Shown here piece after piece: positions 1 to 64,000 of a stretch of 64,000 nucleotides of DNA. Every line of letters starts with the position of its first letter. The first letter of the stretch is position 1. Under the pieces are notes generated by a model that made no database searches, was not told the DNA's origin, and worked only from the letters and a program-made list of their open reading frames with translations. Source of the stretch: Gammaproteobacteria bacterium. Lineage in GTDB: Bacteria; Pseudomonadota; Gammaproteobacteria; UBA6429; Thiohalophilaceae. The DNA lies in contig JAHECZ010000007.1 of NCBI GenBank assembly GCA_024641475.1, positions 1-64,000 on the forward strand. The letters are read 5' to 3'. Position numbers and translations under genes: made by a program.

Positions 1-44
1 TGTAGAACCTAACCTAACTCAAAACACACATATTAGGAGAGATT

Positions 45-1148
45 ATGAAAATGAAATTAGCTGCTGCCGCTGTTGCGGCTGCTCTGGTAGCTCCCGTTGC
101 CGCTCAAGCTGATGTGACCGTATATGGTCTGGCTCAGCTCGAATTAGCCCAAATCAAAGTAACCAATTCCGACTCTGTTAACTCAGTGCTCGACAGCAAA
201 AACAGCCGCATTGGTTTCCGTTTCTCCGAAGACCTCGGCGATGGCTTAAAGGCCAATGGCGAAATCGAATATGGTCCGCAGTGGTTAGACAGTGCGGCCA
301 ATCAGACTTGTGCTGCGACAAGCACGAGTACAAGCACCTCTACTGCAGGTGTGGTTACAACTTCTACAACAACAACATGTACAGTTAGCGGCAACGCTAC
401 GGGTATCTATGCTCGTCAACAATGGATCGGCCTGTCCGGTGCATGGGGCGAATTCCAAATCGGTACCCTGTTACAACCTTATAAATATTCTGGTGGCGTG
501 AAGTATGATGCGTTCGTTGCAACCGGTCTGGAAGCACGTTCGGGTAACGGTGGTATGATCAAAACTGCCTTTGGCCAAGGTGGCTACTTCAGCAATGCCT
601 TAGGTTACAAAAATACCTTCGGTGGTGTGCAAGTTTGGGTGGCATATAGTCCGGAAAAAGACGCGGATTATTCTGGCACGACAAAGACCAGCGCCTACAA
701 CGGTGCCAAAGGTGACACCATGGCCGCTGTTGTTGTTCCGTTCAGTGGTGGTGAAGTCGGTGTAGCGTATGCCAAAGATAAATACGCAACGACAGAAGCT
801 GCAGGTACCGCAGGTGAGAAGAACAGCAAGATCTTTGGTAAATACAGCTTTGGTCCAAGCACCATTCTGGCTCAATATGAGAAGCAAAAAGCTGCTACCA
901 GTGCGAACGATGAAAAGGTAACCTTCGTAGCTTATCAGTTCAAGATGGGCACCAATACCTTCGTTGCACAATTAGGTAAAGAAAAGAAAGAAAACACCGC
1001 TGCTCTTGATACCAAATACACCGCTCTGGGTGTCATCCATGGTTTCAGCAAGAACACCAGTGGCTTCCTGGGTTATCGCAAGACCGATCTGACTGGTTCT
1101 GGCGATGACACCAAGGTTATTGGCGCTGGTCTGTCTATCAAGTTCTAA
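45..1148 (+). CDS. Gram-negative general porin, outer membrane
   Basis: This is a 367-residue outer-membrane beta-barrel porin for passive diffusion of small solutes. Residues 1-22 form a Sec signal peptide with an Ala-rich core and an AQA cleavage site before DVTVYG, the usual mature start of proteobacterial trimeric porins. Alternating beta-strand segments follow, and the protein ends in a C-terminal Phe (GAGLSIKF), the usual signal for outer-membrane insertion. An AGGAGA ribosome site lies 4 bases before the ATG. A Ser/Thr-rich stretch at about residues 89-112, bounded by Cys89 and Cys112, looks like an enlarged surface or constriction loop and is unusual for the family. A strong terminator follows, so the gene is probably monocistronic. 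The substrate cannot be told from sequence. Confidence 0.93.
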   Translation: MKMKLAAAAVAAALVAPVAAQADVTVYGLAQLELAQIKVTNSDSVNSVLDSKNSRIGFRFSEDLGDGLKANGEIEYGPQWLDSAANQTCAATSTSTSTSTAGVVTTSTTTTCTVSGNATGIYARQQWIGLSGAWGEFQIGTLLQPYKYSGGVKYDAFVATGLEARSGNGGMIKTAFGQGGYFSNALGYKNTFGGVQVWVAYSPEKDADYSGTTKTSAYNGAKGDTMAAVVVPFSGGEVGVAYAKDKYATTEAAGTAGEKNSKIFGKYSFGPSTILAQYEKQKAATSANDEKVTFVAYQFKMGTNTFVAQLGKEKKENTAALDTKYTALGVIHGFSKNTSGFLGYRKTDLTGSGDDTKVIGAGLSIKF

Positions 1149-1176
1149 TAATAAAATTTGTACCTAAGCAGTACTT

Positions 1177-1205
1177 AAACGGGGCCTTCGGGCCCCGTTT
1201 TTTAT
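1177..1205 (+). terminator. Rho-independent terminator of the porin gene
   Basis: A perfect 10-bp stem (1177-1186 with 1191-1200) closed by a TTCG tetraloop is followed by a T-run, 28 bases after the porin stop codon. Confidence 0.95.
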
Positions 1206-1231
1206 TGGAGACAGAAAAATTTGTTGCATCG

Positions 1232-1252
1232 ATATACGGCATTGCCGTATAT
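1232..1252. promoter_or_regulatory. Palindromic operator upstream of the first toxin-antitoxin module
   Basis: A perfect inverted repeat with 9-bp arms (ATATACGGC and GCCGTATAT) and a 3-bp spacer ends 7 bases before the toxin ATG. Type II antitoxins usually bind such palindromes to repress their own operon, so this is the likely site for the downstream HTH antitoxin. Confidence 0.7.
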
Positions 1253-1259
1253 TCATGCT

Positions 1260-1574
1260 ATGCTTACTGTGGTGGAGACCCCGACCTTTTCCAGACTCGC
1301 TGCTGATTATTGGAGCGAAGAAGAAGGCGGTGCGTTTACAGCATATATAGCCAATCATCCCGATGCCGGTGATGTCATTCGTGGTTCGGGCGGTTTACGC
1401 AAGGTACGCTGGTCGTACCAGGGCAAAGGCAAGCGCGGTGGTGTGCGCGTTGTTTATTACAATCGATTAGCAATGGGTGAGATATGGCTGTTACTGCTAT
1501 ATCCGAAAAATTTGCGTGAAACAATTCCGGCACATGTACTTAGGGCGATTAGAACGGAGATTGATGATGACTAA
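1260..1574 (+). CDS. RelE/HigB-family type II toxin
   Basis: This 104-residue protein resembles RelE/HigB-type mRNA interferases. The central segment with GLRKVRW, GKGKRGG and RVVYY, followed by the hydrophobic strand IWLLLLYPK, matches the HigB2-like (NadS-partner) subgroup. Such toxins cleave mRNA at the ribosome. I chose the ATG at 1260 because an upstream in-frame TTG at 1221 would place the operator palindrome inside the coding region. The stop overlaps the antitoxin start by 8 bases, so the two are translationally coupled in toxin-first order. Activity is inferred from family resemblance only. Confidence 0.85.
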   Translation: MLTVVETPTFSRLAADYWSEEEGGAFTAYIANHPDAGDVIRGSGGLRKVRWSYQGKGKRGGVRVVYYNRLAMGEIWLLLLYPKNLRETIPAHVLRAIRTEIDDD

Positions 1575-1866
1575 AGCCAAAAAACCAACTCAGGGATCCC
1601 GTGATTTGGGGGCAGAATTACTGCAATCGGTAAAGGAAATGAAGGCGCGCAAGAAAAGCCGGGTTACCCGAGTCAGCGTCTCGTGGATAGTCGAGCTGCG
1701 ATTAAAAACCAAATTGTCCCAGGCGGCGTTTGCCAGGTTATTAGGCGTTTCTGTGCGGACGTTACAGGATTGGGAGCAAGGTCGCCGCCAGCCTTCCGGT
1801 GCAGCGAAATCGCTGCTAAAAATTGCGCAAAAACATCCTGAAACGCTGAGTGAATTGGCCGCATAA
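1567..1866 (+). CDS. HTH-type antitoxin, HigA/NadS-like
   Basis: This 99-residue protein has a Xre/Cro-type helix-turn-helix at about residues 45-75 (LSQAAFARLLGVSVRTLQDW), typical of HigA/NadS antitoxins that bind the cognate RelE-like toxin and repress the operon. Two adjacent ATG codons (1564 and 1567) are possible starts. A GGAG site at 1556-1559 has better spacing for 1567. The reading frame overlaps the toxin gene, supporting co-expression. The Lys/Arg-rich N-terminus (residues 1-37) is probably the toxin-neutralising or disordered part. Confidence 0.87.
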   Translation: MTKAKKPTQGSRDLGAELLQSVKEMKARKKSRVTRVSVSWIVELRLKTKLSQAAFARLLGVSVRTLQDWEQGRRQPSGAAKSLLKIAQKHPETLSELAA

Positions 1867-2012
1867 AGGCTGATCAGTTTGAACTTAACCGGGTGTGGTA
1901 TGACGTGCTGTATCAGTACGCCAAAGCTAAAATTTATCTCAATTGCAGCCGAATTGGGATTTGCCTTTCAGATAGAATACGGTTCGGTTCGCTGAGTTAG
2001 TTGTTTATCAGT

Positions 2013-2171
2013 ATGACCCCAAAGATCCGCGAGATTCCCTACAACTACACCTCCTTCTCCGGCAAGGATATCCTCACGCGTTTTCTCGGTGAGGGAATGT
2101 GGCAGGTGCTGGATCAATTGCGCGGTGAACGCGGCACCGGGCGTTCGGCGTGGATGCTGACTGTTGAATAA
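2013..2171 (+). pseudogene. Truncated duplicate of the 5' end of the downstream FAD/Fe-S oxidoreductase gene
   Basis: Bases 2013-2160 match 2878-3025, the first 49 codons of the large oxidoreductase, without gaps and with only about 10 differences up to roughly 2153. The copy keeps the ATG and reads [15 protein letters not shown], then diverges and stops after 52 codons at TAA 2169-2171. It lacks all catalytic domains. It marks the left side of a direct repeat enclosing the second toxin-antitoxin module. No recognisable gene lies in 1867-2012. Whether the 52-codon peptide is translated is unknown. Confidence 0.85.
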
Positions 2172-2191
2172 TGTTGATTTCTGAGCCAACG

Positions 2192-2220
2192 TGCTATAGT
2201 TGTTTAACATAGTTAAACAA
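2192..2220 (+). promoter_or_regulatory. Extended -10 promoter and overlapping operator of the second toxin-antitoxin module
   Basis: TGCTATAGT at 2192-2200 resembles an extended -10 element. It abuts a perfect palindrome at 2200-2220 with 9-bp arms (TTGTTTAAC and GTTAAACAA) and a 3-bp spacer. The position over the expected transcription start fits autorepression by the ribbon-helix-helix antitoxin encoded at 2236. Confidence 0.6.
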
Positions 2221-2235
2221 CACGGGTGGCGTGTC

Positions 2236-2496
2236 ATGTTGGGTGTTCGACTGGAGAAAAAACTCGAAAAACGCTTAGAGGCACTCTCCAAGCAAACTCA
2301 TCGTTCCAAGAGCGACTTGGCCAAAGAAGCGTTGGTGCGTTATCTGGAAGAGCAGGAACAACTGGCTATCCAGAAGCAGGATACACTGGAACGCTGGGAA
2401 AACTATTTGATACACCAGCAGGCGATAGACAATAGTCAGGTCATGGAATGGGTGGGTTCGTGGGGGGAAGAATGGGAGAAAACACCACCACGATAG
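2236..2496 (+). CDS. Ribbon-helix-helix (CopG-type) antitoxin
   Basis: This 86-residue protein begins MLGVRLEKKLEKRLEALSKQ and continues with a helix containing KSDLAKEALVRYLEEQE. This is the short beta-strand plus two helices of a CopG/ParD ribbon-helix-helix domain, expected to dimerise and bind the upstream palindrome. The remaining 40 residues are polar and probably wrap the toxin. I chose ATG 2236; an in-frame TTG at 2200 lies inside the operator. The 3' end overlaps the toxin gene by 25 bases. Confidence 0.85.
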   Translation: MLGVRLEKKLEKRLEALSKQTHRSKSDLAKEALVRYLEEQEQLAIQKQDTLERWENYLIHQQAIDNSQVMEWVGSWGEEWEKTPPR

Positions 2497-2774
2497 CGTG
2501 GTTGCCGGAGGTTATTGATGATCTGGTTCGTTTGCGTGACTTCATTCGAGTTAAAAATCCTGCGGCAGTGAAGAAAGCCGCCGAAAGAATCACCTCCGCA
2601 ATACTGATTTTGCAGAATAACCCTGAAGTGGGTCGTCCGTTGTTCGAGGATATGGCCGGTTTTCGTGACCTCATCGTTCCGTTTGGTCAGGGTGGATATG
2701 TGATTCGATATCGAATGCATGCTACTACCTGTGTCATTATCCGGATATGGCATACCAAGGAAGATTTCCCATAG
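2472..2774 (+). CDS. RelE/ParE-family toxin
   Basis: This 100-residue protein has the ParE/RelE-like fold signature: an N-terminal strand and helix ([17 protein letters not shown]), a helix around [11 protein letters not shown], then [24 protein letters not shown] and the terminal strand [11 protein letters not shown]. ParE members poison gyrase and RelE members cleave mRNA; sequence alone does not separate them. The start at 2472 gives the family length; an upstream in-frame ATG at 2448 would add 8 residues. It is co-transcribed with the overlapping ribbon-helix-helix antitoxin. Confidence 0.88.
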
Positions 2775-2877
2775 TTGCAGTTCTAATATCCAGAAACTTA
2801 TATTTATTCGAAATATCAATATTGTCAGATATTCCTTAGAATATAACTCAAACCACGATTGGTCTGTATTGGCTGTA

Positions 2878-5800
2878 ATGACCCCTAAAATCCGCGAGAT
2901 TCCCTACAACTACACCTCCTTCTCCGACAAGGAGATCGTCACGCGTTTTCTCGGTGAGGGAATGTGGCAGGTGCTGGATCAATTGCGCGGTGAGCGGGTC
3001 ACCGGGCGTTCGGCGCGGATGTTGTTTGAAGTACTGGGCGACATGTGGGTGGTCAGTCGCAATCCGTTTATTCAGGATGATTTGATCGAAAACCGCAAAC
3101 GGCGGTTTTCGTTATTAAATACCTTGCATGGCCGTTTGAATCAAATCGAACAGCGTGCCCAGAACAATGATCTCGCATTGCAATTGCTGGAACGCGCCAG
3201 AGACGCGGTGAAGGCATTTGAGCTTTGGTTTGCGCGGCAATACGATTTACGCAAGGCCATCTCGCATCGTCTGAAAAAGGCCACGCGTGCTGATAATATC
3301 TGTTTCGATGGCTTTGCTCGTGTGTCACACGTGACCGATGCGTCGGATTGGCGTGTCGAATATCCGTTAGTTGTTATCAACCCGGATACCGAAGAAGAAG
3401 TGCAGGCAGTCGTGCAAGCCTGTCTGGAATTAAAACTCGGCATGATTCCGCGTGGCGGTGGCACGGGTTATACCGGTGGTGCGGTGCCGTTGCACGCCGA
3501 GATTGCGGTCATCAATACCGAAAAACTCGAACGACTGGATCCAATTCAACTCAAAACGTTACCCGGAGTGAGTCAGCCCGTGGCAACAATTCGTGCGCAA
3601 GCCGGTGTCGTGACCAAACGCGTTAGCGAAGCGGCGGATGCAGCCAGGTTAGTCTTTGCTGTTGATCCGACTTCGCAAGATGCCTCGTGTATCGGCGGTA
3701 ACGTCGCGATGAATGCCGGGGGCAAGAAAGCTGTGTTATGGGGAACTGCGCTGGATAATTTGGTGTCCTGGCGCATGGTGACACCCGATGCCAATTGGCT
3801 AGTGGTGGAACGTCTGCAACATAATCTGGGCAAGATTCATGAGCAGACCGAAGTGCAGTTTCGTCTGCAGCGCTATGCGCCCGATGGCCAAACAACTTTA
3901 GGTGCGCCGGAGATATTAAAAATTCCCGGCGCGTTGCTGCGCAAACAAGGCCTGGGCAAAGATGTCACCAATAAATTTTTACACGGATTGCCGGGCATTC
4001 AAAAAGAAGGGTGCGATGGCATTATCACCTCGGCGGAATTTGTATTGCATCGCAGCTTCAAATTTTTGCGCACCGTCTGTCTGGAATTCTTTGATGCGGA
4101 TTTAGCCAAAGCGGTGCCGGCGATCGTCGAAACCAAGGATTATCTGGATGGCCTGGGCGCAGCGGTACTCGCTGGCATGGAGCATCTGGATGAGCGCTAT
4201 GTGCGTGCAGTGGGTTACACCACCAAATCGCCGCGTCGTCAATTACCCAAGATGGTGTTGCTGCTGGATATCGGTGGTGAAGATGAAAATGCCGTGGCCA
4301 CCGCTGCGGCCGAAGTGGTGCGCCTCGCCAATCAGCGTGGTGGGGAAGGGTTTGTGGCAGTCAGTGCCGAAGCGCGCGCGCGTTTCTGGCTGGATCGGGC
4401 TCGCACTGCCGCTATAGCCGCGCATACCAATGCATTCAAAATCAACGAAGACGTGGTGATCCCGTTACCACGTCTGGCGGAATACAGCGAAGGCATCGAA
4501 CGCATTAACATTGAATTGTCGATCCGCAACAAGTTGCGCATCATTGCGGCCACTGAAAGTTATCTGCAAGCTGAACCCCCGGAAATGTTTGATGTAGCGG
4601 CCAGTGAGGCCGATGCGGAATCCCGTGAGATGATCGCGGCGAAATTAGCGACAGCGCAGGAATTATTGGCATCGACCCGGCAACGCTGGCAGGCGGTATT
4701 GAACAATCTGGATCAACCTCTGGAGAAATTCCAGGATGTATTGTTGCCGGAAGAAGGTGCCAAACAGCTCAGCGGCGATAGCGTGTTTCGTTTATACCAA
4801 CGTCGTGATGCGCGCATCTCTTATCGGCGTGCGGTGGCGCAACCGTTAAAGGGGCTGTTTGCCGGGCAGGAGTTCGAACGCCTGCGCACACGGCTGGATG
4901 CCATCCATGCGGATGTGCGTTCGTCCCGTTTGTTTGTGGCGATTCATATGCATGCCGGTGATGGTAACGTGCATACCAATATCCCGGTTAACTCCAATGA
5001 CTACGCCATGATGCAAGAGGCCGACCAGGTCGTGGGGCGTATCATGAAGCTGGCGCAAGCACTGGGTGGCGTGATTTCGGGTGAACACGGTATCGGTATT
5101 ACCAAATTTCAATATCTGGATGCAGATGTCATAAGCGATTTCGCCGCATACAAGCGTAAGGTCGATCCTCAGGATGTGTTTAATCCCGGCAAGCTGCAAA
5201 TCAACGCCGATTTGCGTAATGCCTATACGCCATCGCTACGCCTGGTGGAACGTGAGGCGTTGATCCTCGAAGCCAGCGAGCTGGGCGAATTGAATAATAT
5301 GATCAAGAACTGTCTGCGCTGCGGCAAGTGCAAGCCGGTCTGTAATACGCATATCCCGCGCGCGAATCTGTTGTATTCACCGCGTAATAAAATTCTCGCG
5401 ACCGGGCTGATCATCGAGGCATTTTTATACGAAGAGCAGACTCGGCGTGGTATCTCGCTGCGGCATTTTACCGAGATGAACGATGTGGCGGATCACTGTA
5501 CGGTTTGTCACAAGTGTCTGAATCCCTGTCCGGTGAAAATCGATTTTGGCGATGTCTCGGTCACCATGCGTTCGATTCTGCGCACCCAGGGAAAGAAGCG
5601 CCGCAATATCGGTACCGCGTTGTCGATGTTATTTCTGAATGTTACCCGGCCCATGGTCGTCAACCTGATGCGCAGCGTGTTTATTCGCGAGGGTTATCGG
5701 GCGCAGCGATTCGCGTCGATGTTGTATCGACGCTTCTGGCCGCAGCGCCACCATCAATTGCCCGAAGCCACCACCGGTGCGCCGCGCGTCAGTGAACAGA

Positions 5801-6720
5801 TCGTGCACTTTATGAAACGGCCGATGCCGGCGGATATTCCGATGAAATCCACGCGGGCCTTGCTGGGAATTGAAGACAGTCAGGTGATTCCCATCGTGCG
5901 AGATCCACTCAAGACGCGCGCCGATAGCGAGGCGGTGTTTTATTTCCCGGGTTGTGGTTCGGAACGTCTGTTCAGCCAGGTAGGCCTGGCCACGCTGGCA
6001 ATGTTATATCAAGCCGGTGTGCAGACTGTGTTGCCACCGGGTTATTTGTGCTGTGGCTATCCGCAGGCTGCCGGTGGCGATAAACAAAAAGGCAAACAGA
6101 TTGCGGTAAGCAATCAGGTGTTATTCCACCGCATCGCCAATACACTCAATTATCTGGAAATCAAAACCGTGCTGGTATCGTGCGGTACCTGTATCGATCA
6201 GCTGTTGACGTATCAATTCCAGAAGATATTCCCGGGCTGTCGGCTGATGGATATTCACGAATACCTGATGGAAAAGAACATTCGCCTGCCAGAGGCGTCG
6301 GCACGCCAGTATTTGTATCATGATCCCTGTCATAGTCCGATGAAATTCTATAACCCGGTCAAGGTGGCAACCCAATTACTGGGTGCCAAGGTATTGCTCA
6401 GTGATCGGTGTTGTGGCGAGGCGGGGACGTTCGCAATTGCCCGGCCCGATATCGCAACCCAGTTGCGCTACCGTAAACAGCAGGAACTGCAACAAGGCTT
6501 GCAGCAATTGATCGGCAAATCTGTGAGTGAAGGCAACGAGGTTAAAATGCTGACTTCCTGCCCAGCCTGTCAACAAGGCCTGTCCCGCTATCGATATGAG
6601 ACAGGCTTGCAAACTGATTATATTGTGGTGGAACTGGCCAATGGGCTATTGGGCGATGACTGGCAGAAACACTTTGTAGCGCAGGTAACCAGCGGCGGGA
6701 TTGAACGAGTCATGCTGTAA
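2878..6720 (+). CDS. FAD-linked oxidoreductase fused to Fe-S and CCG domains (DUF3683 N-terminus)
   Basis: This is a 1280-residue multidomain oxidoreductase. The N-terminus ([16 protein letters not shown]) matches DUF3683. An FAD-binding type 4 domain has the [11 protein letters not shown] loop at 191-201. The FAD-oxidase C-terminal domain has [10 protein letters not shown] from 690 and GEHGIGI near 735. Two 4Fe-4S ferredoxin motifs start at Cys812 and Cys874. A heterodisulfide-reductase-like region has CCG motifs near 1058 and 1178. The layout resembles D-lactate or D-2-hydroxyacid dehydrogenases (Dld, GlcD) fused to a GlcF-like Fe-S subunit, so it probably oxidises a 2-hydroxyacid and passes electrons to the quinone pool. 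The substrate is unknown. The start follows family length and the copy at 2013; 53 further in-frame codons upstream are probably untranslated. Confidence 0.9.
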
Positions 6721-6736
6721 GATCAGTTACGAGTAG

Positions 6737-6798
6737 CCAGGGACGAGTAACGAGGATGCTCAGTTATCTGTTGTTATTTCCTCGTTACTCGTCCCTGG
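6737..6798. repeat. 20-bp perfect inverted repeat between convergent genes
   Basis: Bases 6737-6756 are exactly complementary to 6779-6798, with a 22-base loop. The element sits between the convergent oxidoreductase and rpiA stop codons. It has no T-run, so it may act as a weak bidirectional terminator, an mRNA 3'-end stabiliser or a dispersed palindromic repeat. Confidence 0.75.
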
Positions 6799-6812
6799 AC
6801 ATTCGTCACTTA

Positions 6813-7469
6813 TTAATCAATTTTCTTTACGCCGTCTTTCGTACCTAACAACAATACATCCGCTGGACGACGGGCAAACAAGCCATTCGTGACAACGCCG
6901 GTGATGTGATTCAGCGTTTCTTCCAGTTTCACCGGTTCCATGATTTGCAGATTATGGACGTCGAGAATCACATTGCCGTTGTCGGTGGTAAAGCCTTCAC
7001 GCAATACCGGTTGTCCGCCTAATTTGACCAATTCCCGTGCGACATAACTGCGTGCCATCGGAATGACTTCCACTGGGAGTGGAAATTTGCCTAACACATC
7101 CACCAGTTTGGATTCATCAGCGATGCAGACAAATTTGCGACTGGCGGCAGCGACGATTTTTTCGCGGGTTAATGCACCACCACCGCCTTTGATCAGGTGC
7201 AAATGACGATTGGATTCATCCGCACCATCGACATAAACGGAAATCTCACTGACGGAATTCAAATCAAACACCTGGATGCCATGCTTCTTTAAACGCTCGG
7301 TGCTGGCATTGGAGCTGGCCACCGTGCCTTCGATCTTGTGCTTGATACTGGCCAGGTAGTCGATGAAATAATTGGCGGTCGAACCTGTACCGATACCGAT
7401 AATCGTACCGCTCTCGACGTATTCCAGTGCCGCTTTGGCTACAGCCTGTTTCATTTCATCTTGTGTCAT
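6813..7469 (-). CDS. rpiA: Ribose-5-phosphate isomerase A
   Basis: This 218-residue cytoplasmic enzyme interconverts ribose-5-phosphate and ribulose-5-phosphate in the pentose phosphate pathway. Family motifs are all present: [13 protein letters not shown] near residue 25, [19 protein letters not shown] and [17 protein letters not shown], the last carrying the conserved catalytic and phosphate-binding segment. Length is normal. The ATG at 7469 is preceded by AAGGAG. The gene is transcribed divergently from ilvA across about 107 bases and convergently with the oxidoreductase. Confidence 0.97.
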
Positions 7470-7576
7470 TGCAGCTCCTTCGCCCCATTCCGGGGATTAT
7501 TTTGGCTTGCGCGCCTTGCTTGGTGTACTTGGGTAGCGCATGCCATTATATTAGGCTTGTTATTCGGGAATCCACT

Positions 7577-9091
7577 ATGCCAAATCGTTATGTTGAAATG
7601 ATCCTGCGTGCACCGGTCTATGACGTTGCTCAGGAAACCCCATTGGAACGTGCCAAGTCCTTGTCCGCCCGGCTGGGTAACAATATATTCCTCAAGCGTG
7701 AAGATATGCAGCCGGTGTTTTCCTTTAAATTACGCGGCGCTTATAACCGAATCATCCATTTAACCGAAGCCGAGCGAACCCAGGGCATCATTGCCGCCTC
7801 GGCGGGAAACCATGCTCAGGGCGTGGCACTGGCGGCGCAAAAATTGGGTATCCGCGCCGTCATTGTGATGCCGAAAACGACACCCGATATAAAAGTCAAA
7901 TCGGTGGCGAGTTATGGCGCTGAAATCGTCCTGCACGGTAATGCCTATGATGACGCCTATGCTCGTGCCCAGGAGTTGGTTAAATCCGCTGGTCTGGTTT
8001 TTATCCATCCTTATGATGATCCCTTGGTGATTGCCGGCCAGGGAACGGTCGCCGTGGAAATTTTGCGGCACCATGCCGAGCAGATTCACGCGATTTTTGT
8101 TCCGGTTGGTGGTGGTGGTTTGATTGCCGGGGTATCTGCCTACGTGAAATCACTGTATCCGCAGATCAAAATCATCGGCGTTGAACCCGACGATGCGGCG
8201 TGTATGCATGCGGCGCTCAAAGCGGGTGAACGGGTAATTCTGGATCAAGTGGGCATTTTTGCTGATGGAGTGGCGGTACGCCAGGTTGGTGTTGAGCCGT
8301 TTCGAATTGCCCAGCAATGCGTTGATGAAGTCTTGCTGGTGAACACCGATGAAATTTGTGCAGCCATCAAAGATATTTTTGAGGATACCCGCTCCATTGC
8401 TGAACCCGCTGGTGCATTGGCCATAGCGGGCATGAAAAAGTACATTGAGCGTGAACAATTACGGGATCAGATGTTGGTCGCGATTGATAGTGGCGCCAAT
8501 ATGAATTTCGATCGGTTGCGGCATGTGGCCGAGCGTGCCGAGCTGGGCGAGCAACGCGAAGTCTTGTTTGCGGTCACCATTCCGGAACGCCCGGGTAGTT
8601 TCCGGCAATTTTGCGATGTGATTGGGAACCGCGGTATTACCGAATTTAACTATCGTTTCTCGGATCCTGGCCAGGCACATGTGTTTGTCGGGGTGCAAAT
8701 GGCGGCAGGCAGCAAGAAAAAGGGCGAGTTGTTCGAAGCCTTGCGTCAACACGACTATGCCGTTGTTGATATGACGGATAATGAACTCGCCAAGACGCAT
8801 GCCCGCTATATGGTGGGTGGACGCGTCAGTGGTGTCGATAATGAACGTCTCTACCGCTTCGAATTTCCAGAACGTCCCGGCGCGCTATTACGCTTCCTCA
8901 ATAATATGGGCAAGCGCTGGAATATCAGCTTGTTCCACTATCGCAATCATGGAGCGGCTTATGGGCGAGTCTTGATTGGTATGCAAGTGCCAGAGGGTGA
9001 GCAGGTGCAATTTGAAGAATTCCTGAAGAATATTGGCTATCCCTATTGGGAAGAATCGGATAATCCGGCCTACACACTCTTTCTGCATTAA
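7577..9091 (+). CDS. ilvA: Threonine ammonia-lyase, biosynthetic, long form
   Basis: This 504-residue PLP enzyme converts threonine to 2-oxobutanoate, the first committed step of isoleucine synthesis. The PLP lysine is K51 in SFKLRGAYN, and the phosphate-binding loop is PVGGGGLIAG. Two C-terminal ACT-like regulatory domains begin at about 325 and 420, each with a PERPG motif, as expected for isoleucine-inhibited IlvA. I chose ATG 7577 because it gives the standard length. The longer frame to 7427 would run into the divergent rpiA gene. Confidence 0.96.
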   Translation: MPNRYVEMILRAPVYDVAQETPLERAKSLSARLGNNIFLKREDMQPVFSFKLRGAYNRIIHLTEAERTQGIIAASAGNHAQGVALAAQKLGIRAVIVMPKTTPDIKVKSVASYGAEIVLHGNAYDDAYARAQELVKSAGLVFIHPYDDPLVIAGQGTVAVEILRHHAEQIHAIFVPVGGGGLIAGVSAYVKSLYPQIKIIGVEPDDAACMHAALKAGERVILDQVGIFADGVAVRQVGVEPFRIAQQCVDEVLLVNTDEICAAIKDIFEDTRSIAEPAGALAIAGMKKYIEREQLRDQMLVAIDSGANMNFDRLRHVAERAELGEQREVLFAVTIPERPGSFRQFCDVIGNRGITEFNYRFSDPGQAHVFVGVQMAAGSKKKGELFEALRQHDYAVVDMTDNELAKTHARYMVGGRVSGVDNERLYRFEFPERPGALLRFLNNMGKRWNISLFHYRNHGAAYGRVLIGMQVPEGEQVQFEEFLKNIGYPYWEESDNPAYTLFLH

Positions 9092-9121
9092 CCTGATTAG
9101 TTATTTCCAACCCCGAAAATA

Positions 9122-9146
9122 GAAAAGGGCCTATGCGGCCCTTTTC
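9122..9146. terminator. Bidirectional intrinsic terminator
   Basis: GAAAAGGGCC (9122-9131) pairs perfectly with GGCCCTTTTC (9137-9146) around a 5-base loop. The A-run on one side and T-run on the other let it serve both ilvA on the plus strand and the convergent H1-like gene on the minus strand. Confidence 0.85.
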
Positions 9147-9175
9147 CACTACTACACTGGTGTTAACCAGTTATA

Positions 9176-9397
9176 TTACATTGCTACAGGAGCAGCGGCC
9201 TTCTTCTTACGACGGCCAGCTTTCTTCTTGCCAGCCTTCTTCTTGCCAGCTTTCTTCTTGCCGGCCTTCTTCTTGCCAGCGCGTTTCTTGCCAGCGCGTT
9301 TCTTGCCAGCGCGTTTCTTGCCTACTTTCTTCGCTACGGCTTTCTTCTTGCCGCGACGTTTACCTGCTTTCTTCTTTGCTTTCTTCTTTGTTGCCAT
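9176..9397 (-). CDS. Histone H1-like Lys/Ala/Gly-rich DNA-binding protein
   Basis: This 73-residue, extremely basic protein is almost entirely Lys, Ala, Gly and Arg. It is built from seven or so copies of a five-residue unit KKKAG or KKRAG, ends AAAPVAM and starts MATKKKAKKKAGK. It resembles the short bacterial H1-like nucleoid proteins (the KAGKK type) that coat and condense DNA without a fixed fold. A GGAGG site lies upstream of the ATG. The opposite strand has an open frame too, but its Cys/Ser-rich product is a mirror of the repeat. The DNA repeat makes unit number prone to change between strains. Confidence 0.85.
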   Translation of the reverse strand: MATKKKAKKKAGKRRGKKKAVAKKVGKKRAGKKRAGKKRAGKKKAGKKKAGKKKAGKKKAGRRKKKAAAPVAM

Positions 9398-9429
9398 TTG
9401 TATTGCCTCCGAGTTAACTGAACACTGAG

Positions 9430-10107
9430 TTTAGGCGAGTATAGCTAATCAAATAGAAAAATCCAGAGTTGCGACAATTTTTTTACGTTTTTATGTAAAA
9501 AAAGTGAATTAAATGGTTTAAAACACAAATTTTTATAAAAAAATTAATTAAAAACGCGTTGCTGGCAAAAAAAATCATCATTACGAACACATCAAACGAA
9601 GATTTTTCAGTGCAACGACCAAAATTTTCAGTTTGCAGACAGTTATGGAGGAAAAATTTCGGATCAATAATGAAATTTTGGACTGCAAATCGGTTTGTAG
9701 AGACATTCGGACTAATTTTTTATGTGCTGACACTAAAAATTTTGTCATTTGCGAGTCTTTGCAAGGCGGAATTACGCGTCACATGGTCATCGTTTGTCTG
9801 ATTCACGCTTTTAAGCATGACTAATTCGTTGGAAATACGCTGCGTAGGCATTTTTAATGATGATCAAAGACGAATATCGGTTTATAAGAATTGAAAACGT
9901 CTAATAGCAGACTTTTTTTTACCCTATCGTTGGTTTACACACACTCAAGATTGGCTGAGAAGCGTTGGTAACGCCTTTAGTTACCAAATATTGCCAGTAA
10001 ATCGGAAATTTTCAGTATTGGCGGATGAAAAATGCAATTTTCTTGCTTTTGAACTGAGATCGACCTGTTTGGAGTGCTTTGTAACGGTTGTTTTGAGTGC
10101 GCAAATG
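9430..10107. other. AT-rich non-coding stretch
   Basis: This is about 680 bases of markedly AT-rich DNA with many A- and T-tracts between the divergent side of the H1-like gene and the 3' end of the EVE gene. The open frames inside (63-80 codons) have no recognisable family, no good ribosome site and unlike codon use, so I do not call them. A perfect 8-bp hairpin lies at 9965-9987 (TTGGTAAC and GTTACCAA), and the string AAATTTTCAGT or a close variant recurs near 9605, 9622 and 10006. It may hold the H1-like promoter, a small RNA or decayed foreign DNA. Confidence 0.6.
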
Positions 10108-10581
10108 TTATTTGAGAGGTTGATCGGCAAGTTTTAAGATGAATTTCCATTCGATTGCGGTTACTGGAGTGATAGAAAGACGGTTACCACGCATGATCAC
10201 CGGCATCCTGGACAACGTTTTATGTTGTTTGAGTGTTTGCAAACCGATAATGCGGTCGAATTTACGTACTAACTTCACATCGACCATGTACCAACGTGGT
10301 TTATCCGGGGTGCTCTTAGGGTCAAAATGATTATTCTCAGGGTCAAATGCTGAAAAATCCGGGTAAGGGGAGGAAACAACCTGAATTACGCCAACGATCC
10401 CCGGTTCAGGGCAACTGGAATGATAAAAAAAGGCATGATCTCCCTGGTGCATGACATCGCGGATCATATTGCGTACCTGATAATTGCGTACGCCGTCCCA
10501 GTGTTCAGTTTGGTGTTTGCGTTTTGCCAGGTCATCGATGCTGAATGCATCGGGTTCGGATTTCATTAACCAGTAATGCAT
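10108..10581 (-). CDS. EVE domain-containing protein
   Basis: This 157-residue protein is an EVE (thymocyte nuclear protein 1-like) domain over its whole length. The start MHYWLMKSEP, HWDGVRNYQVRNMIRD, GDHAFFYHSS, GIVGVIQVV and PRWYMVDV are diagnostic. EVE domains are PUA/YTH-related folds thought to read modified bases in nucleic acid; the ligand is not known here. It follows fau by 12 bases on the same strand, a common arrangement, and is probably co-transcribed with it. Confidence 0.94.
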   Translation of the reverse strand: MHYWLMKSEPDAFSIDDLAKRKHQTEHWDGVRNYQVRNMIRDVMHQGDHAFFYHSSCPEPGIVGVIQVVSSPYPDFSAFDPENNHFDPKSTPDKPRWYMVDVKLVRKFDRIIGLQTLKQHKTLSRMPVIMRGNRLSITPVTAIEWKFILKLADQPLK

Positions 10582-10593
10582 ATCAGGAATGTC

Positions 10594-11190
10594 CTAGCCA
10601 AGGTGTAAAACAGCTGTTTCGGTAGCAATCATATCCAGCGGGACATCCCACGGGTGGGATTGAATGTTTTCGCACTGTTGAAGGTCAAAAGCGACTCCGC
10701 AGCAACGTGGACGGCACCAATGCGAAGTTGAGCCGGCACGGTGCGCCAAACTGCGATCGTAATATCCACCGCCCATGCCGAGTCGATGACCATGTTTATC
10801 GAAACCAACCAGTGGCAGAACGACCATATCGATGCGGCGTAGCGGTTGATAACGATCGCGTTGTGCATGGACTGGTTCGGCAATGCCGAACCGGTTCAGA
10901 TAAAGGCTGTCACCGGGCGCATAAGGTAGAAACCATAAGCGGCCAGTATGGCGCAGACCAAGTACAGGTAAATAAACCTGTTTACCCATCGCCCAGGCAT
11001 GACGAATCAGATAATTCACATCCACCTCACCATCATTGGCCAGATAGAGTGTTATGTGCCGGGCGTGTTGGTAATGTCGATCGCGGACCAGGTTTTGACA
11101 GATACGATGGGAAAGTTGTTTTCGTTCTGAGGAGGATAAGGCACGCCGTTGTTGGCGTAATTGCTGACGTAATTCATGCCGACTCGCCAT
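10594..11190 (-). CDS. fau: 5-formyltetrahydrofolate cyclo-ligase
   Basis: This 198-residue enzyme converts 5-formyl-THF to 5,10-methenyl-THF using ATP. The signature LGMGGGYYDRSL and the acidic substrate region DMVVLPLVGFD are present, with the basic N-terminal helix LRQQLRQQRRALS. It lies just downstream of the 6S RNA gene on the same strand, the arrangement known for ygfA/fau in gammaproteobacteria, where it can be transcribed as read-through from ssrS. The residues SWCRPRCC near the C-terminus are slightly unlike typical members. Confidence 0.94.
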   Translation of the reverse strand: MASRHELRQQLRQQRRALSSSERKQLSHRICQNLVRDRHYQHARHITLYLANDGEVDVNYLIRHAWAMGKQVYLPVLGLRHTGRLWFLPYAPGDSLYLNRFGIAEPVHAQRDRYQPLRRIDMVVLPLVGFDKHGHRLGMGGGYYDRSLAHRAGSTSHWCRPRCCGVAFDLQQCENIQSHPWDVPLDMIATETAVLHLG

Positions 11191-11241
11191 TTTTGTTATC
11201 CTGGTCGTTCTTCTCTGGTAACTCGTTCCTGAAATAAAGGA

Positions 11242-11432
11242 GGGTGTCCCCCGTCGGTACCGTAGCCAACTTCGTTCCTGAACCTAAGGTTCAAGGTGGG
11301 GACAGTACCGATACTTTAGGCTTTCCGCAACGAGGCGGACATGCACACCGTATCGCGAATATGCCCCCAAGGGATTAATTTAAGGCTCAAGAATATCCCA
11401 GTTGGGGAACGAATACCGCAGGGAACACCCAA
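11242..11432 (-). ncRNA. ssrS: 6S RNA
   Basis: The minus strand between zapA and fau contains the gammaproteobacterial 6S RNA pattern. The 5' strand has TGTTCCCTGCGGTATTCG and the 3' strand has GGGGGACACC, which close the terminal stem. The conserved hairpin ACCTTGAACCTTAGGTTCA lies near the 3' side at about 11280-11298, and CTTGAGCCTTAAATTAATCC on the 5' side of the central bubble. 6S RNA mimics an open promoter and binds sigma-70 RNA polymerase in stationary phase. The genomic position (zapA, ssrS, fau) is the known one. Exact ends are approximate. Confidence 0.9.
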
Positions 11433-11434
11433 AA

Positions 11435-11574
11435 CTGTCTGACGTAAAAGCCTCGGGCGGCGTCATACTGCGTTGGAAATCAACTCGAATTGCGCATTTA
11501 CTCGCGTGTAAACTCCGCATTCTCGTTGATTTCCGCCTTGTCTGACATCCGCCGGAGGCTTCTACGTCAGACAG
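11435..11574. repeat. Large imperfect palindrome, member 1 of a dispersed repeat family
   Basis: The outer arms CTGTCTGACGT (11435) and ACGTCAGACAG (11564) are perfect 11-bp complements and extend with one mismatch. The 71-base core 11470-11540 is itself a palindrome (GGAAATCAAC with GTTGATTTCC). The core aligns without gaps at about 76 percent to 22187-22257. It lies between zapA and the 6S RNA gene and may include the 6S promoter. Confidence 0.85.
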
Positions 11575-11598
11575 GTTACTATAGATAAATACTACTAC

Positions 11599-11919
11599 TT
11601 AGAATTCAAGTTGACGACTGCGGAACAGGGCATCTTCAATTTTAGCCTGCAGGTTTTTGATGCGGCCTTCCACTTCAGGCGCAACATTGGTAACCGGGCC
11701 GGCTTTTTGATGCAGTAGTTCGTGAGCCATATTCAGCGCTGCCATCACGGCGATTCGGTCGGTGCCGATGACTTTACCGCCGTCGCGGATCTCACGCATT
11801 TTTTTGTCCAGATAATTTGCTGAGGTTAACAGTTCGCTGCGCTCGTTTTCGGGGCAGGCCACCATGTATTCCTTGCCCAGGATGCTGACTGAAACAGCTT
11901 TGGCGGTATCATTGCTCAT
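11599..11919 (-). CDS. zapA: Cell division protein ZapA
   Basis: This 106-residue protein matches ZapA, which bundles FtsZ protofilaments at the division septum. Family features include the N-terminal VSVSILGKEYMVACPENE, the segment LDKKMREIRDGGKVIGTDRIAVMAALNMAHELL and a C-terminal coiled coil (residues about 78-103). It overlaps the upstream small coiled-coil gene by 11 bases, so the two form an operon that continues to 6S RNA and fau. Confidence 0.95.
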   Translation of the reverse strand: MSNDTAKAVSVSILGKEYMVACPENERSELLTSANYLDKKMREIRDGGKVIGTDRIAVMAALNMAHELLHQKAGPVTNVAPEVEGRIKNLQAKIEDALFRSRQLEF

Positions 11920-12130
11920 CTTCCATCGTCCTCAAGCGTTCGATCATTGATTCGACGCGCACGCGCGCCTGTTCAGTTTTAGCCATGAGTTTATCACGCT
12001 CACCCACCAGATTGGTCTGGCTTTCGCGCAAGGTTTTATTCTCGCTGCGCAAGCGTTCCACGGTCAGGATTAATTCATCTACCTTATCTTCGAGTTTTTT
12101 GAGGTCCAAGGACTCCGCTCCACTTGCCAT
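11909..12130 (-). CDS. Small coiled-coil protein, ZapB-like (TIGR02449 type)
   Basis: This 73-residue protein is one long heptad-patterned helix (LKKLEDKVDELILTVERLRS then LRESQTNLVGERDKLMAK). It is found next to zapA in many gammaproteobacteria and is likely a division-associated coiled coil. I chose ATG 12130 because the longer frame starts with TTG at 12184 and adds a non-coiled 18-residue stretch. The ribosome site is weak. A structural role with ZapA is inferred from position only. Confidence 0.8.
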   Translation of the reverse strand: MASGAESLDLKKLEDKVDELILTVERLRSENKTLRESQTNLVGERDKLMAKTEQARVRVESMIERLRTMEDEQ

Positions 12131-12265
12131 GATTATTAACGGTTTGGATGTAACCAATATAGAGCGAGGATGTCCGGGGGTCAACGGTTTGCATCAGGAA
12201 GGTGAATTATTTCATGGTATACTTGGATGCAGTCAACGTTCGGATAGTCATCCGTTTATCCCATC

Positions 12266-12844
12266 ATGTCTAATTTTGATTACGCCACAGTAACCCAGGC
12301 CCTGCAACGTATAGCCGTTCCGACGGATGCTGCAGAAATTCACGGTGCTATCAGCGCGATTTTGTCTACACAAGGCGCTGCGGGCAAAGCACATTGGCTG
12401 GCTGCAGTGATACCAGAAGTATCGCGTGCGATGAGCGAAGGCGATGCCTTGGCAGCCGAGGTCAGGCGCATGCTTGATGATGTCTTTGATCAGGTATCTG
12501 ATGAACTGGCTACCGGTGAATTTGCATTAACACTATTACTACCTGGTGATGATGATGAACTTGGTGACCGCGTCACCGCATTGGGACACTGGTGCCAGGG
12601 GTTCCTGTTGGGATTACAGATAGGTGGAGTAAGCAGTGCACAAGGGCTGACAGCCGAACTGGCCGAAATTTATCAGGATTTTACTGAAATCAGCCAGATC
12701 AGTGGCACTGAATTAACGGTCGAAGAAGATGATGAAGAGTCCTATGCTGAATTATATGAATATCTGAAAGTAGGGGCGATTCTCTTCTATGAAGAGTTTA
12801 ACCAGCCATCACCCGGCACAGATTCTTCCACCAACTTGCACTAA
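12266..12844 (+). CDS. ygfB: UPF0149 family protein YgfB
   Basis: This 192-residue acidic protein is YgfB/YecA-like. Recognisable family features are HGAISAIL near the N-terminus, the central LGHWCQGFLLGL and the C-terminal EEDDEESYAELYEYLKVGAILFYEEF. In Pseudomonas, YgfB has been linked to regulation of ampD-type peptidoglycan recycling; no such role can be read here. It is divergent from the zapB-like/zapA operon and heads the pepP-ubiH-ubiI group. Confidence 0.93.
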   Translation: MSNFDYATVTQALQRIAVPTDAAEIHGAISAILSTQGAAGKAHWLAAVIPEVSRAMSEGDALAAEVRRMLDDVFDQVSDELATGEFALTLLLPGDDDELGDRVTALGHWCQGFLLGLQIGGVSSAQGLTAELAEIYQDFTEISQISGTELTVEEDDEESYAELYEYLKVGAILFYEEFNQPSPGTDSSTNLH

Positions 12845-12892
12845 ATCGATTAATCAGTTAATCACTACGGCAAATTGCCACGAGACAGCCAC

Positions 12893-14206
12893 ATGGACAA
12901 AAAAGAATTCGCGCAGCGTCGTAAAACCCTGATGAACATGATGGAGCCCAATACCGTGGCTATCCTGCCCGCTGCGCCGATGCGTCTGCGTAATCGCGAT
13001 GTGGAATACGCCTATCGGCAGGACAGTGACTTCTATTATATGACCGGTTTTCCCGAGCCTCAGGCGGTCGCCGTATTAATTCCTGGCCGTAAACACGGTG
13101 AATATGTTTTATTCTGCCGGGAACGTGATCCCGATGCCGAAATCTGGAATGGTCTGCGCGCCGGGCAGGAGGGCGCAGTGGAACGCTTCGGGGCCGATGA
13201 TTCCTTTCCGATTGAAGATATCGACGATATTCTGCCCGGCATGCTGGAAAACAAGCAGCGGGTATTTTACACGATGGGTACGCATCCGGATTTCGATCAG
13301 CGGCTCATCGGCTGGGTCAACCATTTACGCAAACAGGCGCGAGCCGGGATACATACGCCGAGTGAATTCGTCTCGCTGGATCATCTATTACATGATATGC
13401 GGCTTATCAAGAGTAGTCAGGAAGTCACTATGATGCGACAAGCGGCAGTGATATCCGCCGAGGCGCATCGCCGTGCGATGCAGGCCTGCCGTCCCGGCAT
13501 GAAGGAATACCAGATCGAAGCGGAGATTATGCATACCTTTATGAAACATGGTGCGCGCTCTTCGGCGTATGGTTCGATCGTCGGTGGCGGCCCCAACGGA
13601 TGTATCCTGCATTACACCGAGAATACCGACACCTTAAGGGACGGCGATTTGTTATTAATTGATGCTGGCGCCGAGTTTGAGTACTACGCCGCCGATATCA
13701 CCCGTACCTTCCCGGTCAATGGCAAATTCAATCCACAACAACGTAGTTTGTATGACATCACGCTGGAAGCCCAGGCAGCTGCCATTGAGCAGATTCGTCC
13801 CGGTAAACACTGGAATGAACCGCATGAAGCGGCGGTGGAAGTGATCACCGATGGCCTGGTGAAGTTGGGCCTGCTCAAAGGCACCACGCGTAAAGCCATT
13901 AAAGATGAAACCTACCGTAAATTTTATATGCACCGTACCGGTCACTGGCTGGGCATGGATGTGCATGATGTGGGTGACTATAAAGTGGGTGGTGAATGGC
14001 GGGTGTTTGAGCCAGGCATGACGCTTACGGTGGAACCCGGCATCTATATTCCGGCGGGTATGAAAGGTGTGGCAAAGAAATGGTGGAACATCGGTATCCG
14101 TATCGAAGACGATATCCTGGTGACGAAGAAGGGTTGCGAGGTGTTGACCAAGGATGTGCCCAAACAACCCGATGAAATCCAGGCATTGATGTCTGCGGTG
14201 GCATGA
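12893..14206 (+). CDS. pepP: Xaa-Pro aminopeptidase (aminopeptidase P)
   Basis: This 437-residue cytoplasmic metallopeptidase removes the N-terminal residue when proline is second. The creatinase-like N-domain has YRQDSDFYYMTGFPEP. The pita-bread domain has all metal ligands visible: the Asp pair in LIDAGAEFEYYAADITRTFP, the His in HRTGHWLGMDVHD, and Glu in TVEPGIY and GIRIEDD. I chose ATG 12893; the in-frame TTG at 12875 is less likely. Its stop overlaps the ubiH start by 4 bases (ATGA). Confidence 0.96.
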   Translation: MDKKEFAQRRKTLMNMMEPNTVAILPAAPMRLRNRDVEYAYRQDSDFYYMTGFPEPQAVAVLIPGRKHGEYVLFCRERDPDAEIWNGLRAGQEGAVERFGADDSFPIEDIDDILPGMLENKQRVFYTMGTHPDFDQRLIGWVNHLRKQARAGIHTPSEFVSLDHLLHDMRLIKSSQEVTMMRQAAVISAEAHRRAMQACRPGMKEYQIEAEIMHTFMKHGARSSAYGSIVGGGPNGCILHYTENTDTLRDGDLLLIDAGAEFEYYAADITRTFPVNGKFNPQQRSLYDITLEAQAAAIEQIRPGKHWNEPHEAAVEVITDGLVKLGLLKGTTRKAIKDETYRKFYMHRTGHWLGMDVHDVGDYKVGGEWRVFEPGMTLTVEPGIYIPAGMKGVAKKWWNIGIRIEDDILVTKKGCEVLTKDVPKQPDEIQALMSAVA

Positions 14207-15450
14207 CACAGGAACAACATTACGATGTGGTGATCATCGGCGGCGGACTGGTGGGGATCAGTCTGGCTTTGGCCTTGGGACGTTTGTCGCAGCCACCGCG
14301 TGTTGCATTGATCGAAGCGCATGACTATCAACATTTACCGCCACCGGGATTCGATGCACGTACCGTCGCGTTATCCTATAGTTCACGCCAAATTTTTGCT
14401 GGTCTGGATTTATGGCCAACAATTGAAGCAGCGGGTGTTGCGCCGATTCATACGATTCATATTTCGGATCGTGGTCATCCCGGCATAACCCGATTAGCAG
14501 CGGTTGAACAAGGTGTCGATGCGCTGGGTTATGTGGTGGAGAATCGCGTATTAGGCCAAACCTTATTTGCCGCTTTGCAACAACGATCCGGGATTACCGT
14601 GCTGGCACCCGCCAAAGTATCTGGGTTGGACTTGCAGGGTGCGCAGGCCCGGATTGCACTGGAACACTCTGATACTAAAACTCTCACCGCCAATTTGGTC
14701 GTGGCGGCCGATGGCACGCAATCGTTCGTGCGCGAATTTCTTGATGTTAAAACCTGGCAGCGGGATTATCAGCAGCAAGCGGTCATCGCCAATCTCGCGA
14801 TGGATCGACCGCATCAGGGCATCGCCTACGAACGTTTTACCGCCAATGGTCCGATGGCCTTGTTACCGTTACCCGGATTTGCCGATACACCACATCGCTA
14901 TGGTTTGGTTTGGACCGTGCCACAGGCGCAAGTCGCCAGTGTGCTGCAACTGGACGACGCTGCGTTTACTCACGAATTGCAGCAACGCTGCGGTGATCGC
15001 CCCGGTCGTTTTATGCGAATCGGTACACGTAGTGCTTATCCACTGGGAATGATGCAAATCCGTGAACATGTGCGTTCACGGCTGGCCTTTATCGGTAACG
15101 CCGCACACACGTTGCACCCGGTTGCCGGGCAGGGATTCAATCTGGGCTTGCGTGATGTGGCGGCGCTTGCACAAGTGATTCGTGATGCGCACGCGCGCAA
15201 TGCTGATATCGGTTCGTTAACAGAACTGCAACACTATGCGAATTGGCGTAAGCGCGATCAATGGCAAACCATGTTGTTCACTGACAGCATGGTACGGGCA
15301 TTTTCTACCGATTTTCTCCCCATGGTGTTGGCGCGCAACGCCGGGTTACTGGCGATGGAATTATTTACGCCATTGCGTAAACGCATCGCGCACCAGGCCA
15401 TGGGTTATATCGGTAAAGCGTCATTACTGGCACGAGGATTAGGCCTGTGA
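14203..15450 (+). CDS. ubiH: 2-octaprenyl-6-methoxyphenol hydroxylase
   Basis: This 415-residue FAD-dependent aromatic hydroxylase acts in ubiquinone synthesis. The Rossmann motif YDVVIIGGGLVGISLALALG, the LVVAADGTQSFVRE segment and the FAD/ribityl motif FIGNAAHTLHPVAGQGFN are present. The GNAAHTLHP variant is characteristic of UbiH rather than UbiI. It overlaps pepP and the next hydroxylase by 4 bases on both sides, so the three are translationally coupled. Confidence 0.95.
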   Translation: MTQEQHYDVVIIGGGLVGISLALALGRLSQPPRVALIEAHDYQHLPPPGFDARTVALSYSSRQIFAGLDLWPTIEAAGVAPIHTIHISDRGHPGITRLAAVEQGVDALGYVVENRVLGQTLFAALQQRSGITVLAPAKVSGLDLQGAQARIALEHSDTKTLTANLVVAADGTQSFVREFLDVKTWQRDYQQQAVIANLAMDRPHQGIAYERFTANGPMALLPLPGFADTPHRYGLVWTVPQAQVASVLQLDDAAFTHELQQRCGDRPGRFMRIGTRSAYPLGMMQIREHVRSRLAFIGNAAHTLHPVAGQGFNLGLRDVAALAQVIRDAHARNADIGSLTELQHYANWRKRDQWQTMLFTDSMVRAFSTDFLPMVLARNAGLLAMELFTPLRKRIAHQAMGYIGKASLLARGLGL

Positions 15451-16670
15451 ACGCGACAAACCAGTATGACATCGTGATTATCGGTGGCGGCATGGTCGGT
15501 GCCACGCTGGCCTGTGCGTTGCGGCATAGTGGTTTGCAATGTGCGTTGGTGGAATTTGCGGGCAATGACACCAACACCACTGAATCACAGTTCGATTTAC
15601 GGGTTAGTGCGATTACGCGGGCATCACAACGTATCTTTGAATCATTGCATGTCTGGCAATCCATGGTGGCGCAACGCGTGTCACCGTTTCGGGAAATGCA
15701 TGTTTGGGAAAATACCGGTCGTGCGGAATTACATTTGGATAGTGCCGAGCTGGGTGAGCCCTTGTTGGGACATATTATCGAGAATCGGGTGATTACCGCG
15801 GCGTTAATGGCTGGTCTGCAAGGTGTTGATAACATTGCCGTGCTACATGGCCAACGCTGTCAGCGCCTGCAACGTCATGATGAGAACTGGCATGTGCAGT
15901 TATCCGATGGCAGGGTGTTACAAACGCGTTTGTTAGTCGGTGCCGATGGCAGCCGTTCCTGGTTACGTGAGCAATTGCAGATTCGGGTGCGTGGTTGGGA
16001 TTATGACCACACTGCGCTGGTGACTTATGTAAAAACCGCCTTGCCACATCAGGCGACTGCCTGGCAACGTTTTCTACCGACCGGTCCACTGGCGTTTTTA
16101 CCGTTAACCGATGGCTACAGTTCCATTGTCTGGTCAACGCGTGATGCATTGGCGCGCACGTTGCGCGACATGGATAGTGCGCAATTTGCGCAGGAACTGC
16201 AGCAGGCAAGTGAATCCCGTCTGGGTGCCATCGAATCAATCGGTCCGCGGGCAGTTTATCCTTTACGGTTTTTACATACGGAACATTATATTGCTGATGG
16301 TGTGGCGTTGGTTGGTGATGCGGCACACACCATGCATCCGTTGGCAGGACAGGGCGTGAATCTGGGTTTGACCGATGCAGCTGCGTTAGCCGAAGTGTTG
16401 CTTGATGCGACACAGCGACGGCAATCGATCAGTGCGCAACCGGTGTTACGCCGTTATGAACGCTGGCGTCGCGCCGATAATTTGCCCATGTTGGTTGCCG
16501 TGGATAATTTTCAACGCATGTTTGCTACTGAACAGCCAGTGCTTGCCTGGTTGCGGAGTGCTGGCATGGGTATGTTGAACAAGCTACCACCGGTAAAGAG
16601 ATTTATTATCGATTACGCCATGGGTAAGCGCCTGGATTTACCGAAACTGGCGCGTGGCGAAGCATTGTAA
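15447..16670 (+). CDS. ubiI: Ubiquinone-synthesis FAD monooxygenase, UbiI/VisC type
   Basis: This 407-residue FAD hydroxylase is homologous to the preceding UbiH. It has GGGMVGATLACALRHSG, LLVGADGSRSWLRE and the ALVGDAAHTMHPLAGQGVN motif of the UbiI/UbiF group. It starts with GTG at 15447 overlapping the ubiH stop (GTGA). Position after ubiH matches visC/ubiI of gammaproteobacteria, which hydroxylates C5 of the ring. Some bacteria use one such enzyme for several positions, and no ubiF is visible in the window, so position specificity is uncertain. Confidence 0.88.
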   Translation: MNATNQYDIVIIGGGMVGATLACALRHSGLQCALVEFAGNDTNTTESQFDLRVSAITRASQRIFESLHVWQSMVAQRVSPFREMHVWENTGRAELHLDSAELGEPLLGHIIENRVITAALMAGLQGVDNIAVLHGQRCQRLQRHDENWHVQLSDGRVLQTRLLVGADGSRSWLREQLQIRVRGWDYDHTALVTYVKTALPHQATAWQRFLPTGPLAFLPLTDGYSSIVWSTRDALARTLRDMDSAQFAQELQQASESRLGAIESIGPRAVYPLRFLHTEHYIADGVALVGDAAHTMHPLAGQGVNLGLTDAAALAEVLLDATQRRQSISAQPVLRRYERWRRADNLPMLVAVDNFQRMFATEQPVLAWLRSAGMGMLNKLPPVKRFIIDYAMGKRLDLPKLARGEAL

Positions 16671-16723
16671 TCAACACGGATTTTCCGTATCGTTACTTAC
16701 CTCCCTAACCATTTCCGGCAGAC

Positions 16724-17944
16724 ATGGTCGTCATCCAATTCGCGGCGGTATTACTCACGTTAGTAGCGTTTATCGCCTATTTCAATTATCGCTATGTACG
16801 CCTGCCCAATACCCTGGTGGTTATGATTGCTGCCGCGGTTGTATCACTGTTGATGGTATTACTGGGCAAATCCGGCTGGGGTTCGCTGGTGTATCAGGCC
16901 AATATTGAACTGGCCCGTGTCAGTGATTATCCGGTGCTGATGCAAACCTTGCTGGGGCTGATATTGTTTGCGGCGGCGATCCAGATCAATTTTGCCGAGT
17001 TAAAAGAGCAACGCGTGATGATCAGCAGTATTGCGCTGATCGGCAGCGTGATTGCGATGTTTTTAATCGCAGGGGTGTTATGGGTGATCCTGCAAGGTTT
17101 TGGCATCCTGACCCCATTTGGTTATTGCCTGTTATTTGGCACGTTGATTATGCCAACCGATTCAACCGGCATAACCGGGGCGCTGCGGGCAATTCGCTTG
17201 GCGCGCGTACATGAAACAACAATAACCGGCGAATCGCTCTCCAATAATATCATTACCATCATTGCGTTTCTGATTGTGTTGGTGAATGCCGGTGTACCGG
17301 TACCCCAAGTCACCATGCCGTTATGGCTGTTGCAACATATCGGTGGTGGTATCGTATGGGGTTTTGCATTGGGTTGGTTGCTGTATCGATTACTGAAGAA
17401 TATCGAACAACATATGCCATTGGCATTGTGGCTGACCATATCACTGGCATTAGGTGGCCAGGCCGTGGCGTACTGGCTGGATTTGTCTGCGCCACTTACG
17501 CTAGTGATTGTTGGATTATTTGTTGCACGCAGTGATGCTTTACCCGAGGCGAACCGTGAGCAACTGCGGACCTTTTGGGGCGTGTTGGCGGAAGTGATCG
17601 TCGTCGGCTTGCTGGTGTTGCTGGGTTTAGAGTTATTGCGCATCTCGGTGCACATCGAATATCTGCTGGTTGCCCTGGCGTTGGTCCCCATGGTCTTATT
17701 GGCGCGCTTTGTCGGTACAGGTATTCCGTTATTGGTTTGGCAACGGTATCGCCGTTTTAGTCCCGCAATCAAACAAGCCATGACCTGGGGCGCCATGCAC
17801 GGCGGTGTGTCAGTGGCGCTATTTTTGACTCTTCCTGACGGTACGGTGCGGGACTTATTGTTAGTGCTTACTTACTCTGTGGTCGTTGTATCGGTGTTTG
17901 CCCAGGGACTTACCTTGGCACGGGTGCTGGATGAAGCGGGCTGA
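16724..17944 (+). CDS. CPA1-type cation:proton antiporter
   Basis: This 406-residue inner-membrane protein has about 12 hydrophobic segments. The region FGTLIMPTDSTGITGALRA followed by TITGESLSNN corresponds to the conserved ion-binding core of NhaP/CPA1 sodium/proton exchangers, with the acidic Asp and Glu-Ser pair. A long cytosolic tail is lacking. It lies 53 bases after ubiI and may be read from the same operon. The ion (Na or K) cannot be told. Confidence 0.87.
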   Translation: MVVIQFAAVLLTLVAFIAYFNYRYVRLPNTLVVMIAAAVVSLLMVLLGKSGWGSLVYQANIELARVSDYPVLMQTLLGLILFAAAIQINFAELKEQRVMISSIALIGSVIAMFLIAGVLWVILQGFGILTPFGYCLLFGTLIMPTDSTGITGALRAIRLARVHETTITGESLSNNIITIIAFLIVLVNAGVPVPQVTMPLWLLQHIGGGIVWGFALGWLLYRLLKNIEQHMPLALWLTISLALGGQAVAYWLDLSAPLTLVIVGLFVARSDALPEANREQLRTFWGVLAEVIVVGLLVLLGLELLRISVHIEYLLVALALVPMVLLARFVGTGIPLLVWQRYRRFSPAIKQAMTWGAMHGGVSVALFLTLPDGTVRDLLLVLTYSVVVVSVFAQGLTLARVLDEAG

Positions 17945-18049
17945 GTTCTATATATAAGGTGAATTTTCTCGTAATACCCGTACATATAATAAGTTGTCTA
18001 TTCTCCTTGGTTTTGCCTGGCAAGCTCAGTACACTTAGCCCCGCAACAA

Positions 18050-18216
18050 AGGTAGCAGTGGGAGAGACCTCACCATCGAGTGAGGCGCCGAAGGCGCAAC
18101 CCGCCCGGAATCGCTCAGGCAAAAGGACCGTTACTATCATGTTGACTCTGGAGAGACTCGGATAACTACAGCGAGCACCGAAGGGGCTTAAGCTCTCAGG
18201 TATAAATGACAGAGGG
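18050..18216 (+). promoter_or_regulatory. Tandem glycine riboswitch (gcvT motif)
   Basis: Two consecutive glycine aptamers are visible. The first (about 18050-18140) has GGGAGAGACC, GCGCCGAAGGCGCAA and CTCAGGCAAAAGGAC. The second (about 18141-18216) has CTCTGGAGAGACTC, GAGCACCGAAGGGGC and CTCTCAGGTATAAATGACAG. A TATAAT box at 17985-17990 may be the promoter. The closing stem of aptamer 2 (CTCTG with CAGAG at 18210-18214) shares bases with the start of the terminator stem at 18213. Glycine binding should therefore disfavour termination, giving an ON switch for the downstream lipA-gcv genes. Confidence 0.95.
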
Positions 18217-18260
18217 GCGAAGCAAAATGATTTTTGGTCGTTTTGCTTCGCCCCTTTTTT
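18213..18260 (+). terminator. Riboswitch-controlled intrinsic terminator
   Basis: AGGGGCGAAGCAAAA (18213-18227) pairs perfectly over 15 bp with 18241-18255 around a 13-base loop, then a T-run follows. It sits between the glycine aptamers and the lipA start at 18284, and its first bases are also the 3' strand of the aptamer-2 closing stem. Confidence 0.93.
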
Positions 18261-18283
18261 ATTTGCAACCACTGAGAATCTGC

Positions 18284-19180
18284 ATGACCGAATTACCGGT
18301 ATTTGATCATTCTGCTGAACCCAACGTCAGTCGCATGCCGCTGTGGATCCGTCAGTCATTGGGCCAGGATCACTTCGCCACTACCCATCAAACCATTCAT
18401 GAACAAGCACTGCACACCGTCTGCGAGGAAGCGCGTTGTCCCAATCGCGGTGAATGCTGGAGTCGCGGCACCGCTACGCTGATGTTATTGGGTGATACCT
18501 GCACACGTGCCTGTGCGTTTTGCGCGGTGAAAACCGGCCGTCCAGCTGTGGTAGATCTCGATGAGCCACGTCGTGTTGCCGCTGCCGTGCAACGCATGCA
18601 ACTGGCCTATGTGGTGCTCACCTCAGTGAATCGCGATGATCTCGCCGATGGTGGAGCAAATATCTTTGCCCAAACGATCACTCAGTTGCGCGCCAACAAC
18701 GCCAATCTTGGTATTGAATTGCTGACACCGGATTTTCATCGTACTCAAACTCAGGCAGTAACAACCATTCTGGACGCATTAGCGCATGCTCCGGGTGAAC
18801 AACGTCTGGTGTGGGGCCACAACATGGAAACGGTACCGCGTCTGTACAAGCGTGTCCGCAAGGGCGCGGATTATGATCGTTCTCTGCAATTATTGGCGGC
18901 GGTGTCGCAGCATCCACTATGTGAAGCAAAATCGGCCATGATGTTAGGTCTGGGTGAGCAGGAGCAAGAAGTCGTCGCCGTACTGGACGATTTACGTCAG
19001 GCTGGCGTGCAACGCATTGCGATTGGCCAGTACCTGCGGCCAACCCGGTATCATTTACCGGTGCAGGAATACCTCACACCGGAACAGTTCGATCACTATG
19101 CCAACATTGCTCGTGAGCTGGGATTTGGTTGGGTAAAAGCCGGCGCGATGGTGCGTTCATCTTATCACGCGGAAGAGTAA
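18284..19180 (+). CDS. lipA: Lipoyl synthase, copy linked to the glycine cleavage operon
   Basis: This 298-residue radical SAM enzyme inserts two sulfurs into octanoyl groups on lipoyl domains. Both clusters are complete: the auxiliary cluster Cys triad C47, C52, C58 (CEEARCPNRGEC) and the radical SAM CxxxCxxC at C73, C77, C80. The C-terminal RSSYHA motif that helps ligate the auxiliary cluster is present. It directly follows the glycine riboswitch and precedes gcvT, so it probably modifies GcvH (lipoyl K65). A second lipA is at 59007. I chose ATG 18284; the longer frame would translate through the terminator. Confidence 0.95.
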   Translation: MTELPVFDHSAEPNVSRMPLWIRQSLGQDHFATTHQTIHEQALHTVCEEARCPNRGECWSRGTATLMLLGDTCTRACAFCAVKTGRPAVVDLDEPRRVAAAVQRMQLAYVVLTSVNRDDLADGGANIFAQTITQLRANNANLGIELLTPDFHRTQTQAVTTILDALAHAPGEQRLVWGHNMETVPRLYKRVRKGADYDRSLQLLAAVSQHPLCEAKSAMMLGLGEQEQEVVAVLDDLRQAGVQRIAIGQYLRPTRYHLPVQEYLTPEQFDHYANIARELGFGWVKAGAMVRSSYHAEE

Positions 19181-19198
19181 ATTAAATTGGGGAGCAAT

Positions 19199-20284
19199 AT
19201 GGGTAAACGCACGGCTTTATACGCTACGCACGTCACCGCAGGTGGCAAGATCGTCGATTTCGGCGGTTGGGATATGCCGCTGAATTATGGTTCGCAAATT
19301 GATGAACACCACCAGGTTCGTAAGGCTGCGGGACTGTTTGATGTTTCACACATGACGATTCTGGATATCCGCGGGGCAAATACCCGGGCATTTTTACGCA
19401 AACTGTTGGCGAATAATGTCGATCGCCTCAAGCAACCTGGGAAAGCGCTGTATTCCTGCATGCTCAATGAGGCCGGTGGTGTCATCGATGATCTCATCGT
19501 ATATTTTCTGACGGATGACTGGTTTCGCATGGTGGTCAATGCCGCGACGCGCGAGAAAGATTTGGCCTGGATCAACCAACAGGCGAAGACTTTTAACGTG
19601 GATATCACAGTACGCGATGATCTGGCGATGATCGCGATCCAGGGTCCACAGGCGCGTGACATGGCGCATGCCGTGCTAGGCAAACAAGCGGAGAAGGTAC
19701 ACGAGTTGGGCGCATTCTTTATGGCGATTCTCGATAATGACATTGCGGTAGCGCGTACCGGCTATACCGGAGAAGATGGTTACGAAATTATGTTGCCTGC
19801 CACGCAAGCGGCAACATTCTGGCAACAACTGACAGCACAAGGTGCCAGGCCATGTGGTCTGGGTGCTCGCGATACCTTGCGTCTGGAAGCCGGGATGAAT
19901 TTATATGGCAGCGATATGGATGAGACTACCTCACCACTGGAATCCGGTCTGAGCTGGACGGTGGCCTGGGAACCGGCGGATCGCGATTTCATTGGACGCA
20001 ACGTGATCGAACAACAAAAGCAGCAGGGCGTAAAAGCCAAACTGGTCGGTTTGTTAATGGATGACAAAGGTGTGTTGCGCAATCATCAGAAGGTGCTGAT
20101 CGATGGACTGGATGGTGGTGAAATTACCTCAGGCAGTTTCTCGCCGACGCTCGGTAAAGCCATTGCCTTTGCACGTGTACCCGCCAGTGTGAGCGATCAT
20201 GCCAAAGTGGATATGCGCGGACGTCAGGTTGTCGTGCGTGTGGTCAAGCCACCGTTTGTACGTAACGGTAAAGCGTGCGTGTAG
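19199..20284 (+). CDS. gcvT: Glycine cleavage system T protein (aminomethyltransferase)
   Basis: This 361-residue protein releases ammonia from the aminomethyl-lipoyl arm of GcvH and transfers the one-carbon unit to THF. It has the family start ([20 protein letters not shown]), MPLNYGSQ, the FDVSHM motif and [10 protein letters not shown]. Length is standard. ATG 19199 follows GGGGAG; the in-frame TTG at 19187 is a poor alternative. It lies 18 bases after lipA in the same operon. Confidence 0.96.
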
Positions 20285-20358
20285 GTGATGAGGGAATAAT
20301 TGCACTGGACGCAACAGCATAAAAAGAATTTTTTGGAAAAATTATTTGGAGAGCAAGC

Positions 20359-20751
20359 ATGAGCAAAGTACCTAATGAATTACGTTACACCAAATCTCAC
20401 GAATGGATTCGCAAGGAGAGCGATGGCACGTTAACGATCGGTATTACCGATCACGCCCAGGAATTGCTGGGTGATCTGGTTTATGTCGAAGCGCCGGATG
20501 TCGGCACCAGTTATGAGACCGGTGAGGATTGTGCTGTGGTGGAATCCGTCAAGGCCGCATCGGATGTCTATGCACCGTTGGCGGGGGAAGTGATCGAAGT
20601 GAACACGACCCTGGCAGATACACCGGAGATCATCAACAAAGATCCGTTTGGGGCGGGCTGGATATTCAAGATTAAACCCGAATACATCGGCGAGCTGGAT
20701 GACATGCTTGATGCCAAGGCCTATTCCGCACAAATCGCGGCTGAACATTAA
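20359..20751 (+). CDS. gcvH: Glycine cleavage system H protein
   Basis: This 130-residue lipoyl carrier shuttles the methylamine group between the P and T proteins. The lipoylation lysine is K65 in VESVKAASD, and the typical HEWIRKE and [17 protein letters not shown] segments are present. A GGAGAG ribosome site precedes the ATG. The 74-base gap after gcvT shows no terminator. It is the likely substrate for the upstream lipA. Confidence 0.97.
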
Positions 20752-20763
20752 TCGAGGTAACTC

Positions 20764-22161
20764 ATGCCGTTTATTCCACATACGGACGCCGAAGTCAGCG
20801 AGATGCTCAATAGCATTGGTGTGTCCAGTATTGATACGTTGTTCGATGAAATTCCTGCAAAGTTGCGCAGCCAGGGTTTAACCAAAGTCCCGGATGGCAT
20901 GACCGAAATGGAAATCGCACGTTTAATGCGCCAGCGTGCGTCGCAAGATGAACGTGGATTATGTTTCGCCGGTGCCGGTGCATATGAACATCATATCCCT
21001 GCCGCCGTATGGGAACTGGTATCGCGCGGTGAATTTTATTCTGCGTATACGCCTTATCAGGCCGAGGCGAGCCAGGGTACGCTGCAATTGTTATATGAAT
21101 ATCAGACAATGATGACGCGCTTAACCGGCATGGATGTTTCCAATGCTTCGTTATACGACGGTGCCTCTGCGTTGGCCGAAGCAATCCTGATGGCAGTGCG
21201 CGCCCATCGCAAATCCGAGTCCAAACGTATTCTGATACCGCGTACCGTGCATCCGCATTATCGGCGCGTTGCCGATGTGACGGTGAAGCATCAGGGCATC
21301 GTGTTGGAAGAACTCGATTATGATCGCACCAGTGGCATTATCGATCCGGCTTCATTACCGGTACAACCGGGTGATGTCGCTGCCCTGGTGATTCCGCAGC
21401 CGAATTTCTTTGGCGCACTCGAGGATGTCGATGCACTGACGAATTGGGCCAAGCAACATAATATCCTGGTCATCGCCCTGGTCAATCCAATGTCACTGGC
21501 CTTGCTCAAACCCCCCAGTCAATGGGGCGCAACCGGTGCCGATATCGTGTGTGGTGATGGGCAACCCTTGGGTGCACCATTATCCTCAGGCGGACCCTAC
21601 TTTGGTTTCATGTGTTGTCGCAAGGAATACGTGCGACAAATGCCCGGTCGTATTATCGGACGCACCACCGATCGTGACGGCAAAGTTGGCTACGTGCTGA
21701 CCTTGCAGGCACGCGAGCAACACATTCGCCGTTCCAAAGCGACATCGAATATTTGTACCAATCAAGGCTTGCTGGTGACCGCCGCCACGATCTTCATGAG
21801 TCTGGTCGGTCCGCATGGGTTGCGGAATGCGGCCACCGCGAGTCATCAAAACACCATGGAGTTGATCGATAAACTTGGCAAAGTGAACGGCGTGCAGAAA
21901 ATATTTAGCCGGCCGTTGTTCCATGAAGCCGTGTTTCGATTTGATCTGCCGGTGAGTGAAGTGCAACGCGCACTGGCTGCACAGGGTATTCTTGGTGGCG
22001 TCGCATTGGAATCGTATTATCCGGAATTAGGCAATACGTTGCTGGTATGTGCGACCGAGACCAAGACCAGTGCAGATATCGACATGTATGTCGATAATGT
22101 TGCGCGAATCGCCGGACGGTTGCAGGCAAGCAAGTGCCCGGTGCAACCGAACATGGCTTAG
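20764..22161 (+). CDS. gcvPA: Glycine dehydrogenase (decarboxylating) subunit 1
   Basis: This 465-residue protein is the N-terminal half of the split P protein, which decarboxylates glycine. Family features are [14 protein letters not shown] at the start, [35 protein letters not shown] and the C-terminal [10 protein letters not shown]. It starts 12 bases after gcvH. The catalytic PLP lysine is on the other subunit (gcvPB), which is separated here by a palindromic repeat and tpx. Confidence 0.96.
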
Positions 22162-22179
22162 CACATTCGCGGAAGCCGC

Positions 22180-22261
22180 GCTGGCGGCGTTGGAAGCGTA
22201 CTCAAAATGCTCATTTACTCTCACGTAAACTGCGCTTTTTCGTACTCTTCCGCCTTGCCAG
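22180..22261. repeat. Palindromic repeat, member 2 of the dispersed family
   Basis: The core 22187-22257 aligns without gaps to 11470-11540 (about 54 of 71 positions). The inner arms differ from copy 1 but remain complementary (GGAAGCGTAC with GTACTCTTCC, one mismatch). Outer bases GCTGGC and GCCAGC also pair. It lies between gcvPA and tpx. A further 7-bp inverted repeat (GTGTATC and GATACAC, 22297-22315) sits just before tpx. Confidence 0.8.
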
Positions 22262-22340
22262 CATCGGCTTGATCGAATTTGCTTTTATTAGAATGAGTGT
22301 ATCTTGTTGATACACATAGTGACATAAAAGGAGAAGCAAC

Positions 22341-22841
22341 ATGGCTACGATTACCTTACAGGGAAACAAAATTTCAACCAATGGTGATTTACCTAAAGTC
22401 GGTAGCAAGGCACCGGATTTTAAATTAACCAAGACGGACATGTCGGATGTCAGTCTGGCGGATTTCAAAGGCAAGAAGAAAATTCTGGATATCGTTGTGA
22501 GCCTGGATACCGGAATTTGTGTTAACTCAATGAAAAAATTCAATGAGGTTGCGATGAAGCGCAATGATGTCGCAGTCCTGGTGATTTCTGCCGACTTACC
22601 CTTTGCAATGGCTCGTGTCTGTGGTGTTGAGAACACCAAAAATGTGACAACGCTATCGATGATGCGGAATAAAAATTTCGCCAAGGATTATGGCATCCTG
22701 ATACAGGATGGGTCGTTCGCGGGTATCACCGCGCGATCCGTTGTAGTGCTCGATGCCGATGATAAAGTGCTCTATACCGAATTGGTTCCGGAGATTGCCT
22801 CTGATCCAAATTTCGACAAGGCACTGAAGGCGCTGGGCTAA
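22341..22841 (+). CDS. tpx: Thiol peroxidase (2-Cys peroxiredoxin, Tpx type)
   Basis: This 166-residue protein reduces hydroperoxides using thioredoxin. The peroxidatic cysteine is C60 in SLDTGIC and the resolving cysteine C94 in ADLPFAMARVCG, the spacing of Tpx. The residue before C60 is unusual: members typically read TPVCA, while this one reads TGICV, so the Pro at the active-site turn is replaced by Gly. It is inserted between gcvPA and gcvPB on the same strand with its own AAGGAGAAG ribosome site, so it may also have its own promoter. Confidence 0.92.
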   Translation: MATITLQGNKISTNGDLPKVGSKAPDFKLTKTDMSDVSLADFKGKKKILDIVVSLDTGICVNSMKKFNEVAMKRNDVAVLVISADLPFAMARVCGVENTKNVTTLSMMRNKNFAKDYGILIQDGSFAGITARSVVVLDADDKVLYTELVPEIASDPNFDKALKALG

Positions 22842-22875
22842 TTAGATAACATAGTATTGATTTGCTGAGGTAAGT

Positions 22876-24321
22876 ATGCTGATTTTTGAACGCGCCGTTG
22901 CCGGTCGCATAAATACGGCGCAAGCAGGAAACCCTGCCAACGCGGTGAAGGATATTCCTGCTGATTTGTTGCGTACCGATCCACCGGGACTACCCGAGGT
23001 ATCGGAGTTGCAAGCGGTGCGGCATTACACCCGTTTGTCGCAGAAAAACTTTTCCATCGATACGCAGTTTTATCCGCTGGGATCGTGCACGATGAAATAC
23101 AACCCGCGTGGGTGTAACACGTTGGCGATGTTGCCGGGGTTTGTAAATCGGCATCCCCTGAGTCCGGATAATCTCAGCCAGGGGTTCCTCGCCTGTATGC
23201 ATGACTTGCAGGAAATTCTTAAGGACGTCACCGGCATGAAAGGCGTGTCGTTGATGCCGATGGCGGGTGCGCATGGTGAGTTTGCCGGTGTCGCAATGAT
23301 TCGTGCCTATCATGACGCGCGCAAGGATTTTGCACGTACTGAAATTCTGGTGCCCGATGCGGCGCACGGCACCAATCCAGCGACAGCCACAATGTGTAAT
23401 TACAAAGTCCGCGAGATTCCTACCGATGCGCAAGGCGATGTAGATCTGGAGGCATTACGTGCTGTGGTGGGTCCGCAGACCGCGGGTATCATGTTGACCA
23501 ATCCGTCAACACTGGGTGTATTCGAACGCAAGATCGAAGCCATTGCCAGGATCGTACACGAGGCCGGCGGGTTGCTGTATTACGACGGCGCCAATTTGAA
23601 TGCAATTCTTGGCAAGGTACGGCCCGGTGACATGGGCTTTGATGTGATTCATATGAATTTGCATAAAACCTTTTCCACGCCACACGGCGGTGGTGGTCCC
23701 GGTGCCGGTCCGGTTGGCGTTAGCGAGCGCTTGTTACCATTTTTACCGATTCCAATCGTCGCGAAGCAAGGTGACACCTATCGCTGGTTAACCGAACAGG
23801 ATTGTCCACAATCGATCGGTCGTATGTCAGCCTTTAACGGCAACGCCGGTGTGTTGCTGCGCGCCTATGTGTATGCGCGTATGCTCGGCAAACAGGGCAT
23901 GCAGCGCGTTGGTGAGTACGCCACGCTCAATGCCAATTACCTGATGGTGAAACTGGCGCAGGCCGGTTTTGAATTGGCCTTTGCTAAACGCCGCGCCACG
24001 CATGAATTTGTGCTGACATTTCGGAAACAGGCCAAAGAGTTGCACATCAGCGCGATGGATTTCGCCAAACGGCTGCTGGATTACGGCTATCACGCGCCAA
24101 CCACCTATTTTCCGTTGCTGGTGCCGGAATGTTTTCTGATTGAACCGACCGAAACCGAAGCCAAACAGGATCTCGATGGATTTGTAACAGCGATGATTGC
24201 GATCCTTGCCGAAGCACAGACCACGCCCGATGCACTAACCGGCGCACCGCATACCTTGCCGGTGAAACGTCTGGATGATGTCAAAGCCGCCAAGGATTTG
24301 GATCTGGCCTGGAAAAATTAA
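22876..24321 (+). CDS. gcvPB: Glycine dehydrogenase (decarboxylating) subunit 2
   Basis: This 481-residue protein is the PLP-bearing C-terminal half of the split P protein. The PLP lysine is in [17 protein letters not shown]. The start [11 protein letters not shown] and the motifs [24 protein letters not shown] and [11 protein letters not shown] are typical. It follows tpx by 34 bases and completes the glycine cleavage set. Confidence 0.96.
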
Positions 24322-24387
24322 CAAACCATTGCTCAATGGCGCCGTATTACTTACGATCGGCGGATTAATTCAACAGGGGATATACAC

Positions 24388-24762
24388 ATGGGCAAACCCG
24401 GCGCAACCGGCATTCGACGTATCATCAATGCATTTGGTTATTCGCTGCTGGGAATCCGCGCGGCATTACGCCATGAGTCTGCATTCCGCCAGGAGGCGGC
24501 GATGTTTTTTATCATGTTACCCGTGGCGTGGTGGTTAGGCCGTACTTATCTCGACTGGGCGTTACTGATCGGCAGCATGTTTATCGTGTTGATCGTCGAA
24601 CTGCTCAACTCGGCCATCGAGGCCGTGGTAGATCGTTTTGGCAATGAGCACCATGAGTTAGCCGGTCGTGCCAAAGACATGGGCTCGGCTGCCGTGCTTG
24701 TGTCATTATTGAATGTGTCCTTCATCTGGGCGCTGGTCGCCTGGCATCGATTTATTGCTTAA
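24388..24762 (+). CDS. dgkA: Diacylglycerol kinase
   Basis: This 124-residue integral membrane kinase phosphorylates diacylglycerol. It has three hydrophobic segments and the family core RQEAAMFFIMLPVAWWLG followed by IVELLNSAIEAVVDRFG with the catalytic Glu and conserved NSAIE. It lies 66 bases after gcvPB; co-transcription is possible but functionally unrelated. Confidence 0.96.
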   Translation: MGKPGATGIRRIINAFGYSLLGIRAALRHESAFRQEAAMFFIMLPVAWWLGRTYLDWALLIGSMFIVLIVELLNSAIEAVVDRFGNEHHELAGRAKDMGSAAVLVSLLNVSFIWALVAWHRFIA

Positions 24763-24774
24763 AGGAAATCCACT

Positions 24775-25713
24775 ATGGCGACGTTGATTTGCGGTTCATT
24801 TGCGTACGACACCATCATGGTGTTTCCCGATCAATTTAAAAATCACATCCTGCCGGATAAAATTCATATATTGAACGTCTCGTTTCTGGTGCCGAGTATG
24901 CGTCGTGAGTTCGGTGGTTGCGCCGGTAACATTGCCTATAATCTCAAGTTACTTGGCGGTGACGCACTGCCCATGGGCACTGTGGGACAGGATTTTGCAC
25001 CCTATGCCAGCTGGATGGATAAACACGGTATTGCGCGGACCTGTTTGAAAACCATCGATACCAGCTATACCGCCCAGGCGTTCATTACCACGGATCAGGA
25101 TGATAATCAGATTACCGCGTTTCATCCTGGTGCAATGAATCATTCCCACGAAAATCATGTCACCCATGCCAAAGGTGTCACGCTGGGAATTGTTGCGCCG
25201 GATGGCCGTGACGGCATGTTGCAGCACGCGCAGGATTTTGCCAGCGCCGGCATTCCGTTTATTTTTGATCCGGGTCAGGGCCTGCCGATGTTTAATGGTG
25301 AAGAATTGCTCGCCTTCGTCGATAAGGCGACCTATGTCACGGTCAATGATTACGAAGCGCAATTACTGGAGAATCGTACTGGACTGACCAGCGCGCAACT
25401 GGCCCAGCGCGTTAAAGCGCTGATCGTGACCCGTGGCGCGGAAGGTTCCCTGATTTATACCAACGGCAAAATGTTAACGATACCGTGCGCCAAGCCCGAA
25501 GCGATCAATGATCCAACCGGTTGTGGCGACGCCTATCGCGCCGGTTTGCTCTACGGTATTGCCAAAGGACTGGATTGGGAAACCACCGGGCGTATCGCAG
25601 CGCTGTTGGGCGCGATTAAAATTGCCCAACACGGCACGCAGAATCATCGTTTCACGATGGCGGAATTTGCGCAGCGGTTTAAACAGAGCTTCAATCAATC
25701 GCTATCATCCTAA
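24775..25713 (+). CDS. PfkB-family carbohydrate/nucleoside kinase
   Basis: This 312-residue kinase has the PfkB signatures: an N-terminal CGSFAYDTIM, the FGGCAGNIAYNLKLLGG substrate motif near residue 45 and the C-terminal DPTGCGDAYRAGLLYGI with the catalytic Asp and anion hole. The sequence and length resemble the adenosine-kinase-like group of proteobacteria, but sugar specificity cannot be assigned by eye. It starts 12 bases after dgkA with an AAAGGAAA site. Confidence 0.9.
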   Translation: MATLICGSFAYDTIMVFPDQFKNHILPDKIHILNVSFLVPSMRREFGGCAGNIAYNLKLLGGDALPMGTVGQDFAPYASWMDKHGIARTCLKTIDTSYTAQAFITTDQDDNQITAFHPGAMNHSHENHVTHAKGVTLGIVAPDGRDGMLQHAQDFASAGIPFIFDPGQGLPMFNGEELLAFVDKATYVTVNDYEAQLLENRTGLTSAQLAQRVKALIVTRGAEGSLIYTNGKMLTIPCAKPEAINDPTGCGDAYRAGLLYGIAKGLDWETTGRIAALLGAIKIAQHGTQNHRFTMAEFAQRFKQSFNQSLSS

Positions 25714-25781
25714 TGCGTATTTTATCCGGTACGGTTTAACCTGTTGTTTTAATAGGGAAATATTTCTGTGGTTGGAGTATT

Positions 25782-25813
25782 TTATTCGGACATGCAAGTG
25801 CCTGTCCGAATAA
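25782..25813. repeat. 11-bp perfect hairpin between kinase and glycosyltransferase genes
   Basis: TTATTCGGACA (25782-25792) pairs with TGTCCGAATAA (25803-25813) around a 10-base loop. There is no T-run on the plus strand. It could stop transcription weakly after the kinase or stabilise the mRNA end. Confidence 0.6.
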
Positions 25814-25852
25814 GGTTTGCCACATGAAAATCCCACAGGATACACTTCATAT

Positions 25853-26872
25853 ATGACTCAATTGCCGGATCACTATCGCGACAGTATTAAACAACAGCGC
25901 ACGGCGACGCCGTCGATTTCCTGTGTGGTGCCTGCGTATAACGAAGCCGCCAATCTGCCGACCTTGCTGGAAATACTCAGCAAACAATTACAGGAACTGA
26001 CTAACGCCTGGGAGATCATCGTTGTCGATGATGGCAGTAGCGATGCCACTTTTGGTGTCATGCTCGGCTGGACGCGTGTTCCCGGTGTACGTTTTATCAA
26101 ACTATCACGTAACTTTGGTAAGGAAGCCGCGTTAACCGCGGGTATCACACGTGCGGTCGGTGATGTGGTAATTCTTATCGATGCGGACATGCAACATCCC
26201 ATTACGTTGATTCCACAAATGCTGGCGCAATGGCAACAAGGTTATGATTGTGCCTATGCGGTACGTGAATCGCGTGAAGAAGAATCGCTTGTTAAACGCC
26301 TTGGTACAGCGCTGTTATACAAATTAATGAATGCCGGTGGGCACTTTAAGTTGCCGATCAATGCCGGTGATTACCGCTTGATGGATCGTTCGATGGTTAC
26401 CGCTTTGTTAGCGTTACCGGAACGCAATCGTTTCATGAAAGGCCTGTATGCCTGGGTGGGATTCAATGCGGTGGCCGTGCCCTTCACGCCGCATCAACGC
26501 GCAGCGGGTAAGAGCAGTTTTTCCTTGCGGCGTTTATCCAGTTTGGGTTTAACCGGGCTCACGGCGTTTTCATATTTACCTTTACGGATATGGAGTGGTG
26601 TGGGTGCAGTGGTTGCCATGCTGGCATTCGCCTATGGCGCTTATGTCACCGTGGAAAAATTATTATTCGGTAATAATTTGCCGGGTTGGCCGACCGTGGT
26701 GGCGGGTATCATGTTTTTTAACGGCATTATGCTGTTATCGATAGGTATCCTCGGTGAATATGTTGGTCGAATCTATGAAGAAGTGAAGCAGCGGCCGTTG
26801 TATATTATTTCTGGTGAAATCGGTACGGGTCATATTACGTTGCACGATTCAGCAGCGACTCCTCGGGTCTGA
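25853..26872 (+). CDS. Membrane GT2 glycosyltransferase, DPM1/ArnC-like
   Basis: This 339-residue protein has an N-terminal GT2 domain (SCVVPAYNEAANLPTLLE, VVDDGSSDAT, the nucleotide-binding IDADMQHP) and two hydrophobic segments near the C-terminus, the layout of polyprenyl-phosphate glycosyltransferases such as ArnC. It should use a nucleotide sugar and a lipid carrier at the inner membrane. I chose ATG 25853, giving normal length. It is followed by a deacetylase-like gene after 5 bases, suggesting they act on one glycolipid. Confidence 0.9.
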   Translation: MTQLPDHYRDSIKQQRTATPSISCVVPAYNEAANLPTLLEILSKQLQELTNAWEIIVVDDGSSDATFGVMLGWTRVPGVRFIKLSRNFGKEAALTAGITRAVGDVVILIDADMQHPITLIPQMLAQWQQGYDCAYAVRESREEESLVKRLGTALLYKLMNAGGHFKLPINAGDYRLMDRSMVTALLALPERNRFMKGLYAWVGFNAVAVPFTPHQRAAGKSSFSLRRLSSLGLTGLTAFSYLPLRIWSGVGAVVAMLAFAYGAYVTVEKLLFGNNLPGWPTVVAGIMFFNGIMLLSIGILGEYVGRIYEEVKQRPLYIISGEIGTGHITLHDSAATPRV

Positions 26873-26877
26873 TACCC

Positions 26878-27702
26878 ATGTCTATCAGTACGCGTGTACT
26901 CACTTTATGCGCAGATGACTTTGGTTTATCCGAATCTATTTCCAACGCTATTATTGAACTGGTGAAACAGCAGCGGCTGAGTTCGGTATCGTGCATTACC
27001 AATGCTGCGAATTTTCCCGCAGCAGCGCTGGCCTTGCAGCCGCATCGGGCACGCGTGGAAATCGGGCTGCATTTTAATCTGACCGAAGGCCGACCATTGA
27101 CTGCAGCGCTGTCAGCACATTGGCCACAATTACCGTCAGTAGCTAAATTGATATTTCACAGTCACCTTGGTGCTATTCCACGTGCGGCGATCGAACAGGA
27201 ATTGCACGCGCAATGGCAGATGTTTTATGCCACCTTTGGTACCGAGCCGGATTTTATCGACGGTCATCAGCATGTGCATGATCTGCCTGTGATTCGCGAT
27301 TTGGTTATTGCCAAGGCACGCACACAACAAAAATTACCATGGATACGTAACACCGGGACGCTTGCCGGTCCGGGTTACGGATTTAAGCGTGCTGTCATTA
27401 AACTTACCGGCGGCCTGCAGCTGAGCAGGAAGCTGCACATACATAAATTACCTGGCAATAGTATTTTGCTTGGGGTATATGATTTTAAACTGTTAAATTA
27501 CCGCCGTCTGATGCAGCGCTGGCTGGGCCACTTGCCAGCCAATGGGGGATTAATCTTTTGTCATCCAGGACTGGCCTCAGCGCAGCAAGTAGACACCGGC
27601 ATGGCGCTGTGCCGAGCTGCCGAATTTCATTACTTTGCCAGCAAGGAATTTATGCAGGATCTTCATTCGGCCCATGTGCATTTGGGTGTGTTGAGCCCAT
27701 AG
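26878..27702 (+). CDS. ChbG/HpnK (YdjC-family) carbohydrate deacetylase
   Basis: This 274-residue protein has the YdjC/ChbG motifs: CADDFGLS near residue 11 with the metal-binding Asp pair, GLHFNLTEG, the IDGHQHVH metal and catalytic region and FCHPG. Relatives remove N-acetyl groups from chitobiose or, in the HpnK case, from acetylglucosaminyl hopanoids. The gene follows the GT2 by 5 bases, so the pair may add and deacetylate an amino sugar on a lipid. No hopanoid cyclase is in the window, so the HpnI/HpnK reading is only a possibility. Confidence 0.87.
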   Translation: MSISTRVLTLCADDFGLSESISNAIIELVKQQRLSSVSCITNAANFPAAALALQPHRARVEIGLHFNLTEGRPLTAALSAHWPQLPSVAKLIFHSHLGAIPRAAIEQELHAQWQMFYATFGTEPDFIDGHQHVHDLPVIRDLVIAKARTQQKLPWIRNTGTLAGPGYGFKRAVIKLTGGLQLSRKLHIHKLPGNSILLGVYDFKLLNYRRLMQRWLGHLPANGGLIFCHPGLASAQQVDTGMALCRAAEFHYFASKEFMQDLHSAHVHLGVLSP

Positions 27703-27914
27703 TGCATATTTTTACAGGCGTCATCGGTGTAAGCGAAAGTTAACTCCGCAAGTATGTGCAAAGACAAAGGCATATTTAAATTGTTATATCCAAGTGTCAC
27801 GCTGGGTTAATATTCTGTGAGCTTAACCACGAAAATCTGCTTAAACAGTTCAAGAAAAGGTGTAAATTGTCGAAACATCATCAGTCACTATTAGCTTAAG
27901 AAAAGGAAAACTCC

Positions 27915-28355
27915 ATGGGTTTGCTGGACTGGTTAAGAAAACGTAATGCTGGTGACAGTACTGCGGTACTGACATTTAATAAAGATGAAGAAGAATTATC
28001 GGGCTTGAACTTAAAACAGGTATTAGATGCCCATATGGCCTGGCGAGTTCGTCTCGAAGCGGTACTCAACGGTACCAGTAAAGAAAGCCTGGAAGTTTCA
28101 CAAATCGCGCCTGATAACCTGTGTGTCCTTGGTAAGTGGCTCTATGGTCCTGGTAAAGTGGTATTAGGTACCACCACACAATATGAAACGCTGCGCACGA
28201 CCCATCAGACATTTCACCAATTGGCTGGAAAAATCCTGGCGGATTATAAACGTGGCGACAAAGCGGGTGCCGAGCGACTCTTAAATCGCGATTTTCGTCG
28301 GATGTCGGATCGGATCCAACTGGAATTGGTACGACTCTATGCGGCGAAGAAATAA
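27915..28355 (+). CDS. Stand-alone CZB (chemoreceptor zinc-binding) domain protein
   Basis: This 146-residue soluble protein is a CZB domain with its four zinc ligands visible: H40 in DAHMAW, C70 in CVLGKWLYG, H97 and H101 in THQTFHQLA. CZB domains bind zinc very tightly and modulate chemoreceptors or diguanylate cyclases (as in DgcZ), and the Cys can sense hypochlorite. This one carries no output domain, so it must act on a partner. AAAAGGAAAA precedes the ATG. No chemotaxis gene is adjacent; CheW-type and GGDEF/EAL proteins occur elsewhere in the window. Confidence 0.9.
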   Translation: MGLLDWLRKRNAGDSTAVLTFNKDEEELSGLNLKQVLDAHMAWRVRLEAVLNGTSKESLEVSQIAPDNLCVLGKWLYGPGKVVLGTTTQYETLRTTHQTFHQLAGKILADYKRGDKAGAERLLNRDFRRMSDRIQLELVRLYAAKK

Positions 28356-28767
28356 CAGCGGTATATACTCATTCCGTTTACCATCTTACCGGTAGTTCCC
28401 ACGGGATGACACGGAACTACGATTATAAGCAGCTTCAACGTTTATATCTTAGTATCTGATATATGGCGCGTGGCAACGCCTCACGCCTTCAAAACATTGC
28501 AAACGATGAATCACATTTTGTTGCTCAGTGGCGTTATAAACTAAACGTACTTCACATTATTTTTATCAGGTTACTAACCTTTCGATAATTCCGTGAGCCG
28601 ATAGATTCCGGCATGCAACGCATGCCGGAATGTCTGTGCGTGAAAAAAATTATTCGAACTGCGCACTGGCATACATTTCTGTTCGTGAAAAAATGTAAAC
28701 CGTCACACTTATGTAGTTATACGTTGTGCTAATTTGATTCAATCAAACAATTATCCAGTGTAACTTC
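28356..28767. other. 412-base intergenic region with a perfect 12-bp hairpin
   Basis: No gene is supportable here. ATTCCGGCATGC (28605-28616) pairs perfectly with 28620-28631 over a 3-base loop, without a T-run. The rest is AT-rich and probably holds the promoter of the downstream lipoprotein gene. Confidence 0.6.
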
Positions 28768-31700
28768 ATGAGAGATAAATTTATGGCTAATACAAATATA
28801 TTCCTTACTAATATCACGCGGCCATATTTCTTATTTATCCTGCTTGTCTCAACCAGTATTTTACTTACCGCATGCGGTGGTGCCCAGGCACCGACCACTA
28901 CAAATCATACCCCTGTTGCCAATGCGGTTTCGAATTCGGGTTCTACCGTGTCGATGGGTAGCACCGTTATGCTTAACGGCAGCGGTAGTAGCGATGCGGA
29001 TAAGGATCCGTTGAGTTATCGCTGGGCGTTTAATACCACGCCAGCGGGCAGCGCGCTGAAAAATATTACCAATTCAACGTCAGTACAAGCGAGTTTTACA
29101 CCGGATATGATCGGTAACTACGTGGTGCAATTGATCACCAATGACGGCAAGGTCGACAGTATGCCTGCCACCATCACCATCACTGTAACGGTGGCGAATC
29201 ATCCGCCAGTAGCGAATGCCGGCGCCAATCAGACCGTGACAACTGGTATGGGTGTCACGCTCAATGGAACAGGTAGTTCTGATCCGGATGGTAATGCGAT
29301 TACTTACGCCTGGACCTTGACATCCAAGCCTGCCACTAGTGCCGTATCGCTAAGCAATGCAACCACTGCCAACCCTATGTTGACGCCGGATGTTGCGGGT
29401 AATTATGTCATTCAATTAATTGTGCGAGATGGTATCGCCAGTAGTAATCCAGCCACCGTTACCATCACCGCCACTGCTGGGGTAAATCGTGCGCCGGTCG
29501 CCAATGCCGGTATGAATCAAAGTGTTAATGTCGGGACGCAGGTGACATTAAATGGCAGTGGCAGTTCTGATCCGGATGGAAATACTATTACTTATGTCTG
29601 GCTGTTAACGAGTAAGCCAGCTGGCAGCGCCGCCACGTTGGTTAACCCCGCCACGGTGAGCCCCAAATTTACGCCCGACATTGTGGGCAGTTATACAGCG
29701 CAATTGATCGTAAATGACGGCATGCTTAACAGTGTGGCTGCAACCATGCTGGTGACAGCAACGCAGGGAAATCGTGCCCCGGTAGCAAATGCTGGTACGG
29801 TGCAAGCAGTGACTACCGGTACTTTGGTAACGCTCAATGGCAGCGGTAGTTCCGATCCCGATGGCAACCCGATCACCTATAGCTGGACATTACCAACCCG
29901 TCCCGCTGGCAGTGCCGCGACATTGGCAAATGCCACAACGGCGCGTCCCACTTTTACCCCTGATGTTACAGGCAGTTATGTAGCCCGATTAATTGTTAAC
30001 GATGGCACATTAAGCAGTGCTGCGGCGACAGTGACGATTACCGCGAGCACAGCAAATCGTGCACCAGTGGCGAATGCGGGTACCACTCAGACGGTTACGG
30101 TCAATACGCTGGTGACGCTTAATGGCAGCGGCAGTTCTGATCCGGATGGTAATGCAATTACCTATGCGTGGACCTTGATGACTCGGCCCAGCGGTAGCGC
30201 AGCCACATTGTCAGCAGCAACGACCGCGCGACCGACCTTTACACCGGATATTGTTGGTACATATGTCGCGCAGTTAATCGTCAGCGATGGCGCTCTCAAT
30301 AGCACGGCCACGGTATCGATTACCGCAAATCCCGCTAATCGTCCACCGATGGCGAATGCCGGTCCGGATGCGAGCAGTACTACGAACTTGTTGGTAACAC
30401 TGAATGGCACGGCAAGTTCCGATCCGGACGGCAACGCGATTACCTATGCATGGACATTACCAACCCGTCCTGCGGGGAGTGCGGCAACCTTGGCCAGTGC
30501 TACCACGGCACGGCCAACGTTTACTCCTGATGTGGCCGGTACCTACGTGGCCCAGTTAGTTGTTAACGATGGTCAGGTAAATAGTGCCGCGGATACGGTG
30601 AACATCGTAGTGTCAGCACCACCCCCGCCACCGCCGGTAAGTTGTGACAGCCTCAAATCCGAGTTCCAGAGCGTCACCTGGGGCCAGGTACTGCGGCCGA
30701 GTTGCGTCAATTGTCACGCTGGCGTAAGCAGTTTCACCTTGGTACCTGAAAGCACCGCCGGATTTAACGATATCAACTTTAACAACTTTAAGGTTGAAGC
30801 GGCGAAGAATGGTAACGGTAATATCCCATTGATTTTGACCAAGGCAACCAACCTGGATAATCACAGTGGTGGTGTCATCATGACGCAAGGCTCAGCGAAC
30901 TATATGAGCTTGTCGGACATGATCGCAAAGACAAAAACCTGCACGACGGGTACTGCCACTTCCGGTGTAATTTATGGCAGTGGTTACAATCGCCTGCGTA
31001 AGACGACTTTAGCTTTGGCAGCACGTTTGCCGACAAGCTCAGAAGAAGCGACGGTGAACAGTGCCGGAGCGGATGACGCCGCGATTACCACTGCCATTAA
31101 TCTGCTGCTGGATCCCATTATGACGGAGCCGGCTTTCTATACGCGAGTGAAAGAGATTTACAACGATATGTTGCTTACCGACTACTATGCTGTTGGTATA
31201 ACCGGGTTGAATAATTTAGATCTCTACAACTTTAACAACAGATCCTACTTTGATAGCGGCAATTTAATCAATGCAGGCTATAGCAGTCAGGATGCCACTA
31301 CCCTGAGCCAATACGCCAATATTGGGTTGGCCAGAGCGCCGCTAGAGTTGGTAGCAAATGTAGTTCGCAACGATCAGCCGCTAACGGAGATCTTGACAGC
31401 GAATTACGTGATGGTGAACAGTTATTCCGCCGCCATCTATGATGCGACAGTTTCAGGTAGTCCAGGTTTTACCTTTACGTACGGCGACGCCTTATCTGCA
31501 CATGATCCAACGGTTTTCATGCCCGTGCAATTGACCGATAAGAATAACCGTACCTATGAACATACCGGTATATTGAGCACATTGCCGTTCCTGAGCCGCT
31601 ATCCCTCCACTGCCACGAATCGTAATCGAGGGCGGACCCGTTATACTTTCCTGTACTTTCTGGATACCGATATCCAGGGACTGGCCGATCGTTCTGGATT

Positions 31701-32730
31701 GGACTTCACAAAAGTAACCGGACAATTCCCCACACTGACGGATCCACAGTGCTCGGTTTGTCATAACGTGATGGATCCAGTCGCCGGGTTATACAAGAAT
31801 TGGAGCAACACTGGCGCATTTTCCGGAAATGTGACAAATTGGTTTAATACACGCAATCCTAAAGAGATGCTGGAACCGGGTTATACGCTGAACACGGCGG
31901 ATCTGTTGCCAGCAAATCAGAGTGCCACGGCATTACAATTCCTTGGAAGGCGCATCGCCGCCGATGATCGCTTTGCGACGGCGACCGTGAAGACGGTATT
32001 GCGCGGTCTGATGGGTCCGGACGCAACGCAAGATGCCATATTGGTAGACCAACTCAAGACACGGTTTATCACCAACAACTACAAATTTAAGGATCTGATT
32101 AAAGGGGTGGTAGCCAGCAATCAGTTCAAGGTCGTTAATCTGGGTACCAATGAAAACCCGGTTAACTATGCAACTCTGGGCACGCCAATATTATCAACAC
32201 CTGAACAGCTGGATCGCAAGGTCACAGCGATCACCGGGGGTTACCAGTGGCGCTCACCCAGCAATAATACTTTAGTGGGTAATACCTTCCGGTTGCTCTA
32301 TGGTGGTATCGATTCCATGGATGTCACGGTTCGCACCCAGGAACCAACCAGCGCGATGGCCTCAATCCAGGAACGTATTGCGAATCAAGCCGCCTGCAGT
32401 GCTGTCCCCTCTGATCTTGCCAAAGCCACAGCAAGTCGTGTCATGTTCCCCAATGTGGCGGTGACGGACATACCGGATAATGGCACGGGCACCGATCGCA
32501 TCAAACAGAACATTGTCTATTTGCACAAACGAATCTTGGGTGAAGAGCTCAGTGCCTCCGATCCGGAAATCGCCCGCACATATGATTTATTTGTGGCGGT
32601 GCGGAACAGTACCACCGGCACGATAGTCTCTACCGATTGCGGTGGGTCGGCGGATGCCAATCGCACGATTCGTTCCTGGATGGCAGTCGTATCGTACCTG
32701 ATGATGGATTACAAATTTTTATTTGAATAA
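28768..32730 (+). CDS. Large lipoprotein with six PKD-like repeats and two CxxCH motifs
   Basis: This 1320-residue exported protein has a signal peptide ending in the lipobox LLTAC, so Cys36 is probably lipidated. Six tandem PKD/Ig-like repeats of about 95 residues follow, each running from NxxPVANAG through LNGSGSSDPDGNxITYxW and FTPDxxGxYVxQLIxxDG. A Pro-rich linker leads to a CxxCH at Cys646 (SCVNCH) and a second at Cys995 (CSVCHNVMDP). The latter resembles the DUF1588-type cytochrome-like domain, with flanking regions like DUF1592/DUF1585. Heme attachment is likely but unproven. The downstream DUF1501 gene is its usual partner. Met1 or Met6 (28783) could be the start. Confidence 0.82.
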   Translation: MRDKFMANTNIFLTNITRPYFLFILLVSTSILLTACGGAQAPTTTNHTPVANAVSNSGSTVSMGSTVMLNGSGSSDADKDPLSYRWAFNTTPAGSALKNITNSTSVQASFTPDMIGNYVVQLITNDGKVDSMPATITITVTVANHPPVANAGANQTVTTGMGVTLNGTGSSDPDGNAITYAWTLTSKPATSAVSLSNATTANPMLTPDVAGNYVIQLIVRDGIASSNPATVTITATAGVNRAPVANAGMNQSVNVGTQVTLNGSGSSDPDGNTITYVWLLTSKPAGSAATLVNPATVSPKFTPDIVGSYTAQLIVNDGMLNSVAATMLVTATQGNRAPVANAGTVQAVTTGTLVTLNGSGSSDPDGNPITYSWTLPTRPAGSAATLANATTARPTFTPDVTGSYVARLIVNDGTLSSAAATVTITASTANRAPVANAGTTQTVTVNTLVTLNGSGSSDPDGNAITYAWTLMTRPSGSAATLSAATTARPTFTPDIVGTYVAQLIVSDGALNSTATVSITANPANRPPMANAGPDASSTTNLLVTLNGTASSDPDGNAITYAWTLPTRPAGSAATLASATTARPTFTPDVAGTYVAQLVVNDGQVNSAADTVNIVVSAPPPPPPVSCDSLKSEFQSVTWGQVLRPSCVNCHAGVSSFTLVPESTAGFNDINFNNFKVEAAKNGNGNIPLILTKATNLDNHSGGVIMTQGSANYMSLSDMIAKTKTCTTGTATSGVIYGSGYNRLRKTTLALAARLPTSSEEATVNSAGADDAAITTAINLLLDPIMTEPAFYTRVKEIYNDMLLTDYYAVGITGLNNLDLYNFNNRSYFDSGNLINAGYSSQDATTLSQYANIGLARAPLELVANVVRNDQPLTEILTANYVMVNSYSAAIYDATVSGSPGFTFTYGDALSAHDPTVFMPVQLTDKNNRTYEHTGILSTLPFLSRYPSTATNRNRGRTRYTFLYFLDTDIQGLADRSGLDFTKVTGQFPTLTDPQCSVCHNVMDPVAGLYKNWSNTGAFSGNVTNWFNTRNPKEMLEPGYTLNTADLLPANQSATALQFLGRRIAADDRFATATVKTVLRGLMGPDATQDAILVDQLKTRFITNNYKFKDLIKGVVASNQFKVVNLGTNENPVNYATLGTPILSTPEQLDRKVTAITGGYQWRSPSNNTLVGNTFRLLYGGIDSMDVTVRTQEPTSAMASIQERIANQAACSAVPSDLAKATASRVMFPNVAVTDIPDNGTGTDRIKQNIVYLHKRILGEELSASDPEIARTYDLFVAVRNSTTGTIVSTDCGGSADANRTIRSWMAVVSYLMMDYKFLFE

Positions 32731-32786
32731 TTTTCAGCAAAGAAAACTATTTGCTGCGTGTTGATTTGTCGATTGGAGTAATAATT

Positions 32787-34163
32787 ATGAAGCGCAGAGA
32801 TTTTTTAAAATTATCGGGATTACTCGGTGCAGGCGCGGCCTTCTCGTTGCCCAGCATGCAGGTATTCGGCGCCGTGGATAATTATACCGGACCGTTGTGG
32901 TTGTTCGTTAATGCCAATGGTGGTTGGGACCCCACCAGTTTGATGGATCCAAAAGGCTATACTAATTCCACTGATCCGGCACGCCTGAATAACTATCCCA
33001 GTAGTTCTATCCTGCAAGCACCCAATGGCAGTCCACTGCATTATGCGCCACCACCAGACAGTTTTCTGGGTAATACCACTTTGTATAACGCCAAGACCTT
33101 CTATGATAAATATTATCAGAAGATGCTGGTGATTAATGGCGTGGATACACGCACCAATGCGCATGATGACGGCCAACGTCACAGCTGGAGTGGAGAACTC
33201 TCACGGGTGGGTTTTCCATCGATTGCGGCGCTGATTGCCGGTGTTGCGGCACCAGCCCGACCCATGTCGTATATCACTAATGGTGGTTATTCTGTCACGG
33301 GTGGACTCACGGTTGCTGCGCATTTGAAATCCTATGATTTGGCGCCACTGTATGAACTTGCATTTCCAAACCGGAGTCAGACTGCCAGTTCAGCTTCGAG
33401 CCGACTGTATTACCCTGAAGGTAGCAATGCTGCACGTGGTTTGATTAAGGCAGCGAGCGATGCGCGTACCCAGGTGATGTACGATACGCAGCGTGTGCCA
33501 CGCATCAAGCAAGCGATAGGCAAGTTGCAAGACTCGCGCTCCGGACCGAGTCGTTTTGCAGACATGGCAGATAATCTGTCAACCAAAGGGCCAACTAAAA
33601 CATCGTCGAATTTCACTGGCCAGGTTGATGCTTTCAGCTTATATCAGCAAGGGCATGTTGCGCTGGCAGCGTATGAGTCCGGAGTCGCTGCGGCAGTACA
33701 AATCTCCATCGGTGGTTTTGATACCCATTCCGATCATGATGCGCAGCATTATCCGCGTTTGATGAGTTTATTGAGTGGATTGGATGCAATCCTGTCTGAA
33801 GCCGAAGCGCGCGGATTAGCGGACAAAATAGTCGTGGTGGTCGGCTCGGATTTTGGACGCACCAATGTCTACAACGTAGACAACGGTAAAGATCACTGGC
33901 CGATAACCAGTATGATGTTAATGGGTAATTCGACAACTTCGATTCGCGGGAATCGAGTAATAGGCGCAACCACGGCTGATCATCATGCTATGTGGCTGAA
34001 TCCAACGACGTTGGCGCCTGTCCCAGCCAATACAACCGGGGCGGTGCAGTTAACACCAGGCGTAGTGCATCAATCGTTGCGTATTCTCGCCGGAATTAAT
34101 GCTGCAACGGAAGTAACCACAACTTATCCATTGACGGTACCGACGTTAAATTTATTTGCCTGA
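32787..34163 (+). CDS. Tat-exported DUF1501-family protein
   Basis: This 458-residue protein starts with a twin-arginine signal (KRRDFLK, then a hydrophobic stretch and SMQVFGA). The body resembles DUF1501, a family related to sulfatases and alkaline phosphatases: GGWDPTSL near the N-terminus, GGFDTHSDHD in the middle and VVVGSDFGRTN near the C-terminus, with candidate metal-binding His and Asp residues. ATG 32787 follows a GGAG site. It lies 56 bases after the PKD/CxxCH lipoprotein; such pairs are widespread but uncharacterised. The folded export fits assembly with a cofactor before secretion. Confidence 0.85.
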   Translation: MKRRDFLKLSGLLGAGAAFSLPSMQVFGAVDNYTGPLWLFVNANGGWDPTSLMDPKGYTNSTDPARLNNYPSSSILQAPNGSPLHYAPPPDSFLGNTTLYNAKTFYDKYYQKMLVINGVDTRTNAHDDGQRHSWSGELSRVGFPSIAALIAGVAAPARPMSYITNGGYSVTGGLTVAAHLKSYDLAPLYELAFPNRSQTASSASSRLYYPEGSNAARGLIKAASDARTQVMYDTQRVPRIKQAIGKLQDSRSGPSRFADMADNLSTKGPTKTSSNFTGQVDAFSLYQQGHVALAAYESGVAAAVQISIGGFDTHSDHDAQHYPRLMSLLSGLDAILSEAEARGLADKIVVVVGSDFGRTNVYNVDNGKDHWPITSMMLMGNSTTSIRGNRVIGATTADHHAMWLNPTTLAPVPANTTGAVQLTPGVVHQSLRILAGINAATEVTTTYPLTVPTLNLFA

Positions 34164-34223
34164 TGCTCTTATATATCAACTTTATCTATATTGATGGGTA
34201 GAAAATGTAGTGTGCGTATCGAG

Positions 34224-34892
34224 TTAATCAGTTATGTGATCCAGATGATTTAATATTACTAATAGCACCAGCGTGGCGACGAACATCCATACCGGACCAA
34301 ACAGCCACATGACGGCTGGCACCGTGAAATAATAACTGCGCATGCCCATGCTGTAATAACGCGACGTGCGATTGAGCATTTGCACGACCTTCTGCACCGT
34401 GATGCCGTGCTGTTCACTCTTGTTAATGGGAACATTAATCATGTAACCGGCATGATGATAGCCACGCACCGCCAGCGAAAAACAGAAGAAGCCGATAAAG
34501 AATTCCACCAGCAACACCATTAATTTGAAATTCCGCATGCCCGGATCATGTGATCCCCATGAATTGATGCTGTGAAACGCCGGACCGATTTTATCGGCGC
34601 TGGAAAGAATATTAAAAATACCGAAGATCAACAGCACGGCGGTGGAGGCCATTAATGTCGCTGCCATCGTTGAATTGCGGAAGGTCTGGACTGCCAGCAC
34701 ATCGCGACCGCTGGTTGTCATGATCTGTTCGACCCAGGCCTGGCGTGCCTGGATATTCATGCCTTGTACGGTCGTTTGCGGGTTTTTACGAGTGTGCCGC
34801 AACAATCGATATTGGTATAAGCCCAGGATCAGTGCACAGACAATAAAGGTTGCGATATCGATGTAGAGACGCCAGCTTGCTGATAGATTCAT
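34224..34892 (-). CDS. DUF599 family membrane protein
   Basis: This 222-residue inner-membrane protein has four hydrophobic segments (about residues 8-28, 75-95, 120-145 and 190-215) and the DUF599 pattern RQAWVEQIM, QTFRNSTMAATLMASTAVLL and RSYYFTVPAVMWLFGP. Function is unknown. It is convergent with the DUF1501 gene and has no obvious operon partner. Confidence 0.9.
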   Translation of the reverse strand: MNLSASWRLYIDIATFIVCALILGLYQYRLLRHTRKNPQTTVQGMNIQARQAWVEQIMTTSGRDVLAVQTFRNSTMAATLMASTAVLLIFGIFNILSSADKIGPAFHSINSWGSHDPGMRNFKLMVLLVEFFIGFFCFSLAVRGYHHAGYMINVPINKSEQHGITVQKVVQMLNRTSRYYSMGMRSYYFTVPAVMWLFGPVWMFVATLVLLVILNHLDHITD

Positions 34893-34989
34893 GTTGATAT
34901 ATATAACTTGTATTTGAATGACAGTTTAATTTTATCATAGTTATAGACAATATACCGAAGTGGGTAACCTTCAGCTTGTCTTAACTATT

Positions 34990-35070
34990 AAGGAAGCTCT
35001 GAATAATTCATCTTGCGTCATTCCCATGCCCGATACGGTACGGGAATGACGCATTAATCAGAGGCTCCTT
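34990..35070. repeat. 81-bp imperfect palindrome, MITE-like
   Basis: The outer ends AAGGAAGCTCTGAATAA and TTAATCAGAGGCTCCTT are near-complementary. Inner TGCGTCATTCCC (35014-35025) pairs perfectly with 35042-35053. No transposase is present. Terminal inverted repeats of this kind suggest a small non-autonomous mobile element. Confidence 0.65.
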
Positions 35071-35380
35071 AATTAATTATTTCCGATAATAAATGCACAA
35101 ATTCATTCGTTCCCGAGATGGGTGGATTACATTGCATGTTTTCACATACATAGGCAAGTACCTGCCCTGGCGGTGCAAGTTTGGTTTGTAGTGTCGGATG
35201 CAGATTGGCGCTTTCGCCACGGAATCGCAAAACACAATTGTCGCGATACATACTGCTGTGAAACGAGTTGTTGCCACGCAAGAATATAATCTGTTGCTGA
35301 GTGAAGTTTTTCTCGTCTGAGTTGTTGCATTGTCGGCATATTTAACATTGATATTCAGAAGCACCAACGGGATAGGGATG
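35069..35380 (-). pseudogene. Decayed C-terminal remnant of a DUF255 thioredoxin-domain protein (YyaL-like)
   Basis: No intact frame spans this stretch, but pieces in shifting frames match the C-terminus of the YyaL/DUF255 family in order. They are QQIIFLRG, then in another frame WQQLVSQQYVSRQLCFAIP, then back to the first frame with LHPTLQTKLAPPGQVLAYVCENMQCNPPI ending LLSEIIN and a stop at 35069. Two compensating frameshifts and an upstream in-frame stop show it is non-functional. The N-terminal 80 percent of the gene is absent. The stop codon overlaps the edge of the adjacent palindrome. Confidence 0.6.
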
Positions 35381-35513
35381 ACGTACACCATAGGTGTTGG
35401 AATGCCTTAAAATTAAATGAATGTTTAGTCTGTCTTTATGGCATCATACAAGCCCCGTACCCAACGGTAAATCGCGGATTTACCAGGGACTTTTTTCCAA
35501 CATGGACTGACCC

Positions 35514-36716
35514 ATGACTCATACTGAATTACCGGCATTGCGACTGCGCAAAGGCGAAGAGCGCCGCCTTCGACAAGGTCACTTATGGATTTACAGCAAT
35601 GAAGTGGACATCGAGGCCACACCACTGAAGCCATTCACCCCCGGCCAGGCCGTCAATGTGGAAACCTCGCAAGGACGACCCTTGGGCAGCGCCTATGTCA
35701 ATCCGCACAGTTTGATCTGCGCGCGGCTCTATAGCCGCAAGGCACAACGGCCGCTCGACATCGCTTTATTACGACGCCGACTCGAACAAGCACTGGCATT
35801 GCGCACGGCACTTTATCCTGATCCGTTTTATCGTCTGTGTTTTGCTGACGGCGATTTTCTCCCTGGCGTGGTAATCGATCGCTTTGGTGATTATTTTGTC
35901 GTGCAGATTACCACGGCAGGCATGGAGCAACATAAAGCAAACTTGATCGCCGTCCTCGTCGAGAAGTTTGCACCTCGCGGCATCTTCATGCGCAACGACG
36001 TCAGCCTGCGTGAGCTTGAAGGGCTGCCGTTGTATTGTGAAGTGGCCTATGGCGAAATTCCAGCGAGCATTCCTGTGCAGGAAAATGCAGCGATATTTGA
36101 GGCTGACATACAAGGTGGCCAGAAGACCGGCTGGTTCTATGATCACCGTGACAATCGCGCCCGTCTGCAACAACTTTGTAAAAATAAACGGGTACTGGAT
36201 GTATTTAGTTATCTGGGTGCCTGGGGCATCGAGGCATTGGTGGCCGGAGCGAGTGAAGTACATTGTGTAGACAGCTCGGCCAAGGCACTGGCCTTGCTCG
36301 AAGCAAATGCCAAACGCAATGGTGTGGCAAAACGTTGTCACCCGCATGCCGGTGACGCTTTCGAAGTCCTGGACAAATTGATCGAGGTGAAAGCGTCATT
36401 TGATATCGTGGTGGTGGACCCGCCTGCGTTTGTCAAGCGCCGCAAGGATCTGGCACAGGGTTTAAATGCTTATCAGCGTATCAATCATCAGGCGTTGCAA
36501 CTGTTAGGTAACAATGGGATTTTAGTATCCGCCTCCTGTTCGCAACATGTCGATGCGACGATGTTATTAGGCGCGATACGCGAGGCGGCAAAAAATTTGC
36601 CACTGCGTCTGCAGATCATTGGTCAGGGACATCAGGCGGCGGATCATCCGATCCATCCGGCCATGCCGGAAACTGAATACCTGAAAGCGGTGTTCTGTCG
36701 TGTGATCCGCGAATAG
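35514..36716 (+). CDS. rlmI: 23S rRNA m5C1962 methyltransferase, RlmI type
   Basis: This 400-residue SAM-dependent methyltransferase has an N-terminal PUA domain (LRKGEERRLRQGHLWIYSNEV), a central EEHD-like domain, and the catalytic Rossmann domain with GWFYDHRDNRARL, VLDVFSYLGAWG, the active-site VVDPPAFVKRRKDL and SCSQH. These match RlmI, which methylates C1962 of 23S rRNA. Length is standard. It lies upstream of lgt. Confidence 0.94.
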   Translation: MTHTELPALRLRKGEERRLRQGHLWIYSNEVDIEATPLKPFTPGQAVNVETSQGRPLGSAYVNPHSLICARLYSRKAQRPLDIALLRRRLEQALALRTALYPDPFYRLCFADGDFLPGVVIDRFGDYFVVQITTAGMEQHKANLIAVLVEKFAPRGIFMRNDVSLRELEGLPLYCEVAYGEIPASIPVQENAAIFEADIQGGQKTGWFYDHRDNRARLQQLCKNKRVLDVFSYLGAWGIEALVAGASEVHCVDSSAKALALLEANAKRNGVAKRCHPHAGDAFEVLDKLIEVKASFDIVVVDPPAFVKRRKDLAQGLNAYQRINHQALQLLGNNGILVSASCSQHVDATMLLGAIREAAKNLPLRLQIIGQGHQAADHPIHPAMPETEYLKAVFCRVIRE

Positions 36717-36749
36717 CCAATTTGGATTTCAACCAGTAGAATACGAACA

Positions 36750-37577
36750 ATGCACAATTACTTTATCGTCAAGTTTGATCCCATTGCGTTCTCGCTATTT
36801 GGCTGGCCGGTGCACTGGTATGGCTTGATGTATCTGGCGGGCTTTCTCACCGGCTGGTGGCTGGGTCGCTGGCGTGCCAAACAACCCAATTCCGGCTGGA
36901 CCCTTGCTGAGGTGGATGATCTGGTTTTCTTCGCCGGTCTGGGCGTGATCCTCGGTGGCCGGGCTGGTTATCTGTTGTTCTACGATTTGAAATATGTCAT
37001 CGCTGAGCCGTCGGTGTGGGCAATGCTCAAACACATCGTGGCGTTTCACAAAGGTGGCATGTCCTTTCACGGTGGCTTGTTGGGCGTGTTGACCTCGATG
37101 TGGTTCTTTGCACGTAAATATCGCAAGACGTATTTTCAGGTGATCGATCTCATGGCCTTGTTAACGCCACTGGGTCTTTTCTTTGGTCGTATCGGTAATT
37201 TCATCAATGGCGAACTATGGGGTAATGTCACGCAAGTGCCGTGGGCCATGATCTTTCCTCACAGTAATACCGAGCTGCCACGTCACCCGTCACCGTTATA
37301 CGAAGCTGCACTCGAAGGCATCGCCTTGTTTGCGATCTTGTGGTGGTTTGCGCGTAAACCACGACCTACCATGGCCATTTCCGGCGTATTTGCGATTGGC
37401 TATGCGGTATTCCGCAGTGCCGTGGAGTTTGTGCGCACGCCGGATAAAGGCATCGATTATCTGTTGGGTACGGAATGGCTGACGATGGGCATGTTGTTGT
37501 CGCTACCGCTATTCATCACGGGTCTGGTATTTTTGCGGCTTGCCTATAACGCTAAAGCAAAATCCATCCCGGTGTAG
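36750..37577 (+). CDS. lgt: Prolipoprotein diacylglyceryl transferase
   Basis: This 275-residue inner-membrane enzyme transfers diacylglycerol from phosphatidylglycerol to the lipobox cysteine of prolipoproteins. It has about seven hydrophobic segments and the essential motifs GGMSFHGGLLG, GRIGNFINGELWG and HPSPLYEA. It precedes thyA by 83 bases, the lgt-thyA-folA order being common in gammaproteobacteria. Substrates in this window would include the PKD lipoprotein and RlpA. Confidence 0.97.
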   Translation: MHNYFIVKFDPIAFSLFGWPVHWYGLMYLAGFLTGWWLGRWRAKQPNSGWTLAEVDDLVFFAGLGVILGGRAGYLLFYDLKYVIAEPSVWAMLKHIVAFHKGGMSFHGGLLGVLTSMWFFARKYRKTYFQVIDLMALLTPLGLFFGRIGNFINGELWGNVTQVPWAMIFPHSNTELPRHPSPLYEAALEGIALFAILWWFARKPRPTMAISGVFAIGYAVFRSAVEFVRTPDKGIDYLLGTEWLTMGMLLSLPLFITGLVFLRLAYNAKAKSIPV

Positions 37578-37660
37578 TTACGATTCAGTAAGTTAGCGCA
37601 AGCTACTCGCACCGCATCAAGCATGTTAAGATTCACCCTGTTGTGGGCAGGGGGTGAAGG

Positions 37661-38455
37661 ATGCGGCAATATCTGGATTTAATGCGCCATGTACGCGATC
37701 ACGGTACGCGCAAAACCGATCGTACCGGCACTGGCACTGTCAGTGTGTTCGGCCGCCAGATGCGCTTCAATCTGCAGGAAGGCTTCCCGCTCGTCACGAC
37801 CAAGAAATGTCATTTACGCTCCATCATTCATGAATTGCTGTGGTTCCTGCGCGGTGATACCAATATAAAATATCTGCAAGAGAATAATGTTTCCATCTGG
37901 AATGAATGGGCCGATGCACAGGGTGATCTCGGACCGGTCTACGGTTACCAATGGCGCTCCTGGCCGGCAGCGGATGGCCGCCACATCGATCAAATTACGG
38001 ATCTGATCCGGCAAATCAGAACCAAACCGGATTCGCGGCGATTGATCGTCAGCGCCTGGAACGTGGGTGAAATCGATAACATGGCGTTACCGCCGTGTCA
38101 TGCCTTTTTTCAATTCTATGTGGCCGACAACAAATTATCCTGCCAGTTATATCAGCGTAGTGCCGATATTTTCCTGGGGGTGCCATTCAATATCGCATCG
38201 TATGCGTTGCTGACGATGATGATAGCGCAGGTCTGCGATTTGCAACTGGGCGACTTCGTGCATACGCTGGGTGATGCACACTTGTATTTAAATCATCTCG
38301 ACCAAACCAACGAACAATTATCGCGGCAACCGTTCCCGCTGCCACAGCTGAAGATCAACCCGGCCATTAAAGATATTTTCGATTTCCGCTTTGAGGATTT
38401 CGAACTCGTCAATTATCAATGCCATCCCCATATCAAGGCACCGGTGGCGGTCTGA
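37661..38455 (+). CDS. thyA: Thymidylate synthase
   Basis: This 264-residue enzyme methylates dUMP to dTMP with methylene-THF. The nucleophile is in [13 protein letters not shown]. Other conserved segments are [16 protein letters not shown], the [12 protein letters not shown] region and [19 protein letters not shown]. Length equals the E. coli enzyme. folA follows after 7 bases, coupling dihydrofolate production and reduction. Confidence 0.98.
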
Positions 38456-38462
38456 TTATTCA

Positions 38463-38960
38463 ATGTTGATTTCCATTATTAGTGCCATGGCCGATAATCG
38501 CGTTATCGGCATCCAGAATCGCTTGCCATGGAAGCTGCCCGCCGACATGAAATGGTTTCGCCTGCACACACTGGGAAAACCAATTATTATGGGACGCAAG
38601 ACCTTTGAATCCTTTGGCAGCAAGCCATTACCGGATCGATTGAATATCGTCATCACTCGCGATAAGCACTACCACGCGCCCGGCGCACTGGCGGCGCACA
38701 CAATCGATGATGCGATCGCCTTGGCCGGGAGCGCACCGGAAGTGATGTTCATTGGCGGAGAAAATTTGTATGCACAGATGTTGCCGCGTGCAGATCGGCT
38801 CTATCTGACTTACGTCCATGCCAGGTTCGACGGTGACGCGTGGTTTCCGGAATTCAATTTAGCTGATTGGCGAGAGCAGCAGCGCGCAGAATATTCGCCC
38901 GATGAAAAAAATATGCATCCGATGAGTTTTGTGATTTTGCAACGGGAAAATATCAGATAA
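38463..38960 (+). CDS. folA: Dihydrofolate reductase
   Basis: This 165-residue NADPH-dependent enzyme regenerates tetrahydrofolate. It has SAMADNRVIGIQNRLPW, LPADMKWFR with the catalytic acidic residue, PIIMGRKTFESFG and MFIGGENLYAQMLP. I chose ATG 38463 because the longer frame overlaps thyA. It is cotranscribed with thyA. Confidence 0.97.
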   Translation: MLISIISAMADNRVIGIQNRLPWKLPADMKWFRLHTLGKPIIMGRKTFESFGSKPLPDRLNIVITRDKHYHAPGALAAHTIDDAIALAGSAPEVMFIGGENLYAQMLPRADRLYLTYVHARFDGDAWFPEFNLADWREQQRAEYSPDEKNMHPMSFVILQRENIR

Positions 38961-38962
38961 CA

Positions 38963-39087
38963 CATAGAACATGGCTCCCCGGAATTTTTACGCTTTTCGT
39001 ATCGACACGACATCCTGTCTGATCGATACGTGCGCCACATCCCTGTGGCGCGGTCGCTCAAAAAATTCCCGGGACCCATGTTCTATG
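38963..39087. repeat. Three-armed palindromic intergenic element
   Basis: Outer arms CATAGAACATGG (38963-38974) and CCATGTTCTATG (39076-39087) are exact complements and continue into GGAATTTTT with AAAAATTCC. Inside are two further hairpins: an imperfect 15-bp one (38998-39030) and a perfect 8-bp one, GCGCCACA with TGTGGCGC (39032-39051). The element lies between the convergent folA and VOC genes, so it may terminate both or be a dispersed repeat. Confidence 0.85.
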
Positions 39088-39095
39088 AATCAAAT

Positions 39096-39545
39096 TCATA
39101 CTGAATCCAGTTTTAACGGCTTCACCGGCGCCTCCATCCACGATGAATCCTTGATCCAATCGTAGCTGGGATCATCGACGAACAATTCCACTTCATTGCC
39201 ATCCGGGTCACGCAAATACAGACTTTGACTGACGGTGTGATCCGCCATGCCATCGATTTCATAACCGTGAGCATGCACACGTTGCAATGCAGCCTGCAAT
39301 TCTGATTTGCTAGTCCCCACTTTCCAACCGATGTGATACAAACCCAGGCGATGACCTTGCAGCGGGCCCGGTGCTGCACCTACTTCGATGAGTAACAGTT
39401 CATGATGGGTACGCCCGCCTGTCATGATGGCGGCGCGGTTTCTGAAAATACGTCCCTGCTCGGTGAGGCCTACCACCTTGGAATAGAAATCCACCGAGCG
39501 TGACAGTTCACGAACGTATAGCACAACATGACCAAGTTCAGGCAT
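39096..39545 (-). CDS. VOC family (glyoxalase/extradiol dioxygenase-like) protein
   Basis: This 149-residue protein is a vicinal-oxygen-chelate fold, likely a dioxygenase or fosfomycin-type relative. It has LGHVVLYVRELSRSVDFYSKVVGL, HHELLLIEV, GLYHIGWKV and the C-terminal LRDPDGNEVELFV, giving candidate metal ligands H6, His in YHIGW and Glu in NEVEL. Substrate unknown. It stands alone. Confidence 0.88.
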   Translation of the reverse strand: MPELGHVVLYVRELSRSVDFYSKVVGLTEQGRIFRNRAAIMTGGRTHHELLLIEVGAAPGPLQGHRLGLYHIGWKVGTSKSELQAALQRVHAHGYEIDGMADHTVSQSLYLRDPDGNEVELFVDDPSYDWIKDSSWMEAPVKPLKLDSV

Positions 39546-39724
39546 ACTGGTTCTCCATTGCGTCAGCTGAAGTATAGCGGTTGCACGCCATTAACGCAGG
39601 CATCAAATATAGTACTGTCGTTGTGGCCTGGTAATGGATGTTGGCGGCATGGCGGGTTGGTTTTCGTTACCCGAAAGATTCAGTTGTAAAAAATGAAATA
39701 ACTAACAAGTGAGGCATGTGATTT

Positions 39725-40114
39725 ATGCAGGATATCGTTAAGTACCCGGGATTTTGGTTGAAATTGCTGGTGGTGTTCAGTTGGTTGAATTTGTTGGCAA
39801 TGGTGTTGTGGCTCATGCCGCACTTTCCGATTCCGGTAAAGTATCTTGGCCAATATATCGGTTTGTTATTGCAGGTGGCGGTTGCTCTAATCGTCTTTAT
39901 CCGTGTCAATGAGTTGCAGCGTCATTCCTATAAAAATTACACGGTGTCGGACTGGATTCCTGCCGCAATGATCATTCTTGGGTTGACCCTGTTGTGGTTG
40001 TCACTGGCCATGTATGCCAAGTCCGCCAAGAATGCCGAACTGGAAGTGGCCGTGGGTGTCATTGGTATTTTAATGGCAATATTTGGCACGACACGCGTCA
40101 AGACACAAGGCTGA
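39725..40114 (+). CDS. Small four-helix membrane protein, function unknown
   Basis: This 129-residue protein has four hydrophobic helices (about residues 10-31, 41-60, 77-96 and 104-120), separated by short polar loops, with few charged residues in the helices. I do not recognise the family. A candidate ribosome site before the ATG at 39725 is weak (GAGG at about 39711). It is convergent with apaH. Confidence 0.65.
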   Translation: MQDIVKYPGFWLKLLVVFSWLNLLAMVLWLMPHFPIPVKYLGQYIGLLLQVAVALIVFIRVNELQRHSYKNYTVSDWIPAAMIILGLTLLWLSLAMYAKSAKNAELEVAVGVIGILMAIFGTTRVKTQG

Positions 40115-40123
40115 ATGTAAAAA

Positions 40124-40957
40124 TTATTCTGCAAGGATCGGTTTTTGTGCGATGCAGTCAACATAATGTAATTGGGGCGGGGTGCTGTCAATTTGCAAGG
40201 CACTGAGTGTGCCGCCCCAGACACAACCACTGTCCAGCGCATGAATCCCTTGGCGGGTATAAATTCCTAATGTCGACCAATGGCCAAACAAAATCGTGCC
40301 TTCCAGTGGATCACTCTGGCGCACGGCATACCAGGGTTGATACTGCACCGGTTGACTGCCCGGTGCACCTTTTTGTTTTAAAGCCAGTTCACCGGCTGTA
40401 GTGCAATACCGTAAACGGGTAAAACAATTACAAATAAATCGCAGCCGATCCCAATCGCGTAAGCTGTCTGCCCAGATGGTCGGTTCATTGCCGTACATGT
40501 GGCCTAGAAATTGATGGTAACGCTCGCTGCGTAAAACCTCTTCCAATTCCCTGGCGCAATGCATTGCTGTAGTGAAATTCCATTGCGGTGGCAAACCGGC
40601 GTGAATCATGGTGTATCCCAGCGTCGCATCGTGATGCAGCAAGGGTCGGTGGCGTAACCAATGCAGCAATTCATCGCGATCAGGTGCTGTCAGGGTGTCG
40701 TGCAGATCATGCGCCTTGTCCTGGCGCAGGCCTTCGGCAATGGCTAATAAATGCAGATCGTGATTACCCAGGACGGTGATGGCGCGATCACCTAATTTTT
40801 TCACAAACCGTAATACCTGTAACGAATCCGGACCACGATTAACCAGATCGCCGACGAACCATAGTTTGTCTTTCACAGGATCGAATTGGATTTTCTTTAG
40901 TAATTGTTCGAGAGCAGTGAAACAACCCTGTACATCACCGATGGCATAGATCGACAT
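40124..40957 (-). CDS. apaH: Diadenosine tetraphosphatase (symmetrical)
   Basis: This 277-residue metallophosphatase splits Ap4A into two ADP and, as shown in E. coli, can decap Np4-capped RNA. It has the calcineurin-type motifs GDVQGCF, GDLVNRGPDS and GNHDLHL, and a later HAGLPP. It is on the apaG side of the conserved apaG-apaH pair, but a methyltransferase gene lies between them here. Confidence 0.96.
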   Translation of the reverse strand: MSIYAIGDVQGCFTALEQLLKKIQFDPVKDKLWFVGDLVNRGPDSLQVLRFVKKLGDRAITVLGNHDLHLLAIAEGLRQDKAHDLHDTLTAPDRDELLHWLRHRPLLHHDATLGYTMIHAGLPPQWNFTTAMHCARELEEVLRSERYHQFLGHMYGNEPTIWADSLRDWDRLRFICNCFTRLRYCTTAGELALKQKGAPGSQPVQYQPWYAVRQSDPLEGTILFGHWSTLGIYTRQGIHALDSGCVWGGTLSALQIDSTPPQLHYVDCIAQKPILAE

Positions 40958-40961
40958 ACCA

Positions 40962-41573
40962 TTAACTCACTACGGGTGATTTTTGCACGACGATCCGACG
41001 GAACCAGCCATCTGCCATGGTCGGGGTGTCGCTTACAACATGCGCATTCGGACATTGTGCCAGCACATCTTCAAACACCACATCGGTGCGCGTAGCAATA
41101 TGCTGTAGCAACAGATTGAGCAGTCGGCGCGTAAGTGCGAGTTGGCCGCGGCGTAAAAATTTGTCCAGAATTAAAATGGTACCACCGGGTTTGACGACAC
41201 GAACGGCTTCCTGCAAGGTTTTGGGTGAATCCGGCGCGACGGCCAAAATAAGATGCAGAATGACGTGATCAAATTGATTGTCTGCAAATGGCAGCTGGTG
41301 TACATCGCCAACCTGCAAAGCGATATTGAGATCAGCAGGCCGGGCTTGTGTGGCACGTTGTAACATGGCTGGCGTGATATCCACACCGGTGTAATTGGCG
41401 CTGCGTGGCAGATAGGGAAAATCCAGACCGGTACCGACACCGGCTAGCAAAATAGCTTTGCCGGTAACATCCGGTAATTGTGCCAATGAGCCCTGGCGCA
41501 TCGGCGCGGTACCGCGCGTGACTAATTTATCGTAGAGCGGTGCAAGCAGAGTGTAGCTGTGGCGTAACGCCAT
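40962..41573 (-). CDS. Class I SAM-dependent methyltransferase
   Basis: This 203-residue protein has a SAM-binding GxGxG-like LLAGVGTGLDFPYLP (motif I), then DITPAMLQRA, LQVGDVHQLPFADNQFDHV and VVKPGGTILILD, the UbiE/COQ5-like order. Small-molecule substrate unknown. It sits 4 bases before apaH and 15 after apaG, so it is probably part of that operon, an unusual insertion. Confidence 0.87.
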   Translation of the reverse strand: MALRHSYTLLAPLYDKLVTRGTAPMRQGSLAQLPDVTGKAILLAGVGTGLDFPYLPRSANYTGVDITPAMLQRATQARPADLNIALQVGDVHQLPFADNQFDHVILHLILAVAPDSPKTLQEAVRVVKPGGTILILDKFLRRGQLALTRRLLNLLLQHIATRTDVVFEDVLAQCPNAHVVSDTPTMADGWFRRIVVQKSPVVS

Positions 41574-41588
41574 TTGCGACAGGTGCGC

Positions 41589-41969
41589 TTAATGCAGAAT
41601 GCGTGGCATGGACAGCGTAAACGGTGAAATCTGCGCTTCGAATTCATTGCCGTCGTCGGCGATCATTTGATAACTGCCGTGCATGCTGCCAACCGGGGTA
41701 TCAAGCACGGTACCGCTGGTGTAACGAAAACCTTCGCCGGGTTTGAGATGCGGTTGTTCGCCGACCACACCCATGCCGCGTACTTCGTTCACCTTGCCAT
41801 CGGCATCGGTGATAATCCAGTGGCGGGATAACAATTTGGCGGGGACTTCACCTTCGTTGCGGATGGTGATGGTGTAGGAAAAAGCAAAACGGTGATTATC
41901 CGGATCGGATTCCTCGGGGAGGTAGGCCGTTTCGACAGAAACCGTGGCAATGTAGCGATCGTCAGTCAT
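41589..41969 (-). CDS. apaG: ApaG protein (Co/Mg efflux-associated)
   Basis: This 126-residue protein is the beta-sandwich ApaG (DUF525). It has the signatures ETAYLPEESDP, FAFSYTITIRNEG, LLSRHWIITDADG and GSMHGSYQM. It is usually between rsmA and apaH; here it is separated from rsmA by about 2.4 kb of signalling genes. Its biochemical role is not settled. Confidence 0.96.
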   Translation of the reverse strand: MTDDRYIATVSVETAYLPEESDPDNHRFAFSYTITIRNEGEVPAKLLSRHWIITDADGKVNEVRGMGVVGEQPHLKPGEGFRYTSGTVLDTPVGSMHGSYQMIADDGNEFEAQISPFTLSMPRILH

Positions 41970-42046
41970 GCGGGTATTGTACTGCCCCCGGCGCGGCGGA
42001 TAAATGCCTTGGCGTGCAGGGGCATTATTTCAATTCCGATGAGATG

Positions 42047-42331
42047 TCAGGCTGAGGCGGTATTATTGCGGCGGCGCTGCATGACGTAATCGACGGCCAT
42101 GCTGACTGCGTTGCGGACTTCCCGGTCCATTCGCTCGCGTTCGTCGGGGGTCATATAAAACATCATGTCGACGTTATACCGGACATAGCGAGCCGGCAGG
42201 TGATTTAACGCGACACAGGAGACGTCTTCCAGAAAATCCTGTTCCGAATCAATAAACTTGGCTGCGACCATTTCATTCAGACGGTACGTGACCAGTTGTT
42301 CGTAGTAGTTATGGATATTTTCAAAGCTCAT
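42047..42331 (-). CDS. ComFB-domain protein, candidate c-di-GMP receptor
   Basis: This 94-residue protein is a small helical ComFB domain: FENIHNYYEQLVTYRLNEMV, then FLEDVSCVALNHLPARYVRY and RNAVSMAVDYVMQRR. ComFB-type domains were recently described as cyclic-dinucleotide-binding proteins in cyanobacteria and other bacteria. It lies next to the CheW-LysM and HExxH genes and near a GGDEF/EAL gene, so a c-di-GMP role is plausible but inferred. Length is normal for a stand-alone member. Confidence 0.85.
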   Translation of the reverse strand: MSFENIHNYYEQLVTYRLNEMVAAKFIDSEQDFLEDVSCVALNHLPARYVRYNVDMMFYMTPDERERMDREVRNAVSMAVDYVMQRRRNNTASA

Positions 42332-42351
42332 GGTGCTGTCCTTTTAACCGG

Positions 42352-42840
42352 TTAGGTGCGTAGTCGCCAGGTGGGCTGGTCATTGGGGTCGATAAGTCCT
42401 TGTTGGCGCAACCAGGCATGCGCATCCTGGGCATCCTGGGCAAACCAGGCCTCAGCTGAGCCGAGGCGGAAGCTGTATCCCCAGCTATTCATATCGGCCA
42501 TTAACCGTTCCGAGTTTAGTGGTGGCAGATGCGCCGCCAACAGGATTTGCAGATAACACACGGCGTTTTCTTCATCGTAATCCCCGCCGGCATTGGTATG
42601 TAAGCCATGACGACGCGACTCATCCATACAGATGTAGTGGCAGGTCTCGTGCAACGCAGAATGGACCGGCGTGTCACCCCGTATATACAGGCGGTTTTCG
42701 ATTAACCCCGCTTCACAGTCCCCCCAAAAACTCCCGGGTATGGTGGTATCGCGACTAACCCAAACGACATCCAGCCCATAACGGCCGAGCAGGGATTGCA
42801 GGGGCGCAGGGCCCAAGTCGGTGCAGAGCATGACAGACAT
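42352..42840 (-). CDS. Small HExxH zinc-metallopeptidase-like protein
   Basis: This 162-residue cytoplasmic protein contains HETCH at residues 64-68 inside a helix preceded by DTPVHSALHE, the HExxH zincin motif, and a candidate third ligand Glu90/Glu91 in DYDEENAVCYL. I do not recognise a named family. It has no signal peptide. It is in the same direction as, and 9 bases after, the CheW-LysM gene, and 20 bases before the ComFB gene, so the three form a compact unit. Its substrate is unknown. Confidence 0.72.
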   Translation of the reverse strand: MSVMLCTDLGPAPLQSLLGRYGLDVVWVSRDTTIPGSFWGDCEAGLIENRLYIRGDTPVHSALHETCHYICMDESRRHGLHTNAGGDYDEENAVCYLQILLAAHLPPLNSERLMADMNSWGYSFRLGSAEAWFAQDAQDAHAWLRQQGLIDPNDQPTWRLRT

Positions 42841-42849
42841 GGTGATGGT

Positions 42850-44268
42850 TTACTTCCGGCGTTTTTTGATGATCCTGACGCGATTGCCCGGATAGATCAA
42901 ATCCGGATCGGCTATATGTGAGAGCCTGGCTAATTCAGGATAACGGTAAGGATCGCTGACGTAGCGTTTGGCGATATGCCAAAGGGTATCGCCTTTGACA
43001 ACAATGTGGATGATTTCAGTTTGATATGCCACAGCAGCTGTCGCCTGGCCGGATTGAGCAGGGGTCGTTGCTGCGCTGGCATCGACAGTCGCTGCCGGTG
43101 TAAACACCAAATCGTCTGTCGGGGCTTCCAGTTCGATGGTAATACCCTCCTGATCACGTGCAATACTGGCTGCATAGTGGACAGGTATTGATTGCGGATT
43201 TGGTATATCAGAGGCAGTCACGGACGGTGGCTTGGCTGTTGTGGCGGAAGTCACTGGCAGACTGGGTGTCGTCACCGTTGCGATCTCTGGCTGTGGCGGC
43301 ATGACTGGCGAAAAGGTGGTAACGATTGCTGGTGTGGGTGCAGGCGTAACCAGCCACCACACCAAGCCTGCTGTTCCGCTTAAAAACAGCATGACCAGCA
43401 TAATACCCGGCCACTGTGAGGGTGATGGCGCACTAGTGGACGCTCGTGGCGAGACAGGCGTGGATTTCGGGGCTGATTTTGGATCGTGAGCCGGTACGCT
43501 TTGCTGTTGTACAGATCCTGGTTTGGGGGTAGACGCTGAGGCGGTGGGGCGTGTTTGCTCATGCCGTGCACTGGGTATCGCCGCCGCCGCGACACTGCCG
43601 CGCTTCACCGGCGCAAACGTTCGCGACGGTTTGTGCGCCACAACCGGTTGCACTGCGGCCGGGACAGGTGTGGAAGAGGGTGTGGCAGCGATTCCGCGGT
43701 CATGCGGGATTGCGCTGGCAGGTGGCGGGAGTGGCGATGCAAATGCAGTACGTGAGTCTGTGGTTGCAACCGGTGCCGATGTCATCGCGGCAGGGGTGGA
43801 TTTTTGCAAGTGTGCAAGGTATGAGCGCAAATAACCACGGTCTTTGAGCGCGGCTAATGCTGAAAAATCAGTTACCAGGTAAATTTGCTTTTGCCACAGC
43901 AAGCTCCGCTGGAACACATCCTTGGGGATCATGGCGGGTATAGGTCCAAACCCGTTGTTGGGCATTGCCATGACTTCAATAATTTCATCCACGACAAACC
44001 CAATTTGACCGGTGGGTTGCTCAGTGATGATAAGTCGTTGTGACTTGCTGGCCACCGTCGCGTCGCTGCCAAACAGATGACGTAAGTCACTGGTTCGTAC
44101 CAGCTTGCCGGCATGTTTGAAAATGCCGGGTGCGGCGGCGTTACTGCCGGGAGGACGGGTAAGCGGCCGCGGTTCGATAATGGCCACCACGGCAGAGGTG
44201 TCGGCGCAACATAAAATCGGTCCTACCCGGAAAAGCAGCAGGGCCTGGTGTGATGGCATCTGGACCAT
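42850..44268 (-). CDS. CheW-like domain, transmembrane helix and LysM domain fusion
   Basis: This 472-residue protein has an unusual order. Residues 1-145 resemble a CheW-like adaptor (ALLLFRVGPILCCADTSAV, GKLVRTSDLRHLFG, RLIITEQPTGQIGFVVDEI, KQIYLVTDFSALAAL). A long Pro/Ala/Ser/Thr-rich linker follows, then a single transmembrane helix at 286-308 (WPGIMLVMLFLSGTAGLVWW), a second low-complexity linker and a C-terminal LysM at about 420-467 (VVKGDTLWHIAKRYVSD, PDLIYPGNRVRI). The topology predicts a cytosolic CheW part and a periplasmic peptidoglycan-binding LysM. It lies 93 bases after rsmA. No CheA or MCP is near. Function unknown. Confidence 0.82.
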   Translation of the reverse strand: MVQMPSHQALLLFRVGPILCCADTSAVVAIIEPRPLTRPPGSNAAAPGIFKHAGKLVRTSDLRHLFGSDATVASKSQRLIITEQPTGQIGFVVDEIIEVMAMPNNGFGPIPAMIPKDVFQRSLLWQKQIYLVTDFSALAALKDRGYLRSYLAHLQKSTPAAMTSAPVATTDSRTAFASPLPPPASAIPHDRGIAATPSSTPVPAAVQPVVAHKPSRTFAPVKRGSVAAAAIPSARHEQTRPTASASTPKPGSVQQQSVPAHDPKSAPKSTPVSPRASTSAPSPSQWPGIMLVMLFLSGTAGLVWWLVTPAPTPAIVTTFSPVMPPQPEIATVTTPSLPVTSATTAKPPSVTASDIPNPQSIPVHYAASIARDQEGITIELEAPTDDLVFTPAATVDASAATTPAQSGQATAAVAYQTEIIHIVVKGDTLWHIAKRYVSDPYRYPELARLSHIADPDLIYPGNRVRIIKKRRK

Positions 44269-44361
44269 GGCAAGGGCAACGTTTCAACGCTATAGCTGTT
44301 TTAGCGTCTAAGTGAGTCGAACGTTGAGCTTAAATACCAGGAATTGCCTAATCCGCCATGG

Positions 44362-45144
44362 TTAATTTGCGGTGATGGGCAGGTGTTGGGCCAATTTGGC
44401 AAAGGCAGCGATATCCAGACATTCCGGCCGTAAGCCCGGATCAATACCCAAGGCCGCAATTTGTTCGGCCGTGAACCAGATGCCGACGGCGTTACGTAAT
44501 GTTTTGCGCCGTTGTGAAAAAGCCTGGGTGACCACTTGCTGTAGACGCCGTGGATCGCATTCAACCGGAGGCTGGGCATGTGGGACCAGCCGAATCACTG
44601 CGGATTCAACTTTGGGGGGTGGCCGGAAGGCTCCGGGTCCGATATCAAATAACGGGGTCAGCGCACAATGATATTGCACCATGACACTCAAGCGGCCATA
44701 GGTTTTGTCACCCGGCGGCGCCAGCATGCGATCCACCACTTCCTTTTGCAGCATGAAGTGCATGTCAGCAATGCAGTCGGCCTGGGTAAAGAGGTGAAAC
44801 AGCAACGGGGTGGAAATGTTATAGGGCAGGTTACCGATTATGCGCAAGCGTTGTAACGGTTCGCGACGCAAACTACAGAAATCAAAGCGCAGTGCGTCAG
44901 CATTATGTATGGTGAGTTTAGCGTTTGCCTGTTGTTGCAGGTAGGCGATCAGGTCACGATCAATTTCAACCACATCCAGATGCGGTACATATTCCAGCAA
45001 TGGAAAGGTGATTGCCCCCTGACCGGGACCGATTTCCACCAGCTGCTGGTCAGGTTGTGGATTAATGGCGTGCAGAATGTTCCGAATGACATAAGGGTCA
45101 TGCAGGAAGTGTTGGCCAAAACGTTTGCGTGCACGGTGTGTCAT
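44362..45144 (-). CDS. rsmA: 16S rRNA dimethyladenosine transferase
   Basis: This 260-residue enzyme dimethylates A1518 and A1519 of 16S rRNA. Motifs are KRFGQHFLHDPYVIRNI, VEIGPGQGAITFPLL, the catalytic NLPYNISTPLLF and the C-terminal FSQRRKTLRN. Length is standard. It belongs to the conserved lptD-surA-pdxA-rsmA-apaG-apaH order, but here a GGDEF/EAL and a PhnD-like gene separate it from pdxA. Confidence 0.97.
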   Translation of the reverse strand: MTHRARKRFGQHFLHDPYVIRNILHAINPQPDQQLVEIGPGQGAITFPLLEYVPHLDVVEIDRDLIAYLQQQANAKLTIHNADALRFDFCSLRREPLQRLRIIGNLPYNISTPLLFHLFTQADCIADMHFMLQKEVVDRMLAPPGDKTYGRLSVMVQYHCALTPLFDIGPGAFRPPPKVESAVIRLVPHAQPPVECDPRRLQQVVTQAFSQRRKTLRNAVGIWFTAEQIAALGIDPGLRPECLDIAAFAKLAQHLPITAN

Positions 45145-45228
45145 TCGTGGGATTGCAGCCTGCTGGTGGGATTGTCATACAATGACATAAAAGTGCGAAA
45201 CGATAAAGCCAGGACAAAGTTTCAGAAT

Positions 45229-47613
45229 TTATTTCTCGGGAAAAATAAACGTAATGGGACTATCCAGATGTTCTGCGGGTTTACCCAGGTAAAACCCCTG
45301 TCCCATGTGCACACCGAGTTGTCGCAATATGTGGGCAATTTCCGCACTTTCGACAAATTCTGCCACGGTAATCATCCCCAATGCATTGGCCATTTCGGTA
45401 ATGGCGCGCACAAAGGTGCGATCCGCCTGATCATGGACCAGGTGACGCACGAAGCCGCCATCGACCTTGACGATATCCACGGGCAGGTTTTTCAGATAAT
45501 GCAGTGAGGAGAAGCCCATGCCGAAATCATCCAGTGAGAAGCGACAGCCCAGCGCTTTCAATGACGCAATGAATTCGTGAGCATGATTGAGGTTTTCCAC
45601 CGCGGCAGTTTCGGTCACTTCAAATATCAGATAAGCCGGATCGATGGAATGCAGCGTCAATTGTTCACGGATAAAGTCCAGAAAATTGCGATCGCGAAAG
45701 TGGCGTGCCGAGATATTAATGGCCATCGTGATGGCTTTGTTTTGTTGCTGCAGCTGTGCCTGTTGCGCAAGCACACCACGTACTACCCAGCGATCTATTT
45801 CATCAATCAGGCCAAATCGTTCGGCGGTATCGATAAATGCGGAAGGCAGCAGCAACGAACCGTCAGCATCAATCATCCGTAACAACACTTCATAATGCGA
45901 AAGTGTGCCATTATCCAGGAAGTAAATTGGTTGATAATGAAAAACGAACTGATTGTTCGCCAGGGCCTGGCGAATGCGATCTTCCCAACGTATCTTGGCG
46001 TGCATTTTTTCCAGCGCAGCATCCTGGTCGGTATACACATAATAACGATTGCGGCCGCGATCTTTGGCGCGATACATTGCCGTGTCTGCCTTGGCGAGCA
46101 AGTCGCTGGGTGTCATGCCATCGTCCGGGATCATGGCGATACCGATACTGGCGCTGATGTGTGTCGAGAGTTGTTTGTTGACGACGAGATTTTGTTTAGC
46201 CAGCGATTGTAACAAGTGTTCTGCCACAGCGATGGCATCAGTCAGTGTGGCGATTGGCAGGATAATGCCAAATTCATCGCCACCCAGACGTCCAAATACA
46301 TCAGTTTCGCGCAGACAGGTTGCCAGACAACGTGCGACCTCAATCAGTAGCTGATCGCCTGCCTGGTGCCCATAGGAATCATTAACATATTTAAATTGAT
46401 CCAAATCCACAAAAAGTAGTGCACAGGTCTGCTGGTAACGCCGCGCATATTCAATTTGGCGAGATACTTCGGTTTGAAATTTGTGGCGATTGACCAGTCC
46501 AGTGAGTGAATCGTGCTCTGCCAGATACACTACGCGTTGTTCGGATTGTTTGTTCTCAGTGATATCGATCATGATGCCACGAATACTATTGATGCCGGTT
46601 GGGCCGGCTTCAATCATACAGATGTGTCGCATCCAGAGCAGCTTGCCAGTATTATCGATCAGGCGGTGATCAATGCTAAAAGAGTCCTGGTGCTGGTATT
46701 GTTTGGTTAATAAATGTTGCAGCCAGTCACGATCATCCGGGTGAACCATGTGAACCAGAAACTCGATATCTTGCCATTGTGCAATGCGATATCCCAGAAT
46801 GCTTTCAGCGGCAAGATTGATATGGGTAATCCGCCCGCTTTGCGTATCCGCTTCCCATACCACGGCATTAATACCATTGAGCAACGTATTCAGACGATTT
46901 GTTTCGCGCTCTAATGCGGCATGCTCCTGTGACAAGGCTGTGCGATTATTTTCGAGGTGTTGAGCCAATTCATTGAAAGTGTTGGCAAGTTCGGCAACAT
47001 CGTCTTTACCGGGCATATGGATCCGATGGAAAAATTCTTCGCGTCGCAATGCCTGAGCGCCCTGGCCAAGCATGCGCAAGCGGCGTGTCAGCACGATGCC
47101 AACCAGAATAATTAATGTGCTGGATATAACAATGGCCGTTAACGCCAACACGGAATTTTGATAACGGGTTTTGGCGGTGATGCTATTAAGTGCACTAATA
47201 GAAAAACCAGCGCGTAGTGTACCCAAGGTCTGACCGCTGAGGATAATGGTGCGTTTGATATCGAAAACTTGATCTGTCAGCGCATCGGAATACTGCTTAT
47301 CTATCGCTGTACCGGAATCGAAATTACCGATTGTGGCCATCGGTTCGCCGTCATGATTGTAAACGACGGCATAACGCAGATAGTCTGAATCGATCAGCAA
47401 TAATGCATCTTGCAGCGTAGCGCGATCATTGTAAGCAAGCCCGGGTGTCAAGGCATACGCCAGCAAGTCCACTTCATTTTTAATATGCGCCCCAAGAATT
47501 TGGGAATGACTGGAGTTTATCAGGCGTTCACTATTCCAGATAAGCAGCGCTGAGGTGACAAGCTGAACCAGCAGGGCAATAATGATCAAACGACTGGCAA
47601 AGGTGATACGCAT
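45229..47613 (-). CDS. Membrane diguanylate cyclase/phosphodiesterase (HAMP-PAS-GGDEF-EAL)
   Basis: This 794-residue protein has a TM segment at about 7-26, a periplasmic sensor region 30-150, TM2 at 154-175, HAMP to about 225, a PAS domain about 245-350, GGDEF about 360-530 and EAL about 545-785. The GGDEF motif is intact (GRLGGDEFG). EAL residues are mostly kept: EVL in place of EAL, NISARHF, EVTET, DDFGMGFSSL, VKVDG, AEFVE and GQGFYLGKP. Both activities are possible. It is 17 bases downstream of a PhnD-like binding protein, which likely feeds its periplasmic sensor. Confidence 0.93.
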   Translation of the reverse strand: MRITFASRLIIIALLVQLVTSALLIWNSERLINSSHSQILGAHIKNEVDLLAYALTPGLAYNDRATLQDALLLIDSDYLRYAVVYNHDGEPMATIGNFDSGTAIDKQYSDALTDQVFDIKRTIILSGQTLGTLRAGFSISALNSITAKTRYQNSVLALTAIVISSTLIILVGIVLTRRLRMLGQGAQALRREEFFHRIHMPGKDDVAELANTFNELAQHLENNRTALSQEHAALERETNRLNTLLNGINAVVWEADTQSGRITHINLAAESILGYRIAQWQDIEFLVHMVHPDDRDWLQHLLTKQYQHQDSFSIDHRLIDNTGKLLWMRHICMIEAGPTGINSIRGIMIDITENKQSEQRVVYLAEHDSLTGLVNRHKFQTEVSRQIEYARRYQQTCALLFVDLDQFKYVNDSYGHQAGDQLLIEVARCLATCLRETDVFGRLGGDEFGIILPIATLTDAIAVAEHLLQSLAKQNLVVNKQLSTHISASIGIAMIPDDGMTPSDLLAKADTAMYRAKDRGRNRYYVYTDQDAALEKMHAKIRWEDRIRQALANNQFVFHYQPIYFLDNGTLSHYEVLLRMIDADGSLLLPSAFIDTAERFGLIDEIDRWVVRGVLAQQAQLQQQNKAITMAINISARHFRDRNFLDFIREQLTLHSIDPAYLIFEVTETAAVENLNHAHEFIASLKALGCRFSLDDFGMGFSSLHYLKNLPVDIVKVDGGFVRHLVHDQADRTFVRAITEMANALGMITVAEFVESAEIAHILRQLGVHMGQGFYLGKPAEHLDSPITFIFPEK

Positions 47614-47630
47614 GTGTGCTACAGGTTATG

Positions 47631-48497
47631 TTATTTGGTCAGTGTGCGCAGTTCATCGAGAAGATCTGCTGGTGGCTTCATGTAACCTGGATAGATAAGT
47701 TTTTTTAGTATGTCAGCACTTTGTTTGTCATTGGATAAAGTAACGAATGCATTTTGAATGTCATTTGTCATAATATCCGGAAGGTTGACTGACGTTAGAC
47801 AAACAACACCGGGGTAATTTTTAGTTCTGGCAATAATTCGTAACGGTTTGGCTTCTGCTACAGCCTGATTAAAAATATTATTGGATATCAAGGCGGCCTG
47901 ACTTTCTTTGCCTAACACCGATTGGTAAGCGGCATTGTGGCTATTGAAGTCCAGGTAAGTGACAGAAGCCTGGCTTAATCCATGCTTATGCAAATATTGT
48001 TTGCCGATTATTGAGATAAAGGCATCAATGGAAGGGGTCGCAATGGTTTTTCCGCGCAATTCATCAAGTTGGTGAATTGGACTGTCATTACGCACGACGA
48101 GGTAGGCGGCTAATGGGTTAGTCGGTATAACGCTTAACCGGTAATGACCGCTTTGCTCGGCGGCTACAGCGAAATGGGGAGCTGTCAGCACAATATCATA
48201 CTGTTGAGTCAGCGTGCGTTGCTCAAATGCTGCATAACTGGGAGCGGTTTCCAACAACACTTCACGTTGCAGCCGCTTACTCAGATAATCTCGCAAAGGC
48301 GCAAATCGATCAAATAAGGTGACGGGGCTGAACATCGGCAGTACACCGAATTTGAGTGGGCGATTCGCCGGTGCAGCTTTCAACTCGATTGCATTGGCGA
48401 ACGGTAACCAGCACGCCAGCAGGCACATTACGCCCGCGGTGGCTAGAAGACGTTGATGGGGTCGATGCAGACGTGTCGTTTGGATCAGTATGGTCAT
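47631..48497 (-). CDS. Periplasmic PhnD-like substrate-binding protein
   Basis: This 288-residue protein has an N-terminal signal or anchor region (hydrophobic about residues 17-35, then NAIELKAA) and the PhnD-type periplasmic binding fold: LKFGVLPMFSP, FAPLRDYLSKRL, YDIVLTAPHFAVAA, YLVVRNDSPIHQLDELRGKTIATP. Such proteins normally serve phosphonate or phosphite ABC importers, but no permease or ATPase is adjacent. Instead it pairs with the GGDEF/EAL gene, so it likely works as a ligand-binding sensory partner. The ligand is unknown. Confidence 0.87.
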   Translation of the reverse strand: MTILIQTTRLHRPHQRLLATAGVMCLLACWLPFANAIELKAAPANRPLKFGVLPMFSPVTLFDRFAPLRDYLSKRLQREVLLETAPSYAAFEQRTLTQQYDIVLTAPHFAVAAEQSGHYRLSVIPTNPLAAYLVVRNDSPIHQLDELRGKTIATPSIDAFISIIGKQYLHKHGLSQASVTYLDFNSHNAAYQSVLGKESQAALISNNIFNQAVAEAKPLRIIARTKNYPGVVCLTSVNLPDIMTNDIQNAFVTLSNDKQSADILKKLIYPGYMKPPADLLDELRTLTK

Positions 48498-48532
48498 TAT
48501 AGTTAGTATAGGCAGGATCTATTCGATCACAA

Positions 48533-49540
48533 TTATCCGGGAGCAATGTGGATCATCTGTTGTGCAGTTTCCATGGCGTATACCAGACTGCCTGGGTCCG
48601 CCTGGCCAGTTCCGGCCAGATCCAGCGCGGTGCCGTGATCGACCGAGGTTCTTACAAAGGGTAAACCCAGTGTGATATTCACTGCCTTGCCAAAACCGAC
48701 ATGTTTCAGCACGGGCAGACCCTGGTCATGATACATGGCGAGATAAGCATCGGTCGTTGGCATAATGCTGGGGATGAATGCCGTGTCTGCTGGTAATGGA
48801 CCGCGCAAATCAAAGCCGCGTAGACGCAGCTTCGCTAAAACTGGACTGATTATCTCCATTTCCTCATGACCTAAATGACCTGCCTCACCCGCATGGGGAT
48901 TCAAACCACAGACGGTAATGCGTGGTGATGCCAAACCAAAATGGGATTGAAGATCATGATGCAGTATGGTTAATACTGTTTCGAGTCGCGCTGATGTTAT
49001 GTGCTGACTGACTTGTGACAGCGGTAGATGGGTTGTGGCTAATGCGACCCGTAAGCCGGGTGTCGCCAACATCATCACCACAGTAGGGCATCCGCAAAGT
49101 TCGGCGAGATATTCGGTGTGGCCACTAAAGGAAATTCCCGCATCATTGATTATCGCTTTGTGTACCGGACCAGTAACCATTGCCTGGAATTGATCGTTCC
49201 GACATCCCGTCACGGCGTTCTGCAGGCAGTGTAATACGTAAGTTGCATTACCCGAATCCAACGTTCCGGTTTGACATGGTTTTGCTAGCGGGGTATGCCA
49301 GACATAAATATGCTGTGGCGGTAATGGCGTAATTACTTTATCCGGGATGAAATCATGTAAATGCAGCGGCAAGGCAAGTTGTTGTGCACGTTGCTGCAAC
49401 AGCGTTTTATCTGCAATGACTACCCAGGGAAAACTGCATGCTTGTTGGGCATATTGGATAACAATGTCCGGACCGATACCAGCTGGCTCACCGGGCGTAA
49501 TCGCAATGGTGTGTCTATTGGCCGAGGCGGATTTCGACAT
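48533..49540 (-). CDS. pdxA: 4-hydroxythreonine-4-phosphate dehydrogenase
   Basis: This 335-residue enzyme acts in vitamin B6 synthesis. It has TPGEPAGIGPDI, the metal-binding HTEYLAEL, LNPHAGEAGHLGHEE and MYHDQGLPVLKH. I chose ATG 49540 because it gives the family length; the open frame runs a further 56 codons into surA. It overlaps the 3' end of surA by 26 bases, so translation is coupled. Confidence 0.96.
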   Translation of the reverse strand: MSKSASANRHTIAITPGEPAGIGPDIVIQYAQQACSFPWVVIADKTLLQQRAQQLALPLHLHDFIPDKVITPLPPQHIYVWHTPLAKPCQTGTLDSGNATYVLHCLQNAVTGCRNDQFQAMVTGPVHKAIINDAGISFSGHTEYLAELCGCPTVVMMLATPGLRVALATTHLPLSQVSQHITSARLETVLTILHHDLQSHFGLASPRITVCGLNPHAGEAGHLGHEEMEIISPVLAKLRLRGFDLRGPLPADTAFIPSIMPTTDAYLAMYHDQGLPVLKHVGFGKAVNITLGLPFVRTSVDHGTALDLAGTGQADPGSLVYAMETAQQMIHIAPG

Positions 49541-50807
49541 ATGCTTCGGCGCGTAAACGGCGCAGCCAGATTTCCGTTTCTTCGGCGGTTTTGCGTTGCA
49601 GGAGCAATTGTCGCGCCTGATTGCGCAGATATTCCTTGGTGTCATCGAAATTGCGCCGCGACATGACCTGCACGATATGCCAGCCGAATCGGGTCTGGAA
49701 TGGTTCACTTATTTCACCAGGTTTGAGTTTGTTCATAACCTCCTCAAATTCCGGCACCATGGCACCCGGACTGACCCAGCTCAAGTTGCCCCCATCGGTC
49801 CCCGAAGCCGTGTCGGCCGAAGTAGCGCGCGCCAGCTGGGCAAAATCTTCACCGGCTAGAATGCGTGTCCTGACTCGTTCCAGACGTTCACGCGCCACCG
49901 AATCAGTGGTGACCTGATCGGTTTTAACCAGGATGTGCCGTGCCAGGGTTTGCTCCACAACATGGTGAGATTGCGGCAGACGTTTGTCTAATAATTTAAT
50001 AATATGAAAACCACTGGCGCTGCGTAATGGTCCAGCAAGCTGGCCGGGTTGCAAGGTGGCAACTGCATCTGCAAACAGGTTGGGTATCTGTCCTTGTTTT
50101 AGCCAGCCCAAATCACCGCCTTGCAATGCCTGGGCTGAATCAGAGCTCGTCATGGCAAGTTGCGCAAAATCCTCGCCGTGACGTAATTTTTGCAGCAAGG
50201 CATTGGCTTTAGCCTGGGCTTTATCAATTGCTTCGGCAGCCGCGCCTTCCGGTACGGCCACCAGGATATCCAATAAATGAAATTCCTGATCCTGCTTGTC
50301 GCCGCTACGGCTGAGCTGATTATCAACTTCCTGTTCAGAAACTGTGATCGTGCTATCGACTTTGGCGCGCCGTAATTGCGTAATGATGAGCTCATCGCGA
50401 ATTTGTTCGCGAAATTCGGCAAAGCTCACCCCGTCTTTCGCCAGGACTTCGCGGAATTGATCAAGAGACAGTTTGTTGTCGTGGGCAATATTGCTAATGA
50501 CACTATTCAGGTGTTCGTCATCAATACGAATTCCGCTGCGTTTGGCCAGCTGCAACTGCAATTGTTCAATCACCAGACGTTCGAGTAATTGGCGCCGCAA
50601 GATTTCATCACTTGGCAGCGTCGATGCCTTGTCACCCATTTGCTTTTTTAACAGCTTGATACGCTTGTCTAGTTCACTGGCGGTGATGACATCGTCATTC
50701 ACGATGGCGACGATGTGATCCAGCTCCGTTATATTGACGCGTGGCGCCGCCTGGAGAGGAATGTTGATTTGCAGCATGATGCCAAGAATAAACAAAAAAT
50801 AACGCAT
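49515..50807 (-). CDS. surA: Periplasmic chaperone and peptidyl-prolyl isomerase SurA
   Basis: This 430-residue periplasmic chaperone folds outer-membrane proteins. It has a signal peptide (MRYFLFILGIMLQINIPLQA), the SurA N-domain with LDHIVAIVNDDVITASEL, and two parvulin (PPIC) domains at about 170-280 and 285-385, marked by GGDLGWLKQGQIPNLF and GGNLSWVSPGAMVPEFE. I chose ATG 50807, since the upstream extension lacks a signal peptide and enters lptD. It lies 16 bases after lptD. Confidence 0.96.
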   Translation of the reverse strand: MRYFLFILGIMLQINIPLQAAPRVNITELDHIVAIVNDDVITASELDKRIKLLKKQMGDKASTLPSDEILRRQLLERLVIEQLQLQLAKRSGIRIDDEHLNSVISNIAHDNKLSLDQFREVLAKDGVSFAEFREQIRDELIITQLRRAKVDSTITVSEQEVDNQLSRSGDKQDQEFHLLDILVAVPEGAAAEAIDKAQAKANALLQKLRHGEDFAQLAMTSSDSAQALQGGDLGWLKQGQIPNLFADAVATLQPGQLAGPLRSASGFHIIKLLDKRLPQSHHVVEQTLARHILVKTDQVTTDSVARERLERVRTRILAGEDFAQLARATSADTASGTDGGNLSWVSPGAMVPEFEEVMNKLKPGEISEPFQTRFGWHIVQVMSRRNFDDTKEYLRNQARQLLLQRKTAEETEIWLRRLRAEAYVEIRLGQ

Positions 50808-50823
50808 AATGAACTTGCCTGTG

Positions 50824-53070
50824 TTAAGGGGGATAACCATAGATGCCATCTTTGAGTAAGGTTGTAATATCGCCATGTTGTCCAAAATTCGACAGGCCCT
50901 TAAGTTCCAGCGAAAGATATATGGCTTGTTCGTAAAAGGGATCATTGATGGTGCTGGTTACCGTATTAAAGCGTTCAACCCCAACCAATTTTAATGCCCA
51001 GCAACAACTGTCATATTGTACACCAAGAATATTTTCCAGTTTGTGCTTATTTTCCACGTCGTAGCGATGACTGCCGAGCAGTTGCCAGCGAGGATTCAAA
51101 CGCCAGGCCATGGAACCGCCATAGGTACGTAATTCATTCCGCTGATAGCGATAGTCCAGATTGAATATACTGTGCGACTCCGGCCGGTACTGCATACTGG
51201 CGTTGCCAATTTCAATGTGATTGTCTGATGGGCTCCATTGAATATTGCCACGGATGCGCCATTGTGCGGTTGGTGAGACCGTGATACTGCTAAACAGGCT
51301 GGAGTGTGTCTGACTGCTGGCAGTCTGGTCCGGCAATAATACCTGGCGATCATGATAGTAAAACAATTCACCAAAGGTAAGGGCGGCGTGTTCAAAGCCG
51401 GTGGTGCTGTTATACAAATGCGAACTTATTGCGGTAGCTAATTGATTGGCGTCGCCAATCCGATCACCGCCACTGAAGCGGTTTTCGGCAAACATGGTGA
51501 GATCGTTAAATGTGGTAACACCGGTATCGAAAAGCGGTAACTGTGACTGATCTTTATATGGAGCATATAAATAAAACAGACGTGGCTCAATGGTGTGAAC
51601 TAAGTGAGTTTCGCCTATTGAGATTTCACGTTCGAAGATCAACCCCGTATCAACACTATACACCGGTACAGTGACTCCAGGTGTTTTATCTACATACGGA
51701 GGAGTTAAATTATTGAGATTATAATTGATACTGTAAACAGAAAGCTTTGGGATGAAATAGCCACTGGTGCCACGCCAAGGGTAACTGATATACGGATTCA
51801 GCCGCAGTCGATCCCCGACAATCACGTTTTGATCCAAATGATCAAAACGCACCAGTTCACTATTTATGTCGTAATTAAGACTATTGTCCTTGCCAGTTAC
51901 ACGGCTACTGAACGTTAATTGTGGCAAGCGTTTATATGCCGCAGCACCAGTAATCGCCTGATAGTCCTGGGCAAGCACATCAAAGAGATAATTCGGTGCA
52001 TTATAGGTAATGCCGCCACGGCGATCCAAGTGGGTAATACTGCTGGCAGCCAAGGTGGTACTAAAGTCATTTATATATTCCGGATCACTCACGCTGGCAT
52101 AACTAACCGAAGTAGACCAGCCTGCGTCGGGACGATCCTGGTGTGTCCAGTCAATGCGTTGCCGACTTGTACCATAGATTTTGTCATTGGGTAATTTATT
52201 GACATTGAGCGTGCCATTGCTGGTTTGTCCCAGATAACGGAATTCAGATTCCAGCATCCAGCCACGCTTGGACATCAGATGCGGGTTGATGGTCATATCG
52301 TATTGTGGGTCGATATTCCAGTAAAAAGGCAGACTAAATTCGGTCCCATTGCGATCTGACGAGCTAAATCCCGGGAACAAAAATCCGGACAGGCGTTGAT
52401 CGCCAATCGGGAAACGCAAATAGGGACTGAACAGGAACGGTACACCCATAAACTGTAACGACACACTTTCTGCTGTGCCCTGGTGTGTCTCGTTGTCCAG
52501 CGTGATGGCATGGGCCGATAGTAACCAGTCTTCCTGGCCGCGCGGGCAGGTGGTATAGCTGGCGTTGTCCATGCGCAATCTATTTTTTCCTTCAAGCTCA
52601 ATCAGCGCTGCATCTCCACGTTGCGCCTTGGTACTGCCGGTATACTGGGCCTGTTTGATATGGCCGGTATTGGCATTGAGGTTGAAACTGGCGTCATTGC
52701 CTTCAAAACGCCAATTTATGTCTTTGTAAATAATGTGGCCTGTGGCATCAAACAGCTCGCTGTCCCGATCATACCGCACCTGATCGGCTTGCAGAAATTT
52801 GTTGCCCTGCTGGATATGGACATCGCCGCTGAATGTGGTGACACGATCATTTTCAATCTGTGCCTGATCCGAACTGACTTGTACGCGTGTGTCAGTGCTA
52901 TTGTCCTTGGTAAGCGGGGCGTTGATAAAGTCGGCCGGGCAAAGTTGTGCAGCGGCGTCGCCTGCGGGTGCAGCCGCATAGGTCGCTCGGGTTGCCAACC
53001 CACAACACAGGTATAACGCAATAGCGAAGGAAAATAACGTTGAACAGCGCAAAATATCACGACCCCGCAC
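50824..53070 (-). CDS. lptD: LPS-assembly protein LptD
   Basis: This 748-residue outer-membrane protein inserts LPS into the outer leaflet with LptE. It has a signal peptide, an N-terminal OstA/LptA-like domain (VSSDQAQIENDRVTTFSGDVHI), then a large beta-barrel. The four cysteines used for the conserved disulfides are visible: C44 (AQLCPAD), one in YTTCPRGQ and the CC pair in YDSCCWALKL. It uses a GTG start at 53070. It heads surA-pdxA. Confidence 0.95.
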   Translation of the reverse strand: MRGRDILRCSTLFSFAIALYLCCGLATRATYAAAPAGDAAAQLCPADFINAPLTKDNSTDTRVQVSSDQAQIENDRVTTFSGDVHIQQGNKFLQADQVRYDRDSELFDATGHIIYKDINWRFEGNDASFNLNANTGHIKQAQYTGSTKAQRGDAALIELEGKNRLRMDNASYTTCPRGQEDWLLSAHAITLDNETHQGTAESVSLQFMGVPFLFSPYLRFPIGDQRLSGFLFPGFSSSDRNGTEFSLPFYWNIDPQYDMTINPHLMSKRGWMLESEFRYLGQTSNGTLNVNKLPNDKIYGTSRQRIDWTHQDRPDAGWSTSVSYASVSDPEYINDFSTTLAASSITHLDRRGGITYNAPNYLFDVLAQDYQAITGAAAYKRLPQLTFSSRVTGKDNSLNYDINSELVRFDHLDQNVIVGDRLRLNPYISYPWRGTSGYFIPKLSVYSINYNLNNLTPPYVDKTPGVTVPVYSVDTGLIFEREISIGETHLVHTIEPRLFYLYAPYKDQSQLPLFDTGVTTFNDLTMFAENRFSGGDRIGDANQLATAISSHLYNSTTGFEHAALTFGELFYYHDRQVLLPDQTASSQTHSSLFSSITVSPTAQWRIRGNIQWSPSDNHIEIGNASMQYRPESHSIFNLDYRYQRNELRTYGGSMAWRLNPRWQLLGSHRYDVENKHKLENILGVQYDSCCWALKLVGVERFNTVTSTINDPFYEQAIYLSLELKGLSNFGQHGDITTLLKDGIYGYPP

Positions 53071-53122
53071 AAAAGATTAGCCATTATACGGACTGCACCA
53101 GGACAAGGCGAATCAGCCAGAT

Positions 53123-53848
53123 TTAGCGGTACAGCAGATGCAGCGGGTACAAGATTCCCAGAAAAAGGGGTTGATGTAACATATATATAAGGAGCGAATG
53201 GCGCCCCAGCCAGCGCAGGCGTTGAGCAAACCAGCCATTACCCTGCCAGGTTTGCAGCTGTGGTAGCCAGCCTTGCTTCACGGTCAAATACATCATGCTA
53301 CTGCCAAACAATACCACGCCAAACCAGGGTAAGAGTGGCACATAATCTTCGGTTGCGGGTTTTTGCGTCATCAAGCCTACCCAGTGCAGTCCGGACTGAT
53401 CAAACAGGGTGAAGTGGAACTGGTTACCAATGAAAATAGCGCTGAGCGCGACAATCAGGCCGATGATGGGGTAGCGAACAAACCAGATGCCGAGCAAGCT
53501 GGCAAGGGTAATGAAATGCAGGATACCAAAACTTATCCAACGCTCACCGGCAAAAAAGAAACTGCTGATGCTCACCAGCGCGGCGCAACCACCAAGCTGG
53601 ATGAGACGGCGGCGTAAGGCTGGCCATTGAATTTCAGCTTGGTGCGCGAGATACATACTCATGCCCATGACACTCAGAAAGCACGTTACGATCAGCGTGC
53701 GATAATTCAACCAAAACGGATCAGTATAAAAATTCCAGTGCGCGAAGCCATAGGCGACCAGATCGTAGCTGAAATGAAAGCTGAACATCATGATGATGGC
53801 CAGCCCACGCAGGGCATCGAGCAGTGGCAAGCGTTGTGTGGCGGGCAT
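53123..53848 (-). CDS. DUF1624 membrane acyltransferase-like protein
   Basis: This 241-residue inner-membrane protein begins RLPLLDALRGLAIIMMFSFH, the start of the DUF1624/heparan-alpha-glucosaminide acetyltransferase-like family, with about seven hydrophobic segments and the family C-terminus SLLIYMLHQPLF. It probably moves an acyl group, but the substrate is unknown. I chose ATG 53848; upstream codons overlap the divergent amgK. It sits between lptD and the amgK promoter. Confidence 0.87.
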   Translation of the reverse strand: MPATQRLPLLDALRGLAIIMMFSFHFSYDLVAYGFAHWNFYTDPFWLNYRTLIVTCFLSVMGMSMYLAHQAEIQWPALRRRLIQLGGCAALVSISSFFFAGERWISFGILHFITLASLLGIWFVRYPIIGLIVALSAIFIGNQFHFTLFDQSGLHWVGLMTQKPATEDYVPLLPWFGVVLFGSSMMYLTVKQGWLPQLQTWQGNGWFAQRLRWLGRHSLLIYMLHQPLFLGILYPLHLLYR

Positions 53849-53924
53849 CGTTCCCTTCCGTTGGTATTTTGGGTATTCTGGCGCGCACCCTATGAATAGG
53901 CAAGTTATCAGGCGGAGGTTGGTG

Positions 53925-55621
<1,697 letters not shown>

Positions 55622-55700
55622 CGAGGTGGAGAACAAATATAAAGTGTTTGAACTCCTTGAAATGGTTGCAGTTTTTTAGCGGGTGGCTATAGTAATACTC

Positions 55701-56741
55701 ATGCGTCGTAGTAGCTTAGCGGTTTTATTATGGATAGGTTGTGGCGTGGCCATGGTGCCGGCGGCGACGCTTGAGGAATTGGAGCTACGCGTCCAACGTG
55801 GTGATAATAATGTGATGGCCGAGCTCAATACATTATTGCAGCAGGATCCGCACAACTATGCCGCGCAATTTCTTCAGGCGCGGTTGTTGAGCCAACAGGG
55901 CAAACTTGATGGTGCCAGCAAAATATATCGGCAGTTGATCCAGCAACAACCCAAGCAACCCGAAGCGTATAATAATCTGGCCAGTATTCTGGTACGTCAG
56001 GGTGATCTTGGCGCAGCCCAACAATTACTCGAACAAGCGCTGAATAGCAATCCCAGTTATGCCGCGGTTTATCGCAACCTCAGTGCAATCTATGTGGAAC
56101 AGGCACGCACATCCTATGGCAAAGCCTTACGCCTGGAACAAAATTCAACATCGCTGACATTGTCCGAGTTGCAACAACCGATTGTTAGTCAGACAAGCAA
56201 GCCGCTCACGACGGTAGCGGTTATCGAACCCGTGAAACAGCCGGATACAACTGCGGCAATTGCCGTTGTGAAACCGGCAAGCAACCCGGTCACGGTCGCG
56301 GTAGTGCAACCCACTGCGGCTACACCACCAGCGCCAGTGGCCAGTTCACCCCAACCGGTAGTGCATGTTGCGGTCAAACCCAAAGCAGAGATCGATCAAC
56401 AGCAATTGATCACGACATTAGAAGGATGGGCAGCGGCCTGGTCGGGCAAGGCACCGGATTTGTATTTATCTTTTTATGACAAGACATTTAGCCCCCCTGG
56501 AACAGTGCGGACTAACTGGGAAGCACAGCGGCGTGAACGGATTACCGAACCACAGTGGATTAAAGTGTCATTAAGTGATTTTAATGTTAAACCCATGCAG
56601 GCAAAACGTGCCCGTGTGCGTTTTGTGCAGGAATACCAATCTGATGGTTATCGCGATCGCATCCGCAAGGAAGTTGTGCTGCAGAATACCGTGGATGGCT
56701 GGCGAATCGTCGCCGAACGTAAAATTGCCGCCTTACACTGA
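55701..56741 (+). CDS. TPR protein with C-terminal Cds6-like domain
   Basis: This 346-residue exported protein has an N-terminal hydrophobic signal segment (SSLAVLLWIGCGVAMVPAA), then three or so TPR units (FLQARLLSQQGKLDGASKIY, EAYNNLASILVRQGDLGAA, AVYRNLSAIYVEQARTSYGK). A Pro/Val/Thr-rich linker follows, and then a SnoaL-like domain with LITTLEGWAAAWSG, YLSFYD and RFVQEYQSDGY. The last domain matches the Cds6 family found in L,D-transpeptidase partners. The next gene, an L,D-transpeptidase, shares the same C-terminal domain. Probable periplasmic wall-enzyme partner. Confidence 0.8.
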   Translation: MRRSSLAVLLWIGCGVAMVPAATLEELELRVQRGDNNVMAELNTLLQQDPHNYAAQFLQARLLSQQGKLDGASKIYRQLIQQQPKQPEAYNNLASILVRQGDLGAAQQLLEQALNSNPSYAAVYRNLSAIYVEQARTSYGKALRLEQNSTSLTLSELQQPIVSQTSKPLTTVAVIEPVKQPDTTAAIAVVKPASNPVTVAVVQPTAATPPAPVASSPQPVVHVAVKPKAEIDQQQLITTLEGWAAAWSGKAPDLYLSFYDKTFSPPGTVRTNWEAQRRERITEPQWIKVSLSDFNVKPMQAKRARVRFVQEYQSDGYRDRIRKEVVLQNTVDGWRIVAERKIAALH

Positions 56742-56760
56742 GTCATCACAGGAATAAATA

Positions 56761-58074
56761 ATGCGCAGCCTTCTTCTCCTTGGACTTGGATTCATGGCAC
56801 TGAGCCAGGCCACGTTTAACCAGCCTCTCAGCAGTATGGTTCAGCCCGCAGACGGGTTGCCCGCTTTGAATCGCCTGGCGCTGAGCAGTGCGCAGACTCA
56901 ACAGGCGTTGGCACGGCTGGATAAGCGCATCGACACCTATGCCGATGACTACGAAGCGCGTCTACTCAAGGGTTTATTATTATTTTATACCGGTGAAGAT
57001 CAATTGGCCTTGCATGAGCTGAACAAGTTGACACAGCTCGTACCGGATTTTCATTTGGCGTATCTGATCCGCGGCGATATTCTTGCCGCACGCAGCAATC
57101 ATGTCGCGATGGCAGGAAACCTGCCGCTGCAAATCGAAGCGAACAAGGATGTGCAGGCGCAATTGAATGCTCTCAAGCAGGAAGCCTGGGCGCGCTTACA
57201 TGCCCATTTACAGGCGGTGGATCCCACTAAAGTTCCCCTGGCGCTGTTACAACTGGATCGCAGCACCCCACGCGCACTGCTCGTGGATAAATCCCAGCAT
57301 CGCTTATACATATTTGAACGTCAGGAGCAGGATCAACCTCCGCAACTGGTCCGTGATTTTTATACCAGTACCGGCAAGCTGGAAGGTAACAAGAAAAAAT
57401 CCGGTGATTTACGCACACCCGAAGGCGTGTATTTTATTACCAGCTATATCCCGGATGAAAAATTGCCGGATAAGTATGGTGTCGGTGCTTTCCCGATGGA
57501 TTATCCCAATGCACTGGATCAGCACGAAGGCAAAACCGGCGATGGGATCTGGTTACATGGTACCGATCGGATTTACTACAGCCGTCCACCCCTGGACAGT
57601 GAAGGCTGTGTGGTACTGACCAATCTGGATCTCAAAGCAGTCAGTCCGTTTATCAATATCGGTGTCACGCCTATCATCATTGCCGACAAGCTTACCTGGG
57701 TTGATAAGCAGGCGTGGCTGGATACACGCAACGATATCATGACTGCACTGAATAACTGGCGCAGCGACTGGGAAAGTCTCAATATTGATCGCTATCTTGG
57801 CCATTACGCGCCGAATTTCTGGAATGAGGCGTTTAACTTAAAACGTTGGAAAGAACACAAGAGTCGCGTCAACCAGGCGAAGACCTATCAAAAGGTAAAG
57901 CTGGATGAGATTTCATTATTTGCGTATCCAGTGACGGCGCCGAATGGCGAAACGATGGTACTTGCCAGTTTTCGTCAGGCCTATCAATCCAATAATTTCA
58001 GCAGTGAAACCCGCAAGCGTATGTATCTGGAGAAAGATGCCGGGGCCTGGAAAATACTGTACGAAGGCCGCTAA
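56761..58074 (+). CDS. L,D-transpeptidase (YkuD) with C-terminal Cds6-like domain
   Basis: This 437-residue exported enzyme has a signal peptide (MRSLLLLGLGFMALSQATF), TPR-like helices to about residue 140, a YkuD catalytic domain (LLVDKSQHRLYIFERQ, then H266 in LHGTDRIYYS and nucleophile C283 in SEGCVVL) and a C-terminal Cds6-like domain from about residue 325 (NWRSDWESLNIDRYLGHY). It forms 3-3 crosslinks or attaches lipoprotein to peptidoglycan; family members include YafK/LdtF. It starts 19 bases after the preceding TPR gene and is in the same operon. Confidence 0.9.
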   Translation: MRSLLLLGLGFMALSQATFNQPLSSMVQPADGLPALNRLALSSAQTQQALARLDKRIDTYADDYEARLLKGLLLFYTGEDQLALHELNKLTQLVPDFHLAYLIRGDILAARSNHVAMAGNLPLQIEANKDVQAQLNALKQEAWARLHAHLQAVDPTKVPLALLQLDRSTPRALLVDKSQHRLYIFERQEQDQPPQLVRDFYTSTGKLEGNKKKSGDLRTPEGVYFITSYIPDEKLPDKYGVGAFPMDYPNALDQHEGKTGDGIWLHGTDRIYYSRPPLDSEGCVVLTNLDLKAVSPFINIGVTPIIIADKLTWVDKQAWLDTRNDIMTALNNWRSDWESLNIDRYLGHYAPNFWNEAFNLKRWKEHKSRVNQAKTYQKVKLDEISLFAYPVTAPNGETMVLASFRQAYQSNNFSSETRKRMYLEKDAGAWKILYEGR

Positions 58075-58086
58075 ATAGCTATTCTC

Positions 58087-58196
58087 AAATGGTGTCCACT
58101 TACTACAAGCTGTACGCGAAATAATAAATTCCACGTCATGCCGGCGCAGGCCGGCATGACGGCGCGTGCTTCTGGCGCCAATACTGGACACCATTT
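58087..58196. repeat. Nested palindromic intergenic element
   Basis: Outer arms AAATGGTGTCCA (58087-58098) and TGGACACCATTT (58185-58196) are exact complements. Inside, CGTCATGCCGGC (58134-58145) pairs perfectly with 58150-58161 over a 4-base loop. It lies between the convergent L,D-transpeptidase and YdcF genes and may terminate both or be a dispersed repeat. Confidence 0.85.
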
Positions 58197-58221
58197 CGGA
58201 ACAGTAATTTAGAAAATTTAT

Positions 58222-58980
58222 TCAGTAGCGCAGCTTGTACCACAGCTGTCCCCACCATTCATGCAATAACTCGGCAGAACTGGACAGTGCATGTGGCTGC
58301 GGCAAAATCTGCAGATACAGCGGATCGGTTGAGTAACCGTGAAAGCCAAGTGGCGCCGCTATCACAGTAAAGCCGGCGCGTTCAAACACGGCTTGTGAGC
58401 GATGCATATGCAAGGCATGGGTTACCAGAATTATTTTATTGATCTTTTCTGCGCCCAGCATGGCGCGTGAAAATGTCGCGTTCTCATAAGTCGTACGGCT
58501 TTGATCCTCTACCCAGCGTACGGTTCCCTGATATTCAGTTTCAATTACGCGTTTGACAATGCTGGCTTCGGCCTCGCCTTCACCAAATACCTTGCCGCCG
58601 CTGGCCAGGATCGGTAAACGTGTCTTACGTTGCAGTAAGGCTGCGTAGCGTACGCGCATCATTGCAGCTGCAGAGACGTCATCCTGCTGGTACTCTGGAA
58701 CTTGCTGGTTTGAACCACCGCCTAATACGATAATCGCCTGCGCACCAAGTTGGTCGGCATGGTTCAGAGCAAGCGCCGGGGTGGTCTCTTCCAGACGTAA
58801 TAATGAATTGCTGACGATGGGCAGGCTGAATAGCAGGAGCAGAATAATGCCGCTGATAAAAAAGATTTTTCCGGTGCGGTGAAACCAACGGCCAATAACT
58901 AACCCTGTGATCATCAGGCTGAACATCAATCCCGGTGGCAGGATGAATGTGGTAATTATTTTAACGAGTGAGAGTTCCAT
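58222..58980 (-). CDS. YdcF/ElyC family DUF218 membrane protein
   Basis: This 252-residue protein has two N-terminal hydrophobic segments, then a DUF218 domain with AIIVLGGGSNQQVPEY, ARYAALLQRKTRLPILASGG and the VTHALHMHRSQ region. ElyC in E. coli affects peptidoglycan precursor and enterobacterial common antigen synthesis, so an envelope role is likely. The substrate is unknown. Confidence 0.9.
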   Translation of the reverse strand: MELSLVKIITTFILPPGLMFSLMITGLVIGRWFHRTGKIFFISGIILLLLFSLPIVSNSLLRLEETTPALALNHADQLGAQAIIVLGGGSNQQVPEYQQDDVSAAAMMRVRYAALLQRKTRLPILASGGKVFGEGEAEASIVKRVIETEYQGTVRWVEDQSRTTYENATFSRAMLGAEKINKIILVTHALHMHRSQAVFERAGFTVIAAPLGFHGYSTDPLYLQILPQPHALSSSAELLHEWWGQLWYKLRY

Positions 58981-59006
58981 AAGTTGAATTCGATAGAGTG
59001 ACGTTG

Positions 59007-59981
59007 CTAGCGTATGGTTTCACCCGCTGCCTGCCGATCGGCATGATAGGAAGAACGCACCAACGGGCCGCTGGCGACATGGCTGAATCCCAGTGAATGA
59101 GCATAGCTTTCCAGATCGGCAAATTCTTCGGGGGTGACATAGCGGCTCACCGCTAAATGATGTTTACTGGGTTGTAGATATTGTCCGAGGGTTAACCGAT
59201 CACAGTCGTGCTGACGTAAATCCTGCAACACGAGTCTGACTTCATCAATTTCTTCACCCAGTCCCAGCATTAGTCCGGATTTGGTTGGTATCTGTGAATG
59301 TTGTTGTTTGAAGCGCTGCAACAACGTTAATGAGTGCTGGTAATCCGCACCGGGGCGGGCCTGTTTGTAGAGACGCGGCACCGTTTCCAGATTGTGATTA
59401 AAGACATCCGGTGGCGTGGCGTGCAGTTGTGCCAGTGCAGGTTCGATACGACCACGAAAATCCGGTGTCAGGATTTCAATTTTGGTTGTCGGGCAATGCT
59501 GTCGTACCGCGGCAATGCATTGTGCAAAATGTTGGGCACCGCCATCACGCAGGTCATCTCGATCCACCGAGGTGATCACGACATAACGTAGTTGCATGGC
59601 CGCAATCGTCACGGCGAGATTTAGCGGTTCCTGTGCATCCAATGGTTTAGGCTTGCCATGCGCGACATCACAGAAGGGACAACGGCGTGTGCAGGTGTCG
59701 CCCATGATCATGAAGGTAGCGGTGCCGTGAGTAAAACACTCCCCGATATTCGGACAGGCGGCTTCCTCGCAGACGGTATGCAATTGGTGTTCGCGCAAAA
59801 TCGATTTCAGTTGGCTTACCTGTGGTGAATTGGGTGCGCGGACACGAATCCATGCTGGTTTGGGCAACACTACGGCAGCGGTGTTGATCTTGACTGGAAT
59901 CCGTGCGGTTTTCGATGCGCCTTTATTCGGATTTGGCACACTTGGCGCAATTGTCTCGTGCTCAGGAGGGATTTTACTCAT
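59007..59981 (-). CDS. lipA: Lipoyl synthase
   Basis: This 324-residue radical SAM enzyme is the second lipoyl synthase of the window. It has the auxiliary cluster triad C71, C76, C82 ([12 protein letters not shown]), the SAM cluster C97, C101, C104 (CTRRCPFC) and the RSSYHAD tail. It overlaps lipB by 8 bases, the usual housekeeping lipB-lipA operon. It is longer than the riboswitch-linked copy because of an extra N-terminal 20-30 residues. Confidence 0.97.
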
Positions 59982-60645
59982 GGAATCGATTCGGCAGCAG
60001 CGTAATGGTGTGCGGATTGTAGCCCAAATGGCGGCAGAAATGGGCCAACCACTGCTGCTTTAACTGTGCGCCAGGTACGAATGTATCGGGAGGAACCAGC
60101 GCAGCGAGCTGCGTCACCGCAAGATTTTCATAGCCACAAGGATTGATCTGACTAAAAGGCGACAGATCCATATCGATATTGAAAGACACACCGTGATAGC
60201 TGCGTCCGTGGCGTATGCGTAGTCCCAGTGCCGCAATTTTGGCGGCGGCAACATACACGCCTGGCGCTCCATCACGACGTTCGCCGCCAATACCATAATC
60301 TTGCAAACAATCGATGATGCTCTGTTCCAGCTGTGATACCAGCTGTTTGACGCCGAGTTTGCGCCGCGCAAGATCCAGTAATGGATAAAACACCAGTTGA
60401 CCGGGTCCATGATAGGTAACTTGCCCACCCCGATCGGTGTTGATCACCGGAATATTACCTGCAGCATGAATATGCGCTGGATCCCCATTCAATCCCAGGG
60501 TAAATACCGGTGGATGTTCCACAATCCAGAGTTCATCCGGCGTGGTGTCCGTACGTTGTTGATTAAATTTCTGCATGGCATGCCAGACAGGTAAATAATC
60601 TCGCAAGCCGAGATCACACACCTGTAATGTCTGCAGGTCCGGCAT
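59974..60645 (-). CDS. lipB: Lipoyl(octanoyl) transferase
   Basis: This 223-residue enzyme moves octanoyl from ACP to lipoyl domains. It has the [20 protein letters not shown] motif, the catalytic Lys in [14 protein letters not shown] and the Cys in [13 protein letters not shown]. The gene order ybeD-lipB-lipA is conserved in gammaproteobacteria. The start is ATG 60645, 4 bases after the DUF493 stop. Confidence 0.97.
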
Positions 60646-60649
60646 TTAA

Positions 60650-60916
60650 TTAAAGAGCCATCAGTACAAGCGGACAGTTATGTAATTCCTGATACAGGGC
60701 ATCCAGCTGAGCACGGCTATGGGCAACAAATTGCACCGACAAGGACACATAACGCTGCTGATTGCTGGCGCGGCGGCTGACTGCGCCTTCACCTAAGGCC
60801 GGCACATGATTGCGTACGATAGTAATAACCTGGGCTTCAAAGTCAGGATGATTTTGTCCCATCACTTTTAACAGAAATTCGCAGGGAAAAGTCAGTAATG
60901 TTTCAGGTGTAGACAT
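60650..60916 (-). CDS. ybeD: DUF493 (YbeD) family protein
   Basis: This 88-residue protein has the DUF493 features: TFPCEFLLKVMGQNHPDFE, then RASNQQRYVSLSVQFVAHSR and LDALYQELHNCPLVLMAL. It is a ferredoxin-like ACT-fold protein of unknown role, usually next to lipB. I chose ATG 60916; longer frames overlap the dat gene. Confidence 0.95.
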   Translation of the reverse strand: MSTPETLLTFPCEFLLKVMGQNHPDFEAQVITIVRNHVPALGEGAVSRRASNQQRYVSLSVQFVAHSRAQLDALYQELHNCPLVLMAL

Positions 60917-60920
60917 GAGT

Positions 60921-61784
60921 TTAACCTGCAGTTGTTTTGAGACTGGCCTTGAATTCCTGATAGATATCAAACATGCGCGTCGTTACCGGTCCGGCGTGAC
61001 CGGTGCCGATGGTTTTATCATTGAGACGGACCACCGGAAAAATTTCCCGTGTCGAACTGGTCAACCAGATTTCATCTGCATTCAATAACTCGGCTTCAGT
61101 GAAATTTGTTTCCTCACAGCGTAATTGACTGGCATGTGCCAGTTCCACAACCAAATCGCGTGTTATACCCGGCAATAGATAGTTGCTCTTAGGCGGAGTT
61201 TTGATGACACCGTGCGTCACGATAAAAATATTACTGGCGGCTCCCTCGGTCACGTGACCATTCCGGATCAGCACGGCTTCATACGCCTGATGATCAGCCG
61301 CTTGTTGGCGCATTAGCACATTGGGTAACAAGGTGATCGCCTTGATGTTGCAATACTGCCAGCGGATATCATCCAGAGTGATCGCGGCAACACCGTTGGT
61401 AAATACCTGTCGTTCGACCTGAACTAACGGGTTACTCATGGCGAAAACCGTTGGCGTTACATCCTTGGGAAAAAAATGGTCGCGCCTGGCGACACCGCGT
61501 GTGATCTGCAGGTACAAGGATTGATCATCACCACTATTTTTGGCAATCAATGTATTAAAAATTAATTGCCATTGCTGATCGTTATGGGGAGTGTCGATGC
61601 GTACGGCGGCCAGGCTATTCTGCAAGCGTTGCAGGTGTTGTTGCAGACGAAATGGTTGGCGGTGATAGACCGGGATTACCTCGTAGACGCCATCGCCAAA
61701 TACAAAACCACGATCCAGAACCGATACTTTGGCCTCACTCAACGGCAGCCATTCACCGTTGAGGTAAACGATCTGTTCTGTCAC
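60921..61784 (-). CDS. dat: D-amino acid aminotransferase (class IV PLP)
   Basis: This roughly 287-residue class IV aminotransferase has LDRGFVFGDGVYEVIPVY, the PLP lysine in YCNIKAITLLPNVL, and EGAASNIFIV and the C-terminal LTSSTREIFPV, which fit D-alanine transaminase rather than branched-chain IlvE. It makes D-amino acids for peptidoglycan or D-glutamate supply. The start is uncertain: GTG 61784 just after the dacA stop, or an in-frame TTG at 61823 that overlaps dacA. Neither has a good ribosome site. Confidence 0.88.
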   Translation of the reverse strand: MTEQIVYLNGEWLPLSEAKVSVLDRGFVFGDGVYEVIPVYHRQPFRLQQHLQRLQNSLAAVRIDTPHNDQQWQLIFNTLIAKNSGDDQSLYLQITRGVARRDHFFPKDVTPTVFAMSNPLVQVERQVFTNGVAAITLDDIRWQYCNIKAITLLPNVLMRQQAADHQAYEAVLIRNGHVTEGAASNIFIVTHGVIKTPPKSNYLLPGITRDLVVELAHASQLRCEETNFTEAELLNADEIWLTSSTREIFPVVRLNDKTIGTGHAGPVTTRMFDIYQEFKASLKTTAG

Positions 61785-61794
61785 CGGGCTGGAT

Positions 61795-62940
61795 TTATTC
61801 AAACCAGAGTTTGACACTGTCAACCGTCCGCCGCCAAACTCCGCCGGATTTCACGTCTTCCAGCGCGACGAGTGGGCGAGTCATGACGGCCTGTTCATCA
61901 ATTTTGATTTCCACCTGACCGTATTGTTTGCCTTTGGTAATGGGCGCAATGATCGCCGTGTTGACATTGACATTGGCCTGCACGTGATCGCGTTTGCCGC
62001 GTGCCACCGTCACGTAAAGATTTTCATTCAGACCGAGTGCGACAGATTCTTTTTCACCCTTGAATACTTCGGGATTTGTCATGGGATTATTTGCCAGTTG
62101 TACATTCACGGTTTCGTAAAAACGAAAACCGTAATTGAGCAGCGCCATGCTGGCAACTTCACGTGCCTTGTCAGAATTCGCGCCAATAACAACTGAAATC
62201 AGACGCATATTGTTTTTTAATGCCGAGCCAATCAGACAATATCCGGCGCTCTCGGTATGGCCGGTTTTCACGCCATCTACATCGTTGTCCGCTTTCAGGA
62301 GTGGATTGCGATTGAATTGCCAGATGTTGTTATAAGTATATTCACGGATTTTGTACATCTGGTAATGCTCTGGATATTCAGTAATGAGTGCACGGGTGAG
62401 AATTGCCAGGTCATGTGCGGTTGAATAATGTTTCGCATCGGGCCAGCCAGTGCTATTCATAAAATTGGAGTTTTTCATGCCCAGGCGTTGTGCATAGGCA
62501 TTCATCAGTGCAGCGAAACTATCTTCGCTGCCGGCAGTATGTTCGGCCAGTGCTATCGTGGCATCATTTCCGGATTGTATGATCATCCCCATTAACAAAT
62601 CCTTGAAAGGCACGGTCTTGTTCACTTCGACAAACATTTTCGAGCCCTGGGTACGCCAGGCTTTCTCACTGATACGTACCTGATCATCCATTTTTATGGT
62701 GCCCTTGCGCATTTCACTCATGATCACATAAGCCGACATCAGTTTGGTCAGACTGGCAGGTTCAATACGGTTATCGCTGTTCTTTTCAGCCAGAACCTTG
62801 CCGCTGTAGTGGTCCAGTAATAAATAGGCTTTGGCGTTAATTGCCGGTGGTGGAGGTAGCATATCGGCGGCGTGGGCAGCCACCGAAACTAAGGAACTAA
62901 TAAGAATTAATCCAGGCAAATTCAGGCGAAACATGGGCAT
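61795..62940 (-). CDS. dacA: D-alanyl-D-alanine carboxypeptidase (PBP5/6 type)
   Basis: This 381-residue low-molecular-mass PBP trims the terminal D-Ala from stem peptides. It has a signal peptide ending AAHAADM, the SxxK active site at S63-K66 (PASLTKLM), SGN in QSGNDATIALAE and KTG in VKTGHTES, and a C-terminal amphipathic helix (TVDSVKLWF) for membrane anchoring. It precedes the D-amino acid aminotransferase gene in the operon. Confidence 0.97.
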   Translation of the reverse strand: MPMFRLNLPGLILISSLVSVAAHAADMLPPPPAINAKAYLLLDHYSGKVLAEKNSDNRIEPASLTKLMSAYVIMSEMRKGTIKMDDQVRISEKAWRTQGSKMFVEVNKTVPFKDLLMGMIIQSGNDATIALAEHTAGSEDSFAALMNAYAQRLGMKNSNFMNSTGWPDAKHYSTAHDLAILTRALITEYPEHYQMYKIREYTYNNIWQFNRNPLLKADNDVDGVKTGHTESAGYCLIGSALKNNMRLISVVIGANSDKAREVASMALLNYGFRFYETVNVQLANNPMTNPEVFKGEKESVALGLNENLYVTVARGKRDHVQANVNVNTAIIAPITKGKQYGQVEIKIDEQAVMTRPLVALEDVKSGGVWRRTVDSVKLWFE

Positions 62941-63002
62941 ACCTCGTAATGGCGGTCGGCGGTTATTCTAGCGCGTCTATGGCTGCAGCTGCCAGTGGCA
63001 AC

Positions 63003-63821
63003 TCAGTCGACGACCAGGTGGGGTGCAGCAAAGCCGTTGGCGATTATCAATTCGGTTAACCGGTCCGCCTCGTCGACACTGGCTAACGGGCCGATTCGCA
63101 CCCGGTAAAGTTTATCGGCTTGATCGAATTCTGCCACCACGTGCTGGCCGGTCAACAAGCCGTTGAGTTGTTGTTGTAATTGAACAGCATTATCACGATT
63201 GGTGAAGGCGCCGGCCTGCACGTACATTTTATGATTGTCAGCATCTTGCTTCGTAGTATGCCGTGTCACCGTATTGTTGGCGGTCGTGACCGGTTCATGC
63301 CAATGACGCGGATCGATACTGCGTACTTCGACTTTGCCGGTGCCTTCAATTCCCAGTTTCCGCGCGGCGGCATACGACAAGTCTATGATTCGATTTTGAT
63401 GAAAGGGACCACGATCATTGACACGTACGACGATTTGTCGACCGTTTTGCAAATTAGTGACTTGTACATAGCATGGTAATGGCAAGGTACGATGCGCCGC
63501 GGTCATTTTATACATGTCATACGGTTCACCACTGGAGGTGGAACGGCCGTGAAACTTGGTGCCGTACCAGGAGGCGACGCCGCGTTCGACATAACCACTG
63601 GCACTGGCGCGTATATGATAGGTTTGGCCGTTGACTTCGTATGTGGCAGGATTGCCGTATTTGCTGCGCGGTTCAGCCCGTGGGACCGCATTGGGAATGT
63701 GTGCGAGGTTAATTGCTGTTCGTGGTGCACTATCGGTTGGCGGACGCGTGGCACAACCGACCAAACCCAGACTAATTACTAAACTAAATCCAATATAGGC
63801 AGCTATCGATGCGCGTTGCAT
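63003..63821 (-). CDS. rlpA: Septal lytic transglycosylase RlpA with SPOR domain
   Basis: This 272-residue outer-membrane lipoprotein has a lipobox with Cys23 (LVGCATR), a double-psi beta-barrel with GVASWYGTKFHGRSTSSGEPYD and VRVNDRGPFHQNRIIDLS, and a C-terminal SPOR domain (KMYVQAGAFTNRDNAVQL, LYRVRIGPLASVDEADRL) that binds denuded septal glycan. It cleaves such glycan at the division site. It is in the order mltB, rlpA, dacA. Confidence 0.95.
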   Translation of the reverse strand: MQRASIAAYIGFSLVISLGLVGCATRPPTDSAPRTAINLAHIPNAVPRAEPRSKYGNPATYEVNGQTYHIRASASGYVERGVASWYGTKFHGRSTSSGEPYDMYKMTAAHRTLPLPCYVQVTNLQNGRQIVVRVNDRGPFHQNRIIDLSYAAARKLGIEGTGKVEVRSIDPRHWHEPVTTANNTVTRHTTKQDADNHKMYVQAGAFTNRDNAVQLQQQLNGLLTGQHVVAEFDQADKLYRVRIGPLASVDEADRLTELIIANGFAAPHLVVD

Positions 63822-63835
63822 TCCTTCCCCGTTAA

Positions 63836-64000
63836 CTAGTGAGCCGCGACAATCTCCCGGCTCAATTGATATGCCGCCATGGCATACAGAATACTGTGAT
63901 TATAGCGGGTGATGACATAGAAGTTATGCCAGGTCACCCAATATTCGGGGCCCTCACCGGCATCGAGCAGAATGAGACTGCCTTTGAGATCATCATACAG
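63836..64000 (-). CDS. mltB: Lytic murein transglycosylase B, 3' end only
   Basis: The window edge cuts this gene, leaving the last 54 codons and the TAG stop at 63836-63838. The visible end reads EYWVTWHNFYVITRYNHSILYAM, ending REIVAAH. This matches the C-terminus of MltB-family lytic transglycosylases. The catalytic part is outside the window. It lies 14 bases upstream of rlpA. Confidence 0.85.
   Translation of the reverse strand: MYDDLKGSLILLDAGEGPEYWVTWHNFYVITRYNHSILYAMAAYQLSREIVAAH

Follow-up and report, generated by a model that had tools for sequence, protein, structure and literature searches.

What might a cell do with a protein that joins a chemotaxis-type docking surface to a cell-wall-binding domain, and do the two small genes packed behind it belong to the same system? 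The question is raised by three neighbouring genes in the 64-kb stretch of gammaproteobacterial DNA analysed here (the window), which encode a protein with a CheW-like domain, a membrane helix and a LysM domain (CheW-TM-LysM), an HExxH protein and a ComFB-family protein. The fixation of chemosensory arrays in the envelope is understood in few species, via indirect chains (ParC/ParP/HubP), and no joint description of CheW, LysM and ComFB, or of a CheW domain with a LysM domain, was found in the open-access papers searched.

The locus and its fusion protein

An earlier note on this DNA had placed the three genes on the minus strand with gaps of 9 and 20 bases, and the open reading frames agree exactly: 9 bp separate CheW-TM-LysM from the HExxH gene, and 20 bp the HExxH gene from ComFB (Table 1). 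The trio is flanked by rsmA (44362-45144) and apaG (41589-41969), in a row that runs surA-pdxA, rsmA, apaG-methyltransferase-apaH. In the window, two further genes, one GGDEF/EAL and one PhnD-like, separate pdxA from rsmA. Among the 57 relatives searched, the order surA-pdxA-rsmA-(CheW-TM-LysM)-(HExxH)-(ComFB)-apaG recurs in most genera of an uncultured family, f1, as the earlier note had suggested looking for, and identity to the window proteins is 47-76% for ComFB and 41-58% for the CheW domain. A scan of named species genomes with family-specific patterns, which yielded family members only apart from one weak Thermotoga match, gave 33 loci, all from uncultured Gammaproteobacteria; their labels include 'Chromatiales' and 'uncultured Ectothiorhodospiraceae', and one reads Pseudomonadota only. 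The GGDEF/EAL gene (45229-47613) does lie about 1 kb from the trio, but the functional link once drawn from that proximity did not hold up: neither it nor the PhnD-like gene has a homologue at the locus in relatives, and both were rejected as parts of the system. No CheA or receptor gene is found near the locus, again in line with the earlier reading; the genome encodes three CheA genes elsewhere, and ten CheW domains in total. In four genomes (G003, G008, G016 and G026; L076:7276-8592 and equivalents) CheW-TM-LysM is followed by another LysM gene, whose N-terminal part is unrecognised.

Table 1. Features of the locus, with nucleotide positions counted in the window and residues counted in the fusion protein
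Feature	Position	Strand	Basis or remark
Putative sigma-28 (FliA)-type promoter, TCAA-N15-GACGCTAA	44301-44327	minus	starts 59 bp upstream of the CheW-TM-LysM start codon
CheW-TM-LysM gene	42850-44268	minus	ORF, 472 aa; CheW and LysM by Pfam
CheW-like domain	aa 10-139, 43852-44241	minus	Pfam PF01584, E 1.9e-18
Single membrane helix	aa 289-307, 43348-43404	minus	hydrophobicity; charge and Cys distribution
Short conserved periplasmic motif, Y-x-A-x-I...GITI-x-L-x-x-P	43099-43182, approximate	minus	between helix and LysM
LysM domain	aa 421-466, 42871-43008	minus	Pfam, E 1.3e-9
HExxH protein gene	42352-42840	minus	ORF, 162 aa; looks co-transcribed
ComFB-family gene	42047-42331	minus	ORF, 94 aa; likely cyclic dinucleotide receptor

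The fusion protein consists of the CheW-like domain, a linker of about 145 residues rich in Pro, Ser, Thr and Ala, one membrane helix, a periplasmic linker and a C-terminal LysM. Both terminal domains are matched by sequence, bearing out the claim that a wall-binding domain and a chemotaxis-type docking surface share one chain: the CheW domain scores 66.9 bits against a cut-off of 23.5 and its profile matches solved CheW structures (2qdl, E 6e-12), and the LysM scores 38.3 bits against a cut-off of 20.9 and is very strongly conserved among orthologues. The linkers on either side of the helix are long, of low complexity and poorly conserved. The helix, claimed at residues 286-308, is slightly shorter in our prediction, and a weaker hydrophobic stretch (residues 10-28) falls within the CheW domain. 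Since the CheW-like fold is cytosolic and the helix single, the LysM, which comes after that helix, is most simply periplasmic. The cysteine distribution in orthologues fits this location, with none in 5033 residues after the helix versus 64 in 7985 before it; the positive-inside charge bias is weak, too weak to decide the topology as sole evidence. None of the findings named earlier as grounds for giving up the wall-linked reading (an unconserved gene order, an N-terminus without the CheW fold, a cytoplasmic LysM) was made.

Flagella, classical CheA and a putative FliA-type promoter

Classical CheA is present in all 28 f1 genomes that carry CheW-TM-LysM and in none of the six that lack it (G002, G005, G009, G010, G019 and G024), and FlgH in 27 of the 28 versus none of the six (p 5e-6, this and the other association p values taking genomes as independent and ignoring shared ancestry). 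The 28 include two genomes, G033 and G035, in which the LysM half only is seen, at a contig edge; the sole member without FlgH is G021, an assembly in 550 contigs. G023, G025 and G031, all three incomplete, were left out, and with these scored as absent p is still below 1e-4. All six genomes without CheW-TM-LysM retain a long ChpA-type CheA, some as fragments. On a tree of the locus proteins, which covers all of the six save G010, the absences are spread over four separate lineages: G002 with G019; G009, whose sister is G012; G005, whose sister is G017; and G024, within genus g13. The absence of CheW-TM-LysM is seen directly in G005 and G009, and that of flagellar genes is less certain there because these assemblies are about 70% complete. 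Across 369 genomes of the class, those with verified CheW-TM-LysM comprise 14 that are flagellated and one, G213 (72% complete), that lacks FlgH (p 0.001). Multi-CheW proteins in G152, G267 and G234, in which LysM is absent, were set aside as other proteins.

The upstream region adds a regulatory side to this pattern. Promoters were scored against TMAA-N15-GCCGATAA, which we take to be the E. coli FliA form, with A or C permitted at the second -35 position; an earlier scoring with the strict consensus form had the same outcome. The site in the window scores 10/12, and its position and form are conserved in orthologues, which carry TAAA, TCAA or TTCA-N15-GCCGCTAA, GACGATAA or TCCGATAT in roughly the same place, with a CG-x-TA core invariant at fixed spacing in 20/20 aligned upstream sequences. 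Because a score of 10 is found 22 times on the two strands of the window, position and conservation, rather than the single match, carry the weight. Scores of at least 10/12 occur in 13 of 24 CheW-TM-LysM upstream regions versus 0 of 156 for seven control genes of the neighbourhood, namely surA, pdxA, rsmA, HExxH, apaG, methyltransferase and apaH (p 1e-13, in a test not fully independent because the first scan and the formal test share sequences; the gene controls and the copies from other families are independent of that scan). Some CheW-TM-LysM copies score just 8-9/12. Among copies in other families, the site lies near -80 in G162, G326, G222 and G160 and at -152 in G335. In the genome of the window, the flgM promoter (TAAA-N15-GCCGCTAA) and the cheY-Z-A promoter (TAAA-N15-TCCGATAG) are of matching form. 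Judged by this consensus match, CheW-TM-LysM would be a member of the FliA (sigma-28) regulon; it appears to belong with the flagellum, switched on and lost with it. With this apparent tie to the flagellum, and with a docking domain at one end and a wall-binding domain at the other, it is a candidate for anchoring sensory arrays to the wall.

The ComFB-family protein

The smallest gene of the trio encodes a clear ComFB domain (PF10719, E 8.6e-19, 67.8 bits against a cut-off of 25). Like known ComFB/CdgR cyclic dinucleotide receptors, it has a predicted fold (pLDDT 83) whose top five matches are ComFB/CdgR chains, the only sensible PDB matches being 8hja, syn_CdgR with c-di-GMP, and 4wai, B. 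subtilis ComFB (E 0.02-0.04, prob 0.99-1.00); unlike theirs, its association here is with flagellar genes and not with competence or cell-size control. Cyanobacterial ComFB proteins bind both c-di-AMP and c-di-GMP (PMC12313861). A c-di-AMP cyclase was found neither in the window's own genome nor in 56 of 57 relatives, which makes c-di-GMP the likelier ligand; c-di-AMP was rejected on the cyclase's being missing from 57 of the 58 genomes searched. The protein is thus probably a c-di-GMP reader, and the candidate role that the earlier note had given it is plausible.

Its partnership with CheW-TM-LysM is likely, not strict. The two are missing together in three of the lineages described above, ComFB is retained in G024, and it is lost alone in G011 and G213, where CheW-TM-LysM is still present. 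In other families they are mostly unlinked, and among flagellated genomes outside f1 their association is not significant (p 0.14); in G130 and G253 ComFB stands alone between rsmA and apaG. The association of ComFB with flagella is broader: of the 369 class genomes, 49 with FlgH and 7 without it encode ComFB (odds ratio 7.8, p 1e-8). Upstream regions of ComFB score at least 10/12 in 4 of 25 cases (p 3e-4), all four sites lying at 56-77 bp. Stand-alone ComFB genes of other gammaproteobacterial families (L189, L190, L185, L196 and L183) carry sigma-28-like sites about 50 bp upstream, which suggests that ComFB is itself often a late flagellar gene. These data suggest that in Gammaproteobacteria ComFB often belongs with flagella, not DNA uptake, and if so the reading of the common 'late competence' annotation would change; the titles and abstracts of the three open-access papers found with both ComFB and flagellar terms draw no such link.

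Array tethering and its alternatives

The Glu38-Arg62 salt bridge, a mark of signalling CheW (F7-type adaptor), is absent from CheW-TM-LysM, both residues being replaced, by small residues in the window's protein and by small or other residues across the 23/23 locus copies, with the domain judged by sequence only. The CheW, CheV, PilI and CheA-P5 domains of the same genome retain both residues, and its ParP-like protein has neither. The pair is required for signalling, not for assembly (Ortega et al., PMC3828127). The position of E. coli V36, by which alone the receptor groove was judged, is V or I in 32/32 main-group copies. In Vibrio, the CheW-like AIF domain of ParP enters arrays and positions them (PMC5706961), and the residue pattern of CheW-TM-LysM likewise fits a structural, non-signalling array member.

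From the architecture, its conservation, the shared absence with flagella, the promoter match and this residue pattern, all of them computed here, we infer that CheW-TM-LysM is, on balance, the product of a late flagellar gene of the FliA/sigma-28 regulon and tethers chemosensory arrays to the wall. The CheW-like domain would take a structural, non-signalling place within receptor-CheA arrays, like the AIF domain of ParP; the flexible linker and single helix would span the inner membrane, the LysM would bind peptidoglycan in vivo, and arrays would thereby be held at a suitable wall, at the pole or septum. ComFB, probably on the same transcript, would bind c-di-GMP and modulate the tether or another flagellar step. 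If this is true, array-docking and wall-binding domains in one protein constitute a very direct tether, and one that occurs in several gammaproteobacterial families and so is testable in cultured relatives.

Such a protein would resemble several known ones in part. Like the ParP-like protein of this genome, it has a CheW-like domain without the Glu38-Arg62 pair, joined to a localisation part and linked to flagellar chemotaxis; unlike ParP, which is soluble and placed via ParC, it uses a membrane helix and LysM, and it has neither the ParC-binding N-terminus nor the che-cluster place between ParC and CheW. With FimV/HubP it shares a single membrane helix, a periplasmic LysM-like domain, a long low-complexity linker and a likely motility link, but its domain order is reversed (the LysM is C-terminal), a CheW-like domain stands in place of the acidic/TPR region, and the FimV core region (TIGR03505) finds no match in it. 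FimV is a separate gene in the window's genome and in most relatives, and the idea that CheW-TM-LysM is a FimV/HubP substitute was rejected on that ground. It shares with CheW the fold family and the V36 groove position, and differs in its predicted attachment to membrane and wall and in the missing salt bridge. The same genome holds, separately from CheW-TM-LysM, a ParP-like gene beside ParC-like and CheW genes; with these and FimV already present, a second positioning protein could be redundant. In a second che cluster, a chemoreceptor with a globin domain and PAS repeats (L158:5327-8317) adjoins a ParA-like gene. A second type of CheW-TM-LysM (L111, L112, L113, L114 and L117) lies by a glutathione-reductase-like and/or a gamma-carbonic-anhydrase-like gene, in some genomes with a MinD/FlhG-like ATPase nearby, and keeps Arg62 in the four copies read.

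A more specific form of the tether, which we put forward tentatively, is that CheW-TM-LysM locks arrays to peptidoglycan and that ComFB, produced together with it under FliA control, binds or releases it according to c-di-GMP; array placement would then be coupled to the motile/sessile switch. It is also possible, if rather unlikely, that this flagellum-regulon protein docks elsewhere: its CheW-like domain might bind, for instance, a motor regulator or the flagellar basal body, with the LysM anchoring that complex to the wall. The shared absence and the promoter point to flagella generally, not to arrays specifically, the canonical Glu38-Arg62 pair is absent, and the CheW-like domain may bind another target because substitutions of Glu38 reduce receptor binding in E. 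coli (PMC3828127). However, the lineages without CheW-TM-LysM also lack classical CheA, and V or I at the V36 position throughout the main group speaks for the array.

The earlier note had thought of a 'wall-sensing or localisation system', and it is the second half of this phrase that fits the evidence. A sensor in which LysM binding of wall fragments, or strain, is passed inward and changes CheA activity is suggested by the outside LysM and inside CheW-like domain being connected by one helix; we consider it improbable, since long, low-complexity and poorly conserved linkers are poor signal transmitters and the two residues coupling the receptor site to the kinase site are absent. Less probable again is a role in the Pil-Chp (type IV pilus) chemosensory system. 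A full Pil-Chp set is encoded in the genome, and in other bacteria type IV pili depend on support from FimV, itself a LysM protein, but genomes that have a ChpA-type CheA and no flagella also have no CheW-TM-LysM, and the putative promoter is FliA-type.

It is highly doubtful that the three genes form one system in which an HExxH protease has the wall or the CheW protein as its target, as the 9 and 20 bp gaps and conserved order might suggest, because HExxH is kept without the other two genes (rsmA-HExxH-apaG in G002, G005, G009 and G019), is lost while they stay, and in six other families lies away from the surA-apaG locus. No HExxH match was found in five genomes with CheW-TM-LysM (G011, G012, G018, G022 and G028), all but G011 of which also have ComFB, so the trio that the earlier note took as a unit does not stand as one: HExxH is an older neighbour, outside the proposed tether and its modulator. 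The HExxH family is present in 34 of the 58 genomes searched, from several families, and H64, E65, H68, E90 and E91 are invariant in 28 sequences, giving the motif and downstream acidic ligand of metallopeptidase-like proteins; no Pfam or NCBIfam family matches it, and its predicted fold (pLDDT 94) has no significant PDB match. The complete genome G160, from another family, has CheW-TM-LysM and ComFB between rsmA and apaG with no HExxH gene. Its CheW and LysM halves (L200:6032-7466) are open in different reading frames, with a GC-rich linker of prolines between them, and the halves in G213 (L251) show the same arrangement.
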